From Thelephora terrestris (Eukaryota; Basidiomycota; Agaricomycetes; Thelephorales; Thelephoraceae), in contig WIUZ02000001.1 in assembly GCA_015956445.1 (NCBI GenBank), forward strand, positions 2,666,001-2,730,000: DNA of 64,000 nt. Reading direction: 5' to 3'. Below, in pieces: positions 1-64,000 of the stretch (positions are counted from its first letter, which is position 1; every line of letters starts with the position of its first letter). The position numbers and the translations under genes were made by a program. The notes under the pieces were generated by a model that did not search any database, was not told the origin of the DNA, and saw nothing but the letters and a program-made list of their open reading frames with translations.

Positions 1-272
1 CAATAGGTCCCAGACATGATAGGAAGAGTGTATACCTGCTGGAGCAGGCTCGCCCCCTGCGAGATGGATACGGGCGTCGAAGGTTTCCAACGTTGAGCGT
101 TTGCGTATTTTACCACGAACCTGGTGACATCTTCGCGCACAGAGAAGCCGCAGTGGGCGCGCTGATCATGGTTGTATACGGGACTCCTAGCAGCGAGATC
201 GGCGACTATGGGAGAACTGCGAGCCAAAAATACTGGGAGGAGCAGAACGATGAAGGAGAGTAAGGCGACCAT
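1..272 (-). CDS. Secreted protein, N-terminal exon only (runs off the left edge)
   Basis: Reading leftward from an ATG at 272, an open frame of 79 codons ends at a plausible GTATAC donor whose first base is position 35, so only exon 1 is in the window. The first 17 residues (MVALLSFIVLLLPVFLA) form a typical signal peptide, so the product is probably secreted or enters the secretory pathway. The part after the signal peptide ends with a YANAQRWKPSTPV-like stretch, which faintly resembles the early segment of fungal type-B carboxylesterases. That resemblance is too weak to name a function. A TATAAAAG element lies about 80 bp upstream on the same strand, which supports this start. The rest of the gene is outside the window. 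Confidence 0.5.
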   Translation of the reverse strand, partial: MVALLSFIVLLLPVFLARSSPIVADLAARSPVYNHDQRAHCGFSVREDVTRFVVKYANAQRWKPSTPVSISQGASLLQQVYTLPIMSGTY

Positions 273-350
273 GATACTATTACGTCGAGGGTCAACGTCT
301 TGGGCGTTGCGAACGAAAGCAACAGCGGCGACCTGCACCACAGCCGAGAG

Positions 351-358
351 CTTTTATA
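351..358 (-). promoter_or_regulatory. Probable TATA box of the leftmost secreted-protein gene
   Basis: The minus strand reads TATAAAAG here, 79-86 bp upstream of the ATG at 272. This is a good match to the eukaryotic TATA consensus at a usual distance for fungi. It is inferred from position and consensus only. Confidence 0.4.
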
Positions 359-3127
359 ATTGTAGTTTGAGGGTGGGTTCGAGGTTGTACCCCTGAGCTT
401 GAGGATTGTGTAGCGAGTGAATAACCAAGATGATGATGGGGAAAACGAAGGGGTTCTGATGGGTCACTCACATTTTGCGTTCCGCCAGGCTTCTCATTCT
501 CCACCTTCGCCATTGATGTTGACGGAAGCTCACAATGGGCGGGTATATGCGTCTGTCACGACGTCACGCACTCCCGTCACAACCCTACCTTGTTCCAAAA
601 GCGGAGATCTGCAGGAGCTGAGACCGGCAACAGCGTGGTAAGTATGGCAGCTCATGCGCTCACGGCAGACATTGCGCCTGTTCTGTCACCAAAATTAATG
701 ATAGGTCTCAGTGCGGGGCTAAAATTCGGCGCCAGGTGTTAGCCTTCGAGTTCTCAAAGGTGGAAAGTATGCGCCTGTGTTCACGCCGGTACCTGTTCCG
801 TGCCGCAATTATGCAGAACGATTTCCCCCTCACTCCGCGGTGTGTATTCGTCTCTCCCATCATGCCGCCAACAACGGAACATTTCACTACAATTTTGCCA
901 TTCTCCATCCCGCCAAAATGCCTGTGGGAACGTATCTTCAGCACAGTCTGAATTGCGCCCTTCTTCCCCCTGCCGTAAAATGATGCCTGCTATCACCCTG
1001 GTATCTGTTGTAACGACCAAGTGGCGGAGGCGGGCGTACTGCGTCTCAACCCGCCAAGCTGGGAGTCGTTGACTTCGTTGACCCATAAATCGGCTGGGCG
1101 TACGTGAGCACGCTCCCGGGTGCACCATACCCCCGAGATCCGCTCAGTGACTGGTCTGACGGAAGGTTCGATTTGGATGGTCGTGAATAACGCGGCCGTG
1201 TGTGGACTCCACTCCTAACGTGAGCGGGTGATAGACCATCTGCACCCAGTCGCACAGCAGGTGTGTCGGTCTCGTAACGTCCTTAATTTGGAGGACTGGC
1301 GTGTTTCAGGCCGTCATGCTGAATTATCCTTTCATGGATTGCTACCAGGTGTGACCCAAGAACCACGCACAAACCAGATCGCACCTCTTCACCTTCCCTA
1401 CTGGGCTCTTGCGGAGGAGAGGAACCTGTATTTCACATTTTTCAATCATTTTGGAGCCGCGCTCAAAGTGCAACGCGCTGCTCGACGGTCTAATGCATGT
1501 AACACATTACGATGTGCCGCCCCCAACCACGCTCCTTGGTAGTCAACCGTTGCAGCATTCTCGTGCTCCGAGTCTTGATCGCGCACACGGAAGGTCCTAG
1601 TTGAGACCCCTTTCAAATGAATAGGTGTATAAATGAATTCGAGCGAAAATGATAATTACCCAGCGGAAACATGACGACGACGATCAATTGATCAATGGGG
1701 TTGGATCTCGCAGGAGAGCTGAGCGGAATGAAATGGATCCGACGTCGCTTGACCCTGCGTTTACAGGAAACCCGGGCCGGACCCCATGCACGTCGGCGAT
1801 ACTTACATGCAAGCAGTGCTTTTTTCACGGCTCTCGACCTTCTCGTGAAAAGTGCCAGAGTTGAGCGTAGCTGGAGGGTTCTCCGCAGACACCTCGCCGA
1901 CGAGCGACGATTGAAAGTGGTGGTGAGGATAAGCGAGAACGAACCTTCAAAAGTAAAGACAGACAGGAGCCTAACCGCGATTTCCTGTATTTTCTTGAAC
2001 AGCCTACCAAAGTTATTGCATCTCCTCAGCACCCTTCCTAGAGGTCCAGTTCCTCTGCCTCCCTTTTTTGACAATCCATAAACGTAGCCTTCCGGCTTCT
2101 TCGAAGGCCATTGAGACAGGGACCTTGGTCTCGAGGAAACACACCCAGCAGATTGCCCCTTGACATAGTTACGGAAGCTTCACCTCTGCCAACAGTTCAA
2201 TCATCGGGGAACGCCCCATCGCGATCGCGTACGAGAGAGTGCTGTTCCGAGTTTCTCGACACTCGCAGTAGGTCTGGTAACTCCCGGGTGGTGGGCACCT
2301 GGGTCTGGGGTTGAAGGATCCGGTAATATGGGGGACCACATATCATTGCTTCCACCCATACAAAGCATGATGACAAGATTACCAGTCATTGCCACAGGCA
2401 ATGCGCACGAAAGGTGAGGACGAAGTCGATCTGTTGATGGTTATGAACTCTATCAGACTTGTGCGAGCTACGCGCCGTTTTGTTTTCCGTGTCGTGAGGG
2501 ATTTTTGTTCGTGAGAGCACGAACAAAATGGGGGCACCAAACAGCGCTGATATTGGTAAAACGTCATAAGTCCAACCAACGCTAGAATGTTGAGTGGTGG
2601 CAGAAGCATGAGGCGTAAGACAACGATAGTCAGGAACGCTCGATCGGCCCAGGAATTCCTTCGACGTAAGAGTACCGACTGTGGGAGAGACACTTCCTCC
2701 CACAATATCCCCGCTGCGTGTGCAATCAGCCCGCATACGTTTAAGTTCTTCTGTCGTCCCGATCGAGATCTCGATCGTCGCCGACAGCACCTTTCCTTCA
2801 AAGGCATCCCCGTTTTGCTTTCCCACCATTAACGTTTATGAATGCACCAATTACTTTGGGGTGGCAGCAGACGACGCCAGCGCCCCGCCACCTAACTACT
2901 TTCTAGGAACCCTATTACCCTGGTGGCAACAGAGTTCAAGCGCGTGCCTGATACCGCGTGCCTTTCACCACGCATTGTGTTGTGGGTGGTCTAGGTTTGG
3001 AGGCCCTGTAATTCGGCCCGGTGAATGCAGTTCGGGCTTACCGAAATCGACTAGAAGGTGGGGACGAGTACATTCAGTCACGGACATCACATATAGATAA
3101 CCTCGTACTTCAGCACATTGCAGCCTT
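359..3127. other. Gene-poor stretch, no convincing gene
   Basis: I see no protein family here. Short frames are open on both strands, but none has a recognisable motif, splice-site logic or codon pattern like the neighbours. The best candidate is a 147-codon minus-strand frame at 2386-2829. Its first ~60 residues look protein-like, and another frame of the same stretch contains a hydrophobic run, so a decayed or intron-split membrane-protein gene is possible. At 1613-2081 both strands are open, which usually indicates chance. The stretch also holds the promoter of the leftmost gene and the 3' flank of GPHR. Confidence 0.4.
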
Positions 3128-5046
3128 TCATTTGTTAATCTTATCATCGACCCATCTTGCAAACCCGCTGAGGACAACGGCGACCAGAAACGATCCATCA
3201 AACGATCCTCCGAATACCACGTATTCGGGAAGAGTTTTGAAAAGGTTCTCTTCCGTGTCGCTAGAAGGGAAGGATGTCCGCAGTTGGATTAAGGTAGAAA
3301 GGAGATAAATGCCCTTCAACGCAAGATTAGGGGTGCCCTTTCAGCAGCATAAGTGGAAATTAGCCTTACCATGATCTGGGCCAACAACAACAACATCATG
3401 GAGGCACCGAGGTTTCTGTTGGTAACTCTGAGCACCTAAAAAAGAACCCATTGTGAATATCTGCCCTTGTTCCGGAGATACACAGAACAAAACATGCCCG
3501 TTTTACGCCACTCATGAGTTGTCTTAGTGAACTCAAAATGATCGCTCCTATGAGAACCAAGCTGACTTGTCGGGCGACCGAAGCCACTTCTTCTTTTTGC
3601 AGGTTGATAGAAGGGAACAAGGATACACCGTACACGAGCAGTTGGGTAACCATATCAGATGATGTTGACGTTGAGTCGTTTGAACGAACAGGCCCAACGA
3701 GATTTGCGACGGACTGTGGCACATTATTAATGAGGTGCGCTCGTCTGAGTCCATTTACACTTACGCTGATAATTCGGAATACGCAGTATATAGCGAATCC
3801 ATGACCCATGATGGAAAATATCCTTCCTTTCAGGGTCGTTGCGAATCTGGCGTTCTCCCGTCGTTCCTTCAATACATCTAGACCCTTCGACATCTGGTAT
3901 TCCAAGGCCTCCAGACCCTGTAGTTCGAGGGCCAATGCCGAGGACTCTGATTCGCGTGTTAGCTCTCGTGACGTGATAGCTGATTGGTACCAACCAGAAC
4001 CACCACGGAAGTTCACAGCAACCTTCGAAAGCCATCCGACGCCAGGTGAATTATGGGAGGAACCCCTCCTGTGTTGATCCGCTCGTCTGTCGGCTAGGTC
4101 TTTTCGTACCCTCGCCAAGGCTTGTTCGGCGGTTGACACATCATTATCTGTGGGTACCCTTCGCAACAATGAGCACGGTTGCGCCATCCGCAGGAAAAGC
4201 GTCATCGTACTTTTGGCTTTGGGACAAGATCGGCAAGTAATCCCAGGCGTTGTTGATCGAACCAAAGCCCGAGAGGAGACCAAGAATCACCGTCCCGATG
4301 ACAGTGAGGCGTGAGACAACGCCAGAGATTCCGGAAGTTTCAGATATAGAAGAGGGCAATGGTACATAGGAGAGAATGAAAAGGAAAAAGGAGACCGGCA
4401 ATACGGTCAAAATGCACCTAATTGCGAACGACCTCCGCTGGGGTCGGGAATCTGGAGAATTGTTCAAGTTACGAGATGGACTGTCGAGCAACAAGAACAC
4501 TCGCACCATTCGCAGACCGTCTGTACGTCAGCACCAGGCTGAAAGAGTACGGGATGAAGATAGTGATGTTCAGTAGGATAACGGCTAAGGAGAATTTCCA
4601 GTTTGCCATCCTTGACCTAGAAACTTGAACAAAGTGTTCCCTGAGTTTAGATGGTGGACGAAGAATGCATACCCTACATCCAAGATATCGAGGCCCTGGA
4701 ACATCAATAGGGCAAACAGAGTAATGCTCTCCCCGAAGCACGTAGAGAATGTTGCTCTGGCGAGGGTAGAGTGGAAATGATCTCTCGGCTCGCGTTCAGG
4801 TTTAGCATTCGCGCCGGTATGCTGAGGGAGCTCTACGAGTTCTTCTCCTTCATCTCCGATGTCAATAACTTCGCCCCCTGTGGCATCCAGCAAGTCATGA
4901 TAGAGAGTCCGCAGCAGGTATTTCTGGCAGCCGAAGAACAGAGTAATTCTAGGTTCGGGGGATCAATAGCCGCTACATAATTCGCCAAGTGTGCCCTCTC
5001 ACCTCAGTAAGCAGACAATCACTGAGTCCAGTACCAGCCCTCCCAT
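3128..5046 (-). CDS. Golgi pH regulator homologue (GPHR / GPR89 family)
   Basis: This multi-pass membrane protein belongs to the family of animal GPR89 and plant GTG1/2, described as anion channels that keep the Golgi lumen acidic. The model has eight exons (5046-5003, 4948-4673, 4616-4501, 4451-4211, 4158-3765, 3713-3498, 3435-3370, 3313-3128) and gives 512 residues, the usual fungal length. Family landmarks in order are the QKYLLRTLYHDLLDATGGEV segment after the first membrane span, a long LSGFGSINNAW-type span, a cytosolic loop with LEALEYQMSK, the span ending FAIYCVFRIIS, and the C-terminal GIYLLSTLIQLRTSFP plus LPEYVVFGGSFDGSFL. The start ATG is the first in frame and gives the short hydrophobic N-terminus the family has. 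Two introns end in AAG, and intron 6 is best read with a GC donor. The gene is divergent from RPA1, with 142 bp between start codons. Confidence 0.88.
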
Positions 5047-5188
5047 CAAGGGCGATGTTTTGTGGCGGAAACACTGCGGGAGTAACGTCGGCTCAGAGCT
5101 GATGTACTGCACGTGACCGCAGATGTAAACGCGACTGTGACTGCGACCGTTGAGTCACACCGCGTTACCCCTCTTGATTACAACGACC
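5047..5188. promoter_or_regulatory. Shared divergent promoter, GPHR / RPA1
   Basis: These 142 bp separate the start codons of two genes transcribed away from each other, so both core promoters must lie here or within the genes. I see no clear TATA box. Confidence 0.55.
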
Positions 5189-7324
5189 ATGGACGAGGAC
5201 ATACCTCAGCTCACTACCGGGGTCTGCGAACAAATCGCGACTTCTACGGGCCCACAAGACCCCGTCTGGTCTACGTCCCCCATTATGCAAGTTGTTCAGG
5301 CAAGGGCCATCGAAACCAATGGTCAAACGCGGTGGCGGATCGTGATCTCTGACGGAGTACACGTCCTTCAGGCGATGGTCGTCACCCAACTCAACACTCT
5401 GTTCGAGAACGGGCATGCAGGGAAAGGCTCCATCGTTTCTGTTCAACGTTTTGCTATCAACACGATTCAGGGTAGACGGTAAGTTGTCCATCAATTGACA
5501 CCGAAACACACCACACGAATCCTGAACACAATCTTTTGAAATGAACAGCATTGTGATTATTCTCGGTCTTGAAATCCTTGTCAAAGAGGTTGAGAAGATT
5601 GGAAATCCCACCCCGCGCACTTTGGACGCAGCAGGAGCGACCCACAAACCACTTAGTACGGCGGGATCTTCAGGACCCCGAACGGCACATTCCAAGCCGA
5701 GTCGACCAACTCTGCCAATTGAAGGCTTGAGCCCATATTCAAATAACTGGACCATCAAAGCTCGAGTCACTCAAAAGTCGGAAATTAGGAACTGGTCGAA
5801 CCAGCGTGGTGAAGGGAAGCTCTTCAGTGTCACGTTCATGGACGAGACTGCGGAAATTCGCGGAACCGGTTTCAACTTGGCCGTTGATCAACTCTACGAC
5901 AAGCTTGAAGAAGGGAAGGTTTACTACATCTCAAAAGCGAGGGTAAACCTTGCAAAGAAAAAGTTCAACAACGTTGCGAATGATTACGAACTTGCTCTGG
6001 AGAAGAACACTGAAGTTGAAGAGGTAAGGACGGATGAAAGCCACACCTTCTTAGGAAATTGACAACTGTCACAGTGTACGGACCAGACTGACGTGCCCGA
6101 GATCAAGTACAATTTCGTGAAACTAGATGACCTCATCAACAAGCCGAAGGAGTCAACATGCGGTAGGTCTCTCTCTGTACCCTTTTTCTCCATATCCCTC
6201 TAATGTGCCCACCCATTAGACGTGATTGCGGTCGTCAGCGAGGTTGGGGATATTGGCTCGATTTCAACCAAAACCAATAGGACGGTGAGCGAGGGTTAGC
6301 CCTTCACTTCTCTTTAGCTGACAACAGAGTCTAGACCTCGAAACGAGAACTTACCCTGGTCGATCGCACGAACTCATCAATCAGGCTCACTCTCTGGGGA
6401 AAGCAGGCCGAGACGTACGAAGATAAACACGACAACCCTGTCATCGCGTTCAAAGGAGTGAGGATCGGCGAATTCCAGGGTAAGGGATAATCATGTCCTG
6501 GTTCCACGGCCAATGTTGATCCTCTTTTGCATCTAGGACGTTCTCTATCCATGATTAGCAGCAGTATGATGACGATCAACCCCGACATTCCTGATGCCCA
6601 TGTGCTTCGGGGGTGGTACGACTCCGTGGGTGCCACCGAAAATTTCACGGCTTACTCTGGCTCTGGGGCTGGTGGAGGCGCTACGTTCAACAGGGCCCAA
6701 GTACGAACTATTGAAGACATCAAGGCAAACCTACAGATTCCAGAGAAGGCGGAGATGTTTTCGTGCCGCGGAACTGTCTTACACATCAGAGGAGAAAATC
6801 CAGCCTACCCCGCATGCCCCAACCAATCGTGTAAGAAGAAGGTGATTGACACTGGGGATGGTTGGCACTGCGAGAAGTGCGAAAAAACCTGGGAGAAGCC
6901 TGAATACAGGTAGGTCACCCGAGATTTAGTCTCAGGACCTCCGCTCATGCTCTCATAAGGTACATCATCTCCATGGCCGTCTCTGATTATACGGGACAAG
7001 CCTGGTTGCAAGGTTTTCACGACGTAGGCTTGGCCGTCTTCAACATGTCCGCGGATGACCTCATGGAAATTAGGGTGTGTACCCTGATAACCCAATGGCC
7101 CGCACTTTCTAAACAATTTCTGTCAGAACAATGACGCTGCCAAGTATACTGCAATCTTGTCCAAGTCGAGTTACTCCACTTTCAACTTCGCCTGCCGTGC
7201 GAAGCTCGACACGTACCAAGAGCAATCGAGGGTACGATACGGTATCTCAAAGATCCTCCCATTGAACTACAAGGAGGAAGCGGCTTATTTGAGGGACATT
7301 ATCAAGGAACATTGGCCCAATTAG
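5189..7324 (+). CDS. RPA1: Replication protein A large subunit (RPA70)
   Basis: This is the largest subunit of the RPA heterotrimer, which coats single-stranded DNA in replication, repair and recombination. Eight exons (5189-5478, 5549-6023, 6075-6162, 6220-6284, 6335-6479, 6537-6909, 6960-7074, 7127-7324) encode 582 residues, near the family norm of about 610. Domain order is the N-terminal protein-interaction fold ([10 protein letters not shown] start), a linker, tandem OB folds A and B ([25 protein letters not shown]), and the C-terminal OB fold with its four-cysteine zinc knuckle (CPNQSC then CEKC). The start chosen is the ATG just before the conserved N-terminal segment; an upstream in-frame ATG would add only unconserved residues. 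Intron 6 ends in AAG. Confidence 0.95.
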
Positions 7325-7632
7325 CGCCCCTTCTCTCGGTCTTCTTGCTGAAGCTTTTCCAAAGACTTTCTTGTAGCACCATCCGTCACTGTAACTAGCA
7401 CACATGATATTCACGTCTATTTCAGCCCATCTCCCACTACGGCATTACAAGCTAGAGATAGCATTATATAAGAAGCGTATGTATTAAATATGCTACAGTT
7501 GAGGGAGCCGCAACACAAATCCCTAGATGGTGTATGACGAGAACATAGTGCATGTGGTGAGGAGATGAGAACAAGTTGAGACACGACGGAAACGGGGGGA
7601 AATAATTAATCAAAGGCTGAAAGGCCGCATAG
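7325..7632. other. Intergenic, convergent 3' ends
   Basis: This 308-bp stretch lies between the RPA1 stop and the stop of the minus-strand membrane-protein gene. It should hold both 3' untranslated regions. I see no gene or repeat in it. Confidence 0.5.
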
Positions 7633-10600
7633 TCATGTTGATGGAGGGTCGAGGGGGAAGTGGTATACCTTGAGAACCACTTTCCATAATTTAACGATCG
7701 CCCATCGCAAATGTTCCGTCATCTCCTTACTGGAAGGTAATTGGATGGACGACCAAGGGGACGGGTCCCTGGACGGTTCGGAAACGCTGTTCTTCCGAGG
7801 CGAAGGTTCGGGTGAGGGTGAGGGCGTAATTGTGGGCGCTGGCGGCGAATCGTCAATCGATTCCCAGGGGAGGTGTGTAGGCGCCGAGTGTTCTGGAGGT
7901 TCTGGGGGAACGGAAGAGTCTCCCACAAAAAACCACTTGTTTCCCACAGTAAGCGTCGTGGTGGCGGTAGAAACGGAGGTGGCGGTGGAAACGGAAGTAG
8001 CGGTATACGTGGAAAAGACGGTGGTTGTCACCGGATCGCGAGTGACCGAACTCGCTTCCTTCAGAGCGGCGTTTTCCCTCTCAATCAGCTCCATCTTCGA
8101 ATGGAGGTGCGTCCCATAGTAGATGATACAGAGGAGGGGGATAGCCCACACCGCGAATCTGAACAAGTGCGAGGCGAGACTCCGCCTCGCGGTTGGCGTG
8201 GGTGGAGCCTCGATGGGCAGGGGTGGTTGTCGGCCGTCGGGAGACATTTTGACCGCAGCCCGGGGGTAGAAATAGGCATCCAGTCCCCAATGACTGAGCC
8301 TCTCAATCGAAGCGGACATGGACTTTCGACAAGCCAAGGAAGAGTCGAGAACCGTGAACTTGTAACCTAGCAGCGGCTGCACGTCAGAAAATGAGTAAAT
8401 TGTGCTACCAGAGTGAATTGCATACCAGAATGCGGCTCAAGATTGACGTCGAACTGGCCGATCGGCAACGTGAACACTGGGAGGAGGATATTAAAAAACA
8501 GATCCGTCCTTTCCGCCTCCTTCCCTGCCAGCGGTTTGATCCTGCTCAAATAGGCGATCTTTACTTGCCCTCCGCCAGTTTCACCCACGTGTATCGATAT
8601 CCAAGTGATCCACTCTTTCCCGCTCTGTTGCTCGAAAGACAGACCAGTGCTCTCCGCCAAGTCCTCCTTTGCTCCCGCCCGAACCTCGTATCGAACGGGG
8701 ACATCTTCCAGGGAAACGGACACGACATGCACGCGAGGCGGTCCATCACCAGTCGCTTGCGCGTCACCATTCTGAGCAAGCCCGACCTCCAACCACTCCG
8801 AGTTCGAGTCCGTGGGTGCAGGTAGGGTCACCATTACCGCGTACATATCAGGTTGGCTCGAGCTAGTTGAAGGATAGGGTGTGACGTGTGCAACTACCGA
8901 TGGTATCATCAGTCGGCCATCCCGCTTTGGCCTGATAGAAGCGGTCATTGACCTGAAGTCTGTGGTAGAGGGGACATGTGTCGGGGAAGGGAAATTAGAC
9001 GTTCGCGATTGATGGAGCGGAGGTACAACACGGGAGGTGGCGTTTGGTTGGCTCTGACTCATAGTTCGCGTTCTGTTATTCGTTGTCAATGTGGTCGGCC
9101 TGACTCCGACGCGAACACCATCTCTGGTGCACTTTGTACTGCGCCCTTTGGTGAGGGTGGTGGCTCGAGTCTTCGAATCTCGCACATCTACAACCAAGCC
9201 CTCCGCCGCGTTTCGCACGATGCAACCTATAGAATGGGTGCTCAGACCATTAAACCGGAACACAGGGAGGGAGAAGGGTTCGGCGGGGGTTTCAACATCA
9301 TCAGACGATTCTTGAGATGACGAAACGGGGGAGATGAGGATGGTTCCGGAAACCGAGATTGTCGTCTCGTTGGAGGGGGGAAGAAGACTGTCCATATTCA
9401 AATGGACGGTGATTATGGAGAGGGGAGAATGCGGTAGAGTCCGATAGCCGTTGGAAGAGGATGTGCGACTTTTCCCTTCGAGGGATTCCATAGAAGAGAC
9501 TGTCGCGGTAGAGGTCGACGCTTCAAACGAACAATCACCTCCTGCTTGTCCAGGAAACGCGACACGAAGCAGTGAAGAACCGGATGAAGGCGATTCGTTG
9601 TACCGGGACCGAGATTTTCCTACGTTCCCGTTCGGAAGTGTGGTGGCAACGCTGTCGGGGCTGTCGACAGGATCGTGGGCGCTCAGCTGAACAGGAGCAT
9701 CGACGGAAAGTCCGGTAAACCCGTTTTGACCTGTTACCTTCCACTGCGGCTCTGACCCTGGGGCCCACGAAACGTCGCACTCTGATGTGTGGAGTTTGAT
9801 ATCCAGACCGACCATAGTGGCAACACCAGGAAACCAGACCCCTTTACAATGGGCCTTGTGATCGACCTTGACCAAAAGACCGTCGTTGTGCTTCTTAAGG
9901 ATCTCGTACTGAGTTTCTGCGCTGATTTCCCGTATTCCGACCTGCCTGCGGCCGTCCCTCGTTACGAGAGTGGAATTTTGCTTCAGTGGTGCTGCCCAAC
10001 GAATCCGTATCCGCTCTGTACTCGGAAAATTGCCTTGGATGCCACAGCCGTCTGGATAGGTCCCTACCGAAGGGTAGGATGAATCGGAGGATTCGTCATC
10101 CGCCATATCGCTATGAGGATTTACAGGTCCCAAGCCTCCGCGGGTTACAGGCGGGTCCGAGGTGAGGTCCCAAGACGATGCTTCATCATCTGCTGAGGAT
10201 AGTGATGCGTAGGACCCTGAAACTTGAGAGGAATTTGGGGGAAAGATTCGGACACGAATTTGATTCGATAGACACCGTGGGGTGGGTATCGAGAGAACGT
10301 AAGGTGCGTTTGGGGGGGAACATGTGTATGGGACCCACATTTCGATGGCGGCCATAAAGTTCAGCGTTCTCCGGTCAACAATGGAGGCGCGGCGTTTATG
10401 TAAGGAGGTGGATTGTGTCCGTAATATGGAGGATTGGTCGCGTGGTGCTGAGGGTATCTCCCTTGGCGTGACGAAACACACGTTGTAATCGTTCACGAGG
10501 ATAGTACCCGTATAACGATCGTCCAAGATTGCGGAGGGGTCGATGTTGCTGGCCATGGACATATTCGACGCAAATAGGGTGAGGTACGATTGCTCGGACC

Positions 10601-11018
10601 TGTTTGGCAGGTTCAAGGCACGTGCGGCCTTGTTCAGGAGAGGGTATATTGACTCGTCGAATGAGTAGGGAACTAGATCTTGGTTGATTGGGTGAATCTT
10701 GAATTTGAGTATCTTGAGGCTCTCTTCCTCACGAAAGAGAGCAATTGGGGTTCCAGGAGACATTGTGTCAGGGATGGAGAGCTAAGGGACGCGTAAATTC
10801 GGGAAGCGAACAGAATAATAGGTCAGACGGACCCTCAAGAACATCTTGATCTTCGTCCCAGATAATCCTGCCCTTGTCTTCCCCTCGATTGCCACCCGTG
10901 AAACGATATTCGCTCTGGGCTGCTGGTGTGTGGAGACCGAGCCCGTAACGGACATCGGAGGGCTCCCAGCGCGGGAATAACGAGAGCTAGCAGGCGCACC
11001 CGTTGACCTCGCCACCAT
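7633..11018 (-). CDS. Large predicted single-pass (tail-anchored-like) membrane protein, unknown function
   Basis: I do not recognise this protein. Three exons (11018-10833, 10781-8426, 8366-7633) encode about 1091 residues. Splicing exon 1 to exon 2 reads MFLR then LSIPDTMSPGTP without a break. The second junction restores one frame from SG to YKFTVLD. The middle is rich in Ser, Thr and Pro with few strong domains. Near residue 900 is one hydrophobic span (FAVWAIPLLCIIYYG), followed by a short charged heptad-like stretch, a Thr/Ser/Val-rich low-complexity run and a proline-rich tail. There is no N-terminal signal peptide, so most of the chain probably faces the cytosol. The start at 11018 is tentative because the frame stays open upstream. 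It is probably a lineage-restricted basidiomycete protein. Confidence 0.6.
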
Positions 11019-11408
11019 CTTCTGCACGAGATGTCACAGGTGATAGCTCCAGAGATAGCTCGGACCAACGTGCACTCAAGTATGAGTTGGACGAGAACAG
11101 GACGTGAATTTCGTGTAGATTGGTCGAGCGTTGAGTATCCCGACCGAAGTAGGACCGAACTGCCAGAAACCGCGTAGATGTTTGGTGGAACTGTAAATGA
11201 GGTCCAATAGTGCCGCGTCGTGATGATCGAAGGACTTCAAGAGGAGAGGTGTCCGTCACGGTGCCGCGCCTGTCACACGGAACGTTCAACGGGTCGTCAC
11301 GCGACTGATGTACACTAATATGGATATGATCAAAGCCGAAGGCGGAGATGTAGGGTAAGTTACAGAGGGTATTATACTGCAGAGTCCGTAAGGTCTAATA
11401 TCTACTTT
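11019..11408. other. Intergenic between the membrane-protein start and the IDO stop
   Basis: This stretch holds the 3' end of the dioxygenase transcript and the promoter of the downstream membrane-protein gene. A minus-strand frame remains open across part of it, so a further 5' exon of the membrane-protein gene could lie here. No motif was recognised. Confidence 0.4.
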
Positions 11409-12872
11409 TTATTCTAAGACAGCGTTCTGGGTCGCGTCTCGGCCAGACTTGAGCAGCGACGCGACGTGATTACCACCAGTCCCCCTAGCCCCATCTAGCC
11501 CTCGATTCACCCTGCGCTGGAAGCCATCTGGGGGCTGAGACCTCGCCATGCTAACGATATAGAGGCAGGCCACCCGGATGTGTATGTCCCGGAGCCTCTT
11601 CAGCGCCTTCACCGCGTCGTTGTACGCCTCTCTAAGGCAAGGTCGTTCCATGGCCACCTTCTTAATCGTGACCGGGATGTCGTCGAGGTGATCGAGAAAG
11701 TCTCGATGCAATCCAGGCATATACCTCCGCATGCGATCCATGAACGCTGTGTCACCGTGCTGCTTCCGAACGGAGGGGATCGGGCACCTTAACTGCCGAT
11801 GGTCTATTCCTAGGAATGCGTCGATAGCGTGTATGATCGTGCTCTGTCCAGCCGACGGCCCACTCGTGTCCACCACCGCTGACTCGGCAACACCCTCATA
11901 CACCCATCTCCGACCGCCGCCGCTCCCGTTGCCGTCGAACCACGGCCGGACCTGCCAGTAGAAAACTCTCGGATCAACGGCCTCCTTGACGCCCTCCATC
12001 AACTCCGTCAGCTCCTGCAAAACCGTTTTTAATCGCAAGAGGTCGCTCCGCAGCCCGGATTCGTTGATTCGGTTCTGGGGGTCGTCCAGGTTCAGATACC
12101 GGTGGATGATCTGAATCACTTCGACACCCCTCAGTTCTACCGACGCAGATGACCTGTAGAAGTTCTCCTCGTCCTCTGTCCCAGAGAAGGTGTTCTCGAA
12201 CCGAACGTTGTCCATAGACAGCGGCCGACGGTGGTCTCTCGGGCGGGCGTTCCAAAGGACCGTGTCCGCGAACGTGAGGATAGGCGCCATTCTCAAAATC
12301 TTCGAAACGCGTACGAGGGGGACGGCAAGCGATTTTGGAATTCGGATCGGCTCTGTCCTATCGGTGGGTATCGAGTGGGCATAATGTTGAACGAGCCATG
12401 CGAGCACGGTGTGAGCTCGCTGCAGTAGCCTGGGTTCATCCTCCAGGGATTCTGTGGTGAGAACTGGCCACTGAAGAATCGACATCACATGCATCAGACC
12501 TAATCTGAGATCCCTCGAATAAATTGACGCACGTTATCGATCACCTCCCTCCACTCGCGTGTTGACTCTGTTTCGGCAAAGTCAGCATCCTCGACCTCTC
12601 CAAGGATTAGACGACCGTTTGCGTCTGCGAGATGCGCCTCCCAAATATCAAACGATTTTGGAAGTTTTTCATGCGCAACGGAAGGGAAGAACCCTTGATA
12701 TTCCTATATCGCACGACGTTCGGCCTGAGCAAGGAGAGTCCATAACGCCACGGGCAAAACTCACGTCTATGTCGTATTTTTCAAGAGTGCATCGGGAGTC
12801 GCTGGTGCTAGGACAGCGACCGTAATACGACGAGATCTTTTGGATGAGGTGGATGAGGAGGAGGGCGTTCAT
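11409..12872 (-). CDS. Indoleamine 2,3-dioxygenase
   Basis: This heme enzyme opens the indole ring of L-tryptophan to N-formylkynurenine, the first step of the kynurenine route to NAD in fungi. Three exons (12872-12765, 12703-12533, 12470-11409) encode 446 residues, within the fungal IDO range. Family marks in order are the N-terminal GFFPS and LPKSFDIWE, the RAHTVLAWLVQHYAHS helix, FYWQVRPWFDG, SAGQSTIIHAIDAFLGI, RRYMPGLHRDFLDHL, the proximal heme histidine in LRDIHIRVACLYI, and the C-terminal GTGGNHVASLLK loop (commonly GTGGT). Both introns are phase 0 and their removal joins the conserved blocks cleanly. The first ~35 residues are not conserved, so the exact start is less sure than the body. 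Confidence 0.93.
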
Positions 12873-15800
12873 GGTGTGAAGGGGGGGGGAGGATGTGAAG
12901 AGGAGGACCTACGAGATTGGACGATATGCGTACCTTGGCTTTTTATACTATCCAAGTTTCTACCGTGAGTTCTGTGGCAGGGAGTCGAGCCCCCCTTACT
13001 CTAGCCGCGACCCCCCACGTGCCAGCCGAATATATGTTATCCTTTCTGACGGTGTGGATCACTGAAATGACTGGCGGCCTCCTTCTGTTGATGAAAAAAG
13101 ATATCGAGATTGGGATTATGCGTGAACGTGAGTTTGGTACGATGTGTACCGGATTGAACCGATCAGCTCACGATAATCTGTGCAGCTACGCTTACGACCC
13201 TGCCGTACTTATTTTTTTCTGGCCTTCACAGGGCAGGGTCACAGTGCACGGGGGATTCACGCAGGTGCGTGAATTTTTAGGGCACTTACCTAACCGTCTA
13301 AAACACCGAGGTCCTCGTATTTGATAGCTTCCAGTTAATATGGGGATAAGCTGCCATGGCCACTAGGATAAAGAGGTAAGAGCGTCAACCTTCTTCTTCC
13401 GATTTGCCGTGATGAAAGCTACCGACGGAGGTTCTTCTGAAATTGCACTAGTACGGATGTATTCGCTCCTTCAAACCGGCTTGCGGGCTGTCTGGCAACC
13501 TGCCTGCACGGTAAATCAGACACTAACTATCGCAGTGGCCCAGCTCAGTAGCGAACGACGCGAACGGTGTCGTAAAACGCCGTCTGTCACGGTTTCGTAC
13601 CCCAGTTTTCGTAGCGGAGCGCGAGAATCCGTTTAATTTTCCTTTTCTTTTTCTCTCTGGATTCTTCGAGACGAGATACTGACCGATTCATCTCTTTTGC
13701 CTGATCCCTTTCCTGGGCCCCCAACTGCTATTTGATCTAATCTCCAACTGAGATTCGCCATCAAACAAAACCTCGTCGCAAAGGTAGCACAGGCCATATC
13801 CCTTTTCGTTACATTTGATTTTCACCCTTGAAAATGTCCGGTATACATGGGGCGGAGCACCGTTGTAAAAAAAAAGGGATGCGATTTTATCCTTGCGATT
13901 TTCTCCGAGCGGTTTCAACTTGGCTACCGCGCGGGTGATCATTCCGTTCGCAAGCCAACGTTTCACTCATCTCTACCACCGTCCAGGAGAAGACGCTACG
14001 CAACTCCGAACGTTCAGACGCTGTTTCCGGCCGACTGGTATACGGAGTCAACCGCGCACACGCAGCTGTTATGGGCACGGTGAGCGATCTAAACCGTCAC
14101 GAGCGATGTCAACGTCGGTGGTGGACATCTTTTGAACACGTTCGAGCCTCGTACCTGGCGCGGCAGTTGGTGCTAAAAGTGTGAACCGGGTTTAACCCAA
14201 ACAAAGGCGTCGATCGAATTGATGCCGGACGGATGGCAAACTCCGACCGCGATACATGGATGTTTTAGCGTGACTGATGGGTCACCTTCCGGGGAGCTCG
14301 GCGGTTGGCTGTAGATATCCTCAACTCGATTAATTTTCCTCAATCAGTCTGGCATGATGAAGCGGTGGGCCTCAAGGATAAGCCAAGGCAGTTTACCAAC
14401 TCCTGCATGGTGACTGTTGGTTCGCCTCAGCACACGACAATCCTGGTGAATAAGGAGGAAGGTAAGATAGTGCTCCGAGTGGGTCAACGAAGACTTGAAT
14501 TTCGGAGACGAACGTACCGTGTATGTTCTCGATCAAATCCCGCAGCCCCTCGTCATGGTGAATAGAACAGTTGTCAACGACAACAATGCTCCGCGGCCCT
14601 GCAGCACCGGTGCCTAGGATCAATTTCAGAAGTCGCGCGTCCTTGGGTCAATGACCCTCCAAAAATGTCCAACCTCAGTCGTGAAAGCGTGTCAGTTACC
14701 CCGGAGGAACGTAGGACGTTCCACAGGTGATAGGCCCGATCGTAGACCATCCGTTCTTGCGCCGGGCGGTTCTCTGACCTACAAGACTTTCGTCGATAAG
14801 AACAGCAGCCTTCGCGGAGGAGACATATACGAGTCAGCGACCGTGACAAAGTGTATCTGACTAACCCCCCGGAGTTTCCGAGAGTGACGCATCAGTCACA
14901 CTAAAACACCCGCGAGCAGCCGCGCTCTTTTCCATCTCGTCGATATACGCAACCGTCTGTAAGCCACACGCATCGGATAAGTAATTTTTGCGACCCCGAG
15001 GCACCTCGGTGCTGCTCACAGATAAGCATGACGCCCCAATCGGCAACCTCCAAGACTAAAAGGCGCTCGTGTAACAGCTTCGGAGTAATGGATCTCATCA
15101 CTGGGTAAGATGATGGGATCGGGCAGTAAGAAGTGACAGCAAGGGGTTATTATCCCCAGAGCTGAAATTCACAATTGCGTATATGAAATACTTTTTTTGA
15201 AGCCCGGATTTCGGGAAAATCCTGTATGCTTTCGCAATTGAGAACCACGTATTTTTTTTTTGGGGGGAAAGCCGGCGTCCATAGGTTTGAATGGAGGGGG
15301 CTGGGGCAACAGCAGTCGAGGTTGGCGGACCCGCTGACGCCATCTAGCGTGACGATGTGTAGGTGTTTCGAGAGGCCGAGGGGCCACCAGAGCACTCGAG
15401 CCCGCCGACGTCTGTCCCCGAGCTGACCGAGCGAGTAGACTTGAGCGTAGTGGGCTCTGTGAACAGGTCATCAGACACCTTCACTCCCAAGATAGCGTTT
15501 AGAGTGGATTCAGGACTTATTGTCAATCACGCCAGGATCCGATCGATAGAACTCGCGTGGCTTGGAAACGCCAAAATAAACAATTGAGACTCCACCGTTG
15601 GAGACCGATCTGGGGGCTTGTGGACAGTTGGCTTATCGCCTGGGTGCTCACTCCACGTCTGGAGCCTTGGCAACAACACCAAACTAAAGCCAAGTTTGGA
15701 GTATTGGCGATAGACGAGGGCTTTGAATGGAGGCTTTCATCGACAATCTCGTCGACAGGGGCAGCAACTCTGCAACACACACGAACATTCGGTGTCAGAG

Positions 15801-16383
15801 CTCGTTTCGAGAGATCAGGTGGAAAAATAGATCTCGCGAGAGTTGAGATGGAGGTTTGGGAATCTCGAGCCGATAGTAAACGTAAATCTCCCGCTGATGC
15901 ACGGTCACGGAGCCAAACCGTGCACACTTGATCAACAATGTGTGGGAGTAACACGCGTAAAGTCGTCTGAGCAACTGGGCATTGTCGGCATCTCCGTGTC
16001 CAGAACAAACGTACTCCCAGATCGTAACGAGAGTTGCAAACCTTAATTATTAAGCGAAGCCATCTTGACCATAATTGACCGCAAGATCTCACAAATGTCC
16101 AGTACCCCCGAAAGGTTTGGAACGGAGATCTGAGGCGGCCCTGCGTTCGCAGTGTGTGAGATTGGACCCTTGTATGCATGGTCGGGGGGAACTCGTCGGA
16201 AGCAAGATAATCAATTACGCATGCGGGAGAAGCCGGGGCAGATGTCAGCGCAAGTAGAGTGGGTTAAACCTGGTGATTGATCTTGAGAAGTCCGGGACGC
16301 TACCCAACGGCACTGTCACGTAAGCTGGAAGATAAGATATCAGATGTATCGACATGGTCAACGAACCTGTATCCATAAGGTTC
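12873..16383. other. Gene-poor 3.5-kb stretch with transposon remains
   Basis: Apart from the DDE transposase remnant at about 14350-15105, I find no gene here. The first few hundred bases must contain the IDO promoter. A minus-strand frame at 15523-16179 (218 codons) overlaps a plus-strand frame of 124 codons; neither has a recognisable domain. An 8-bp perfect inverted repeat (CAATTGCG at 15172, CGCAATTG at 15233) flanks a poly-T tract and a small hairpin, which may be transposon-end debris. Confidence 0.4.
14350..15105 (-). mobile_element. Decayed Tc1/mariner-like (DDE_3) DNA transposon remnant
   Basis: On the minus strand, separate frames spell successive pieces of a DDE-type transposase of the kind common in basidiomycetes. 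A first-aspartate block reads AVLIDESLVGQRTARRKNGW at roughly 14760-14820. A second-aspartate block, IVVVDNCSIHHDEGLRDLIE, lies near 14520-14590, followed by LSYLPPYSPG near the family's third acidic site. Between and upstream of these blocks the frame is broken by several stops and frame changes, and the residue after YLPPYSPG no longer fits the usual DxNPIE motif. The copy is therefore inactive. Terminal inverted repeats could not be found by eye, so the ends given are approximate. Confidence 0.7.
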
Positions 16384-18231
16384 CTAATGCTTCCATCTCA
16401 GCCAACCCTTGCCGTCCTTACCGACCTCCTCCTCACACATACGGTCCAGAACCTCTGAGACCTTTTCCCGAACACCACCCTTGCCCTTGGTCTGCTGCTC
16501 AAAGTATTGCAGCACCTGATCGCGCGAGACGGCAAGCCCCCCACCGTCGGGGGTATCCTGGGTCACGTAACGCATGATCCTTTCCTGTGATGGCAGGGCA
16601 TATCGCATGGGGTGTCTGGGTGTATCAAATCCTGCCGTTGGGTAAAAATCGGGCTTGGAAATCAGGTATTCGGAGGAAGGCGAGAAGAAATCGTGAATGA
16701 TCGTTTTTTCCGGCACCTCGGCGAGCGTGGCTGGTTTCCAGTTCGGTCTACCGGGGGTTTTATTGAGGACGGCCGTTACGCCTGTCTCGAAATCAGGGCT
16801 CGCACCGTTCTGCGCAAGGCGGATCAGCGGTTGCTCTTCAATGTAACCTCTTCGGAGTGACGTACACAAAGGGCTGTCGCGATACCGAGTTCAGTCCGTA
16901 GCGCATCAATCAAACCTAAATCTTTGTTCTCGCGGAGAGCGTGGAGGGCAACACGCAAACTCGTGGGGCTGCGGAGATTCAAAGCCTCGAGAGTCGAAGC
17001 TGCCCAGGCCTTGACCTGTTCGTCAGATGATTGCTTGTACGTCTCCAGTGACTCGAAGATCTTGTCGACGGATCTGTGGCTGAACGCGGAATCTAGGGCA
17101 GCCCGAACGGAGCCGGTCAACGCGATCGAGGGTTCGGAAGCTTCGGGCTCATAATACGACAACTCGATGGTGCTGTTGATCGTGTCCATCGTGGGATTCT
17201 CCAGCGATGCCAAGGCTTCGAGGACAGCAGGAATCCGCCGTTGTGGAATGTAGTGAGTCGCGAGTCCGTGCACGCTTGAGGAGGATCCGATTAATAGATG
17301 CTTGCGGCAGCGTTGAGATCGAACTCACAAGACAGCCCTGCCTTTCAATGTTTCTCCCGTCAGGGCCAGGTATGCCCCGAGCTCCCCGTCCAACCGGTTG
17401 AGAAAGTAATTAGCCCCGACGTCCGGAGCGTAACCGATCTTCGTCTCTGGCATTGCGAATGAAGTCGTTTCTGTCGCGATCCTGAACGGTGCCATGGCCG
17501 ACAAGCCCACTCCCCCTCCCACTGTTGCTGCAATTAGCATTAATTGGGTGAAAACAATTGGGGCACTCGCTCGTAATTCCGTCTATAATTGCGACGTATG
17601 GTTTGGAGATCGCAGCGAGCATATAATCAACTTCGAATCTGCGCTCTCCGTTAGCGAATCTGCTTTCGGGTGGAGTAAATTGCGAAGCTCACTCGGACTC
17701 GAAGTATTCAATCGCCTTGTGTCTTGTTTTGGCATCAGCTGCATTTTCAATAACTTCTGTACGCGTGTTGGCGCCTGGTAAACATCAAGGATAGAGATGG
17801 CACGCACTTGCAACATCACCCCCAGCACAGAACGCGCGTCCGACGCCTCTCCCGACGACCAAACCACAGAGCGAAGACTGGTTCCACTCCTACAAGTGTT
17901 GCTTCAGCACGGACAGCAACTCCGGATGTGATATACGCCTACCTGAATTTTGGGTTTGAGTAGTCCCAACATGGTCGCGTCCAGCGCATTCAGTTTCTTT
18001 GGCCTATTCAGGATATAGGAGCGAACCGAGCCATTAGATTCGAACAGCACTGGTGCCTGTAAGAAGTATAATCAGGTCTGGAGACAGAGTTCTTCCGGTC
18101 GCTGCTGAACACACTTCCTCGGAGGCCTGCGACGACGTGGACATCATATGACGAGCAATTTGCGACGTTCTTCGTGTAGCTGCTAATGCCGACGTTTGGG
18201 GTGTACGCATCCGCAACGTCCTGGCCAGCAT
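16384..18231 (-). CDS. EHD3: 3-hydroxyisobutyryl-CoA hydrolase, mitochondrial (HIBCH)
   Basis: This crotonase-fold thioesterase releases 3-hydroxyisobutyrate from its CoA ester in mitochondrial valine breakdown. Eight exons (18231-18115, 18056-17943, 17889-17808, 17756-17693, 17638-17571, 17521-17329, 17274-16866, 16809-16384) encode 490 residues. The first ~35 residues are rich in Arg, Ser and Thr, as in a mitochondrial targeting peptide. Motifs are [21 protein letters not shown] (oxyanion-hole region), DGITMGGGVGLS, and [20 protein letters not shown] with the catalytic acidic residue. The C-terminal half has [15 protein letters not shown]. Intron 5 (17522-17570) restores GITMGGG only if a GC donor (GCGAGT) is used; no GT donor keeps this motif. 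Intron 6 ends in AAG. The gene is divergent from tubulin cofactor E. Confidence 0.95.
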
Positions 18232-18406
18232 CGGAGCAGGTTTTTCCAGATTGACGGTCAGGTGAGGTCTCAGACGGAAGAGGTAGAGCGCGAAACGCGA
18301 TCGCCACTGCACCCTGGCTCCGAAGCGCTGGGAGTCCGACGGGCCTTCCAACCCCGATATCACTCTGCAACGTTCGCCGTAAAAATAACCTCGGAAGACG
18401 GCAACA
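18232..18406. promoter_or_regulatory. Shared divergent promoter, HIBCH / tubulin cofactor E
   Basis: These 175 bp separate two start codons pointing outward. Both core promoters should lie here. No consensus element stands out. Confidence 0.5.
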
Positions 18407-20499
18407 ATGACCACCGGTCCTCCTAAGATCGGTGCACGCATATCTCTCGCAGGGCACATCGGCACAATCAAGTTCATCGGCTCAGTTCACGACACTATCG
18501 GTACTTGGCTGGGTGTAGAATGGGACGATCCCACACGCGGAAAACACGACGGCGCGAAGGACGGTGTCCAGTATTTCACTTGCGCGTAGGGGTATAACCT
18601 TCGGACGAGAGTCGTGCGTTCCTCCTCACCCGTCCCTCCGTTTCTGTAGAGTACCCAACTCGGGATCATTCATTCGGCAGACACCCTCTGTCGAATACGG
18701 AACGTCCTTCGCACGAGCCGTTATCTCGAGATATGTAGAGGATATCCGTGGGCCCCGATCCCAAGAATTCGTCGTCCTCGGTTCTTCCAATCGGTCCATC
18801 GAGGTCGAGGCCGTGAACCTCGATAAAATCCGCAAAAAACTCTCCCATGTGGAGAACCTGCGAGAAGTCAGTCTCGATGGGGAGAACGTGGCTTGCGCAG
18901 GCCCCCCCGGCGAAATCGGAAAAACCTGTCCGAGTGCGTGTGTTTCCGGAACTTCTGTTCTGTTCGCGTGAACGTTTTATGCGGCGCTCCCCCAGATATA
19001 CGCGGGCTTGATTTGACCAAGAGCTTGATCCCTTCCTGGGATACAATCGCAGAAATAACTCGCGAGCTTCCGCTTCTTGAAAGATTGGCACTCAAGTGGG
19101 TACTCTGTGTGATCCTATCTCCGTTCACACGACCAACGGCCTATCAGCCAGAACAGATTTACGCTTCCCTCGGGTGAAGCAGAACTATCTTCCGCCTTTC
19201 TCAATCTCAACGAACTTCAACTCAACAAGACCCTATTGACATGGATAGATTTTACTGAATACCTGTTGCCACACCTCCCTAACCTAACCGTCGTAGAACT
19301 AGGGTACAACCGGCTGGGACATCTATCTCACGAATCCACTCCACTGGAGCCGGGACCGCCCATCGCGAACACCAAATTGAGCACAGTTAACTTTGACGGC
19401 AACAGGCTGAACAATTGGTCGGACTTGTGCTCATCACTCGTCAAGTTCCCTACGTGCGTTGATCCACCCCTCCCTTGTGGCACACACACACACATCCAAA
19501 TTTGACCATCCGCAAATCTCCGTGACAGGCAGCGTGGATCATCTGGTCTTGAGCTTCAACTCGATCGAATGCATCCCGTCTCCGCCCAAGTCCGACACTT
19601 CAGTCGCCGGAGGTCTCGCTCACATCAAGTTCCTCACTCTATCGTCCAATAACCTCCGCAGCTGGTGCGATATAGACGCATTGGCTGAACACTGTCCGGT
19701 ACTGGAAACACTGAACATCACCGGCAACCCCATCATCGACGGTCAGTCTCGCCCGTATATCTTGGTAACGGCCCGCGTTTTCACCTCTGCTAATTGTGTC
19801 CCAGAAAAACATAGTAGGGCTATCTTTGTAGCAAAACTTCCTGCTCTCAAGTCCCTCAATGGAGGAACCGCGAGTCTAGCTCAACCCTTCCCATCTTCTA
19901 TCGATCCTGATGTATCTTTCAACAGATACCGCCGAAAGAGCGAGAGGATTGCGAATTGTTTTACCTCTCCTACATTTCCCAAGTAGGATACAAAACGGAA
20001 CAGGAAATTATCACGGCCCACCCCCGATACCAAGAGCTTAGAGAGAGTGCGTCATTGTTCTATTTTCACCATCTGATAATTAGTTTATGGTGGATTGCTC
20101 CTGTTGATTAGAATACGGCCAGAGAGAGCCTTACGTCGCGCCGCGTCAAGACAATCTGAACAGCCGGATCATAAGTACGTCCATTCCACGGCAGGCTCGA
20201 CGGAACCTAAACCTTGAAATACAGCCCTGATGGTCCACCGCATACCTAATTCACTTGCGGGGCGCTCCTCGATTCCCAATCATTCAGTCTCACCTAAAAA
20301 AATTAAAGCGCTGCCCTCGATGAAACTTCAAACCCTTCAACAAAAACTTCGCAAGACGTTCAAAGCACCATCGAAGGCGGAGATGAGCCTTTACCTGGAG
20401 ATGTCGGACACCGTAGCAGAATTGTCACCCGGGGATTCGCGTGACTTGATTTGGTGGGGTCTCGACGAGGGGTCGCATCTTTTCGTTTACATCCCATGA
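18407..20499 (+). CDS. Tubulin-specific chaperone E (TBCE)
   Basis: Cofactor E binds alpha-tubulin and, with cofactors C and D, assembles or takes apart the alpha/beta-tubulin dimer in the cytosol. Nine exons (18407-18585, 18650-18933, 18996-19095, 19148-19453, 19533-19741, 19805-19869, 19926-20046, 20112-20174, 20225-20499) encode 533 residues. Domains are an N-terminal CAP-Gly fold (GTIKFIG, GTWLGVEWDDP, GKHDG), a central set of leucine-rich repeats (LALNQNRF, LSFNSIECI, LSSNNL, LNITGNPII), a KEREDCELFYLSYI capping motif, and a C-terminal ubiquitin-like domain ending RDLIWWGLDEGSHLFVYIP. Intron 6 (19870-19925) needs a GC donor, again GCGAGT, to join LNGGT to IPPKERED. The gene converges with the SR-protein gene. 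Confidence 0.94.
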
Positions 20500-21106
20500 A
20501 GAGCGGAGGGGTGTGTGTATGAGGAATCACAATATATTGCTGGAAGGATACAGGAATCCGTACACGAAGTGCGTGGGCACAGTTGAACACATTACCATTG
20601 TCGTCACATGGCATCCGACCGTATCCATGACCGAGTGGATCAATCCTGGTAACATCTCCCCTGGCGTCTCCTTCGAGGTGGGAGGCAAGCAGCGGTGGTA
20701 AGGAACCTTCCCAGGACCCACGTTCTACGTGCAGCGCCAATCGGACCAACGGAATGCGTAATATTGCGACCAGCAAGGGCAATTGGCACCGCGAGTTCGC
20801 TTCAGTCCCGAAGTTTTCATTCCCCCCACAAATAAACCGCCACGGGGCCAGGGTTTCTGGACGTCGAGGCTTGCCTAAGGTCACCATACTGAGGAGCTTG
20901 CAGGAGGAGGCCAATAGGAATAGTCAACAAGATCCCGAGTGCGCTACACGTCCTACGAGAGTGCCGGGCCACGGAACGGAAAATAGGGGATAGGTAACCA
21001 CAGGGCGTCTGATACATGTATACGTCTCCAACTCCAAAATAATCGCTTTTCGCCAATACGAACGGGGAAATCCAACGAATATTCCAGGCAACTCTTCTGC
21101 GTTAGT
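20500..21106. other. Intergenic, convergent 3' ends
   Basis: This stretch lies between the cofactor E stop and the SR-protein stop. It should hold both 3' untranslated regions. Short frames on both strands show no recognisable motif. A late alternative exon of the SR gene is possible because its stop codon overlaps a GTAAAC donor-like site. Confidence 0.4.
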
Positions 21107-22502
21107 TTACCTGAAGCCCGCATCGCCGTTGGAGTGCCTGGGAGCACGGTCTTCATATCGGTCATCCTTTTCTTCCCGCTTCCTTTCGTCCCTGCGGCGA
21201 TCCTCACGAGGATAGGGTTCGGGGGCACGTCGATCCTCCCTCCTCTCGTAACCAGACGACCGGCGGTCTTCGTTCTCCCTACGTGGGGGAGACCTTGGTT
21301 TGCGGTCATAAATCTCGCGACGGGGTGGCGGGGAGCGCGAGCGTTCACGGCGGTAGGAGGGAGGGCGCTCCTCACGATACCTCTCACGGGTATCACGGTT
21401 TTCGCGGTGACGCTCATCGCGACGGAAGTTATCCGGACCACGCTAGGGAATACAATGAGGACAGGCCTGGAAGACATGCAAAGCAAAGCAAACATACTTC
21501 TTGATCAGCAAGGACTCGAACAGTCTGGCCACGTAGGTCCTTCCCATCAAGTTGCTTCACAGCACGTTCAGCATCCTCACGGTTTTGGTACTCCAGGACA
21601 CTGAACCCAACATTAGCAAACTGTCCATTGATTATGGTAAGCCAACACCCACCCATCGCCGGCGTTGTCGCGATCTATGTCAGCGAAAGAAACACTTCCA
21701 GCCTCGCGACCGAAATCCTTGAGATCCTATGGTTCGGGAAATATTGCGTCAAGATCAGGCCTTCATGGGTGGGTGTCCAGAAACCAATACGAATTCCAAC
21801 AGCACGGACGACGGTTCCAAATCCCAAGCGGGCCGAAATCATGGGGTCACGAGTGAAGCTGTTGTAAACCCAGCGCTCTCCAGGGGATATAGTTGGGGCG
21901 GAAGCGGGGTGTCACCACGTCGAGAATAGGGAAAGCCATACCTGCCAACTGGTGTCCCGAGAGATCCCTGACACGACAAGGCGGAAGCCTGGCGGCCTTC
22001 TAGCCCGAAAAGCACGATCAGTGTCATAGGTATCCCGTTTTGGTCGGCTCTCCTTGGCAAACTCGACAACGATGCTATGACCACAGTGTCAGACCCTTGC
22101 GGCTCCAGGGGAACCGAATGGGGAAGAACATACCTGGTACCCATAAAGTTCTTTCCGTTGAAGGCATTCAATGCATCCTCAGCATCCTTTCATATGAATG
22201 GTTGATTTAGGTTCAAAGGGGACGAGGAAAACCAGAGCAGCTTACGCGGTTATTTTCGAACTCAACGAATCCAAAGCCTAAGAACAGGGGGTTGTTTGGC
22301 GGTACAGGTAGTATTGCAACGCTCTTAACTTACCAGTCATGACGCGAACATCAACAATGCGGCCATAACCGTCGAAAAATTTTGCGACGTCGTCAGAGCG
22401 AGCGTCCATGGGCAAACCTGGAGGTTTACAATGAGCTTCAATGATCCTCGAGCCGCTGAGTTCGGTGTTTGACGTACGACCAAGATACAACCTGCGGGCC
22501 AT
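21107..22502 (-). CDS. SR-family splicing factor with two RRMs
   Basis: This is a serine/arginine-type splicing regulator related to metazoan SRSF1/4-type proteins and fission yeast Srp2. Eight exons (22502-22478, 22417-22334, 22277-22246, 22186-22134, 22074-21942, 21726-21653, 21600-21498, 21442-21107) encode 279 residues. RRM1 (about residues 3-72) has RNP2 RLYLGRL and RNP1 GFGFVEF. RRM2 (about 98-170) carries SWQDLKD, the hallmark of the pseudo-RRM in SR proteins, and ends [10 protein letters not shown]. The C-terminal ~110 residues are Arg/Glu/Asp-rich with RSRSPPRR-type pieces, a short RS tail. Intron 5 is 215 nt, about four times the local norm, and interrupts the gene immediately after SWQ. 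Intron 3 ends in AAG. Confidence 0.92.
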
Positions 22503-22697
22503 GCTGACACGAGATGGAGATGGGAGTTGGAGAGAAGCGTGAGTGGATCGGAGTTCAAAATTTCGCTCCCAACCAAACACGGCAGTCCACGATTGGTCCG
22601 TGCACGCAGGATAAACATTTTCCAAAGATTACGCGTTGTATAACAGGTAGTAGAATAAGCAGAAATCATGATAGTATCGATAATGAGGAGGTTTCGT

Positions 22698-24616
22698 TCA
22701 GTGTTGAGCCCAATTAATGGTGTTGATATCGATACCCTCTTGCACCATCTCCCAGAGGGGACTGAGAATAAACTATCAGCCTCCCGTCGCCTCAAGACCA
22801 AGAAAAACACGGACCTCATGTCTCTTAATTTTTGGACGGTTGCAACCAATTTTTCAACAACGAAATCAATCTCCGCCTCGGTCGTGAATCTACCAAGACC
22901 AAATCGCAAGGAGGAATGGGCCATGTCTTCAGCCGCTCCCAGCGCCCTGAGAACATATGAGGGCTCTAACGACGCCGATGTACAAGCGCTTCCAGAGGAG
23001 AGGGCGATATCTTTCAGGGCCATGAGAAGACTTTCACCCTCTACATACGCGAAGCTGAGGTTGACACATCCAGGGTACCCGTTGACGTCACCGTTCCGGA
23101 CGACGTGGTCGATCCTAGACCCAAGTCCGACGATGAGGTGCTGGGCCAGTCTTTGGACCGTGGCATGGTCCCGCTGTGAGGCAATGGGTAAGCATCAATT
23201 CGATAAAGCTCAAGGAAAGCCGACGGTTCAGTACCCCTGCACAAAAAGTCCTCGCTAACGTCAACTCCATCGGCGGGCCAGGGACACACCGGTGTAGTGA
23301 CTTAGCTCTCTCCGTTCACGTTGTGACGGGTGCAGATTTCGTCATAACCGTATCAAGTTGGTGAACACTCACAGCCATCTCAATCTTTGCGATTCGGGCA
23401 GCTTCACCCATCCCAACCGCAAGAGCAGCAGGTAATGTGCCACTGCGTAATCCTCGTTCCTGGCCTCCACCACTCATGATGGGCTCCAGCCTGACCCTGG
23501 GGCGCCGCCTGACGTATGCAGCGCCGATACCCCTGGGTCCATAGATTTTGTGACCGGAGATGCTCATCAAATCAATGTTCATCTCGTTGACATCTAAGGG
23601 AATCTTTCCCACTGCTTGAGCAGCATCGGTGTGGAAGTACACTCCACGGTGCTTGCGAACGATCGTGCCAATGTCCTTGACCGGTTGAATGACGCCGGTC
23701 TCGTTATTTACTGTCATCACAGAAACGAGAGAAGTGTCTGGACGGATAGCGGCTTCAAGTTCTTGGAGATCGAGGACACCATCCCGTTGGACTCCGAGGT
23801 AGGTAACATCGAAGCCTTCGTCTTGTAACTTCCGACAAGAATCGAGGACACACTTGTGTTCCTGCAGAGAAGATCATCAGCCGAATGGAGTCGAGGAATC
23901 GTATCGTGCGGCGACTCACGGTTTGAGTAGTGATGATATGGCGCTTTTTCTCCTGATAAAACCTGGCGACGCCCTTGATAGACATATTGTTTGATTCGGT
24001 TGCTCCCGAAGTGAAAACTATATCCTTGGCGTCAGCACCGATAAGGTCGGCAATGTTCTGTTGGTGAAAAAACAAGTACGCTGAGTTTTCGTGCTGCACG
24101 AATAACTTATTCAGTATACCTTCCTGGCCTCCTCAACTGCTTTCTCAGCCTCCCAACCATAAGCGTGAGTCCGACTATGCGGGTTTCCGTATTGGTCCGT
24201 CATGTAAGGGAGCATTGCATCGAGCACTCGGGGGTCTACAGGCGTCGTTGCCTAACGAGACCGAGTCAAAAGGTGGGCAATTTAGTCAGATTGTGCCAAA
24301 CCTGCATGTCCAGATAGATCGGTCGGGCCTTGTCCTTCAAACTTCCTTCTCGGCGAGGCGCATCCAACTTGAAGCCAAGCATGTCTGAAAATCGTTCAAC
24401 AAGTCGAGCTCAGGAATCAATTTCGTGTACAAACCCACCTGGCCGAGGACTGAGCAAGTTGTCATCCTGGTAAGTTGACGGCACGTCCACGATGCTTGCT
24501 CTGTCAGCTCCGGATGGCTGAACGAGGGTCCTCCTCGAAATGCTACTAGCGGAGGCCCGAGCCAAAGCCTTCCCTTTGGCGACACACAAACCGGACCGGC
24601 GCAGGGTTGGAAGCAT
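22698..24616 (-). CDS. NFS1: Cysteine desulfurase, mitochondrial
   Basis: This PLP enzyme removes sulfur from cysteine for iron-sulfur cluster assembly on the mitochondrial scaffold and for tRNA thiolation. Seven exons (24616-24439, 24384-24302, 24251-24120, 24057-23920, 23861-23373, 23173-22815, 22761-22698) encode 480 residues. The N-terminus (MLPTLRRSG...) is basic and hydroxylated, as expected for import. Motifs are [39 protein letters not shown], the PLP lysine in [15 protein letters not shown], the sulfur-carrying cysteine in [19 protein letters not shown], and the C-terminus ending INWAQH, which matches the family end exactly. One intron (23174-23372) is 199 nt, unusually long for this window. 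Its upstream neighbour, divergent by 946 bp, makes PLP. Confidence 0.96.
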
Positions 24617-25562
24617 ATTTGTCGAGTGGATAGCGGGCGACCACGGCAGGTTGTGACCGTGCGCAAATTGAAAGTACGAGGACGTCACCGACTGCTGAGT
24701 AACACGGCGACACTGCAGTTATTCCCAGTCTTGTCACGTGGTTCGGACGGTTGCACCCGAATGATCCCATGAAAGAACTGCGATCGGCACTTGATCCCGA
24801 TATCTGATAACCCTCAAACTCACAGCTTCCTCCAAGCTTCCTCTCATCCATGATCCAGCGCGACTTGTTGGTAGGGATCTTCACAGGGATTTCGGTTGTG
24901 ATTGAGGAAGCGCACTTTTAAAAAGGCAATATTTGCGCTTTCCAAAGGGTTGATAATCTCTGTCGTCACTGCAAATGAAGGGCAAGTGGGTGAATTGTGT
25001 AAACCCAACGTCATGCCCAATGCCCAGTATCAATTGACTGCCATTGAACAAACCCGGCCAGAGCCTATAGATACCACGGCCTCGATATCCAGCAACGTAA
25101 CGGTTAAACGTTGGCATCTGTGGAAAAGATGCAGAGAGCCCACTTCGTAAAAGTCAAATATCAGGGAGGACACCAGCTATTTGAGCCAAACTCGTGACCA
25201 GGCACACATGCGTTTGGGTTGTGTGAAGAAGATCCTGCTGGCATCAATGATCCTACCCTTTCCACGAAGATCGCGTAATTGTAGGTCAGGCGCCCTCGCA
25301 CTCGCTACGTCGATCTATTGACTAGAAAGCGAGGAAATAAAATCACACCTTGATCGTGAAAGCTATCTGGATTGAGAGCGAAAGGTCTCAGATAGGTCAC
25401 CCTCGCCGTGAGCATTTTCGGGCCTAACATTGAACAATGTAACATACGCTCCGACGTCCCGTGTCGATCAGGGACAACTTCCAAATATAGCGGGAGAACT
25501 TCCACAGCGAGTCAGATTAGATTTTTTCCGTCTACTCTTTCATACCCACCGCCTATCTGGCA
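24617..25562. other. Divergent intergenic region, NFS1 / SNZ
   Basis: These 946 bp separate the starts of two genes transcribed outward, so both promoters lie here. I see no convincing gene. Small frames on either strand lack motifs. Confidence 0.45.
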
Positions 25563-27093
25563 ATGTCTACACTTGAAAACGGCACCTCTCATAATCAAAT
25601 CAGTGTCCAGGGCGTTGGGACGACCAGTAATCCACTGCCGGCCCCAGCCAGGACGCAGAACGATGGCGGCATTGGGAACAGCACAGTAGGAACATTCAGC
25701 GTACGCCATCTGCTCATTTCGTTACCGCAGACACTGATCATCCAGGAGACAGGTAAAATCTGGGTTAGCTCAAATGCTCAAGGTTCGCCTCACAGACTCC
25801 TCTTCCGAGCGGTGAATTCTTACGGAGTGTTTTAGGGTGGGGTGATCATGGATGTTGTAAACCCCGAACAGGTATTGGAAGCTACCTTCCCTTTCCAATA
25901 CAATGAGACTAAATTTCAATAGGCTCGCATCGCCGAAGAGGCTGGTGCCTGTGCAGTTATGGCGCTGGAGCGTGTACCAGCAGATATCCGCCGCGACGGT
26001 GGAGTTTCTCGAATGGTGCGAACTCTCGGGCTCTGAGTACTTATTCCTGCTATTGACACAGGTCCGACAGAGTGATCCAGGGATGATCAAGTCCATCATG
26101 GCAGCGGTTACGATTCCTGTCATGGCAAAGATCCGAATTGGCCATTTCGTTGAGGCTCAGGTAAGAACTCGGGTCCCCGGCACCTATATGATCTTTCTCT
26201 CATACGGCATTACAGATCCTCCAACACATTGGTATCGATTATATCGATGAGTCTGAGGTCTTGACCCCTGCGGATGAGGAACACCATGTAAACAAGCGCT
26301 CGTTCAAGGTCCCATTTGTCTGTGGAGCCAGGAACTTGGGAGAGGCCCTCCGCCGTATTTCTGAGGGCGCAGCGTTTATCCGAACAAAGGGTGAAGCCGG
26401 TACAGGAAACGTGGTCGAGGCAGTGCGACACCAGCGTTCTGTCATGAGCGAAATCAGAAAAGCTAGCGTCATGAGCGAGGAAGAGCTCTACGTGTTTGCA
26501 AAGGAGATTCAGGCCCCATTCCACCTCCTGAAAGAGACCGCGAGGTTAAAACGCCTCCCGGTGGTGAACTTTGCCGCCGGTGGCATCTCTACTCCCGGTG
26601 TGTTACTTCCCATATATCTCCACGTCACTGTGCATTAATGGTTTGTCAAGCCGACGCCGCTCTTATGATGCAGTTGGGTTGTGACGGAGGCAAGTGCACC
26701 CAAACTGATTATTGTGGATTACTGCTAAATGTTTTACTCTAGTGTTCGTCGGTTCTGGGATCTTCCTGGTAATCTCAACCTCCAGATTTTTTACACTTCG
26801 TCGGGTTTAATCGATAGCTCTTTAGTCCGGCGATCCCGCCAAGCGAGCCCGTGCGATCGTCCAGGCGGTGAGCCCATCGTTCTGGGCTTTTCACTACGTG
26901 TACTGATTGTCGGGTAGGTTACGCACTATAACAACCCCAAAATTCTCGCAGAGGTTTCAGAAGATTTGGGCGAGGCAATGGTCGGGCTCACGATGTACGA
27001 TCACCTCACATCTCCCCCCTTTTTTACTCACTCGCACACGTCAATAGCGATAAGGACCTCAAGGGTGGCCGTATGGCTGAGCGTGGAATTTAA
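25563..27093 (+). CDS. SNZ1: Pyridoxal 5'-phosphate synthase, SNZ/PDX1 subunit
   Basis: PDX1/SNZ condenses ribose 5-phosphate, glyceraldehyde 3-phosphate and ammonia into PLP; the ammonia comes from the PDX2/SNO glutaminase. Eleven exons (25563-25700, 25753-25782, 25836-25871, 25923-26015, 26071-26160, 26216-26597, 26651-26689, 26743-26768, 26826-26867, 26918-26994, 27048-27093) encode 332 residues. After an unconserved ~45-residue start come [39 protein letters not shown], the lysine in [55 protein letters not shown] and [18 protein letters not shown]. Intron 7 (26690-26742) has the donor GCAAGT, a textbook GC-AG intron. Intron 6 ends in AAG. A partner glutaminase gene is not seen in the window. 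Confidence 0.96.
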
Positions 27094-27753
27094 AATACAC
27101 TTACCGTACACCGTGTCGTTGGGATCTTCGCTCGTCTACCGGAGTTTGTGTATGTCATGGCATGGAATGAACTTTGCACGATCACTCACGCCTATGACGT
27201 CACACCACTGTTCCTCCCAAAAGTCACCCCACAATTGTCCACCATCCCCACTGCGAGATGGCAAAGGCGTCGCCAGAACAACAACTCAAGGCCTTTGTAG
27301 AGGTGCGCTGAAAGACTTCTTTTCCCTACTAGACAATCAACCGAAGATGGCCAGAAAACGCCCCAAAGCAAGTTCACATTCGACAGCGAGAGGGATTCAC
27401 AGGAGTCGGAGATATGTAGGAAGCTTGGGAAGGATAGCAAAGAATGTATAACAGTAAGTAAATTGTCGCAGAACCCGTTCTTGACTGAGAGTATTTGCTC
27501 TTCTTCGCTAGTTGAGGATGAACTCGAAGCGGCTGTTCGAAAGTATGCAGGGTCTGGGATTTTTCTGTGCACTCCCCATGGACCCCTCGCGGACTCACAT
27601 GGAATGCATTCCTGTACCAAAGAACTGAGCGACTCTTTTAACCCAATGCCCCGAAGAGAGATGATTTACTATAGCCGTGGGTAGTATATAACCCACACGA
27701 ATAGGATGGACTATATCATGTACTTGCATCCAGCCACAAGAAACCCAATTCAC
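27094..27753. other. Intergenic, convergent 3' ends
   Basis: This stretch lies between the SNZ stop and the stop of the SR-rich gene. A palindromic TGACGTCA (CRE/ATF-type) occurs at 27195-27202, but it is far from any start codon and may be chance. A 73-codon plus-strand frame at 27463-27684 has no recognisable motif. Confidence 0.4.
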
Positions 27754-29291
27754 CTATTCGTTTGTTACCAAACCCGAGATTCCGTCAAAGTCAATTCCCA
27801 GCAAGCCAAGCCTCGCTTTCTCTAGCTGAGAGTCAGCAACTTCCCGTCGCATCCTTGCTGCCGCCAACTCGATCTCCGCCATCTCCTGCTCATGTATGGC
27901 TTTCCGAGTTGCCTTCAAGGTCTCACCATATTCCGCACGCATAACGTAACTTTTTCGCAGAAGCTTGTTGATCTTTCAAAAGTATAAGGGAGGCGACACC
28001 ATATGAGATTGGAGATAATTTACCGTGTTGTCAATATTTTTGGCATGAGATTTGTCCTTCTCCTTTCCTGAAGCGTTTGGCAGTTCAAATCTCTTGATCT
28101 CGGGCAGTTTTATTTCTGGTTCCTCTTCAACAGTAGTCTCTGCAACTGCTGGGTCGGGGTCTTGTGTTGGGACAGGAGCTGAGGCCGTTCCCGGCGTCTG
28201 TGGTTGATATGATGGGTGAACTTGTCCTGAGATGGTAGGGTCTAAGCGGGGTCTGGTCGGTGGGGGCCGACTGAAATTCTTGGGTTGTGTGGGAGGTGCC
28301 GTGGTGCTCACGGAAAAAGCTTTTGGTTGAGTCGGAGGTTGAACATCCACCATAGTCACATCTAAGTCAGCTGCAGACTCTGGTGCGGTTTCTGTGGGTA
28401 TCGAAGGCTTTGGCACTTTATCTTCAGAGGGTCCGCCCAATTGGTGTGAAGGTTCCTGATGATGGGGTGATGGGGGTTGTGGACGTACTGCTACCCTCTC
28501 AGCGGGAGCGGAGACTTCAGAAGTCGATTCAGTGGTTGTAACTTCGACCTGAGGGGCAGATTGACGAGGAGTACGACTCCGAGTTCGGCTTCGGCTGTGG
28601 CTACGACGGTAAGTCGGTCTTGTCTCCCGATCGTCATCCCGCGGGGGTGGGCGCCTTGGAGAAAATCTCCCGTCTTCCCTCCTTCCCGGAGACGGCCTCC
28701 TGTTACGAGGAGGAGATGCCGAGCGCCGGGAATTGTATGGTGGCGAACGTCTCCTATAATCGTACGCTGCAGCGTGAGTATACAAGGGTGAGCATTGTAG
28801 AGAGGACTTATTGACATCCACGTACTTGACCTGCGCGGTGGTGAAGGAGATCCTCGTGAGGTCCACCTCCGGTCCCTATCATGAGGGCTAGGACTCCTTC
28901 GCGAGTAGCGTCGAGCCCGGTCATCATAATCCCTATCGCGCCGCCAGTCGCGGTCGCGTGGTCCGCCTCTGGAGTAATCACGAGAACGAGGTGGATAATC
29001 ACGCCGCCTGTCCATTAGTTCATCCCTTTGCCTCCAATCATCTCGTCGTGGTGGCGGGCTTCTTCTTGAAGGCTCCCCCCATGACCTCGGTGGTGAAGGT
29101 CGACGGGATCTTTCATCGTGTCTTGGAACGTAGGTGTCCCCAGCTGGAGCAATATATGAATCAGCTAGAGGGGGTGGTCCCCGCGAAGGAGATGCTCTAC
29201 GGTTATGGTCAGAGCGTTCTGGACGACGGGGAGGTGACCGTCTGTCGTCGTCTCGCGGGCCGAAGTCGGGCTTTGGAGGTAAGCCAGACAT
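27754..29291 (-). CDS. SR-rich protein with C-terminal coiled coil, unknown function
   Basis: I recognise the composition but not a family. Three exons (29291-28826, 28766-28024, 27972-27754) encode about 475 residues. The first ~190 are dominated by Arg, Asp, Ser, Tyr and Pro (repeated RRSPP, RDRD, SRSRTRSRTPR), a typical RS/RD domain of nuclear RNA-processing proteins. The middle is Pro/Thr/Glu-rich and probably disordered. The last ~70 residues (from about INKLLRKSYVMRAEYGETL) are strongly helical and charged, a likely coiled coil. The chosen ATG begins MSGLPPKPDFG; the frame is open upstream but without an in-frame ATG before the divergent cyclin L start. Intron 2 ends in AAG. A role in splicing is inferred from composition and its cyclin L neighbour only. 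Confidence 0.7.
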
Positions 29292-29338
29292 GTAGTAATG
29301 ATGATCGTGGAAGCCAAAGCCGCCTTCCGCCTCCACTC
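29292..29338. promoter_or_regulatory. Very short divergent gap, SR-rich protein / cyclin L
   Basis: Only 47 bp separate the two start codons, too little for two separate core promoters with leaders. The 5' untranslated regions must overlap, or one start codon is mis-assigned. Confidence 0.4.
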
Positions 29339-30391
29339 ATGTCCGTCGATCTGTATCCATTGGCTTCGCTCGAACAAATTGAAAACACGCCTTCAAAATC
29401 AGACGGAATACCGGCTTGGGTTGAGGAGGATCTTCGTGGTTATGGCTGCAAGTTAATCGCCGAGGCTGGAGTGTTGTTGAACCAGTAAGTAATGTAACAA
29501 AGTTACCAATGGGCTTTATCTCTGATGAACATGAAGGAAACAAGTCGCAGTCGCCACGGCCCAGATAATCTTCCAACGTTTCTGGTTTGTGACGTCTGTG
29601 AAACAGTTTGGTATTGGTGTCAGTCTGGTCCCTTCCCCGTTTCCACCACGACTAGTCTTTTAACGCGTTTCGACTAGTGCCCTCACTTTTTTCTTTCCCT
29701 TCTTCTAGGACATCGGAATGGGCGCTCTTTACCTTGCTTCAAAACTCCAAGAATGTCCGGTTAGGATGCGCGACCTCATCAACGTGTATGATGTCCTTCT
29801 CCAACGCACTGCACACAAGCGCAAGGCTCTCGCTTCCGGGGATCTTCGTCCACCAGAGCTGAAATACGCTCCCATGTCATATTTTGGGAATACTTTTTAC
29901 GATCTCAAGGATGCGTTGGTGGTCTCCGAGATGCAAATTCTCAAGAGGTTGGGGTTCAACGTGAATGTCGTCCTGCCATACGGAACTCTCGTCAACTACC
30001 TGCGGCTACTCGGTTTAACTGGGCGTGACGACGTTTGCCAGCGAGCATGGGGATACCTTAATGACGCGTACGTCTTTGCCCTCCCTTCTTCTGTGATCTG
30101 GACCGAACATTTCCCAGATTGCAGACACCCGTTTATGCATTATATGCCGTACCGACGATCATCAGCGCGGCAATACTGCTGGCGACGCGTAATTTTGATA
30201 TTGCACTGCCCTCAAAGCCTCCCCATTGTTGGTGGACCCTATTTGACGCGGAATGGGAAGACATCTGGAGTGTGTCAGGGTACATCATGCGATTGTATCG
30301 TCCTCGGACGCTCGAGGAGCAACTTCTACCGATGGGGATGATTTCGAAGAGGGATGTACGGAAGTGGTTAGAAGACAACGAGGCGTCTTGA
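29339..30391 (+). CDS. Cyclin L homologue
   Basis: Cyclin L partners a CDK11-type kinase and acts in transcription-coupled splicing in the nucleus. Four exons (29339-29484, 29537-29618, 29709-30067, 30118-30391) encode 286 residues. Two cyclin boxes are visible. The first contains VAVATAQIIFQRFWF and MGALYLASKLQECPVRMRDL, which matches the cyclin L signature ACVNLASKIEE-P-R-RDVINV. The second begins near LQTPVYALYAVPTIISAAILLATR. The N-terminal SLEQIENTPSKSDGIP resembles the family's short lead-in. Unlike metazoan cyclin L there is no RS tail, because the chain stops soon after the second box. It is interesting that the divergent neighbour is an RS-rich protein. Intron 1 ends in AAG. Confidence 0.9.
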
Positions 30392-30509
30392 GACGTTCGG
30401 GTTGGAGAGGTCCCGTAGACAATTCGATCCACCGTGCACGACTGTTTCAAATACTTAGTGGTTCACGTGATGCGCAAATACATCTTTCCTCCGTTCTCTG
30501 ACCCTCTCA

Positions 30510-33097
30510 ATGTTAGACCATTGCTCAATATCGCACAAAGGTGAGAGTTGGAGGCTCACGAGGGAATTCTTGGGCTCAATACTGAAAAAAATCAGGTGGA
30601 ATTGTGTTGTGGTCAAGGTCTTTCACGCCTGCAGCATCACAACTTGCGTCCTCCGCAGCGTCACCCGTGAACTCGCTCATTCGGGACGCGCTAATAGAAG
30701 GGAAGAACGCCGAGGACCACTACGAGAAAGACGGTTATGCAGTCCGTTGGACGTTTTTCAATGAGCTCGAGCTGATCTTTGTCGTATGTTCAACAAGACG
30801 CGGGCTTATCTCGTGACCTCTAACGTTCACCCGGTCCTTGACTATAGGTTGCATATCAGCGTATCCTACAGCTGACTTACGTCGAGGACCTCCTCGCGGC
30901 CGTTAAATCTGTGTTCGTCAAGTTGTTCGAACCGTTTCTGCGATCGTTCGTGAAATCATTGCATTCCATCAACGCCGCTTCCAAGGTCATCCCTGCGGGA
31001 GCTTCTGCGTCATGGGATTTCGCACAAGCTTTCAAGGACTGGGACCAGATGTTTGACAAGCTACTCAAGAATTTCGAGGACAAAGCCGCTCAGGTGCGAC
31101 TGGCCACGATGAAGCGCGACTACTCTTAGGCTAATAAAAAACAGGAACGAAGGTCCCGGAACAAGTCCACAATCCAGCGTATTATCGAAGATACTACGCC
31201 TCCCTCCGATGACCCCAGCACTCGTATGTCATCAATATCTTTTGTCTACATCCTCTGATTTGGCTTAGTTCCGTCGCAATCTGGGGACGACGCAATGGAC
31301 GAGCAAAAAATTGCGCGAAATGTACAAGCTTTGAAGACCAGACTGCGCGGCCGAGGAGGGAGACGAGTCAGTGGTCGAGGCGGGACCCTACGCTTCGACT
31401 CCGGGGGCGGCAGGGACAGTCATCCAGGATCAGAGTCTGTCCCAATTTCCTTTACCATTTCTTTTTACATGTTCTGAATCGCATATTCGACAGCTCTGAC
31501 TCACCTGCCGCTGCCAAGAAAAAGAAAACCAAGTCCGGTCGCAAGTGGGGTGACGAAGTCCCAACAGAAGGGGACATGGCTTCCTTGGATTACAGTTCAG
31601 ACAAGCCTGATGGAAGCAATCCTGCTTTGCCTTCGAAAGTCGATGTCTCTGCTCTCGTGGATCGTGGATCCCTTGGTACGCGGACTGTTGATGGGATGTA
31701 CGAAGTGAAAGACTGGGAGTTCAACGAAAATGGCGAAAAGGAGGATATGGACAGGTTCATCTCCCAGGCCCTCGACTCGGTCTCCTTGAAGGAAAAGGGG
31801 AAAGCATCTACAGGAACGTTTGGATCCAGCTTCGGGTCCCTATTTGCGAGATTGACGGGGTCGAAGACTTTGACTGAGGAGGATTTGAAGTCGGTCTTGG
31901 AGGGTATGAAACAACACCTTATGAAGAAAAACGTTGCGAAGGAGATTGCGGAGAAGGTGTGTGAGGGTGTTGGAGAAAGTCTCATCGGCCAGAAAGTCGG
32001 GGGTTTTCAGAGTGTGTTGCTAATCATTACCCCGCCTGGCCTCACAAAACTAATGATGCTACATAGCCACGAGCGCCGCTTTCCGCTCTGCTTTAGCAAC
32101 CTCTATCAGGCGTATCCTTACCCCGAAAACTTCCACCGACCTCTTGCTCTCTATTCGTACGAAACTCTCCTCGCCGCTACCCTCCACTCAACAAAGGATG
32201 CCATACAGCATTACTTTCGTCGGCGTGAATGGCGTCGGAAAGAGCACAAACCTGTCCAAAGTCTGCTTCTGGCTCATTCAAAATGGCATGAAGGTTTTGA
32301 TTGCTGCATGCGACACCTTTAGGTGGGTCTCCATCCGTATTGATTAAAGGGTTGTCCGCTGAGGGATGGTCGATCGCAGGAGCGGTGCAGTAGAACAGCT
32401 TCGCGTGCACGTTCGAAATTTGAGCATGCTTGGCCCAGATGGACCGACTGGAAGCAAGGGTCAGGTTGAGCTTTACGAAAGAGGCTACGGAAAGGATGCG
32501 GCTGGGATTGCCAAGGAGGCAATCGCATATGCCCGAGACAACAATTTTGATGTCGTTTTAATCGACACGGCCGGCCGGATGCAGGATAACGAGGTATTTT
32601 ACGTTGCTCGTGTTCAACTTACAGCTAACCTGTCTCTCATCTGACAGCCTTTGATGCGTGCCCTGGCGAAGTTAGTGGCCGTCAATTCCCCGGACAAAAT
32701 ATTGTTCGTTGGGGAGGCTCTGGTCGGCAACGAAGCAATTGATCAATTAACCAAGTTCGACCGAGCCCTGAAAGATTTCTCAGCCGCCTCTGGAACTAGA
32801 AAAGAACGGGGGATTGATGGAATGCTGGTGACCAAGTGGGACACGGTCGATGACAAGGTTCGAACACTTTGTTTGCTCGCTCGGCGGCAACGTTGACGGA
32901 AACTTGCGTGTAGGTCGGCGCTGCACTCTCAATGACCTACGTAACCGGGCAACCGATTGTGTTCGTTGGGTGCGGTCAGGTCAGTGCCAAATATCTGAAC
33001 TCTCGCCGTTCGCTTACAGCGATACCTCCCACAGACCTACACCGATCTGAGACAGCTGAGAGTTGAGAATGTTGTGGAAGCAATACTAAGTGATTGA
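30510..33097 (+). CDS. SRP101: Signal recognition particle receptor alpha subunit
   Basis: This GTPase docks the SRP-ribosome complex at the ER membrane. Eleven exons (30510-30540, 30596-30783, 30848-31093, 31145-31223, 31269-31434, 31494-32011, 32067-32322, 32380-32593, 32648-32857, 32914-32979, 33035-33097) encode 678 residues. The N-terminal SRX longin-like domain starts [16 protein letters not shown] and binds the beta subunit. A charged linker ([14 protein letters not shown]) follows. The NG domain has G1 [21 protein letters not shown]3 [11 protein letters not shown]4 TKWD and the closing GCGQTYTDL. The G4 motif is TKWD where many homologues have TKFD. All eleven exons join in frame. Exon 1 is only 31 nt. 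Confidence 0.96.
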
Positions 33098-33453
33098 TTG
33101 AATGTCACTATACCACGGTGTCCGGGGCTACCTCTGCCCGAGGTGCTGATGGGTAATGGGTAATTGAACGGCGCTTTTGCTATAGATGATCAAGATGTGT
33201 GAACAGATCCTGATGATGAGAAGGGAGAAGATGTCTTGAATGAGTATGGTAGTCTGGCGCTATCGGTTGGCCATTCACTATCCCGCACAAAAAATCTAAA
33301 ACAGAGAACTTTGAGGAAAGCGATTGCAAAGGATAAATACGCGCAGTAAAACATTTGACAAAAGGGAAAGAACGCAATGGATAGGATACACAATAGATGT
33401 TTTGCTCAGAACGACCTGGGTGAAGCATTTGGGAGTAGGGTGACACATGGACG
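33098..33453. other. Intergenic, convergent 3' ends
   Basis: This stretch lies between the SRP receptor stop and the stop of the single-pass membrane protein on the other strand. Nothing beyond untranslated regions is apparent. Confidence 0.45.
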
Positions 33454-33996
33454 TTATACTTCGCTGGGTCTCAAAGGGGAGGCCGCGAAAGACATGCGGT
33501 CTTTGCGGGTGAATGTCGATGACGTTGGTGAGGCTATCTCACGGTGGTTTCGGGGATGCCCTACAAAAGCGACATCCCTGAACTCTGCTGAGGGTGGCAC
33601 CTTGTTTTTCTGTTTCCTCTTCCACACACGGAAAGATATCACCGCGCAGACGATGAGGAGTAAAGCGGCCCCGGTAACTCCGATGGCGAGTGCTGTTACA
33701 TTCAATGATTTCCCAGGTTTTGTGGTGAGCGGGTTTGTTGATGTTTCTTCTGAGGAGTTGGCTGTAGCTGGGGAAGGGGTAAATGAGACGGAGGAATCTG
33801 GAAGGGGTTGTAACGTGGGAGACCGCAGGTTTGGGTCGTTTAGTGAGGGATCCGGCAGAGGCGGGGTGCTGGAATGGTATCTCGATGTGGTGCTCGAGCA
33901 ATCAGACGATATGATGGTCGGCGTGGGTGACTCTGGAGTGGTGCCCGTACTTGAAGTCGGGAGGGGTTGGAAAATGCTGCTCGAGCCTCTCTCCAT
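33454..33996 (-). CDS. Single-pass membrane protein with Ser/Thr/Pro-rich ectodomain (5' end unresolved)
   Basis: From an ATG at 33996 an uninterrupted frame gives about 180 residues. It starts with a ~100-residue Ser/Thr/Pro-rich segment, probably heavily O-glycosylated. One transmembrane span (VTALAIGVTGAALLLIVCAVI) comes next, with a basic stop-transfer RVWKRKQKNK and a ~45-residue cytosolic tail. This layout matches fungal Mid2-like wall sensors and similar mucin-like membrane proteins. A signal peptide is expected but not seen in this frame. The frame continues open upstream to 34467, yet that overlaps the divergent glyoxalase II start, so 5' exons between 34000 and 34348 are likely and could not be placed. 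A family name cannot be given. Confidence 0.5.
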   Translation of the reverse strand: MERGSSSIFQPLPTSSTGTTPESPTPTIISSDCSSTTSRYHSSTPPLPDPSLNDPNLRSPTLQPLPDSSVSFTPSPATANSSEETSTNPLTTKPGKSLNVTALAIGVTGAALLLIVCAVISFRVWKRKQKNKVPPSAEFRDVAFVGHPRNHREIASPTSSTFTRKDRMSFAASPLRPSEV

Positions 33997-34348
33997 AATC
34001 GACAAAGAACTTAGTAGTTTTTGGGCTGGAGAGGGTGATGGGAGAGTATTGGGCTTCGTTATTTGCAACGAACGCCAAATTATCCTCCTTCCCTTTCCTC
34101 CTCCTGCAATCTGGGCAAGTTCCTTGTAAGTATGAGTCCATGGAACGAGAGGGAATCGGAGAGGAAATACCGATAGAATACTAGGTCCCGCAGAAAGGCA
34201 CCAGCTCTGCCATCCCAGGGGGATTGAGGAAGAGATGGCAGGTCGCGGTCGCCAATCATAAGTATTCCCTTGGGCCCGAGGTCGCTGCTCACGACTCCAA
34301 GCGGGACTCGGCCCAGGAAACAGTGATGATCTGATCGAGCGTGATCGA

Positions 34349-35441
34349 ATGTTGGCATTTACCGCCGCCGTGACCCGCAGTTTCAACCCGACCCTGCTCA
34401 GGCGAAATCTACGCAGCACAGCCAGAACAACGATGAAGGTCGTTCCAATTCCAGTCAGGTCTGACAACTATGCGTATCTCCTTATCGACGAAGATTCAAA
34501 GAAGGCTGCAGCCGTCGACCCGTACGACGTGCCCAAGGTCGTGGCATCTGCTCAGGAGTTGGGCCTGGAAATCGTCGCTTGTATCACCACACATCATCAC
34601 GATGACCACTCTGGCGGGAATCATGTGCGCTTTGTTGATTCACTTGAGAGAAATTTCCAACGTGGTTTGTTGATACTGTTGTTTCATCCCCCTAGCTATT
34701 CGTATGTCCGGTCCATCAGCCAGTACTCCTCCCCCTCACCTTCCTCCCAAAAAAAACAGGCCAATCAATTTCCTCACGCACCCATCTATGGAGGCAGTGA
34801 GAAAGTCAAGTCCGTTACTGAGATTGTGAAGGACGCGGATGCATTCAACGTTGGGTCTCTGGAGGTCAAGTAGGCCATTTCGATTACATAATCGATGGAG
34901 CCATTCACTCATGACCAGGGGAGGTGCCTTGCCACCCCATGCCATACTCAAGATTCCATCTGCTACTACGTGACAGATAGGTCCTCTCCGGGAATAGCCC
35001 CAGTGGTCTTCACTGGGGATACTCTGTTCACCGGTGGCTGTGGTCGTTTCTTCGAAGGGGATGGCACACATATGCACGCGGCACTGACGTATCTGGGGAC
35101 TCTCCCCGACTCCACCCTCGTCTACTCTGGCCATGAATACACCGCTGGGAACCTATCTTTTTCTAGATCCATTGACCCGGAAAACAAAGCGCTCCCGAGG
35201 CTCCAGGAACTAGTGAACGCTCACGAAATCACCCAAGGGTTTGGTACCATCGGAGACGAGAAGGAATGGAACGTGTTCATGAGGCTTGGTAGCGACGCTG
35301 TTGGGTAAGTTTCCCGTTGGACGGGTTCACCATTCAACAAATATTTACATGGGTCGTATGTGTAGCAAAGCCACAAATGGCACCTCTGAGCCCGCGATCA
35401 TGGATGAGCTCCGCGAGATGAAGAATGGATTTCGTGGCTGA
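34349..35441 (+). CDS. GLO2: Hydroxyacylglutathione hydrolase (glyoxalase II)
   Basis: Glyoxalase II splits S-lactoylglutathione to D-lactate and glutathione, finishing methylglyoxal detoxification. Four exons (34349-34624, 34760-34869, 34924-35304, 35366-35441) encode 280 residues. The binuclear metal site is intact: THHHDDHSGG, TPCHTQDS, FTGDTLFTGGCGRFFEG and YSGHEYT. The C-terminal substrate-binding helices end FRG. Two in-frame starts exist. The first ATG gives a 28-residue Arg/Ser/Thr-rich leader that looks mitochondrial. The second, at 34433, begins MKVVPIPVRSDNYAYLL, the usual cytosolic start. Both forms may be made from one gene. Intron 1 is 135 nt, longer than its neighbours. Using the GGGGAG acceptor in intron 2 restores the family string KCLATPCHT. 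Confidence 0.95.
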
Positions 35442-36023
35442 GCCAGGGCCAGAGAACCGTAGTAAACTCTAATCTTTCTGGCTTCTATTGTCCTGTATCA
35501 AGGCTCCCGTTGCAGCTGTTTTCGAATCGATAGACCGTTTTCCACATGATACGACCCCAATTTATGGTTTACCTTTCGATGGTATTGGGGCCCTGTATCC
35601 CGGCATGACGTACAGTGCCGAATCCAAGTTCGTCGGCGTAACCCTCCTTCCTAGAGAAACTACATCATGTTCCTGACATTATCTATCCTGAAGACCGAAA
35701 TTCGAAGGAAACAGATAAATTCACGACCTGCTTGAGGCCAGTACATCAATCAGCCAGTGCCGTAAAAATGGGTGCTGGGCCTCAAAAAAGTGAACAAACG
35801 TTTGGGGCCGGGCCGTATCAGGCCGTGTCCTGTGTAAAACCGTCTGTGACATATCAGACAATTAAAAAATGATCAAGTTTGAAATGACGCGAGGAATAGC
35901 AAGTGTGTGAATATCCGGACCTCGGCTCGGGCCGACAGTCTGTGGCGCCGGCGGGCCACGCTTGCTCAACTGTCAACGCCTCTTGTTGCGTGACAGGGAC
36001 GGACTTTCTCGCCTCTAACCCCC
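35442..36023. other. Intergenic, glyoxalase II 3' end to DUF1776 promoter
   Basis: This 582-bp tandem intergenic region should contain a terminator and the DUF1776 gene promoter. I see no gene, repeat or clear core element. Confidence 0.45.
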
Positions 36024-37957
36024 ATGTTCCCCTCGATCCAACAAATCGAAGAGGCCCTCGAATCTCTTGAGGGCGTCGTCTATGCTTCACTATCCGCAGC
36101 GACCCCAGATCTGCCAGGTGTGCGAGAGACTTTCGATCGTCTATGGGACGATGTATCTCGTTTCGGCCCAAATCTCCCCGATATCCACGTACGAATGCCA
36201 GGCTTAGGAGAGTTCCATGTGCCGCCACCGCCACCGCCGCCTCCTCCTCCCAAGAACGTGGTGGAGAAATTAGCTGATTGGTGTCAAGGAAATCCATGGA
36301 CAGTCCTTGGTGTCGGACTTGGTGCCGGACTTTTGGTCGGTTACGGATCCCACAAGTATCGAATTCATAGGAGGCAGAGGGTTAGGCATATTTCGACTGC
36401 TTCCATTGCTCGCGAACGTCGGCAGGTCGTAGGTGCGTGTCTCGTTTCGTTCCTTTCCGTTCTACAAGCTAAGAGTTGTCGTTCAGTCGTTCTCGGAGGG
36501 GATAAGCCCATTGGTTTGCCGCTAATTCTTGACCTCGAAAAGAGAGGGTTCATCGTGATCGCGAGTGCGGAGAGCTCAGCTGCTGTCGATTTTATCGAGT
36601 CCAAGACGCACGGTTATGTCAGGGGTTTAGTACTGGAATCTACCAACGTGCGTCCATCTATCTTTCGATCCCCTCCAGCTCACTAAACTTCCCCCAAGCC
36701 CGACTCTGTCCCAGTATTTCTTCGTTCACTTGCATCCAGTCTCTCCCGCAAATTCCCAATCAACTCTGCTGGAGACCCACATGCATCCCCCACCACGCAA
36801 CCATACATACTGTCCGTCATCTCCCTCCTTACCCTCTCTGCCCCGTCCGCCCCTGCCCCCATGCCTCTCGAACACCTCCCACTCGAGTCAACTTACCTTC
36901 CGTACCTCACTTCGACCCACGTTGTTCCCCTCCAAGTGATCCAAGCCCTCCTTCCTCTCCTTCGCTCGTCTCCTGCGAGGGCCCGAGATGCCCTATCGAA
37001 TGGAGCCAGTAAACAATCGATCATTGTCTGTCTTCCTGTCACAGATACTCGGGTTGGGTTGCCCTTCGCAGGTGCCCAGGCTATGAGCGCATCCGCGACT
37101 CTACAAGGTCTTCAGGTTTTGAGGAGGGAGATCAGGATAGCGTCCCTGTCGATGGACAATCCCGAGTCGATGAAAAACATCCGGGTCGTTACCGTAGAAG
37201 TCGGAACCGTGGATACTGACAGCCATCGCCACCACCACCACAAGGAGATATCAGGGCCGGTTGACGTTCGAAGTTCCATGGATGATTGGAGTGCCTCAGA
37301 GATATCGGTATATGGCCAGTCGTTCTTGACTGTGAATGGGGGCGTTCGGATCGGAAAGTCGAGGAAGCCGACCCCTGTTTCGAATTTCGTCCGCACAATC
37401 GTGGACGTCGTTCATGGACAGTCATATAGGAGTGGATCGAATATCCCATTTGTCATCAGTGCATTTTACAAGTTCAGGAGCTGGTTGAGGGGCGATAGGA
37501 TTTCTGTTGGTGCAGGTGGTGAGTGACTCGTGATCCATTAATTGCCTTCAGGTTCTCAACCGCAAACTCAGCTGGGACGTATGTGTTGGCTTCCGGTCTC
37601 CCTTCGTTCATTCTCGACGCTATCATCAACCTCCCACACTTTCTGGTTGCGGTCCGGAACGGTCTCGTACCCGTCACTCCGACAAGGACAATCTCCGTCG
37701 ACCAACTTCCGCCCCCTGTGACCCAACAACAAAAGGTCGCTGCAAAAACGCACGAAGGCCTCGTCCCTCCTTCCCCGTCACCTGCAAAGATCGAACTAGC
37801 GGCCACCGCAACTACTGAGGCTCAGGACGAGGATTCCGATTCTGGCGACGAGAAGCAGTCGAGTCTTCAGAGCAAAGATGACGCCGATGTCGAGAGCAAC
37901 GCCGGTGATGCCTCTGTGGGGAGTAGTTGGGTTAACTTGCATGAAAAACACGAATGA
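36024..37957 (+). CDS. DUF1776 protein (SDR-like fold), membrane-associated
   Basis: This is a member of the fungal DUF1776 family, which has a degenerate short-chain dehydrogenase fold (yeast YNL181W group); its reaction is unknown to me. Four exons (36024-36432, 36487-36647, 36699-37518, 37572-37957) encode 591 residues. After ~65 residues comes a ten-proline run, then a hydrophobic Gly-rich span (WTVLGVGLGAGLLVGYG) likely to enter a membrane. The Rossmann-like start VVLGGDKPIGLPLILDLEKR follows, with a GxxxGxP pattern in place of the usual TGxxxGIG. Near residue 390 is a HRHHHHKE cluster. The tail after ~520 is acidic and Ser-rich (EDSDSGDE). Intron 2 ends in AAG. Family assignment rests on overall pattern and order of blocks. 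Confidence 0.82.
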
Positions 37958-38266
37958 ATCACAGTGAGCGCTCGAAGCCTTCCCTCCTGATCTGCAAGTG
38001 TTAAGTATATTTACGCCCGCGGACTAGACCGATGCCACCCCCCGCCAGTTGTATCTATTAGTACTATACTCCACCCTTCTCAGCCACAATGGAACAAGGT
38101 CGCTTTTTATCCTTTACTTTTATATTTGCAATTCTAAGTCATGAGCCATGGCCCAGTTGTGAGATAAAGGGATGTGAGGATATTAGCGAGGTGCAACATA
38201 AACTGGTGGTAATAACGAGGGGCACAAGCGTTTTCCAACAGCGAAAGGGTGAATGGGGACAGAAAA
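37958..38266. other. Intergenic, convergent 3' ends
   Basis: This 309-bp stretch lies between the DUF1776 stop and the ATP synthase beta stop. It should hold two 3' untranslated regions. Nothing else is seen. Confidence 0.45.
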
Positions 38267-40108
<1,842 letters not shown>

Positions 40109-41293
40109 GGCTGGAGGGGAAGGAATGGGTTAAGACTATGGCTACGGGTGGAAAGTAAATGAAGCGTTTTCAAAAAGGTCAGGACTTCCGAGTTTAAACT
40201 CAGTCAAACTCCGCTGACGCGCGATCCGGGTACATCCGACCTCCCGCTCAGCAAAATTCCAAGGCGCAGAATTGGACTCGGAGGTGACAAAATCGATTGC
40301 CACTTGAGAAAGATTCCCTGGGGTCCCGCGCCTGGTTTTTTGTGTAAGTTAAAAACGGTACTCCCAACAAGTAGTTTCGCAGTAAACGGCCAAGAAACCA
40401 GCGATCGCCTCTTCTGCCTCCATATTAAGTAGCTTACTACGCTGCTTAGTGGCACAGGACCCGGTCACATTGTGACGATCACGTGACTATCTCGTGCCGT
40501 GATCGTGCCGTGGATCTTGAGACTTCAGGTGACTTCAGTAACAAAACACTCGCACGATGTCCCAGCGTTACGAAACGACTACATTGTGCAGAGAGGTGCT
40601 TCCGCCTAGCGTGACCAACGTTCGTCGACCACGCACTTGCACACATCTCCGTAGGGCGCGACGCGCGATCAGTAAACGGTGGCTGATCGCTTCCCGCTGG
40701 CCTCCGACAGCTGCTGAGCCCCCGGACAAGGATTCCCTCGGACATACATGACCCCACTATGGACAAAGTTCTTCGGTGCCCTGGTGGCCGGACGAGGGTG
40801 TAGGGTGAGTCGTCCTGGACTCTGCTTCCAGTGAGCCCCGTACTCCGCTTAATCACCCATCAGAGTCGATTGAGGCAGGCCCCCATTATTGACAATCTTA
40901 TATCTCCCTATGACCTCGGTCGCTTTGCAGAGCTTGTAAAATCTGGTGCTAGGATCCTACCCTATTTCTGCTTACAACACAGCCGCATGGCCGGGCAGTG
41001 CGACTTGTATGGGGGTTAATCCCCTCCCACCTACTTGCTTTCACGAACTCAGGGCACCGCGGACAGAGATCATATTGTCCTCGTCTCCGAGCTCGGTTAC
41101 GCACGCCTACTCAAACATCTGCTATACTTTGTATCCAAATAAACATCGGTTATGTCATCCGCACCAGGTCTTGGGGTTTCTACCTTGTCGATGTACAGCA
41201 GTGGAACCAAGTATAAAGAGACTGGGATGAACTGAGAATCCTGGCACCAGCAAACGACCAACCGACAGTTGAACAAAACCGAGCTCTCTCATT
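40109..41293. other. Intergenic, ATP2 promoter and upstream region of dsRBD gene 1
   Basis: This stretch of about 1.2 kb must hold the ATP2 promoter at its left end and the promoter of the first dsRBD gene at its right end. At 40492-40514 the motif TCGTGCCG recurs three times in close succession. No gene or further dsRBD relic could be recognised. Confidence 0.4.
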
Positions 41294-41691
41294 ATGCCTG
41301 ATAGAATCAATTCGAACCGAGATCAAGACCAACGTCCGCTGCTTCCTCCTGATACCCCTGCTCATTATCATGCTAACTAACACGCAGACTACCGCACCGA
41401 ACTCAACAACTACCTCCAAGTGAACGGTGGACCCAGCCGTCTTCAGTGGAAAGATGTTAAAGATGGCCCTCAGCATAGACCAACGTGGACTGCCATCTGC
41501 TACAGTGGGTGTCTTCTGATGCAGCCGCAGCCCTGTCCCTAGCTCACTACGATCACGCAGTCGATGGCACCCAGTATGCAAAGGTGTCCAAGAACAACTT
41601 GTCAGAAGCGAAGGAGGAAGCTGCCCGTGTGGCGCATAGAGCACTGTTATTCGACCGTTTCCGTGAGAGCGCTGGCCATGTCATTACCTGA
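41294..41691 (+). CDS. Small single-domain dsRNA-binding protein, copy 1
   Basis: This gene is predicted to encode 95 residues in three exons (41294-41333, 41388-41504, 41561-41691). Residues ~15-80 show the dsRBD fold pattern: helix 1 YRTELNNYLQ, the GPQHRPTW loop that carries the minor-groove histidine of the family, a second strand ending ICYIDG, and helix 2 SEAKEEAARVAHRALL. The usual basic KKxAK at the start of helix 2 is weakened here to KNNLSEAK. Intron 1 has a strong branch site (GCTAAC). Both introns are phase 1 at positions shared with copies 2 and 3. Nothing flanks the domain except ~14 and ~15 residues, so it probably acts through RNA or dimer contacts alone. Function is unknown. 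Confidence 0.72.
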
Positions 41692-43253
41692 CCCAGACGT
41701 CCATGCTAGTTTAATTCCGAGATTTTGTCATCCACATTCCAATGTATGGCCCACCTATTCTACAGCGTATAGATATCCGTTTTATGATGGTTATTACTGC
41801 TCCCCCGGTCTCGTTCATTTTCTAAGATAAAATGCGCATAAGCACCGCCTGCAACAAAGGCAACAGATCACTTCAGACGCTTTTCGAGCATCCTGCCGCG
41901 ACGGACTCATTTGAACGACGTACCACTTCCACTGCGGTGGAACATTTCACAGGGCAATAGTCCACTCATGCAGAAACCTCCTACGATTATGGATGCCTGT
42001 GTCCATCGGAACTGTTAGCAGGGTCTATCGCTGGCAGAATCGCGCGCGCTTGGATGGCCGTTGACCGTGGTTTCTTCTGGAAACAGGTGCTCGAAAATCT
42101 ACGCGAGGGAATACCGGACCCGACCAACAAACACATGTACCCTACGGTACCACGCTTCGCTCCCGTTATCCGATAACCGTCATGGAGCGATGATGGTGAC
42201 TTCGGCGAGCTGGTTCTTGCGCGTCCCGGTCCCGGCCATTGTCACTTAACTCTCACTTGTGTGAGATGTTATTCGCCCACAGATAGTAGGGCTTTGGGTA
42301 CCATATGGAGATAATTGAATAACTGCCTTCGGATCCGAAGGCGAACGTCATAAACCAGACAGCAAACGCACTTTCAAGTCAATCCAGACTTTGCCGTGCC
42401 TTGGATCATTGCCAATGGTTCGTATAGATTATGGAACAATTGAACAACTGGCCCCCAGGATGACCCGAGCACCTTGATTAGGAGACTTTTTGGGTGAGTC
42501 CCCGCATGCATCATCTGTTGATTGTTTTAAACTCACCCAATCGCGGAAAACGTTAGATACCAGGATGTGGCTAGTGTCGACACATTTGCAAGGGCGCGGC
42601 AATGTCCTTAGAACGCTCAGATTCAAATCTGCACGTACAGGTCGGCTTGCTTCTTGCCACTAGTCCCTCGACGCTGTCAACTAGAACCCACCCTCGATCC
42701 ATTCCCTAGCGCTGCTCCCCGCTTCTGCGATACCGTGACCGTTCTTCGCGACCCGATATTTTCAATCCGGGATGATGAGAAACCATGGGCCCAACCAATC
42801 CAAGCTGGAGCTCCGACTCGCCTATGTGGGAGCCTAACTCTCCGTTCAATCCTGTGGTCTCATTAAAGATATTTGGGGTACCATCCCCTCTACTGTTTTT
42901 TGCGGAGACGTTGAGTAGGTTTGCTACACAGCCTCGCAGCTGTGAAGCGATGGTCGTCCGGTTTTCGGAGTTTCGGTTCCGGATACCTAGTTTTCGTCTA
43001 AGAGCGTCCTTTTGCATTTACCGCCGTGGCGTTTCTCCTCAAGCCATACTCATCGGCCTCGAAGAACGAAGTAGATCACCAACGCGCCATTTGCCCCACC
43101 TCCTGAAAATGACCGGGAGAGCCCTTGGAATCAATCCACGTCGCCACCCCTTACAAACTCTGACGGTGCTCTGCTGATTACGGGAACGTCGTGCCGGACT
43201 ACAGAACTGTTCGGTTGTTTGACGGTTTTTGCCCCGCCGCGCCTCGTTCTTAT
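41692..43253. other. Intergenic between dsRBD copies 1 and 2
   Basis: I see no gene here. A plus-strand frame of 130 codons at 42785-43177 and an overlapping minus-strand frame of 103 codons show no dsRBD-like or other motif. The stretch is as long as several of the genes, so a decayed paralogue could be hidden in it, but none is visible by eye. Confidence 0.35.
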
Positions 43254-43649
43254 ATGGAGTCATCCATTGCGTTGTCCGTTTCGGTCCTAGCCTGGCTTGT
43301 TGTTTTTGGCCCACCTATGGTGTCTCGGTTGATCACGATGTATACGCGCCGACGAATAGGGCAGATGGGCACAATGGGCGACAAATCGAAGTATATGAAC
43401 GAGACGAAAGCATCTAACAGCACGGAACAACTCCCCAGCACAGAACAACCCTCCAGCACAGAACAACCCTCCAGCACAGAACAACCCTCCAGCACAGAAC
43501 AACCCTCCAGCACAGAACAACCCTCCAGCACAGAACAACCCTCCAGCACAGAACAACCCTCCAGCACAGAACAGCTCCCCAGAAGAGAATGGCTGCCCCA
43601 GGCGCAACAAACCGTTCGTGCTACAACACGAACACATCACCCACGCTGA
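43254..43649 (+). CDS. Possible small membrane protein with STEQPS repeats (doubtful)
   Basis: An ATG at 43254 opens a 131-residue frame. It has a hydrophobic span (SIALSVSVLAWLVVFGPPMV), a basic stretch (YTRRR), and then nine six-residue units close to STEQPS encoded by the minisatellite, and it ends in a short basic tail. The layout resembles a small single-pass protein with a repetitive, hydrophilic exterior. However, its 3' part overlaps exon 1 and intron 1 of dsRBD copy 2 on the same strand in another frame, and the opposite strand of the repeat is also open in two frames. It may therefore be only an upstream open frame in the copy 2 leader, or chance. Confidence 0.25.
   Translation: MESSIALSVSVLAWLVVFGPPMVSRLITMYTRRRIGQMGTMGDKSKYMNETKASNSTEQLPSTEQPSSTEQPSSTEQPSSTEQPSSTEQPSSTEQPSSTEQPSSTEQLPRREWLPQAQQTVRATTRTHHPR
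43419..43580. repeat. 18-bp minisatellite, nine tandem units
   Basis: Nine head-to-tail units of 18 bp span exactly 162 bp. The seven internal units are identical (AGCACAGAACAACCCTCC). The first and last differ at a few bases, as expected when copies are gained and lost in the middle. The unit length is a multiple of three, so a frame across it stays open whatever the copy number. The array ends nine bases before the start codon of dsRBD copy 2. Confidence 0.95.
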
Positions 43650-43955
43650 CTAAACCCCTTCCAGACTATCGAATGAGATTGAACAACCACTTGCAATCTG
43701 ACGGTGGTACCCAGCGCCTCGAGTGGAGCAACCCTATCAAAGTTGGCCCTGACCACGAACCTAGCTGGACCATTGTTGCGTCCTGTCAGTCACACAATCC
43801 TCTGCTATGTTCCTGTCTGACTCGCTTTCGTAGTGGACGGTGCTGAGGCTGGTCGCGCAACCAAGCGCGATCTGAGCGAGGCAAAGGAGGAAGCCGCTCG
43901 CCAAGTCTTGAGGCGCCTCCTCGTTCCCAATGTGGTGACAAGGCGCGGCCCCTAG
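43589..43955 (+). CDS. Small single-domain dsRNA-binding protein, copy 2
   Basis: Three exons (43589-43613, 43665-43784, 43834-43955) encode 88 residues. The domain runs from YRMRLNNHLQ through the GPDHEPSW loop and WTIVASLDG to helix 2 DLSEAKEEAARQVLRRLL. It is closest to copy 1: the stretch LSEAKEEAAR is identical and both lack the standard basic KKxAK signature. Intron 1 (GTTCGT...TTCCAG, branch CTGACTAAAC) falls just before helix 1 and intron 2 falls within strand 2, both phase 1, as in copy 1. The N-terminus before the domain is only nine residues. An alternative start in the upstream repeat frame would give a premature stop after splicing, so the ATG at 43589 is preferred. Confidence 0.72.
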
Positions 43956-44462
43956 TTGGTGGGACAAACTGTATCCTACAACGTTTTTGCTTGCCCTACT
44001 AGTTTTCGTCGGCGTTGGTAACTTTAGTTACCTACGATGTCGAATACATCATTTCGCTTTTCGAAAAGTCCCGTGGTCTTCTGTGTGAAATTTAACCTAT
44101 TTTGGTCTCTGGGCGCTTTCGGCGATCATCCCTTCATTTCCCTTGATCATTCTCGTCGTTCCAATCAAGTTCCAATCCTGGATTCACTCCGGCCACCGCA
44201 CCCCTTTCGCAGAGTGTGGCCCTTGGACGTATCTTGTACCATGCCACACCCCGTTCCGTTTCGTTTTCTTTGCCTTCTCATTTTCCGATGCGGCGGACCC
44301 GATGTCGCAGCACAGCAGAGTAATTTCGCTTAGAGGTCAACCTAAACAGCCCCCCTTCCCAACTAAACATCGGGATTCAAACTAGGTAAAAGACGCTGGA
44401 CGTATCTGCGTCCATAAAGATCTGGGCTACCCGGCTCCGTTCGACACCTTCCCAGCCCACAT
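43956..44462. other. Intergenic between dsRBD copies 2 and 3
   Basis: No gene is recognised in these 507 bp. They should contain the copy 3 promoter. Short pyrimidine-rich runs occur but no clear core element. Confidence 0.4.
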
Positions 44463-44854
44463 ATGTCAAAACACGGCAGTGTGTCCCATTCGTAAATTTT
44501 TACGGGGTTGCCCCCTGCTCACTGCTTATCGACGTCGTTTAGGCCCACGTCAGACTCTGAACAACTTTCTTCAATCCAGGGGAATGATCAACGACATCCA
44601 ATGGGATGTCACTCGTCAGGGTCCTCCCCATGACCCGGTTTGGTACGCGGTTTGTCAGCGTTCGTCGTTCTCCTAGTCTGTTTTTTGGAATGTGCTCATC
44701 CCCCACAGTTAGAGGCGTAGTACTGGGAAATGGGAGAGCGCGCAAGAAGAGGGAAGCAAAGGATGAAGCGGCCCTGATGGCGCTGGAGGCCCTAACTCAC
44801 CCGCCTCCACGAGTCTCGGTGTTGATCCGTCGACGACGTAACTCGTTCCCTTGA
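44463..44854 (+). CDS. Small single-domain dsRNA-binding protein, copy 3
   Basis: Three exons (44463-44478, 44543-44659, 44709-44854) encode 92 residues. Exon 1 codes for only five amino acids. The domain reads RQTLNNFLQ, then the GPPHDPVW loop, WYAVCQLRG, and helix 2 with RARKKREAKDEAALMALEAL. Unlike copies 1 and 2, the basic signature at the start of helix 2 is intact (KKREAK), so RNA binding is most plausible here. A basic tail (IRRRRNSFP) follows the domain. Intron 1 uses donor GTGTGT, intron 2 GTTCGT; both are phase 1 at the sites shared with the other copies. An alternative donor six bases earlier in intron 2 would shorten strand 2 by two residues. Confidence 0.7.
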
Positions 44855-45422
44855 CCCTAGCATCCACACTAACAGAGACGACCTGTGACCTTTCCTATCA
44901 CTTTGTTGGGGCTCTCCCATACCGTCGTTCGCCTGCAGTGCACGCGCTATCCGAGGCAAAGGATGGTTTGGATCAGGAAAGTAAGTGAAAGTGCAAGATC
45001 TGATCAGAAGCCCCACCCGGCCAACCGCCAGATCGGTTCCAGGGCTGTTTTGAGTTCGCCGGTACTTCTGAGGTACAGGGTAAACCATCTTCATTGTGGC
45101 TCTCGTTCTCAGCGCCCCGTTCACACCCCCGCCCCACAACATAGCCTTCTGCGATCTCATTGCTCACTGATCCTCACCCTTTTGGCGAGGGTGCTTACGG
45201 AAACCGTGGTTCTCTGTGGCACCGACAAACGGGATCTCCGGCGTATCGGTTAGTCTCCAGAGCTCCGGCACGGGGGATCAAACCAGTTGTTCGCCTGTGT
45301 GGATTTATTTCACAACCACTCGGAGAGTTTTACGAAATCCAATCGCCCGGGGCTTAGGCTCTTATGGGTTCCCCTCCGCCGGAGTCAAGAGATATAATAA
45401 CCTAAGTCAGTGTGAGCAGAGG
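44855..45422. other. Intergenic between dsRBD copies 3 and 4
   Basis: No gene is recognised. A frame open from 45216 runs into copy 4 in phase, but the added residues look unlike protein-coding sequence, so I take this stretch as promoter and spacer. Confidence 0.4.
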
Positions 45423-45851
45423 ATGGCACAGCGACCCAAGATGGCCGAATACACCCCCTCTGCTTCCTCCGCCCCCAAGCCCAACGAGTATTGGCACCAT
45501 CTTAACAGCTTGTTGCAGTCCCGCAAATTGGAACACATACTTGGCGGTAGCCTGCAGAAGAGTGGACCAGACCATAAACCTACCTGGACTTTCGTCTGTA
45601 TGAGTTCATCTCGCTTCAATCTTTCCTCGTTCGCTCGATTCTTACAGCAGCTCATAGTTGATGACAAACGGTATGGTAGCGGCACGGGACCGAGGAAAAC
45701 GGCTGCGAAAAACGACGCTGCTCGCAAGGTCTACCGTCAATTTTTTTTGGACGACCCGAAGGCTGCTGACCTCAATCGGGCTGTCTGCCGTCGCATTCTC
45801 CTCGAAGACGCAATGGAAGTCGTCGCACGCCGGGGGGGAAATCCTTCTTAA
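45423..45851 (+). CDS. Small single-domain dsRNA-binding protein, copy 4
   Basis: Two exons (45423-45603, 45658-45851) encode 124 residues, the longest of the four. After a Pro/Ser/Ala-rich start of ~22 residues the domain reads YWHHLNSLLQ, the GPDHKPTW loop, WTFVCMIDDKRYGSG and helix 2 GPRKTAAKNDAARKVYRQFF. It then adds a ~40-residue helical C-terminal extension (AVCRRILLEDAMEVVARRGG) missing in the others. The intron before helix 1 is absent, but the strand-2 intron is at the shared place and phase. Its donor could be either GTATGA or, six bases later, GTTCAT; I chose the second because it keeps the same spacing as the paralogues. Basic residues (RKTAAK) at helix 2 resemble the RNA-binding signature. 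Confidence 0.72.
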   Translation: MAQRPKMAEYTPSASSAPKPNEYWHHLNSLLQSRKLEHILGGSLQKSGPDHKPTWTFVCMSSSRFNLSSFARFLQQLIVDDKRYGSGTGPRKTAAKNDAARKVYRQFFLDDPKAADLNRAVCRRILLEDAMEVVARRGGNPS

Positions 45852-48800
45852 TCCCCAACACCGCCATCCCATTCCCGCGGTGCCCCAACGCTACCCTTCC
45901 AAGTCCTGCCCCCCCACGACACAACCCCCCTTCCCATCCACCATACCCCAGTGAACCGCTAGTGCCGTGGCTTTGTTGCTGCGCTATGCGCGATTCTTCT
46001 TGCTTTAGTGACGATTGAATGTATCCTTGACACGACCCTTGCTCGGCCCACCTTTCCTGCTCCCCTGCTGAGCACGAAGTTTGGCCGAATAGATTTACGA
46101 TATTTGTTTGGGCCGATATGACATGTTTGTAGCCTCTTTTTTTTCGTGAGTAGAATGTTATGGTCGGTTCTCGAGACAAGCCGGAGGATCCGCCGCTTCT
46201 ACGCCAATCGTATGGGTGTAGTGGTCCCAGAAGTTCGCAGCATCCCACGTACAACATCGGAGGGGAGATATATTTATTGGGTTGCTCAAGGCATCTCACC
46301 CGGCGTGCAGGCAAGGCGTGCGCTCGCACTGCCGACAAACTATCCACGATTGGCTGAGGAGCGAACGAATCCTGTTACTTCCAGTCTGGCAACGAACAGA
46401 GTGAGCCTAGGGTTGCGCAAAAGTCTGGACTAGGGTCTCGCGAAGGGTGAACGTACCTTTCGATGGCAAACTGCAGAGAGATACGTCTATCGTTTGGTTT
46501 AAGAAGTGTAGCTCTTGGAGTTTGCTTGCGCTCTGGCTTACAGAGAAGAAGGGGAGGAGCCCTCTTCAAATTCCAACCTGCGTACCCTTCACCTGCAATA
46601 TAACGCTCTTGCCGGGCCTTCAGGGAAGTCTATCTTCCTCTCCATTCCACCCTGCCTGGCCAAAGTTCCGTCGCACGCCAGCGTCTTCAAGGTCATTGTA
46701 GAGATACGGGAACATCACCTGCGACCGGCCAGGGCACTCGCGCTGTAGCGTACTCCAGGCGCGAGGAGATCGAGCCTCCCATCTAACCGATGGCTGCACA
46801 CAGCGGCGGTCATTCAGTTTCGGATGCTAGGATCAGCTCCGAGGGTTTTTTTTTTTTGAACCTCGGGCCGGTTCGAGGGGTCTACGGGGTGCCTACGGGG
46901 CCGCAAATCAATACTTTGCACAAGTTAGGCACCTACCTGCCCGCGGGGTCACACCCAGGATCAGCAACCTCACAAGTCCTATTTACAGAACCTTATGGAT
47001 TTCGGTCTACTGGCTTTGGGAAAGTACCAGACACAATGAGATCCTGGTTGGCCTGATTCAGATTCGCTTATGGAGTATCGCCGGTGTGTTCGTACAATGG
47101 TATGTGCGGTTCTTCAATCACCTGGAGGCAGCGGTAAATCTATGATAGGTTAGCCCAGGATCGAGAAAACTATCGGGGGAACCGACTTTTGGCTTCATCG
47201 GAACACATCGCGTGTGGAGCGTTGTTGGTAGGAAGCGCTGTTATTACTTTCAGCCCTAAACTTGATCCTCAGAAACGAGGGAACGGAAGGTGTAGCTAGA
47301 GCCTCGTGGAGCATGTAAATGTGCCTATCGCCTGGAGGCCCATAGATTCACCGTCGCTTTCGCGATTAGAACTGAGGGGATAGAAAGAACCTACCAATGC
47401 TTCCCGTAACTTCAACTGGATCCATTCTAACGACGACCAACATCCGCTTCTGATCCAGGATCTTGTCGTCACTTCTCGTGAGCTTGCCCCTGTATGGGAA
47501 AGGCTCATGCCTTTACTCGTATCCAAGGAACTTCGTAACCGGCTGACATTGTGGGAAGCAATGGCGGAATAGACTGGATTTTAGGTCGAGGGGAGTGACA
47601 AGGAATGCGGCGACACCCTCGTAACTGACTCAAAGCAACCCTAAGTAGTAGCTGCGCAATAGGACGTAGACTTGGGCTGTGCCGTGGATGGCACATCAGA
47701 GTTTTTGGCCCAGCTATGTGGGCCAGAAACTAGATTTTCATCTTCAGCGATTATACTGTTGTGGACTCGAAAAATTTACGGCGCTTTCATTTCCACGTGT
47801 AACTCGACCGGATTTAATGGAAGGGACTCGCCTACAGCCCAATCATTAAACAAGTTAACAAGTTTTAATCGGACGCACCGGATTGTCCGACGGTAATGTC
47901 AGGGTCCAGGGACCCCCCTGAGTCCCTGGGAGCTACGAGGGGGTCGGGATAACTTCCTTTGTTTCCAACGAGGATTTCATAGTTTGCAGGGGCTTCCTGT
48001 TCGAGCATCAACGTGTAAACATGTCCAGCGTGACCTCAGGTAGTTCGGTAGACTCGCATGATCCCTGAGAAAGCGATAGTCGAGGGCCATACGAGCGTCA
48101 TTTGAATGGCGGATGAAACCGGGTATGAAACACATAAGTGGTCATCCCGACAATACAAATTTGCTGCCTCGACGCAAATGGATTGTTGTGAGAAGGTATT
48201 CTGGGATGGCCCAGTGGAAATTGTCTAGGGCGCGCTCCACTGAGCGTTCCATGGAGCTGGACGATGGTCTCTGAGGTTCAGAAGCAGGTGTCTCGCTGTT
48301 CTAGGCACCACCTACCTTCTACATTAACGCAAGAGGCTTCAGACCGCATGCGAGATGAGTTGGGACAGTGTTCGGATGCGAGTAACTGATAACAATCTCC
48401 ACATCGTTATCAAGCCTGCCCACCATCGAGGCGGTGGCGGAAACAGCACCCACGGCCAGCGGCATTAAATCTCCAAGAATGCCACATTGTGCTTCATGAC
48501 AGTCAATGGGAGCGTTTGGGGTAGAAAATTTAGCAGTGTGGGGGTGTGTATTGTTGTAGAGGGCGTCGTCGACGTCTCCGGAGTGTGTTCTTCATTGGAC
48601 CCTGGGCTGAGCGCCCTACCGATCACGAGGATGCGACGTGGCTTTCAATTTCAGGGCTCGGTGGTCGTGCCGCAGTTTCAGAGGTAGGACGAAAGTAGGT
48701 CGGTTTTGAAGCCTGGCTCCATTCTTCTCGATGTTTGCGGTGTGGATCATCGCAAAGAGTTTCTAGAATTCTAGATCTGCTCCGGCTCGATCACGCTTTG

Positions 48801-49117
48801 ACCTGCTTTGACTCCGGCCAGTGGGGCTCCTTTCCTGCAACGTGTCTCGCGAGCTACTGCTGTGAGAATAAGACGAATAGCTGCTACACCACAGCTCCCC
48901 TACGTACCCCAGAGCGAAAACTCGCGGTCTGAATTGGGGTCAGAAATGTGTTGTAATTAGATTCATGAGGCACATATCGTACACCTGTCTTCACTAAAAG
49001 CGACCAAACGGAGCCGAGCTGAAACATACATCTATCGACGACACGAGGAAAACAGGAGGAAAATTGTGGCGTAGACTTTGATGTAAAAAAAATATTCCGA
49101 GGCGGAGATGAGTATAA
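45852..49117. other. Gene-poor 3.3-kb stretch
   Basis: I find no gene with recognisable motifs here. Frames are short and broken on both strands. A small frame near 46515-46748 contains an LRR-like phrase (LRTLHLQYNALAG) and could be a gene relic. A 12-base T run occurs at about 46844-46857. The stretch looks like decayed repeat or transposon material, but I can name no family and saw no long repeats or target-site duplications by eye. Confidence 0.4.
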
Positions 49118-49962
49118 TCACATTCCAAAAAACTTGAGCACCGCCGTTCTGGCGTATGGGATGTAGGAGAGTGTATACCATGTATAGGCCAGATATTCAA
49201 GAACAACAAAGACTGATAAGAGGGTAAGTCACGAGTTGCACGGCAGCGGAAGTAGTAAAACACCCACTGAGGCACAAGAACTGGTAGGTTAAACGAGCAA
49301 AACGCAAATGAGCGGTTAGTACCCATAAACCTAACGCGGTCCCGGGAACACTCACGTCAATTTTGATCACGAACGCTCCAACGAAAATCAATCCAATCAT
49401 GGCTAAAAAAACGATGGTAGCGACGATGCGAACAGGTTTGAACATCTGTTGAGGGTTCAGTGAGGGGGAAAGGGTGGGAGGAATCGGATCCTTCGCATAC
49501 CAGCTTGAGCTGCGTGCTGAAGCCGATGAGGAACCCTGTTCCAGCCAGGGAAATGAGAGTGCCGACAGCGTACAGGACTGCGGTAATGCGCAAATTGAAG
49601 TTGGTTAACAAGTGTCATTCAGACACCAGCCATAATGAACGGCTTACTCGCAAAACTCGCCAGCCATCCCAGAAACAGAAAAGAGGAGGCGATGATACTC
49701 ATGATGAATCCAGCTACCAAACTGACCGTCCATCACATTCACCGAAAGAAACGTCAGCAGGTTTCGTTCGGAAAGGTTGTGAATAGCACAATAAAAGCGC
49801 AGTACCCCATCGGAAGAGAGACACTCACCATCCAACAAAACCGTACAGCCTCTGCGTCCTGGTCAAACCCAGGAATGAGAATGCTGACTCTCCTTCAAAG
49901 AACTGGGTGTCGGGGATGACACCGCTCGCAGCCTCCAAATTGAACCATCCTTTGCCGGGCAT
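49118..49962 (-). CDS. SFT2: SFT2-family vesicle transport protein
   Basis: Sft2 is a small four-span Golgi membrane protein that helps endosome-to-Golgi vesicle fusion. Six exons (49962-49829, 49721-49648, 49577-49501, 49445-49356, 49280-49268, 49212-49118) encode 160 residues. The sequence follows the family closely: FLGLTRTQRLYGFV, a first span ending FLGWLASFA, LYAVGTLISLAGTGFLIGF, MFKPVRIVATIVFLAMIG, and VVLEYLAYTWYTLSYIPYAR with the final FFGM. Exon 5 is a 13-nt microexon (TTCTTGTGCCTCA) that is needed to join KID to FLCLIFVVLEYLA in frame. The first intron (107 nt) and the ones around the microexon (75 and 55 nt) are otherwise ordinary. Confidence 0.93.
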
Positions 49963-50607
49963 CGTTGACTTTGTCTAAGCGTCGAACTTTGCAGATCGAG
50001 TGAAAGGGGGATGATTGAACGTTCGACGGCGACCTGTGGTGAGAATGGAACAATCTCCGTGCAGACGCTGAGTCTACGGAGGAATGCGTGTGTCTCGGTG
50101 ATGGGTACCTGGGCAGCGAGCTCGGTGGATGGCAATGGCACAGGGTTGGGCAGGGTTGGGCTCGCGAGTTTCGTCCACGTGACTTTCAAGCTTGCCGTCT
50201 GTGGCCACTGGATCAGTGGATCAGACGATTTTAGGTACAGGCATCTTCAAAGGCCATTGGCATGAGAGGAAAAAAGAGGCATGTATTGAAGGTGCATAGG
50301 TGTAGCAAGCACGACGAACACAGAAAGAAAAAAGGACAACATGTATGATACATGAGGTGTGCAACACTATGCAACAACGTCAACATAGGAGGGTGAAAAA
50401 CAACATATCGAGAACTAGAAGCAGACAAAGCGGTCGTCAAGATCGTAAGGTAGGAAAGGGGAACATCTATGTTCAAAGAAAGCAAAAAAGCGAGCAAAAG
50501 CTTCATTACCAGCCGTTTCCGGGGAATTTACGTTATGAAAGCAACACACACGACGTTAACGGACAAACTGGTGAGGGGGAGAGAGAAAGAGGGTCTTGTT
50601 GGAATTT
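49963..50607. other. Intergenic, EDC4 3' end to SFT2 promoter
   Basis: This 645-bp stretch separates two minus-strand genes and should contain the EDC4 3' untranslated region and the SFT2 promoter. A short direct repeat GGGTTGGGCAGGGTTGGG occurs at about 50142-50159. No gene is seen. Confidence 0.45.
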
Positions 50608-53600
50608 TCACCTCTTTCCACTGAGTGTTTCCTGAACATCCGTGATGGTTCTAGCAGCATCGATCGCCTGAGAGCCACCAGGGAGAATCATCAGTCGTTG
50701 TTTTGTTGTGTTCAAGACCTGCTGTACGCTGGGTATCACCCTTGCAACGTACGGGGAGACCAATGGATCCGATGGGTCCAACACCGATGCGGCTCTATGC
50801 AGCCACCACAAGGTGCTTTTGAAACTTTCATCAACCGGCGGGGTCTCGCCAAGTGCAGCGGCGAGACGATGCACCAAGGTTAAGATTACGGCTTGCGAGA
50901 GGGGAGGTGTCGTATTGACGGGCATGATCACCTCGGGATTGCTACGCCCCAACAGATCCCTCAGTTGCCGCAGATCCTGTGTACTCAACACGTGCAAGTA
51001 TGATTCGTCCCACTCTTCCGTTGGTGCTGGGGAGGTGTGTGATTGAACGGGGGGAGGGGCGGCGGGGTGAGAAGCCTGAGGAGCAGCGATGTTCGTGTTG
51101 AACCAATGTTGTGGGTTGTGCAACACTGGGGGAGGGGGAATGGCCTGTTGGTAACCGTTATGTTGTTGAGGATATCCTGATTGTTGAGGCAATTGGGTGG
51201 GGAGCTGCGGCTGGTGGCGATACTGATTAACTCCCACCAAACCAGACTGTTGTTGTTGTTGATTAGTTGGAGCCGGAGGGGCGGGAGATCCTCTGGATGA
51301 CAACAGATGGGACGGTGTGTTCGCGACGGTGTTGGTGAGGGACAGGTACTTGACCTGCTCGGAAAGCATCTTAACGTTCTGTTCAAGATCGCGGATGACG
51401 CTATCCTGAGTGCGGCCGGATTCTGTTTGCCACGCGGCGATCTCTTTCCTCAGGCCCATCATCTCATTGCGCATCTCCTGGACAAGATCTTGGTGCTGCT
51501 GAGCGTATGCAGGAAGGAGGGTCTTCGATACGGTGTCTTTGATCTGCCGCTCGATCAAAGGGGTCACGTTGGATGTGAAGTTCCTGGCGATCTGCGTAGA
51601 AATTTCAGGCCTGATGAGGAGGCGCTCGATCTCCGTGGGGATGCTCTGTAAGAGCAAATCGTAAATGCGTATGCCAGCTGATGTCAAAGGTAAACCTTAC
51701 CTGTTTTATGCTTTCCGTCACGCCTCTTGCAATCTGGTTGCCTAAGGCAGCCTTGACTTCATTCTTGGTGATCGCCTCGAGGGCAGGGAGCACGGAGTTC
51801 TGAACTTCGGTCTTAACCGCCATCTCGACCACCCTCGTCGTGTTCTTCGTCAACTCGTTCGAGATCAACTTCAGTATCTTCTCTTGCCTGAGGAAGTCGG
51901 CAGCCTGTTCGTTTGCCCGAGCATCTTCCATGCGTGCATCTTCCATGGGAGAAAAAAATAAATGTCAACGAACAGAAAACTGTAACCACCCTCAAGGCTT
52001 ACGTTGTTTGTCCAGCTCCTTGGCCAACAGCCTCCCGATTTTGGTGTGAAGATTATCCTCAGTTTTCTTGATCTCCTTAGTCAGAGCTCCGAGTGCGCTG
52101 TCGCTCAGCACACCAGCATCGAGACCAGAGGTGCTTCCTCCTGCAGAGTCTTTGCCATTGCCCTCCTTACCCCTCCATCCGACGTTCCTCGACTTTGCGT
52201 TGCGACTCTTGACCTCCGATGGTCTGGCCTCGTCCTTGACGATCTCACTGTCGACTTCGTCTGAAAGAGGTGTCCTGGGGCGAGCGGGGGGTTGGGATAC
52301 AGGAGAGGGAACGACCCGCGACTGTTGCGCCTGAGCTGGAGCAGGTGCTTGATTGATTCTCTCGCTCCTCGGTGGCCTGGTTTCATTCGGTTGTTGGGGC
52401 GGTGGCTGGGTTGGCTGGAGAGATGGGGTGTAAGAGGGGTATTTCGCTGGAGCACCAAGGCTCGCAGAATCGAACCACTCCCTTCGAATCAACACTTGAT
52501 CAACTCCGCTCGCGTGCACAGAAAAGGCAACGAGAGCGAGTTCCCCCGGGGGGACCTTCGCGGCTACGCACGCTGCAAGTGCCTCTTCGCCGGTAGGGTC
52601 CAGGTCCGCGGTGAGAATGACAAAGTGGATCGTTGGTTTTGGACCGCCAAACTCGACTATCTGTTCGATGAACAGATTCTTCGCTCCATCATCACCCGTT
52701 GGAGAAAGCGCAAGTACATCAGAACCGATCCGTAATGCGATCATACTGTCCCTTCTGTTATTCGCCACCCATAGGGTCTGGATCCGGTGGTCGTAGGTAA
52801 TGTGACCGAACATCTCTGAATCATCCGGGCGGTTGGAATTAACGAACTTGACGGTGGAGAGCACGCTTTTGCCCTTGTATGATAACAGCTGGAATACGGT
52901 GCCGTTTTTGCGCCCGACCACAACGCCACCATCGACGAGGGTCAAAGAGGAGGGTACGTCTTCGCCTTTGACTTTATAGGACCAGAATTGGGTAGAGTCA
53001 GCGATACTCCAGAGAGTCAAGGTCGAGTCGTCCGAGATCGTGGCCAAGGCGTAATGGATAGCATCGAAGTCAAAGGCGGCAATGGGAGAGCCGGACGTGA
53101 AAACTTGACTGACTCTGTCAAGGTCGGATGGGTGGACGGTTTCGTACATTCGAGATGCCTCGAACACGTTGATAAGGTAGATGTGAGTATCGGACGCCAA
53201 CGCAAGGGTATCCGGATCCTTTGGGTGCCACTTGACCGAACGGAGGGCAGAAGGGCCGGTTGAAGGTAAGACTCGAAGCAAGACCCTCCCAGGGACATCG
53301 TCAGTGATGAGCTCTGGTAACTCCCAGACCACGAAGCCTCCATCGGATGTGACACCGGCAAGCCTGTTGCCGAAAACAGCCATGTCGATGACCGACGTTG
53401 AGGGTGCAAATATTGGCGGAAGCTGAAGGAGAGTGCGATCACCGCTTGAACGGGAGATAACGCGGATGCGGCCCTTGGTCATGGCGTAAGCAACCCAGTG
53501 GGTAGCACCGATGGTCGTGCCAGGCAGGAAATTCGAATCGACCTTGACAAGGGCGATGGCAGTCGACTTGACGGAATCACGAGGGGCTTGGATCTCATCC

Positions 53601-55123
53601 AACGGTGGTGCCACATCAAACACGATTGACTGGGCCTGGACGCTGCTGGGTTGGTCAGAGACCGTCGATAACGGAGGAGGGCAAAGAACATACTGGGGGC
53701 TTTTTTGCTTGCTCCTGCGACCGCTTTCCTGGCTCTTCCAATTAACACCGCGAGGTACCGGGGAACTCTCTTTCTCCCGCTGCCTCTCGGCGGCGTGTTG
53801 ATCGAGTGGGGAGTCGTTGTTTCTGCGGGGATTTTGACGAGGTGCAGCCTGTTGATATATCTGAGGCTTCGGGGGGGAAGCGCGGGGCGAGGTGACAGTG
53901 GGTTTTGGGACAGGCAGGGGCCTTCCGTATTGTTGAAACAGATCAGGCTGGTAAACCTCCTCACTCGGGTGAGCGTGGTAAGGAGCAGCATGTGGTTCTG
54001 GAGGAGCCTGGGTGTTCTGTGGGAAAGGAGCTTGCCCTCGGGTAATTTGGTCCATGATGTCTTCAACGGACTTCCTCTTGGGATCATTCCAGGCTTGATC
54101 ATGTTTGGGCGCAGGACCGACTTCCGGGACTGGTTTTTTCTTGACTTGCGACTGAGTGGGAGAGGGACCCGTGGTGCTGGCCAGGGCATCGAATGGGGTA
54201 GAAAACTCGAATAATGCTTTCCGCGGAGGGGATTCCACGCGCTGTTGCTGCCTCTGGGGGCCACCGAGCTGCTGGGGAACAGGTTCGGAAAGCTGTTCAA
54301 CAGGTCTGTAGATTTGAGGATGATAGTATTGATCAACCTCAGGTCGTGGAGGTTGGTGCTCTTGAGGTGGAGGTGAGATGAAAGGAGGAGAAGTGGAAAC
54401 AGGTGCCGGTGCCGGCTGAGGAAGCGTCGTGGGAGGTTCAGAGAAGTTGGGGACAGGAGCAGTGCTGAGGTTAGGGAAGTTAGGAACAGACTCGAAACTA
54501 TCGGGGATGGTTCACAAATCGGATAATTGGAGAAAGAAAAATGCGACGGTAACATACCCAGACATGAGCTGATCGAGCAGAAGTTTGCCTTGATCTGAGG
54601 TGCTTGGACTCTGGACGGTGTTTGCCCTTTGAGTGTTTGCAGATCCGGGGGGAGTAGGCACCTGGGTAGGTGCCATTTGCACGGACTGAGGCTGCATGAC
54701 AGGCATCAAGAGTGGAGCCGTGTTCATCGGGGTGTTGTTCGCAGTACTAGACACAGAGCTCAATAGAGAAAGCAAAACGTTCGTCGTACTGTTCGATGGT
54801 GTGGAACCGGTTTGGGGAGGGCTAGAACCGCCGCCTGGGCCGGTCTGGAGAGAAACAGGTGTAGCAGGAGCGGAGTTTGACTCCGTTGGATGAGTAAGGT
54901 TGTTCATGTAGGGAGGCGGGGGATAATTTTGAGGACTGGCCGTGTTTGAAGTGAGACGGGAATCGATAGAGTTATTAGGATTAACGTTGGGCGACGAGTT
55001 GGCGAGTGCAGGATCAGATGGCGTGTTGGGCGCGGGATCCTCTGGTTGAATTGGGAGAACGTCAATGGAAGCCCTTCTCGGAGGAGACGGCCCTCTGGAA
55101 AAAACACTGCGCATGGGATCCAT
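50608..55123 (-). CDS. EDC4: Enhancer of mRNA decapping 4 homologue (EDC4 / Ge-1 / Varicose)
   Basis: EDC4 is a processing-body scaffold that links the Dcp2 decapping enzyme to its activators. Four exons (55123-54558, 54497-52003, 51939-51701, 51645-50608) encode 1445 residues, about the size of human EDC4. The first ~500 residues are Pro/Ser/Gln-rich and disordered and include a LLLDQLMSG helix. A WD40 propeller spans roughly 560-880, with clear blades such as LRSVKWHPKDPDTLALASD and AFDFDAIHYALATISDD. A Ser-rich linker is followed by a helical coiled-coil (about 1060-1230: ERQIKDTVSKTLLPAYAQQH region). The C-terminal alpha-helical Ge-1 domain (KSTLWWLHRAASVLDPSDPL) comes last. Intron 2 ends in AAG. 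A Gln-rich linker (QQQQQSG) precedes the C-terminal domain. Confidence 0.88.
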
Positions 55124-55585
55124 GGCAGATGAAGGCGGGAGGAGAGAAGAGAATTGACTAGGACGGGAGGATATACAGCTCGTTATATCGGTTGAGTGTC
55201 GCAGAAACACACCCTATCCTCAAGGCCCATCATTTTGATTTTGATAGTAAAACAAGGACAAACACGAGTGTCTTCTGACCTCAAACTTAAAATCTCCTCC
55301 GTATCTAAAACCACAATGTTCACCATATGTCCGTTCGCTCGCTCGCCCATGCCTCTGTTTCACCAGACAAAGTACAGATCCTGTCAACGACAACCGCGGA
55401 AATTTGAACTGCAGCTGCGGTGAAGAATGGACCTGACACATCTCTTTATCCAGATTTCTCACCGACATCGTGTTCATCGGCTGTGAGCACGAGTCAGTGG
55501 AATGCAAATGTTAGGCACCCTCGCCTACTCCCACTATTTAATCACCATCTTGTAACGATACCAAGCGAGGAGAATGGCATTGACG
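55124..55585. other. Intergenic, Rab prenyltransferase 3' end to EDC4 promoter
   Basis: This 462-bp stretch between two minus-strand genes should hold the EDC4 promoter. No gene is seen. A TGACGTCA palindrome at 55581-55588 overlaps the stop codon of the neighbouring gene and is probably chance. Confidence 0.45.
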
Positions 55586-57016
55586 TCATTGATTTGATGG
55601 AAAGGATGATGCTATGCACCCAAGGAATGAGTAAACGACCAAATTTCTTTGCAAAACGGTGATAGGATGGGCGCTGTACTGACCGATATCTCGATATCGT
55701 TGCTTCCGCAAAGGGTCCTGCGTTTCCAGCTGCTGTAGCAACTCAAGACTATTGGCCCTCAATCGTCCATACTCTCCATCACCGAGTACAGCATAATGGC
55801 GCTGGACCAGCAAGGTCTGGTAATGAACAAGCGACTCCATGCACCCTGCGCCCCGATTATTGAGACGTCATATCCGGATAAGGCACACTCACATTTGCTG
55901 CCGGCCTCCTCCTCAAGCAGCTCCTTGATTGCCCGGATCTCTCGCTTGAGCAATTCGATGTCTTCGCCTAGGGAGAATGTATGCGTAGTGCCTCGAGGTC
56001 AGTTTTCCATCACTCGCTTAAGGGGGATCAAGCCTGCCTGAACCCACGAGCCAGCGGTGGTACACCCAAACGCTTTGGTCCTCGGGATCGGTGTACATCG
56101 CGTTCCTCACTAAATCGAACTCTGGAACACGGCGCCCAGATAAGTGACACGCAATATCCGAAAGCTAGAGCAGAGCGGCGGTGCACACCTTCTTCCCGAG
56201 ACTTCTCGGAGTCAAGGACGTTGCTTTCCCACAAGAGAGGGTAGGTTTTTGACCGTTGATGCCACGCACTGAAATTGGAAAAGTTGGCTTGTATCTTCTT
56301 TGTGGTATACACAAGCTCATCGATGTCAGGTTTCTTGACCGGCATATTTTCCAGGATATACCTGCGGTAGTTCCATGCGTGAACTTGTACTCGGATCAGC
56401 GGGTGAAAATACTGAGGGGTTGGCGACCCATTCACTCACAGTTCCGTGCATCTACGCCTAGCATCTTCTCCACGACAAATAGTTCTTGTTTCCAGTTTTT
56501 CATCCTCCATCCATGAATATCATCTCCTTCACGTCCGGGACCCTCCGGAGTCTGCGCCAAGCACCACCGCCGATGTGTCCAGATACAGTAAACCTTGGGA
56601 TGTGCCTTGAGTGCAATCGTGGTCATCACGAGGTCCCTTTCCAGTGTTTCGTTGATCTGCTCTGGTGTGCTGTTCGGGAATATGACACCAAGGTAGATAT
56701 TACGTCGGTAGTTCCAGACCGTGTAGAACTCCGGGTTGATCTGCAACATCTTGGTAGTGAGAGCTAGGGACTCCATGCCCAGATCTCCCCTCTTCTTCTG
56801 CCCAAAAATGTCAGACACAAGTAACAAGGGACTCGGGAAGCGAGAAACGGACTCGAGATAGGATTTCATCCGAAAGCGCCAGATATTCCTTGAGCTTAGC
56901 ACGCTCTCTCTGTCTCTTTGCCTCGAGAGCAGCCTGAGACTGTTTGACTCGACTTACGCCGTGCTATAGGTTCATAAGACCAATCCGTAGATATTGTGCT
57001 ACGCGCCACTCACCAT
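55586..57016 (-). CDS. BET4: Rab geranylgeranyltransferase alpha subunit
   Basis: This is the alpha subunit of the enzyme that adds two geranylgeranyl groups to Rab GTPases presented by REP/Mrs6. Seven exons (57016-57014, 56963-56853, 56797-56440, 56383-56189, 56121-56044, 55967-55893, 55845-55586) encode 359 residues. Five prenyltransferase-alpha repeats are visible by their WxxRR cores: WNYRRNIYL, WTHRRWCL, WNYRRYILE, WHQRSKTY and WVYHRWLVG. Exon 1 contributes only the ATG, which is spliced to HGVSRVKQ. Intron 3 ends in AAG and joins DARN to FHAWNYRR. Intron 5 can be read with a weak GT donor (GTTCAG) or a GC donor six bases later. The last ~25 codons may contain an in-frame optional intron. 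Divergent from SYF1. Confidence 0.92.
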
Positions 57017-57126
57017 GAGATGGGACGGAAACTGCGGTGAGGGTGTTTGATCACCTCCCGTTCCGCCATCCCACAGCGCGTGTGATCGACTGCCTTCAAA
57101 GACACGACCAAACACACAGAGGAGAG
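57017..57126. promoter_or_regulatory. Shared divergent promoter, Rab prenyltransferase / SYF1
   Basis: These 110 bp separate two outward-facing start codons. Both core promoters and leaders must fit here. No TATA box is evident. Confidence 0.5.
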
Positions 57127-60100
57127 ATGGTCTCTGCCTCCCCCATCGATGCCCTCCGCGCCAACTTTCCCCTCACGTTTCCCATTCCAACCCCTCTCAA
57201 CAGCTCAGATGTCGTGACTGTGAGAGACACACAACGCGAGGAAGACCTTCTACGAAATCCATCATCATTCCGGAGTTGGTGGATTGCGATCCAGGCCACC
57301 AACGACTCATTCAACGCGCGCATCAAAACCTCCAAAGAGGAGCCAGGGCCATCCGCCCTTGGACCCCTTGCTCATCCTCTCGCCTGCACTGCACTGAAGA
57401 GGTTGACCTACTTGTATGAAAGTGCTCTCGTTCACTTTCCTGGCTCTTTCAAACTATGGAAGGCGTACCTACAGGTGAGAATAAACTACGTGCTGGGCCG
57501 GAGGGTTGTGAAGAAACGTGCTGGAGGGAAGAAGAAGCTCCCAGAGATGAAGGACGCGCTTGAGGACGAGAGGGAGGATCTGGAAGAATGGATAGGTGGG
57601 CTGGATCCCATCATTGGTTGGGAGGAATGGAAGGCCCTGGTTGCGACTTTCGAAAGGGCCCTTATGTGGCTGCCAAAAGTGTGTCACGTCGGCTTGTTTT
57701 AAGAAATTTTGTCCTAATATCTGCCCGTTGGGCGTAGCTGCCAAGGTTATGGCTGATGTACCTCTCCATCTTCAATCATCCCCAGTGTCCAACGATTCTA
57801 TCCCATACACATGCGCGACGTACGTACGACCGAGCCCTGCGCACTCTTCCACCATCTCTGCATGGCCGCATCTGGGTACGGTACCTCCTATGGTCTGAAT
57901 CTAAAGGTGGCGCGACGATGGTCGCGGTTTATCGGCGGTACCTTGCCTTCGACCCCAGCATTACGGAGCACTATTGTTCTCTCCTCCTCTCTCCAGAAGA
58001 GCCGGGACGTCGACGCCCTCTTGAAGCTGCGAAGCTTTGCCTTTCCATCGCGAGGAAGGCAGCTAGGGGCGAGTACACAAGTACTGAAGGGAAAAGTGCA
58101 TACCACCTTCTCCTGGATTGGTTGGACATCGTGGAAAAACATGCTGAAGAGGTTGGCCTGGACATCGAGGAAACAGAGGCTTCGAATGCAGCTCTTAAGG
58201 ACAAAGCCGACCAACTGAATGGGAACGCCTTCCCTAATGGACCCGCATCACCTCCATACGATGAAGACGAGGACCCGTCGAGCCTTCGAAGGCTCAACAT
58301 CGAACACATTGTCCATAAAGATGGCCTGAACGTATACAAGGACCAAGCAGGACGGCTGTGGACTGGGCTTGCCACGTACTGGATCAAGCGTGCCGAGTTC
58401 GAGCGCGCGAAGGCGACCTTCGAATCAGGAATGGTTGACGTCTTGACGATCCGAGACTTTACTCAGATATTCGACGCATACGCCGAATTCAGTGAATCTA
58501 TCGTTAGCGCGTACATGGATTCCCTTGCAAACCCAGAGGAAGAGGAGGACGAAGAAGATACCGCAGAGGCGGAACAGGAGTTAGACGCGAAGATGAAGGA
58601 GTTCGAGGAGCTGATGGATAGGCGACCATTCCTGGTGAACGATGTACTACTAAGACGGAACCCGAATGATGTCCAGGAGTGGGAGAAAAGGATTGCGATG
58701 TGGGGAGATGATGATGAAAAGGTTCGTTTCGGTTCTCTACGCCTGGGCTTGTTGTTTGACTGGCCATTCGCGATCTTGCAGGTCGCGCAGACGTACACCG
58801 ATGCGTTGTCCACAATTAACCCTCGAAAAGCCACTGCGAATCTCCACCTGCTCTACACAAACTTCGCCAAATTCTATGAGGAAGGCGGCGTCAAAGGCGA
58901 GGCAGAAGGGGACCTAGAAAGCGCACGCAAGGTCCTTGAGAAGGCTACCAAAGTTAATTTCAAGGCCGTTGAAGATCTTGCAGAAGTATGGACCGAATGG
59001 GCGGAGATGGAGATTCGCCACGAGTAAGTGGAAGGAAACTTTTCTGTGCAAACCTTCCTCATCACCTCCAAGGAACTACGACGAGGCCATTCGGGTGATG
59101 CAACGTGCGATTGTTATTCCCAAGGACACCAAAATCAGTTATCACGACCACGTACGTACCCAAAATCTTTCACAATATCGTGGTGCTTACCGCTTCCATC
59201 CTATAGTCGCTGTCTGTCCAAGCCCGCCTCTTTAAATCCCTCAAACTCTGGTCGTTCTACATTGACCTCGAAGAATCCCTGGGGACTGTTGAATCTACCA
59301 AGGCCGCCTATGACAAGGTCCTCGAACTGAAGATCGCCAATGCTCAGGTCATCGTTAATTACGCACAGTTCCTCGAAGAGAACAAGTACTTTGAGGAGAG
59401 CTTCAAGGTTTACGAGAGGGGTGTCGAGTTGTTCACCTTCCCCGTGTCATTCGAGATTTGGAATATCTATCTGTCGAAGTTCACCAAACGATACGTAAGC
59501 ACTCGCATTTCTCCCCCTTCCCCCTTGGTGGGCACGATCTCATTCTATCATCTTCGTTCGAACCTTAGGGTGGTACGAAGTTGGAACGCACCAGAGATTT
59601 GTTCGAACAGGCTTTAGAGAAATGTCCTCCCAAGTCTTGCAAACCCATATTCCTCATGTACTCCAAGCTTGAGGAAGAACATGGCTTGGCGAAGAGAGCA
59701 ATGGACATCTACGACCGAGGGACACGATCGGTCGGGGACGAGGACAAATTCGAGGTTCGCCCCAGTCGCTCATGCTGATCTCCATGCTGAGCAGGTGTTG
59801 GGTTGTACAGATGTTCACGATTTATATCGCAAAAGCCGCATCGAACTTTGGCTTACCCGCTACGCGTCCCATCTACCAACGTGCCATCGAGGAATTACCA
59901 GACAAGCAAACGGCAGAGATGTGCTTACGCTTCGCTACCATGGAACGTAAGCTGGGTGAGATTGATCGGGCACGGGTCATCTATGCACACGCTTCCCAAT
60001 TCTGCGACCCGCGGGTCAATGCCAACTTCTGGGCCGAGTGGAACGCTTTCGAAATCGAGACAGGTTCAGAGGATACGTTCAGGGAGATGTTGCGGATCAA

Positions 60101-60359
60101 GAGGAGCGTGCAGGCTCAATTCAATACTGAAGCGTCCTATATCGCTGCTCAGATGGCGAGCAAGACGGGAGAGGTGGAACAGGCGGAAGCAGAGAACGAG
60201 ATGGACATTGACCCTATGGCTGCCATGGAGAGGGAGGCTGGGGGAGGGAAGAAAGGACCGGCTTTCGTCGCGGCCTCGTCAAATCCGGTCATACAAAGAC
60301 CGCCACCGGAACCGGAGGCCAACGCGGAAGAGATTCAGATTTCCGACGACGAAGATTAG
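57127..60359 (+). CDS. SYF1: Pre-mRNA-splicing factor SYF1 (XAB2 / Cwf3)
   Basis: SYF1 is a HAT-repeat scaffold of the NTC/Prp19-associated complex in the spliceosome and, as XAB2, also acts in transcription-coupled repair. Seven exons (57127-57678, 57738-58721, 58782-59023, 59073-59151, 59207-59494, 59569-59754, 59811-60359) encode 959 residues, built almost wholly from helical HAT/TPR repeats (FKLWKAYLQ, PRLWLMYLS, RIWVRYLLW, VWTEWAEMEIRHENYDEAI, FEIWNIYLSKFTKRYGG, MFTIYIAKAASNFG, NANFWAEWNAFEIE). The C-terminus ends in an acidic tail (EEIQISDDED) as in homologues. Intron 2 is 60 nt, a multiple of three with no stop, so its retention would add 20 residues. Intron 3 ends in AAG. An acidic insert (EEEEDEEDTAEAEQE) sits mid-chain. 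Confidence 0.95.
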
Positions 60360-60435
60360 ATATATTCACCTTGCACTAAGCTTGCTCATATCGAGTTTCC
60401 TGGTTCGCTGGATTTTTTGTGTATCGATGTTTTAT

Positions 60436-61479
60436 CTACACTTGCCATCGATCCACCTCTACCTGACAGAGGTCCTCCCACTCTGCGTCCCAGCCAGTTT
60501 CCTCCAGATGGGGCTGGGCGACCCACCTGTTGATTTCTTGTCGAGAGGTTTCGAATGAGACGGAGTGAGGTCGAAGGGTCTCTACTATCCCTAAGTGCAT
60601 GTGATAGGACCTATGGTAAGCACGGGCGATCTGTGGTATGGTCGTGACTGGGAGGCAAGAATTTAGAAAGTATGATCCACCATGGTCTGCATCCATACCG
60701 AATTTATGGAGCGACCAAGACGTCCATAACGGCTCTTCTTCTACCCACAGCCAACCTTTGGCCCTATGGGCTTCGAAAAGCACAAGTTCCATCTTATCCA
60801 CCGCAGAATTCAATCGTCCCAGAAGGTCCTTCTGGTCCACGGGGATTAGTCGAAAATGTCAGCAAAAATTTTGCCCCGCACTCACAAGTTTCGTAAGGAC
60901 GCCGTCGAGATCACGGACTTGCTTGTCCATGATCCGAAGTTTGGGACCGACAATCCGACATGTAGGGTTCTCCCCAGGTGGTAGAACAGCCAACGCGTTA
61001 CTGCTCTCAGCAAAAAATACGGTTAGGCGCACCGGAGAGCGGTTGCAGAACGCAGATTCGAAAACCCACTCCAGTTCCGTGCGTGCGTCTACGAGCGTTT
61101 TTGCGGCCTTCAAGCCGTCGTGGAGCACGATATCAGACCAAAGCCTGCATATCGACCTAATCTCGAGGAGTAGGGCTCTGGTTTTCCTATGAAAGGTCGA
61201 CTCCAGTTCTCTCCCAGGAGAGGACGGCGGTGTTGAATTTGCGCCCCCTTTATTACCAGCGGCAGTGCCCCTGTTATTAGGCCTTATCTTCCCAGGCGAA
61301 GATTCGGGGGACAGCGGAGTTGAAGGGCCCTTGAAAGAGGCCAATCTGCCGCTCATTTCGAGGGTGATGCCAGGGGTTGAAGTTGATCGATTCATGCGAA
61401 CTCCCCTCCATTTCCGAAAAGAAGCCAGGTAAGAGAACATCATAATTAGTGTGCAGACTGTAAAAGTACTGTAACACAT
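60436..61479 (-). CDS. Conserved-looking protein of unknown function
   Basis: I do not recognise this protein. Two exons (61479-60886, 60831-60436) join in phase 0 (DGVLTKL to KDLLGRLN) and encode about 329 residues. The first ~90 residues are Ser/Thr/Pro/Gly-rich and probably disordered (STPLSPESSPGKIRP). From about residue 95 the chain becomes strongly helical (FHRKTRALLLEIRSICRLW; DLLGRLNSAVDKMELVLFEA), and the last ~100 residues have many Trp and His (GWLWVEEEPLWTSW). The true start could be a later ATG (MNRSTST), because the first ~28 residues are hydrophobic and Cys-containing. The gene converges with SYF1, leaving only 76 bp between stops. Confidence 0.6.
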
Positions 61480-61605
61480 TAACGTTTCAAAACTCGACGA
61501 CTGCCGGTGGGCGAAGTATACAACGATTTGACTTCTTCATTTTGGATCGAATGCCCCCTCACATAGTTTTTTGGAATCGCGCCCTCCCTACCCCCAGAGC
61601 TGAGG

Positions 61606-62975
61606 TTAGGCTCCTTTCTGCCTGCATTTCACCATCGATCTGGAGATCCGCCTGTTCTCAAATTCGGGATTCGAGCCCATCTCGCGGAGTTTCTTTCCAT
61701 ATTCATGCTGGAGGCGCTGGGCTTCAACGTGTGCAATTGCTCCCTTCAAAACCCCGAAATCGTCTTTCCACTCTAATTATAAACCTCTTTTAAGGATCGA
61801 TGAGAATCGAGCAGATAAAATAACTCGCCTTGAGCGGATAGATGTCGCAAATAAGCCAAGGGACGGCGGTTTTTGACTCCCCGCGGTGGGTCAACAATGA
61901 ACTCCCTGAGGGCTTCTGGATCAGGGAATTCCATCTTTTTTAGTATCCTACAGATACTGGACCAGGCATGAGATGGTCAACACGCTTTTTGAAAAGTGGT
62001 ATTACTAGTTGTTCTTTGCTATGGAGCATCGCTGTCTCTCCATTTCCGCGAATCGATTACACATTTTATCGTACTGGTGAGGAACGTTAACTCCCGAAAC
62101 AGCTCAAGGCAGAAAGATGGTACCTCGACAATGCGTAAAACTTCCTTGTGTAGATCCTCTATGAGGACCTTCAGAGCGTCTGGCCCACAAGGTCTAGTTT
62201 CTGCTGCCCATCTCGAGATTTCCAGCAGGTCATTCCGGAGGAACGCTAAACAAAAGCGCATAAATAACTGTGTTTGGGCACCGCAGAGGTGAGCCTACAT
62301 GGACTGCTGTCGAAAGCGTAACGCCGAGTAAAGTGGGGTACGATATAGCAGACGAGGTCCATCACCTCCCCTAGAGAATCTGACACATCTCTGGCGTGGA
62401 CAAATCTATACGTTCTGCGTTGGCTTGCAACACCGTCAAGTCCATCTCGCGCTTACATCTCATGCTTGTAGGCGCAGGGGACACAAATCCGGACACCGAC
62501 CTCCCATCGGAGACGGTCCCGTGTTGCATCTTGGATTCCGCACATCTACAAGCTGCGCATCAATAACTAGCCGGACGAGGTGGATTGGACCGTACTTGAC
62601 AAATCGGGTGCAAGAGAAGCAAAGCCAGATCCCGACCCTTGGGTCCCGTGAGCCGAGGCAGGTCAATATCGTGAAGGCGTCGTAGGGCATCTTCCCAGAG
62701 GCGGGTGCACATCGGCCGCTTGAGTAGCGCTTGGAGGGTTTTTGATGTCCAGTAGAGTGAGAAGAGGTCCCATAACTCAACCTTCTCCAAAATCTGGCAT
62801 GTCACTCAGCTCAATGGGAAACATAACTGAAACAATGGTGGACCTCAAGCCAAACTTCCGTCGAGAAATCTCCCGGAAACGGCAGAATAGACGAATGGGC
62901 GACAGGCAACTGCGGCAAGTCTGTCAACCGGGAAGACGAATGGCCAACCTTGACCCGCTTTATTCGTCTTCCCAT
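61606..62975 (-). CDS. F-box-like protein
   Basis: Seven predicted exons (62975-62844, 62793-62596, 62545-62457, 62414-62299, 62245-62124, 61934-61829, 61772-61606) encode about 309 residues. The F-box core is LPFPGDFSTEVWLE joined to ILEKVELWDLFSLYW, then TSKTLQALLKRP and LWEDALRRLHDIDLPRL, a pattern common in large basidiomycete F-box families that select targets for SCF ubiquitin ligases. A CVPCAYK segment follows, and the C-terminus is helical (HVEAQRLQHEYGKKLREMG). The joint between exons 5 and 6 (189 nt, ending in AAG) is uncertain. The last intron (61773-61828) keeps the frame only with a GC donor, again GCGAGT. Intron 3 is only 42 nt. The substrate is unknown. Confidence 0.65.
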
Positions 62976-63347
62976 GCTGATCATCCGGGCGAGATGAGGG
63001 TTAAAGACAAGTGGTGAAGCGCTTTGGACCCAACTACAATGATGGTCACTTTGAGGTCAAGCGACGTCATCTGATCGTTCCCAAACATGTTTGTCACCAA
63101 GCCCGCCGGTTACCGCCGTCGAAGAGGGTCGAAGAGGTACCAATAAGAGATTACATTTTCTTGATGAAGCACATGCCAGATATCTACGGGTCGAGCAGAA
63201 TCATGTAGCAAACGTGATGTGCGACCGACAGAACAGCCCGCAAAGGCGGGTCATTCCACTGCAATGGCGCCGGACGCCAAAGTTCTGGCAATTGCCACCA
63301 TTATCCACACAGGCGGCCAGACGAGGAAGCAAGCACCCTTTCAGAGA
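62976..63347. other. Intergenic, RPB7 3' end to F-box promoter
   Basis: This 372-bp stretch lies between two minus-strand genes. It should contain the RPB7 3' untranslated region and the F-box gene promoter. No gene is seen. Confidence 0.45.
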
Positions 63348-64000
63348 TTATTCAATCACGCCTAGGTGGTCCTCCTTGATTGTGCCAATGGCAAACTGGG
63401 AGTAATAGTCAGTACCGATGAACAGGTACTCGCTGAGTTCCTCACAATTTCCGTGGCATCCACTCGAGTTCCGACAATCTTTAGCCGCACTTTCGTGTTC
63501 TTCTCAATGATCTGAAATTTCTCGTATGTTGGCACAGAACACGGCATCTGTGTTGATAACCCACCTGATCCTCAGAGGCAAAGGAAGGTGGATTTGAGTT
63601 GGGGTCAAATTTCATGTCAGGATGAATGAGCTTATGCGGAGGTCAAATCTTCTGTCATGCCAGCTATATCTTTTCGCACGTACTTGATGTGAGACGAAGA
63701 CGGTGAGCGGTCCAACTTCCGCGAAAAAGCCCATCTGCAAAGATTGACATTTCTGAGCGTTCGAAGATGGTAAATTGACCGACCTTGGTTACGTTGTTCA
63801 CCACACCATCCACGACTTCCCCTTTGAACGGCTTGAAGACGATAGCGCGGTATCTTGCGACAAACTCTGCCTGGCCACTTCCTGGCAGAACAATGCCATT
63901 CCCAATGTCTGACATAGAAACCACTGCGATAATGTACCCGAACTGGCCGGAACATGTGCCTTCGACGTCAGAGTACAACTTCGACTCCAGGAATTGTAGC
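63348..64000 (-). CDS. RPB7: RNA polymerase II subunit RPB7 (5' end outside window)
   Basis: RPB7 forms the Rpb4/Rpb7 stalk of RNA polymerase II, which acts in initiation and in mRNA fate. Five exons are in the window (64000-63784, 63734-63684, 63630-63565, 63511-63446, 63395-63348), and about 25 N-terminal residues lie beyond the right edge. The sequence follows the family closely: [87 protein letters not shown] and [15 protein letters not shown]. The first block is the RNP-like tip domain, the later blocks the OB fold. The second intron in the window ends in AAG. Confidence 0.95.

Follow-up and report, generated by a model that had tools for sequence, protein, structure and literature searches.

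The four small genes that lie together in the analyzed window (64,000 nucleotides of Thelephora terrestris, contig WIUZ02000001.1) belong to a family, dispersed across the genome, of minimal proteins with a single double-stranded RNA-binding domain (dsRBD). All four are on the + strand, together spanning positions 41294 to 45851. Our spliced models reproduced these limits, already given in a preliminary description of this DNA, along with its four same-strand single-dsRBD genes of 88 to 124 residues. The genes and their introns, as modeled, are as follows.

41294..41691, + strand: dsRBD gene 1, 95 aa; exons 41294-41333, 41388-41504, 41561-41691; PF00035 33.8 bits, E 5.2e-8
41334..41387, + strand: gene 1 intron before helix 1, phase 1, 54 nt
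41505..41560, + strand: gene 1 strand-2 intron, phase 1, 56 nt
43589..43955, + strand: dsRBD gene 2, 88 aa; exons 43589-43613, 43665-43784, 43834-43955; PF00035 28.3 bits, E 2.8e-6
43614..43664, + strand: gene 2 intron before helix 1, phase 1, 51 nt
43785..43833, + strand: gene 2 strand-2 intron, phase 1, 49 nt
44463..44854, + strand: dsRBD gene 3, 92 aa; exons 44463-44478, 44543-44659, 44709-44854; PF00035 41.2 bits, E 2.5e-10
44479..44542, + strand: gene 3 intron before helix 1, phase 1, 64 nt
44660..44708, + strand: gene 3 strand-2 intron, phase 1, 49 nt
45423..45851, + strand: dsRBD gene 4, 124 aa; exons 45423-45603, 45658-45851; PF00035 42.0 bits, E 1.4e-10
45604..45657, + strand: gene 4 strand-2 intron, phase 1, 54 nt, in frame, stop-free

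Gene 4 has an extra C-terminal helix and lacks the intron before helix 1. Given that its strand-2 intron is 54 nt long, in frame and without a stop, an unspliced 142-aa form is also possible for this gene; a possible alternative GT donor lies at 45598. Among the exons of the cluster, the 16-nt first exon of gene 3 is modeled with the least certainty, and alternatives to it exist.

The dsRBD assignment was borne out by profile searches. Against the Pfam dsrm model PF00035 (curated cut-off of 23 bits), genes 1 to 4 scored 33.8, 28.3, 41.2, and 42.0 bits, and all eight intact-looking members that we found in the genome passed, with 28.3 to 42.0 bits. Each of the eight proteins contains one dsrm stretch and amounts to approximately one domain, in place of the two or more dsRBDs of Dicer cofactors of the TRBP/Loqs/R2D2 type, and Pfam gave no Ribonuclease_3 or Ribonucleas_3_3 match in any of them at an E value of ≤1. 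When each member was scored with a profile built from the seven others, values ranged from 57.6 to 100.8 bits (not fully independent, since splice sites were picked with homology in view), and because of these scores a chance origin of the family likeness is very unlikely. On the unspliced single exons of the window, the eight-member profile reached 34.3 to 66.8 bits, versus 6.4 bits for the next best frame. The predicted fold of gene 4, the one member of the eight that was modeled, and in its unspliced 142-aa frame (mean pLDDT of 73.8, pTM of 0.57), followed the α-β-β-β-α order, and the part encoded by the intron added one more helix. Top Foldseek matches of this model were dsRBDs (E value of 2.1e-3, none at ≤0.001), and 40 of the 50 matches listed had dsRBD or RNase III-type names. 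The family resembles PF00035 dsRBDs in score (8/8 above the cut-off), in the order of structural elements (gene 4 model), and in the GPxH loop, while it differs in having W after GPxHxPx, where many dsRBDs have F, in a KKxAK motif (start of helix 2) that is degraded in several members, and in proteins barely larger than the domain. The GPxH loop joining strand 1 to strand 2, which contacts RNA in dsRBDs (partial text of PMC11309768), was kept in 7 of 8 members, C45:385 reading GLKH.

That the four clustered genes were the whole family had to be rejected, as at least four more intact-looking members, including a tandem pair, were found on contigs C12 and C45, bringing the genome total to at least eight plus one decayed copy on contig C17. 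Identity among members within this one genome was 29 to 61%. The family had been proposed to be lineage expanded, of which the expansion within this genome (at least eight members) stands, and for this genome only. It had also been proposed to have arisen by tandem duplication; the shared introns uphold common descent, but duplication was not tandem only, since the closest relative of gene 2 lies on C12 (DNA 72.9% identical across 325 bp, introns counted) and the decayed copy on C17 is a relative of gene 1 (67.7% identity over 328 bp). The order of duplications is not fixed by a tree of seven domains, because only the grouping of gene 2 with the C12 member had some support (85/86, no starred branch) and genes 3 and 4 were long branches. 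The GPxHxPxW pattern matched 27 times in the genome, versus 6 for a reversed-pattern control. Not every match marks a family member: sorted by eye, only 7 were family dsRBD genes, 11 belonged to one dispersed repeat, 2 were the copies of another, duplicated sequence, and 7 had no assignment. The pattern misses C45:385. Two further loci were left out of the family, namely, C56:453087 (DEAD, 42.3 bits; dsrm, 23.8 bits) and C3:620854 (dsrm, 29.8 bits). At the latter, the piece with the RNase III signature scored 18.8 bits for Ribonuclease_3, short of its cut-off of 27, and C3 is absent from the seven genomic RNase III matches, so that the RNase III label is our own reading. Viral relatives were rejected as well: eight stretches of viral contigs fit the peptide pattern of gene 1, the gene used in this search, and none of the eight encodes a relative.

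The intron pattern runs through the family. In the spliced models, the phase-1 strand-2 intron interrupts one shared codon in 8 of 8 intact-looking members and the phase-1 intron before helix 1 is found in 7 of 8, in agreement with what had been described for genes 1 to 4 and genes 1 to 3, respectively. An intron at the same strand-2 codon and in the same phase (phase 1, read by eye) also interrupts the C-terminal dsRBD of an RNase III-like gene on contig C58 (dsrm, 27.9 bits, above the cut-off; Ribonucleas_3_3, 34.3 bits, just below the cut-off of 35), whose domain reads GPPHAGKW. In the RNase III-like gene on C3, the dsRBD intron lies elsewhere, in phase 0 after W (also by eye). The C58 protein differs from the family in its RNase III-like domain, its proline-rich linker, and the lack of an intron directly before helix 1. 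A C58-type protein is a plausible source of the family dsRBD, a link drawn from one intron position and modest scores.

We tentatively prefer, while giving it somewhat less than even weight, the reading that these small proteins evolve fast and modulate RNA silencing, either as binders of dsRNA or as dsRBD partners, with a C58-like origin followed by duplication and dispersal. A copy of the C-terminal dsRBD of an RNase III-like protein would have become a gene of its own, which would then have been duplicated in tandem and dispersed. By binding dsRNA, or by dsRBD-mediated pairing with other proteins that carry this domain, the proteins would shift which dsRNA reaches Dicers with a divergent dsRBD; the family could thus act as partners or competitors of the silencing machinery. 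Members with a basic helix 2 close to KKxAK, that is, gene 3 (KREAK), gene 4 (KTAAK), and C45:385 kb (KRLAR), would bind RNA directly, while genes 1 and 2 (both LSEAK) and the C12 member (LEQAK) would bind weakly or serve as partner or decoy subunits. The match to KKxAK is also poor in C45:298 (KGEAR) and C45:384 (KGDAQ). In MLE dsRBD1, RNA binding was abolished once two KKxAK lysines were mutated (partial text of PMC6486548), and the degraded motif argues against the preferred reading and against the idea that all members bind dsRNA alike.

The genome contains five Piwi, seven RdRP, and five RNase III places (grouped by hand), and 2 of the 5 RNase III places, with paired RNase III domains, are large Dicers (C1 and C2). 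These Argonaute, Dicer, and RdRP matches would favor a link with silencing in a permissive sense only. The Pfam dsRBD cut-off was not reached by the C-terminal pieces of the Dicers that were tested (107 aa of C2 and 70 aa of C1), and the family profile gave ≤0.5 bits in 7 of 7 RNase III loci; both Dicers may carry divergent dsRBDs below Pfam detection. A 2025 survey found the dsRBD undetected in most fungal Dicers (classes A, C, and D, 2.7, 9.4, and 62.7%) and warned that divergent Dicer dsRBDs may escape detection (partial text of PMC12663654). Beside the cluster, no Argonaute, Dicer, or RdRP was recognized by Pfam in seven neighboring long frames, which counts against the preferred reading; four were above the cut-off (ATP synthase, prenyltransferase alpha, Syf1, and class-V aminotransferase) and two matched below it, an EDC4-like C terminus and a beta-propeller frame that also matched other WD40-type models. 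Such neighbors would suit ordinary small RNA binders without a tie to silencing, acting on structured RNAs (rRNA, tRNA, or mRNA hairpins) or in translation control and multiplied by drift, and dsRBDs are common general RNA-binding modules. However, fast divergence (29 to 61% identity within one genome) and repeated duplication would generally be unexpected in housekeeping RNA binders. We regard this explanation as somewhat unlikely.

A further view, which we consider unlikely, is that most members are decaying or near-neutral duplicates in which the domain outlasts duplication for a while, few of them being functional. The C17 copy has a TAG within its exon-2-like stretch and a frame change in its exon-3-like stretch; this decayed copy also counts against the silencing reading. 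In the youngest pair, gene 2 and the C12 member, exons (72 to 74% identity) were no better conserved than introns (73 to 83%), and omega was 0.63 (bootstrap range, 0.32 to 1.25), without third-position excess. With gene 2 and C45:298 at 0.59 (0.26 to 1.12), omega was inseparable from 1 in 2 of 3 bootstrapped pairs, and the degraded KKxAK of several members points the same way. Purifying selection is not clearly seen in the youngest pair, which is a point against the silencing reading, and its stop-free frames are weak evidence for selection, both frames having stayed free of stops in 2.7 to 11.1% of neutral simulation runs. Against near-neutrality, eight members retain the structural core and spliced frames that stay open, the third codon position differed most in 20 of 21 pairs (seven members), and gene 1 versus C45:384 had an omega of 0.34 (bootstrap range, 0.15 to 0.70). 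Decoys or scaffolds working through dsRBD-dsRBD pairing alone, like the type-B dsRBDs of TRBP and Loqs, which pair without binding RNA, would explain the loss of the two leading KKxAK lysines in genes 1, 2, and C12 but are very doubtful, with the RNA-contact loop kept in 7 of 8 members and a positive net charge (+1 to +6) in all seven domains computed (C45:385 left out).

Most known dsRBD cofactors of Dicer come from animals and plants, and plant DRB7.1 and DRB7.2 have a single-dsRBD structure. A more specific form of the silencing reading, unlikely as it stands, would make the family a fungal counterpart of Loqs2 and DRB7.2. Minimal dsRBD proteins derived from an RNase III-like ancestor, fast evolving and repeatedly duplicated, would serve Dicers whose dsRBDs are divergent as interchangeable trans-acting subunits, binding dsRNA or acting as decoys, against mycoviruses or transposons. 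Loqs2 of Aedes is a small, lineage-restricted dsRBD protein that arose when a domain was duplicated, keeps its intron positions, and evolves fast (partial text of PMC10809485), traits that the family would share. Loqs2 has two dsRBDs and a known parent, loqs, whereas the family has one dsRBD and a parent that is only suggested. The same source reports a role of Loqs2 in dengue and Zika control; the family is known here from sequence alone. DRB7.1 and DRB7.2, partners of DRB4 (partial text of PMC8138440), are likewise small proteins of this type, able in principle to keep dsRNA away from a Dicer, a likeness of description, with no DRB4-like partner identified for the fungal family. DRB4, HYL1, and ADAR1 are named in the 2025 survey (partial text of PMC12663654). 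In the open-access literature (subscription papers and preprints being outside its scope), we found no paper joining "double-stranded RNA-binding" and "Agaricomycetes" and, among the matches listed, none on such a fungal single-dsRBD family. A free dsRBD family together with silencing genes in one fungus provides specific proteins that may supply dsRNA binding in trans, and the cluster is small enough to be deleted in one step.

Splicing of the models, which were predicted from sequence alone, gave proteins of 95, 88, 92 and 124 residues for genes 1 to 4 (+ strand, 41294-45851), and nearly the whole of each is a single dsRBD. The preliminary description had read this segment as four tandem single-dsRBD genes, and rightly so: in the dsRBD profile search that it proposed, all four exceeded the Pfam PF00035 cut-off of 23 bits (33.8, 28.3, 41.2 and 42.0 bits, respectively). 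A profile of the four genes matched 50 distinct PDB sequences at E<=0.1 (best E, 5.3e-15), including ADAR, PKR, TRBP, ILF3 and RNase III chains. The shared introns claimed earlier were also recovered in the spliced models, with a phase-1 intron within strand 2 in all four genes and another preceding helix 1 in genes 1 to 3. Splice sites were picked with homology in view, and every model intron, here and in the four dispersed members listed below, has GT...AG boundaries; the weakest parts are two tiny first exons, one of 16 nt in gene 3 and one of 10 nt in the dispersed member C45:385. The intron of gene 4 is in frame and stop-free, so a retained-intron form of 142 aa is possible. The family profile found no fifth copy in the window, the next best score being 6.4 bits.

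We searched the assembly (40.6 Mb, 60 contigs) with proteins, patterns and the family profile. The four clustered genes stood, but the family had been undercounted, with at least four more intact-looking members and a decayed copy elsewhere. The numbers given are minima, since each exon was searched for separately and scoring was limited to the best candidates.

Family members outside the cluster (contig and position, strand, description)
C12, near 1,727,400, - strand: member of 87 residues, PF00035 38.3 bits
C45, near 298,100, - strand: member C45:298, 81 residues, PF00035 38.3 bits
C45, near 384,000, + strand: member C45:384, 89 residues, PF00035 37.7 bits
C45, near 385,700, + strand: member C45:385, 81 residues, PF00035 36.2 bits
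C17, 395,516-395,815, - strand: decayed copy resembling gene 1, five stop codons in the matched stretch

All four dispersed members exceeded the PF00035 cut-off, and leave-one-out family-profile scores for the eight members ranged from 57.6 to 100.8 bits. C45:384 and C45:385 lie on the same strand, ca. 1.3 kb apart. All eight intact-looking models carry the phase-1 strand-2 intron, and all except gene 4 also have the phase-1 intron that precedes helix 1; C45:385 has one additional phase-1 intron inside helix 1. By reading, some stops of the C17 copy belong to the would-be intron, a TAG sits in the exon-2-like part, and the frame changes in the exon-3-like part. Among the 27 genomic pattern matches, 11 belonged to a dispersed repeat with near-identical copies of GGTCCATGACATTTCCCAAAGTGG. 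Two regions of contig C3 (393-397 kb and 514-517 kb), 120 kb apart, share the same translation around a pattern match and represent a duplicated segment.

Two RNase III-like genes also carry a dsRBD. In the protein encoded on contig C58, scored from approximate splice joins, Ribonucleas_3_3 reached 34.3 bits (cut-off, 35) and Ribonuclease_3 22.5 bits (cut-off, 27), and a C-terminal dsRBD (27.9 bits; cut-off, 23) containing GPPHAGKW follows a proline-rich linker. The RNase III signature of active enzymes is LExLGD; that of the C58 protein reads LATLGE, so it is perhaps non-catalytic. The gene on C3 has a dsRBD of 29.8 bits, preceded by a putative RNase III stretch whose 18.8 bits fall short of the cut-off. 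By eye, the C58 dsRBD intron has the same codon and phase as the strand-2 intron of the small family, whereas that of C3 differs in both place and phase. Given this shared intron and the higher family-profile score (43.2 bits for the C58 domain, as typed, versus 35.0 bits for C3), C58 would be the better candidate source. The intron might instead have been gained in parallel, or the C58 dsRBD might itself derive from the small family.

Structure prediction covered one member of eight, gene 4, as its unspliced frame with an alignment of 12 single exons from six other members (mean pLDDT, 73.8; pTM, 0.57). The predicted structure has the dsRBD order of helix, three strands and helix; one more helix lies within the insert encoded by the intron, and the C terminus forms a long helix. 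Foldseek gave 559 PDB matches at E<=10, none at E<=0.001 (best E, 2.1e-3). Among the best 50 of these 559, 40 were named dsRBD or RNase III-type proteins, including ADAR, Staufen, DHX9, Drosha, DGCR8 and Rnt1; the remainder were six mitoribosomal chains and four YcaO.

As for function, we tentatively favor small trans-acting dsRBDs that modulate dsRNA processing. The family proteins would modulate it in trans, either by binding dsRNA or through pairing with other proteins that contain a dsRBD. Loqs2 of Aedes and plant DRB7.1/7.2 with DRB4 are proposed analogues. The earlier interpretation of the cluster, stand-alone dsRNA binders possibly acting on viral or transposon dsRNA or as RNAi modulators, appears plausible. 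Exon-level matches, grouped by hand into places, comprised 13 for Piwi in five places, 20 for RdRP in seven and 7 for RNase III in five. Paired RNase III domains at two places, on C2 and C1, were read as large Dicers. The C-terminal piece of the former (107 aa) matched no Pfam family at E<=1, that of the latter (70 aa) matched only DSRM_2 (16.7 bits; cut-off, 27), and the family profile scored <=0.5 bits at 7/7 RNase III loci. According to a published survey, dsRBDs go widely undetected in fungal Dicers and divergent ones may exist (PMC12663654). Among the seven long frames neighboring the cluster, the Pfam scan found no silencing gene; matches above cut-off were ATP synthase, prenyltransferase alpha, Syf1 and class-V aminotransferase, EDC4-like matches in two frames fell below cut-off, and one frame had no match at E<=0.01. 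That the small dsRBD proteins are general RNA binders with no silencing role is somewhat less probable than modulation of dsRNA processing.

A third reading, duplicates mostly in decay, we consider improbable. Comparing 21 pairs of seven members (C45:385, found later, was left out), domain identity was 29 to 61%, synonymous differences were saturated in 10 pairs, and the third codon position was the most different in 20. The sole exception was the youngest pair, gene 2/C12, with 25, 18 and 19 differences at positions 1, 2 and 3 over 70 codons and identities of 72-74% in exons and 73-83% in introns. Its omega was 0.63 (bootstrap range, 0.32-1.25; 8.9% of bootstraps reach 1), compared to 0.59 (0.26-1.12) for gene 2/C45:298 and 0.34 (0.15-0.70; 4405/5000 bootstraps usable) for gene 1/C45:384. 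In neutral simulations without indels, both gene 2/C12 frames stayed stop-free in 2.7-11.1% of runs. Overall, these comparisons indicate long-term constraint, with fast or relaxed recent evolution.

A fourth reading, RNA-independent decoys, we consider less probable still, with GPxH, the loop between strands 1 and 2, kept in 7/8 members. This loop, the helix-1 glutamate and KKxAK, the basic start of helix 2, are the three RNA-contact regions named in PMC11309768. The KKxAK equivalent is KREAK in gene 3, KTAAK in gene 4, KRLAR in C45:385, KGEAR in C45:298, KGDAQ in C45:384, LEQAK in C12 and LSEAK in genes 1 and 2. Changing two KKxAK lysines abolished binding by MLE dsRBD1 (PMC6486548). On these grounds, dsRNA binding would be expected of genes 3 and 4, but only weak binding, or action via a partner, of genes 1 and 2. 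Where the helix-1 glutamate should fall, as judged by eye, the family has a residue other than E; a well-aligning PKR domain has LNTY there.

Elsewhere, a 25-kb stretch of contig C6 (650-675 kb) contains one RNase III place together with two Piwi places and could be a small cluster of silencing genes. Sub-threshold EDC4 model matches at 50608-54511 (- strand), ca. 5 kb past the dsRBD genes, may mark a decapping-enhancer gene. Several copies of an 18-nt unit (43418-43590), with no stop in any of the three forward frames and STEQPS-like in one of them, end right before the gene 2 start codon, and a frame of 161 codons (43164-43649) that includes a hydrophobic stretch extends into them.
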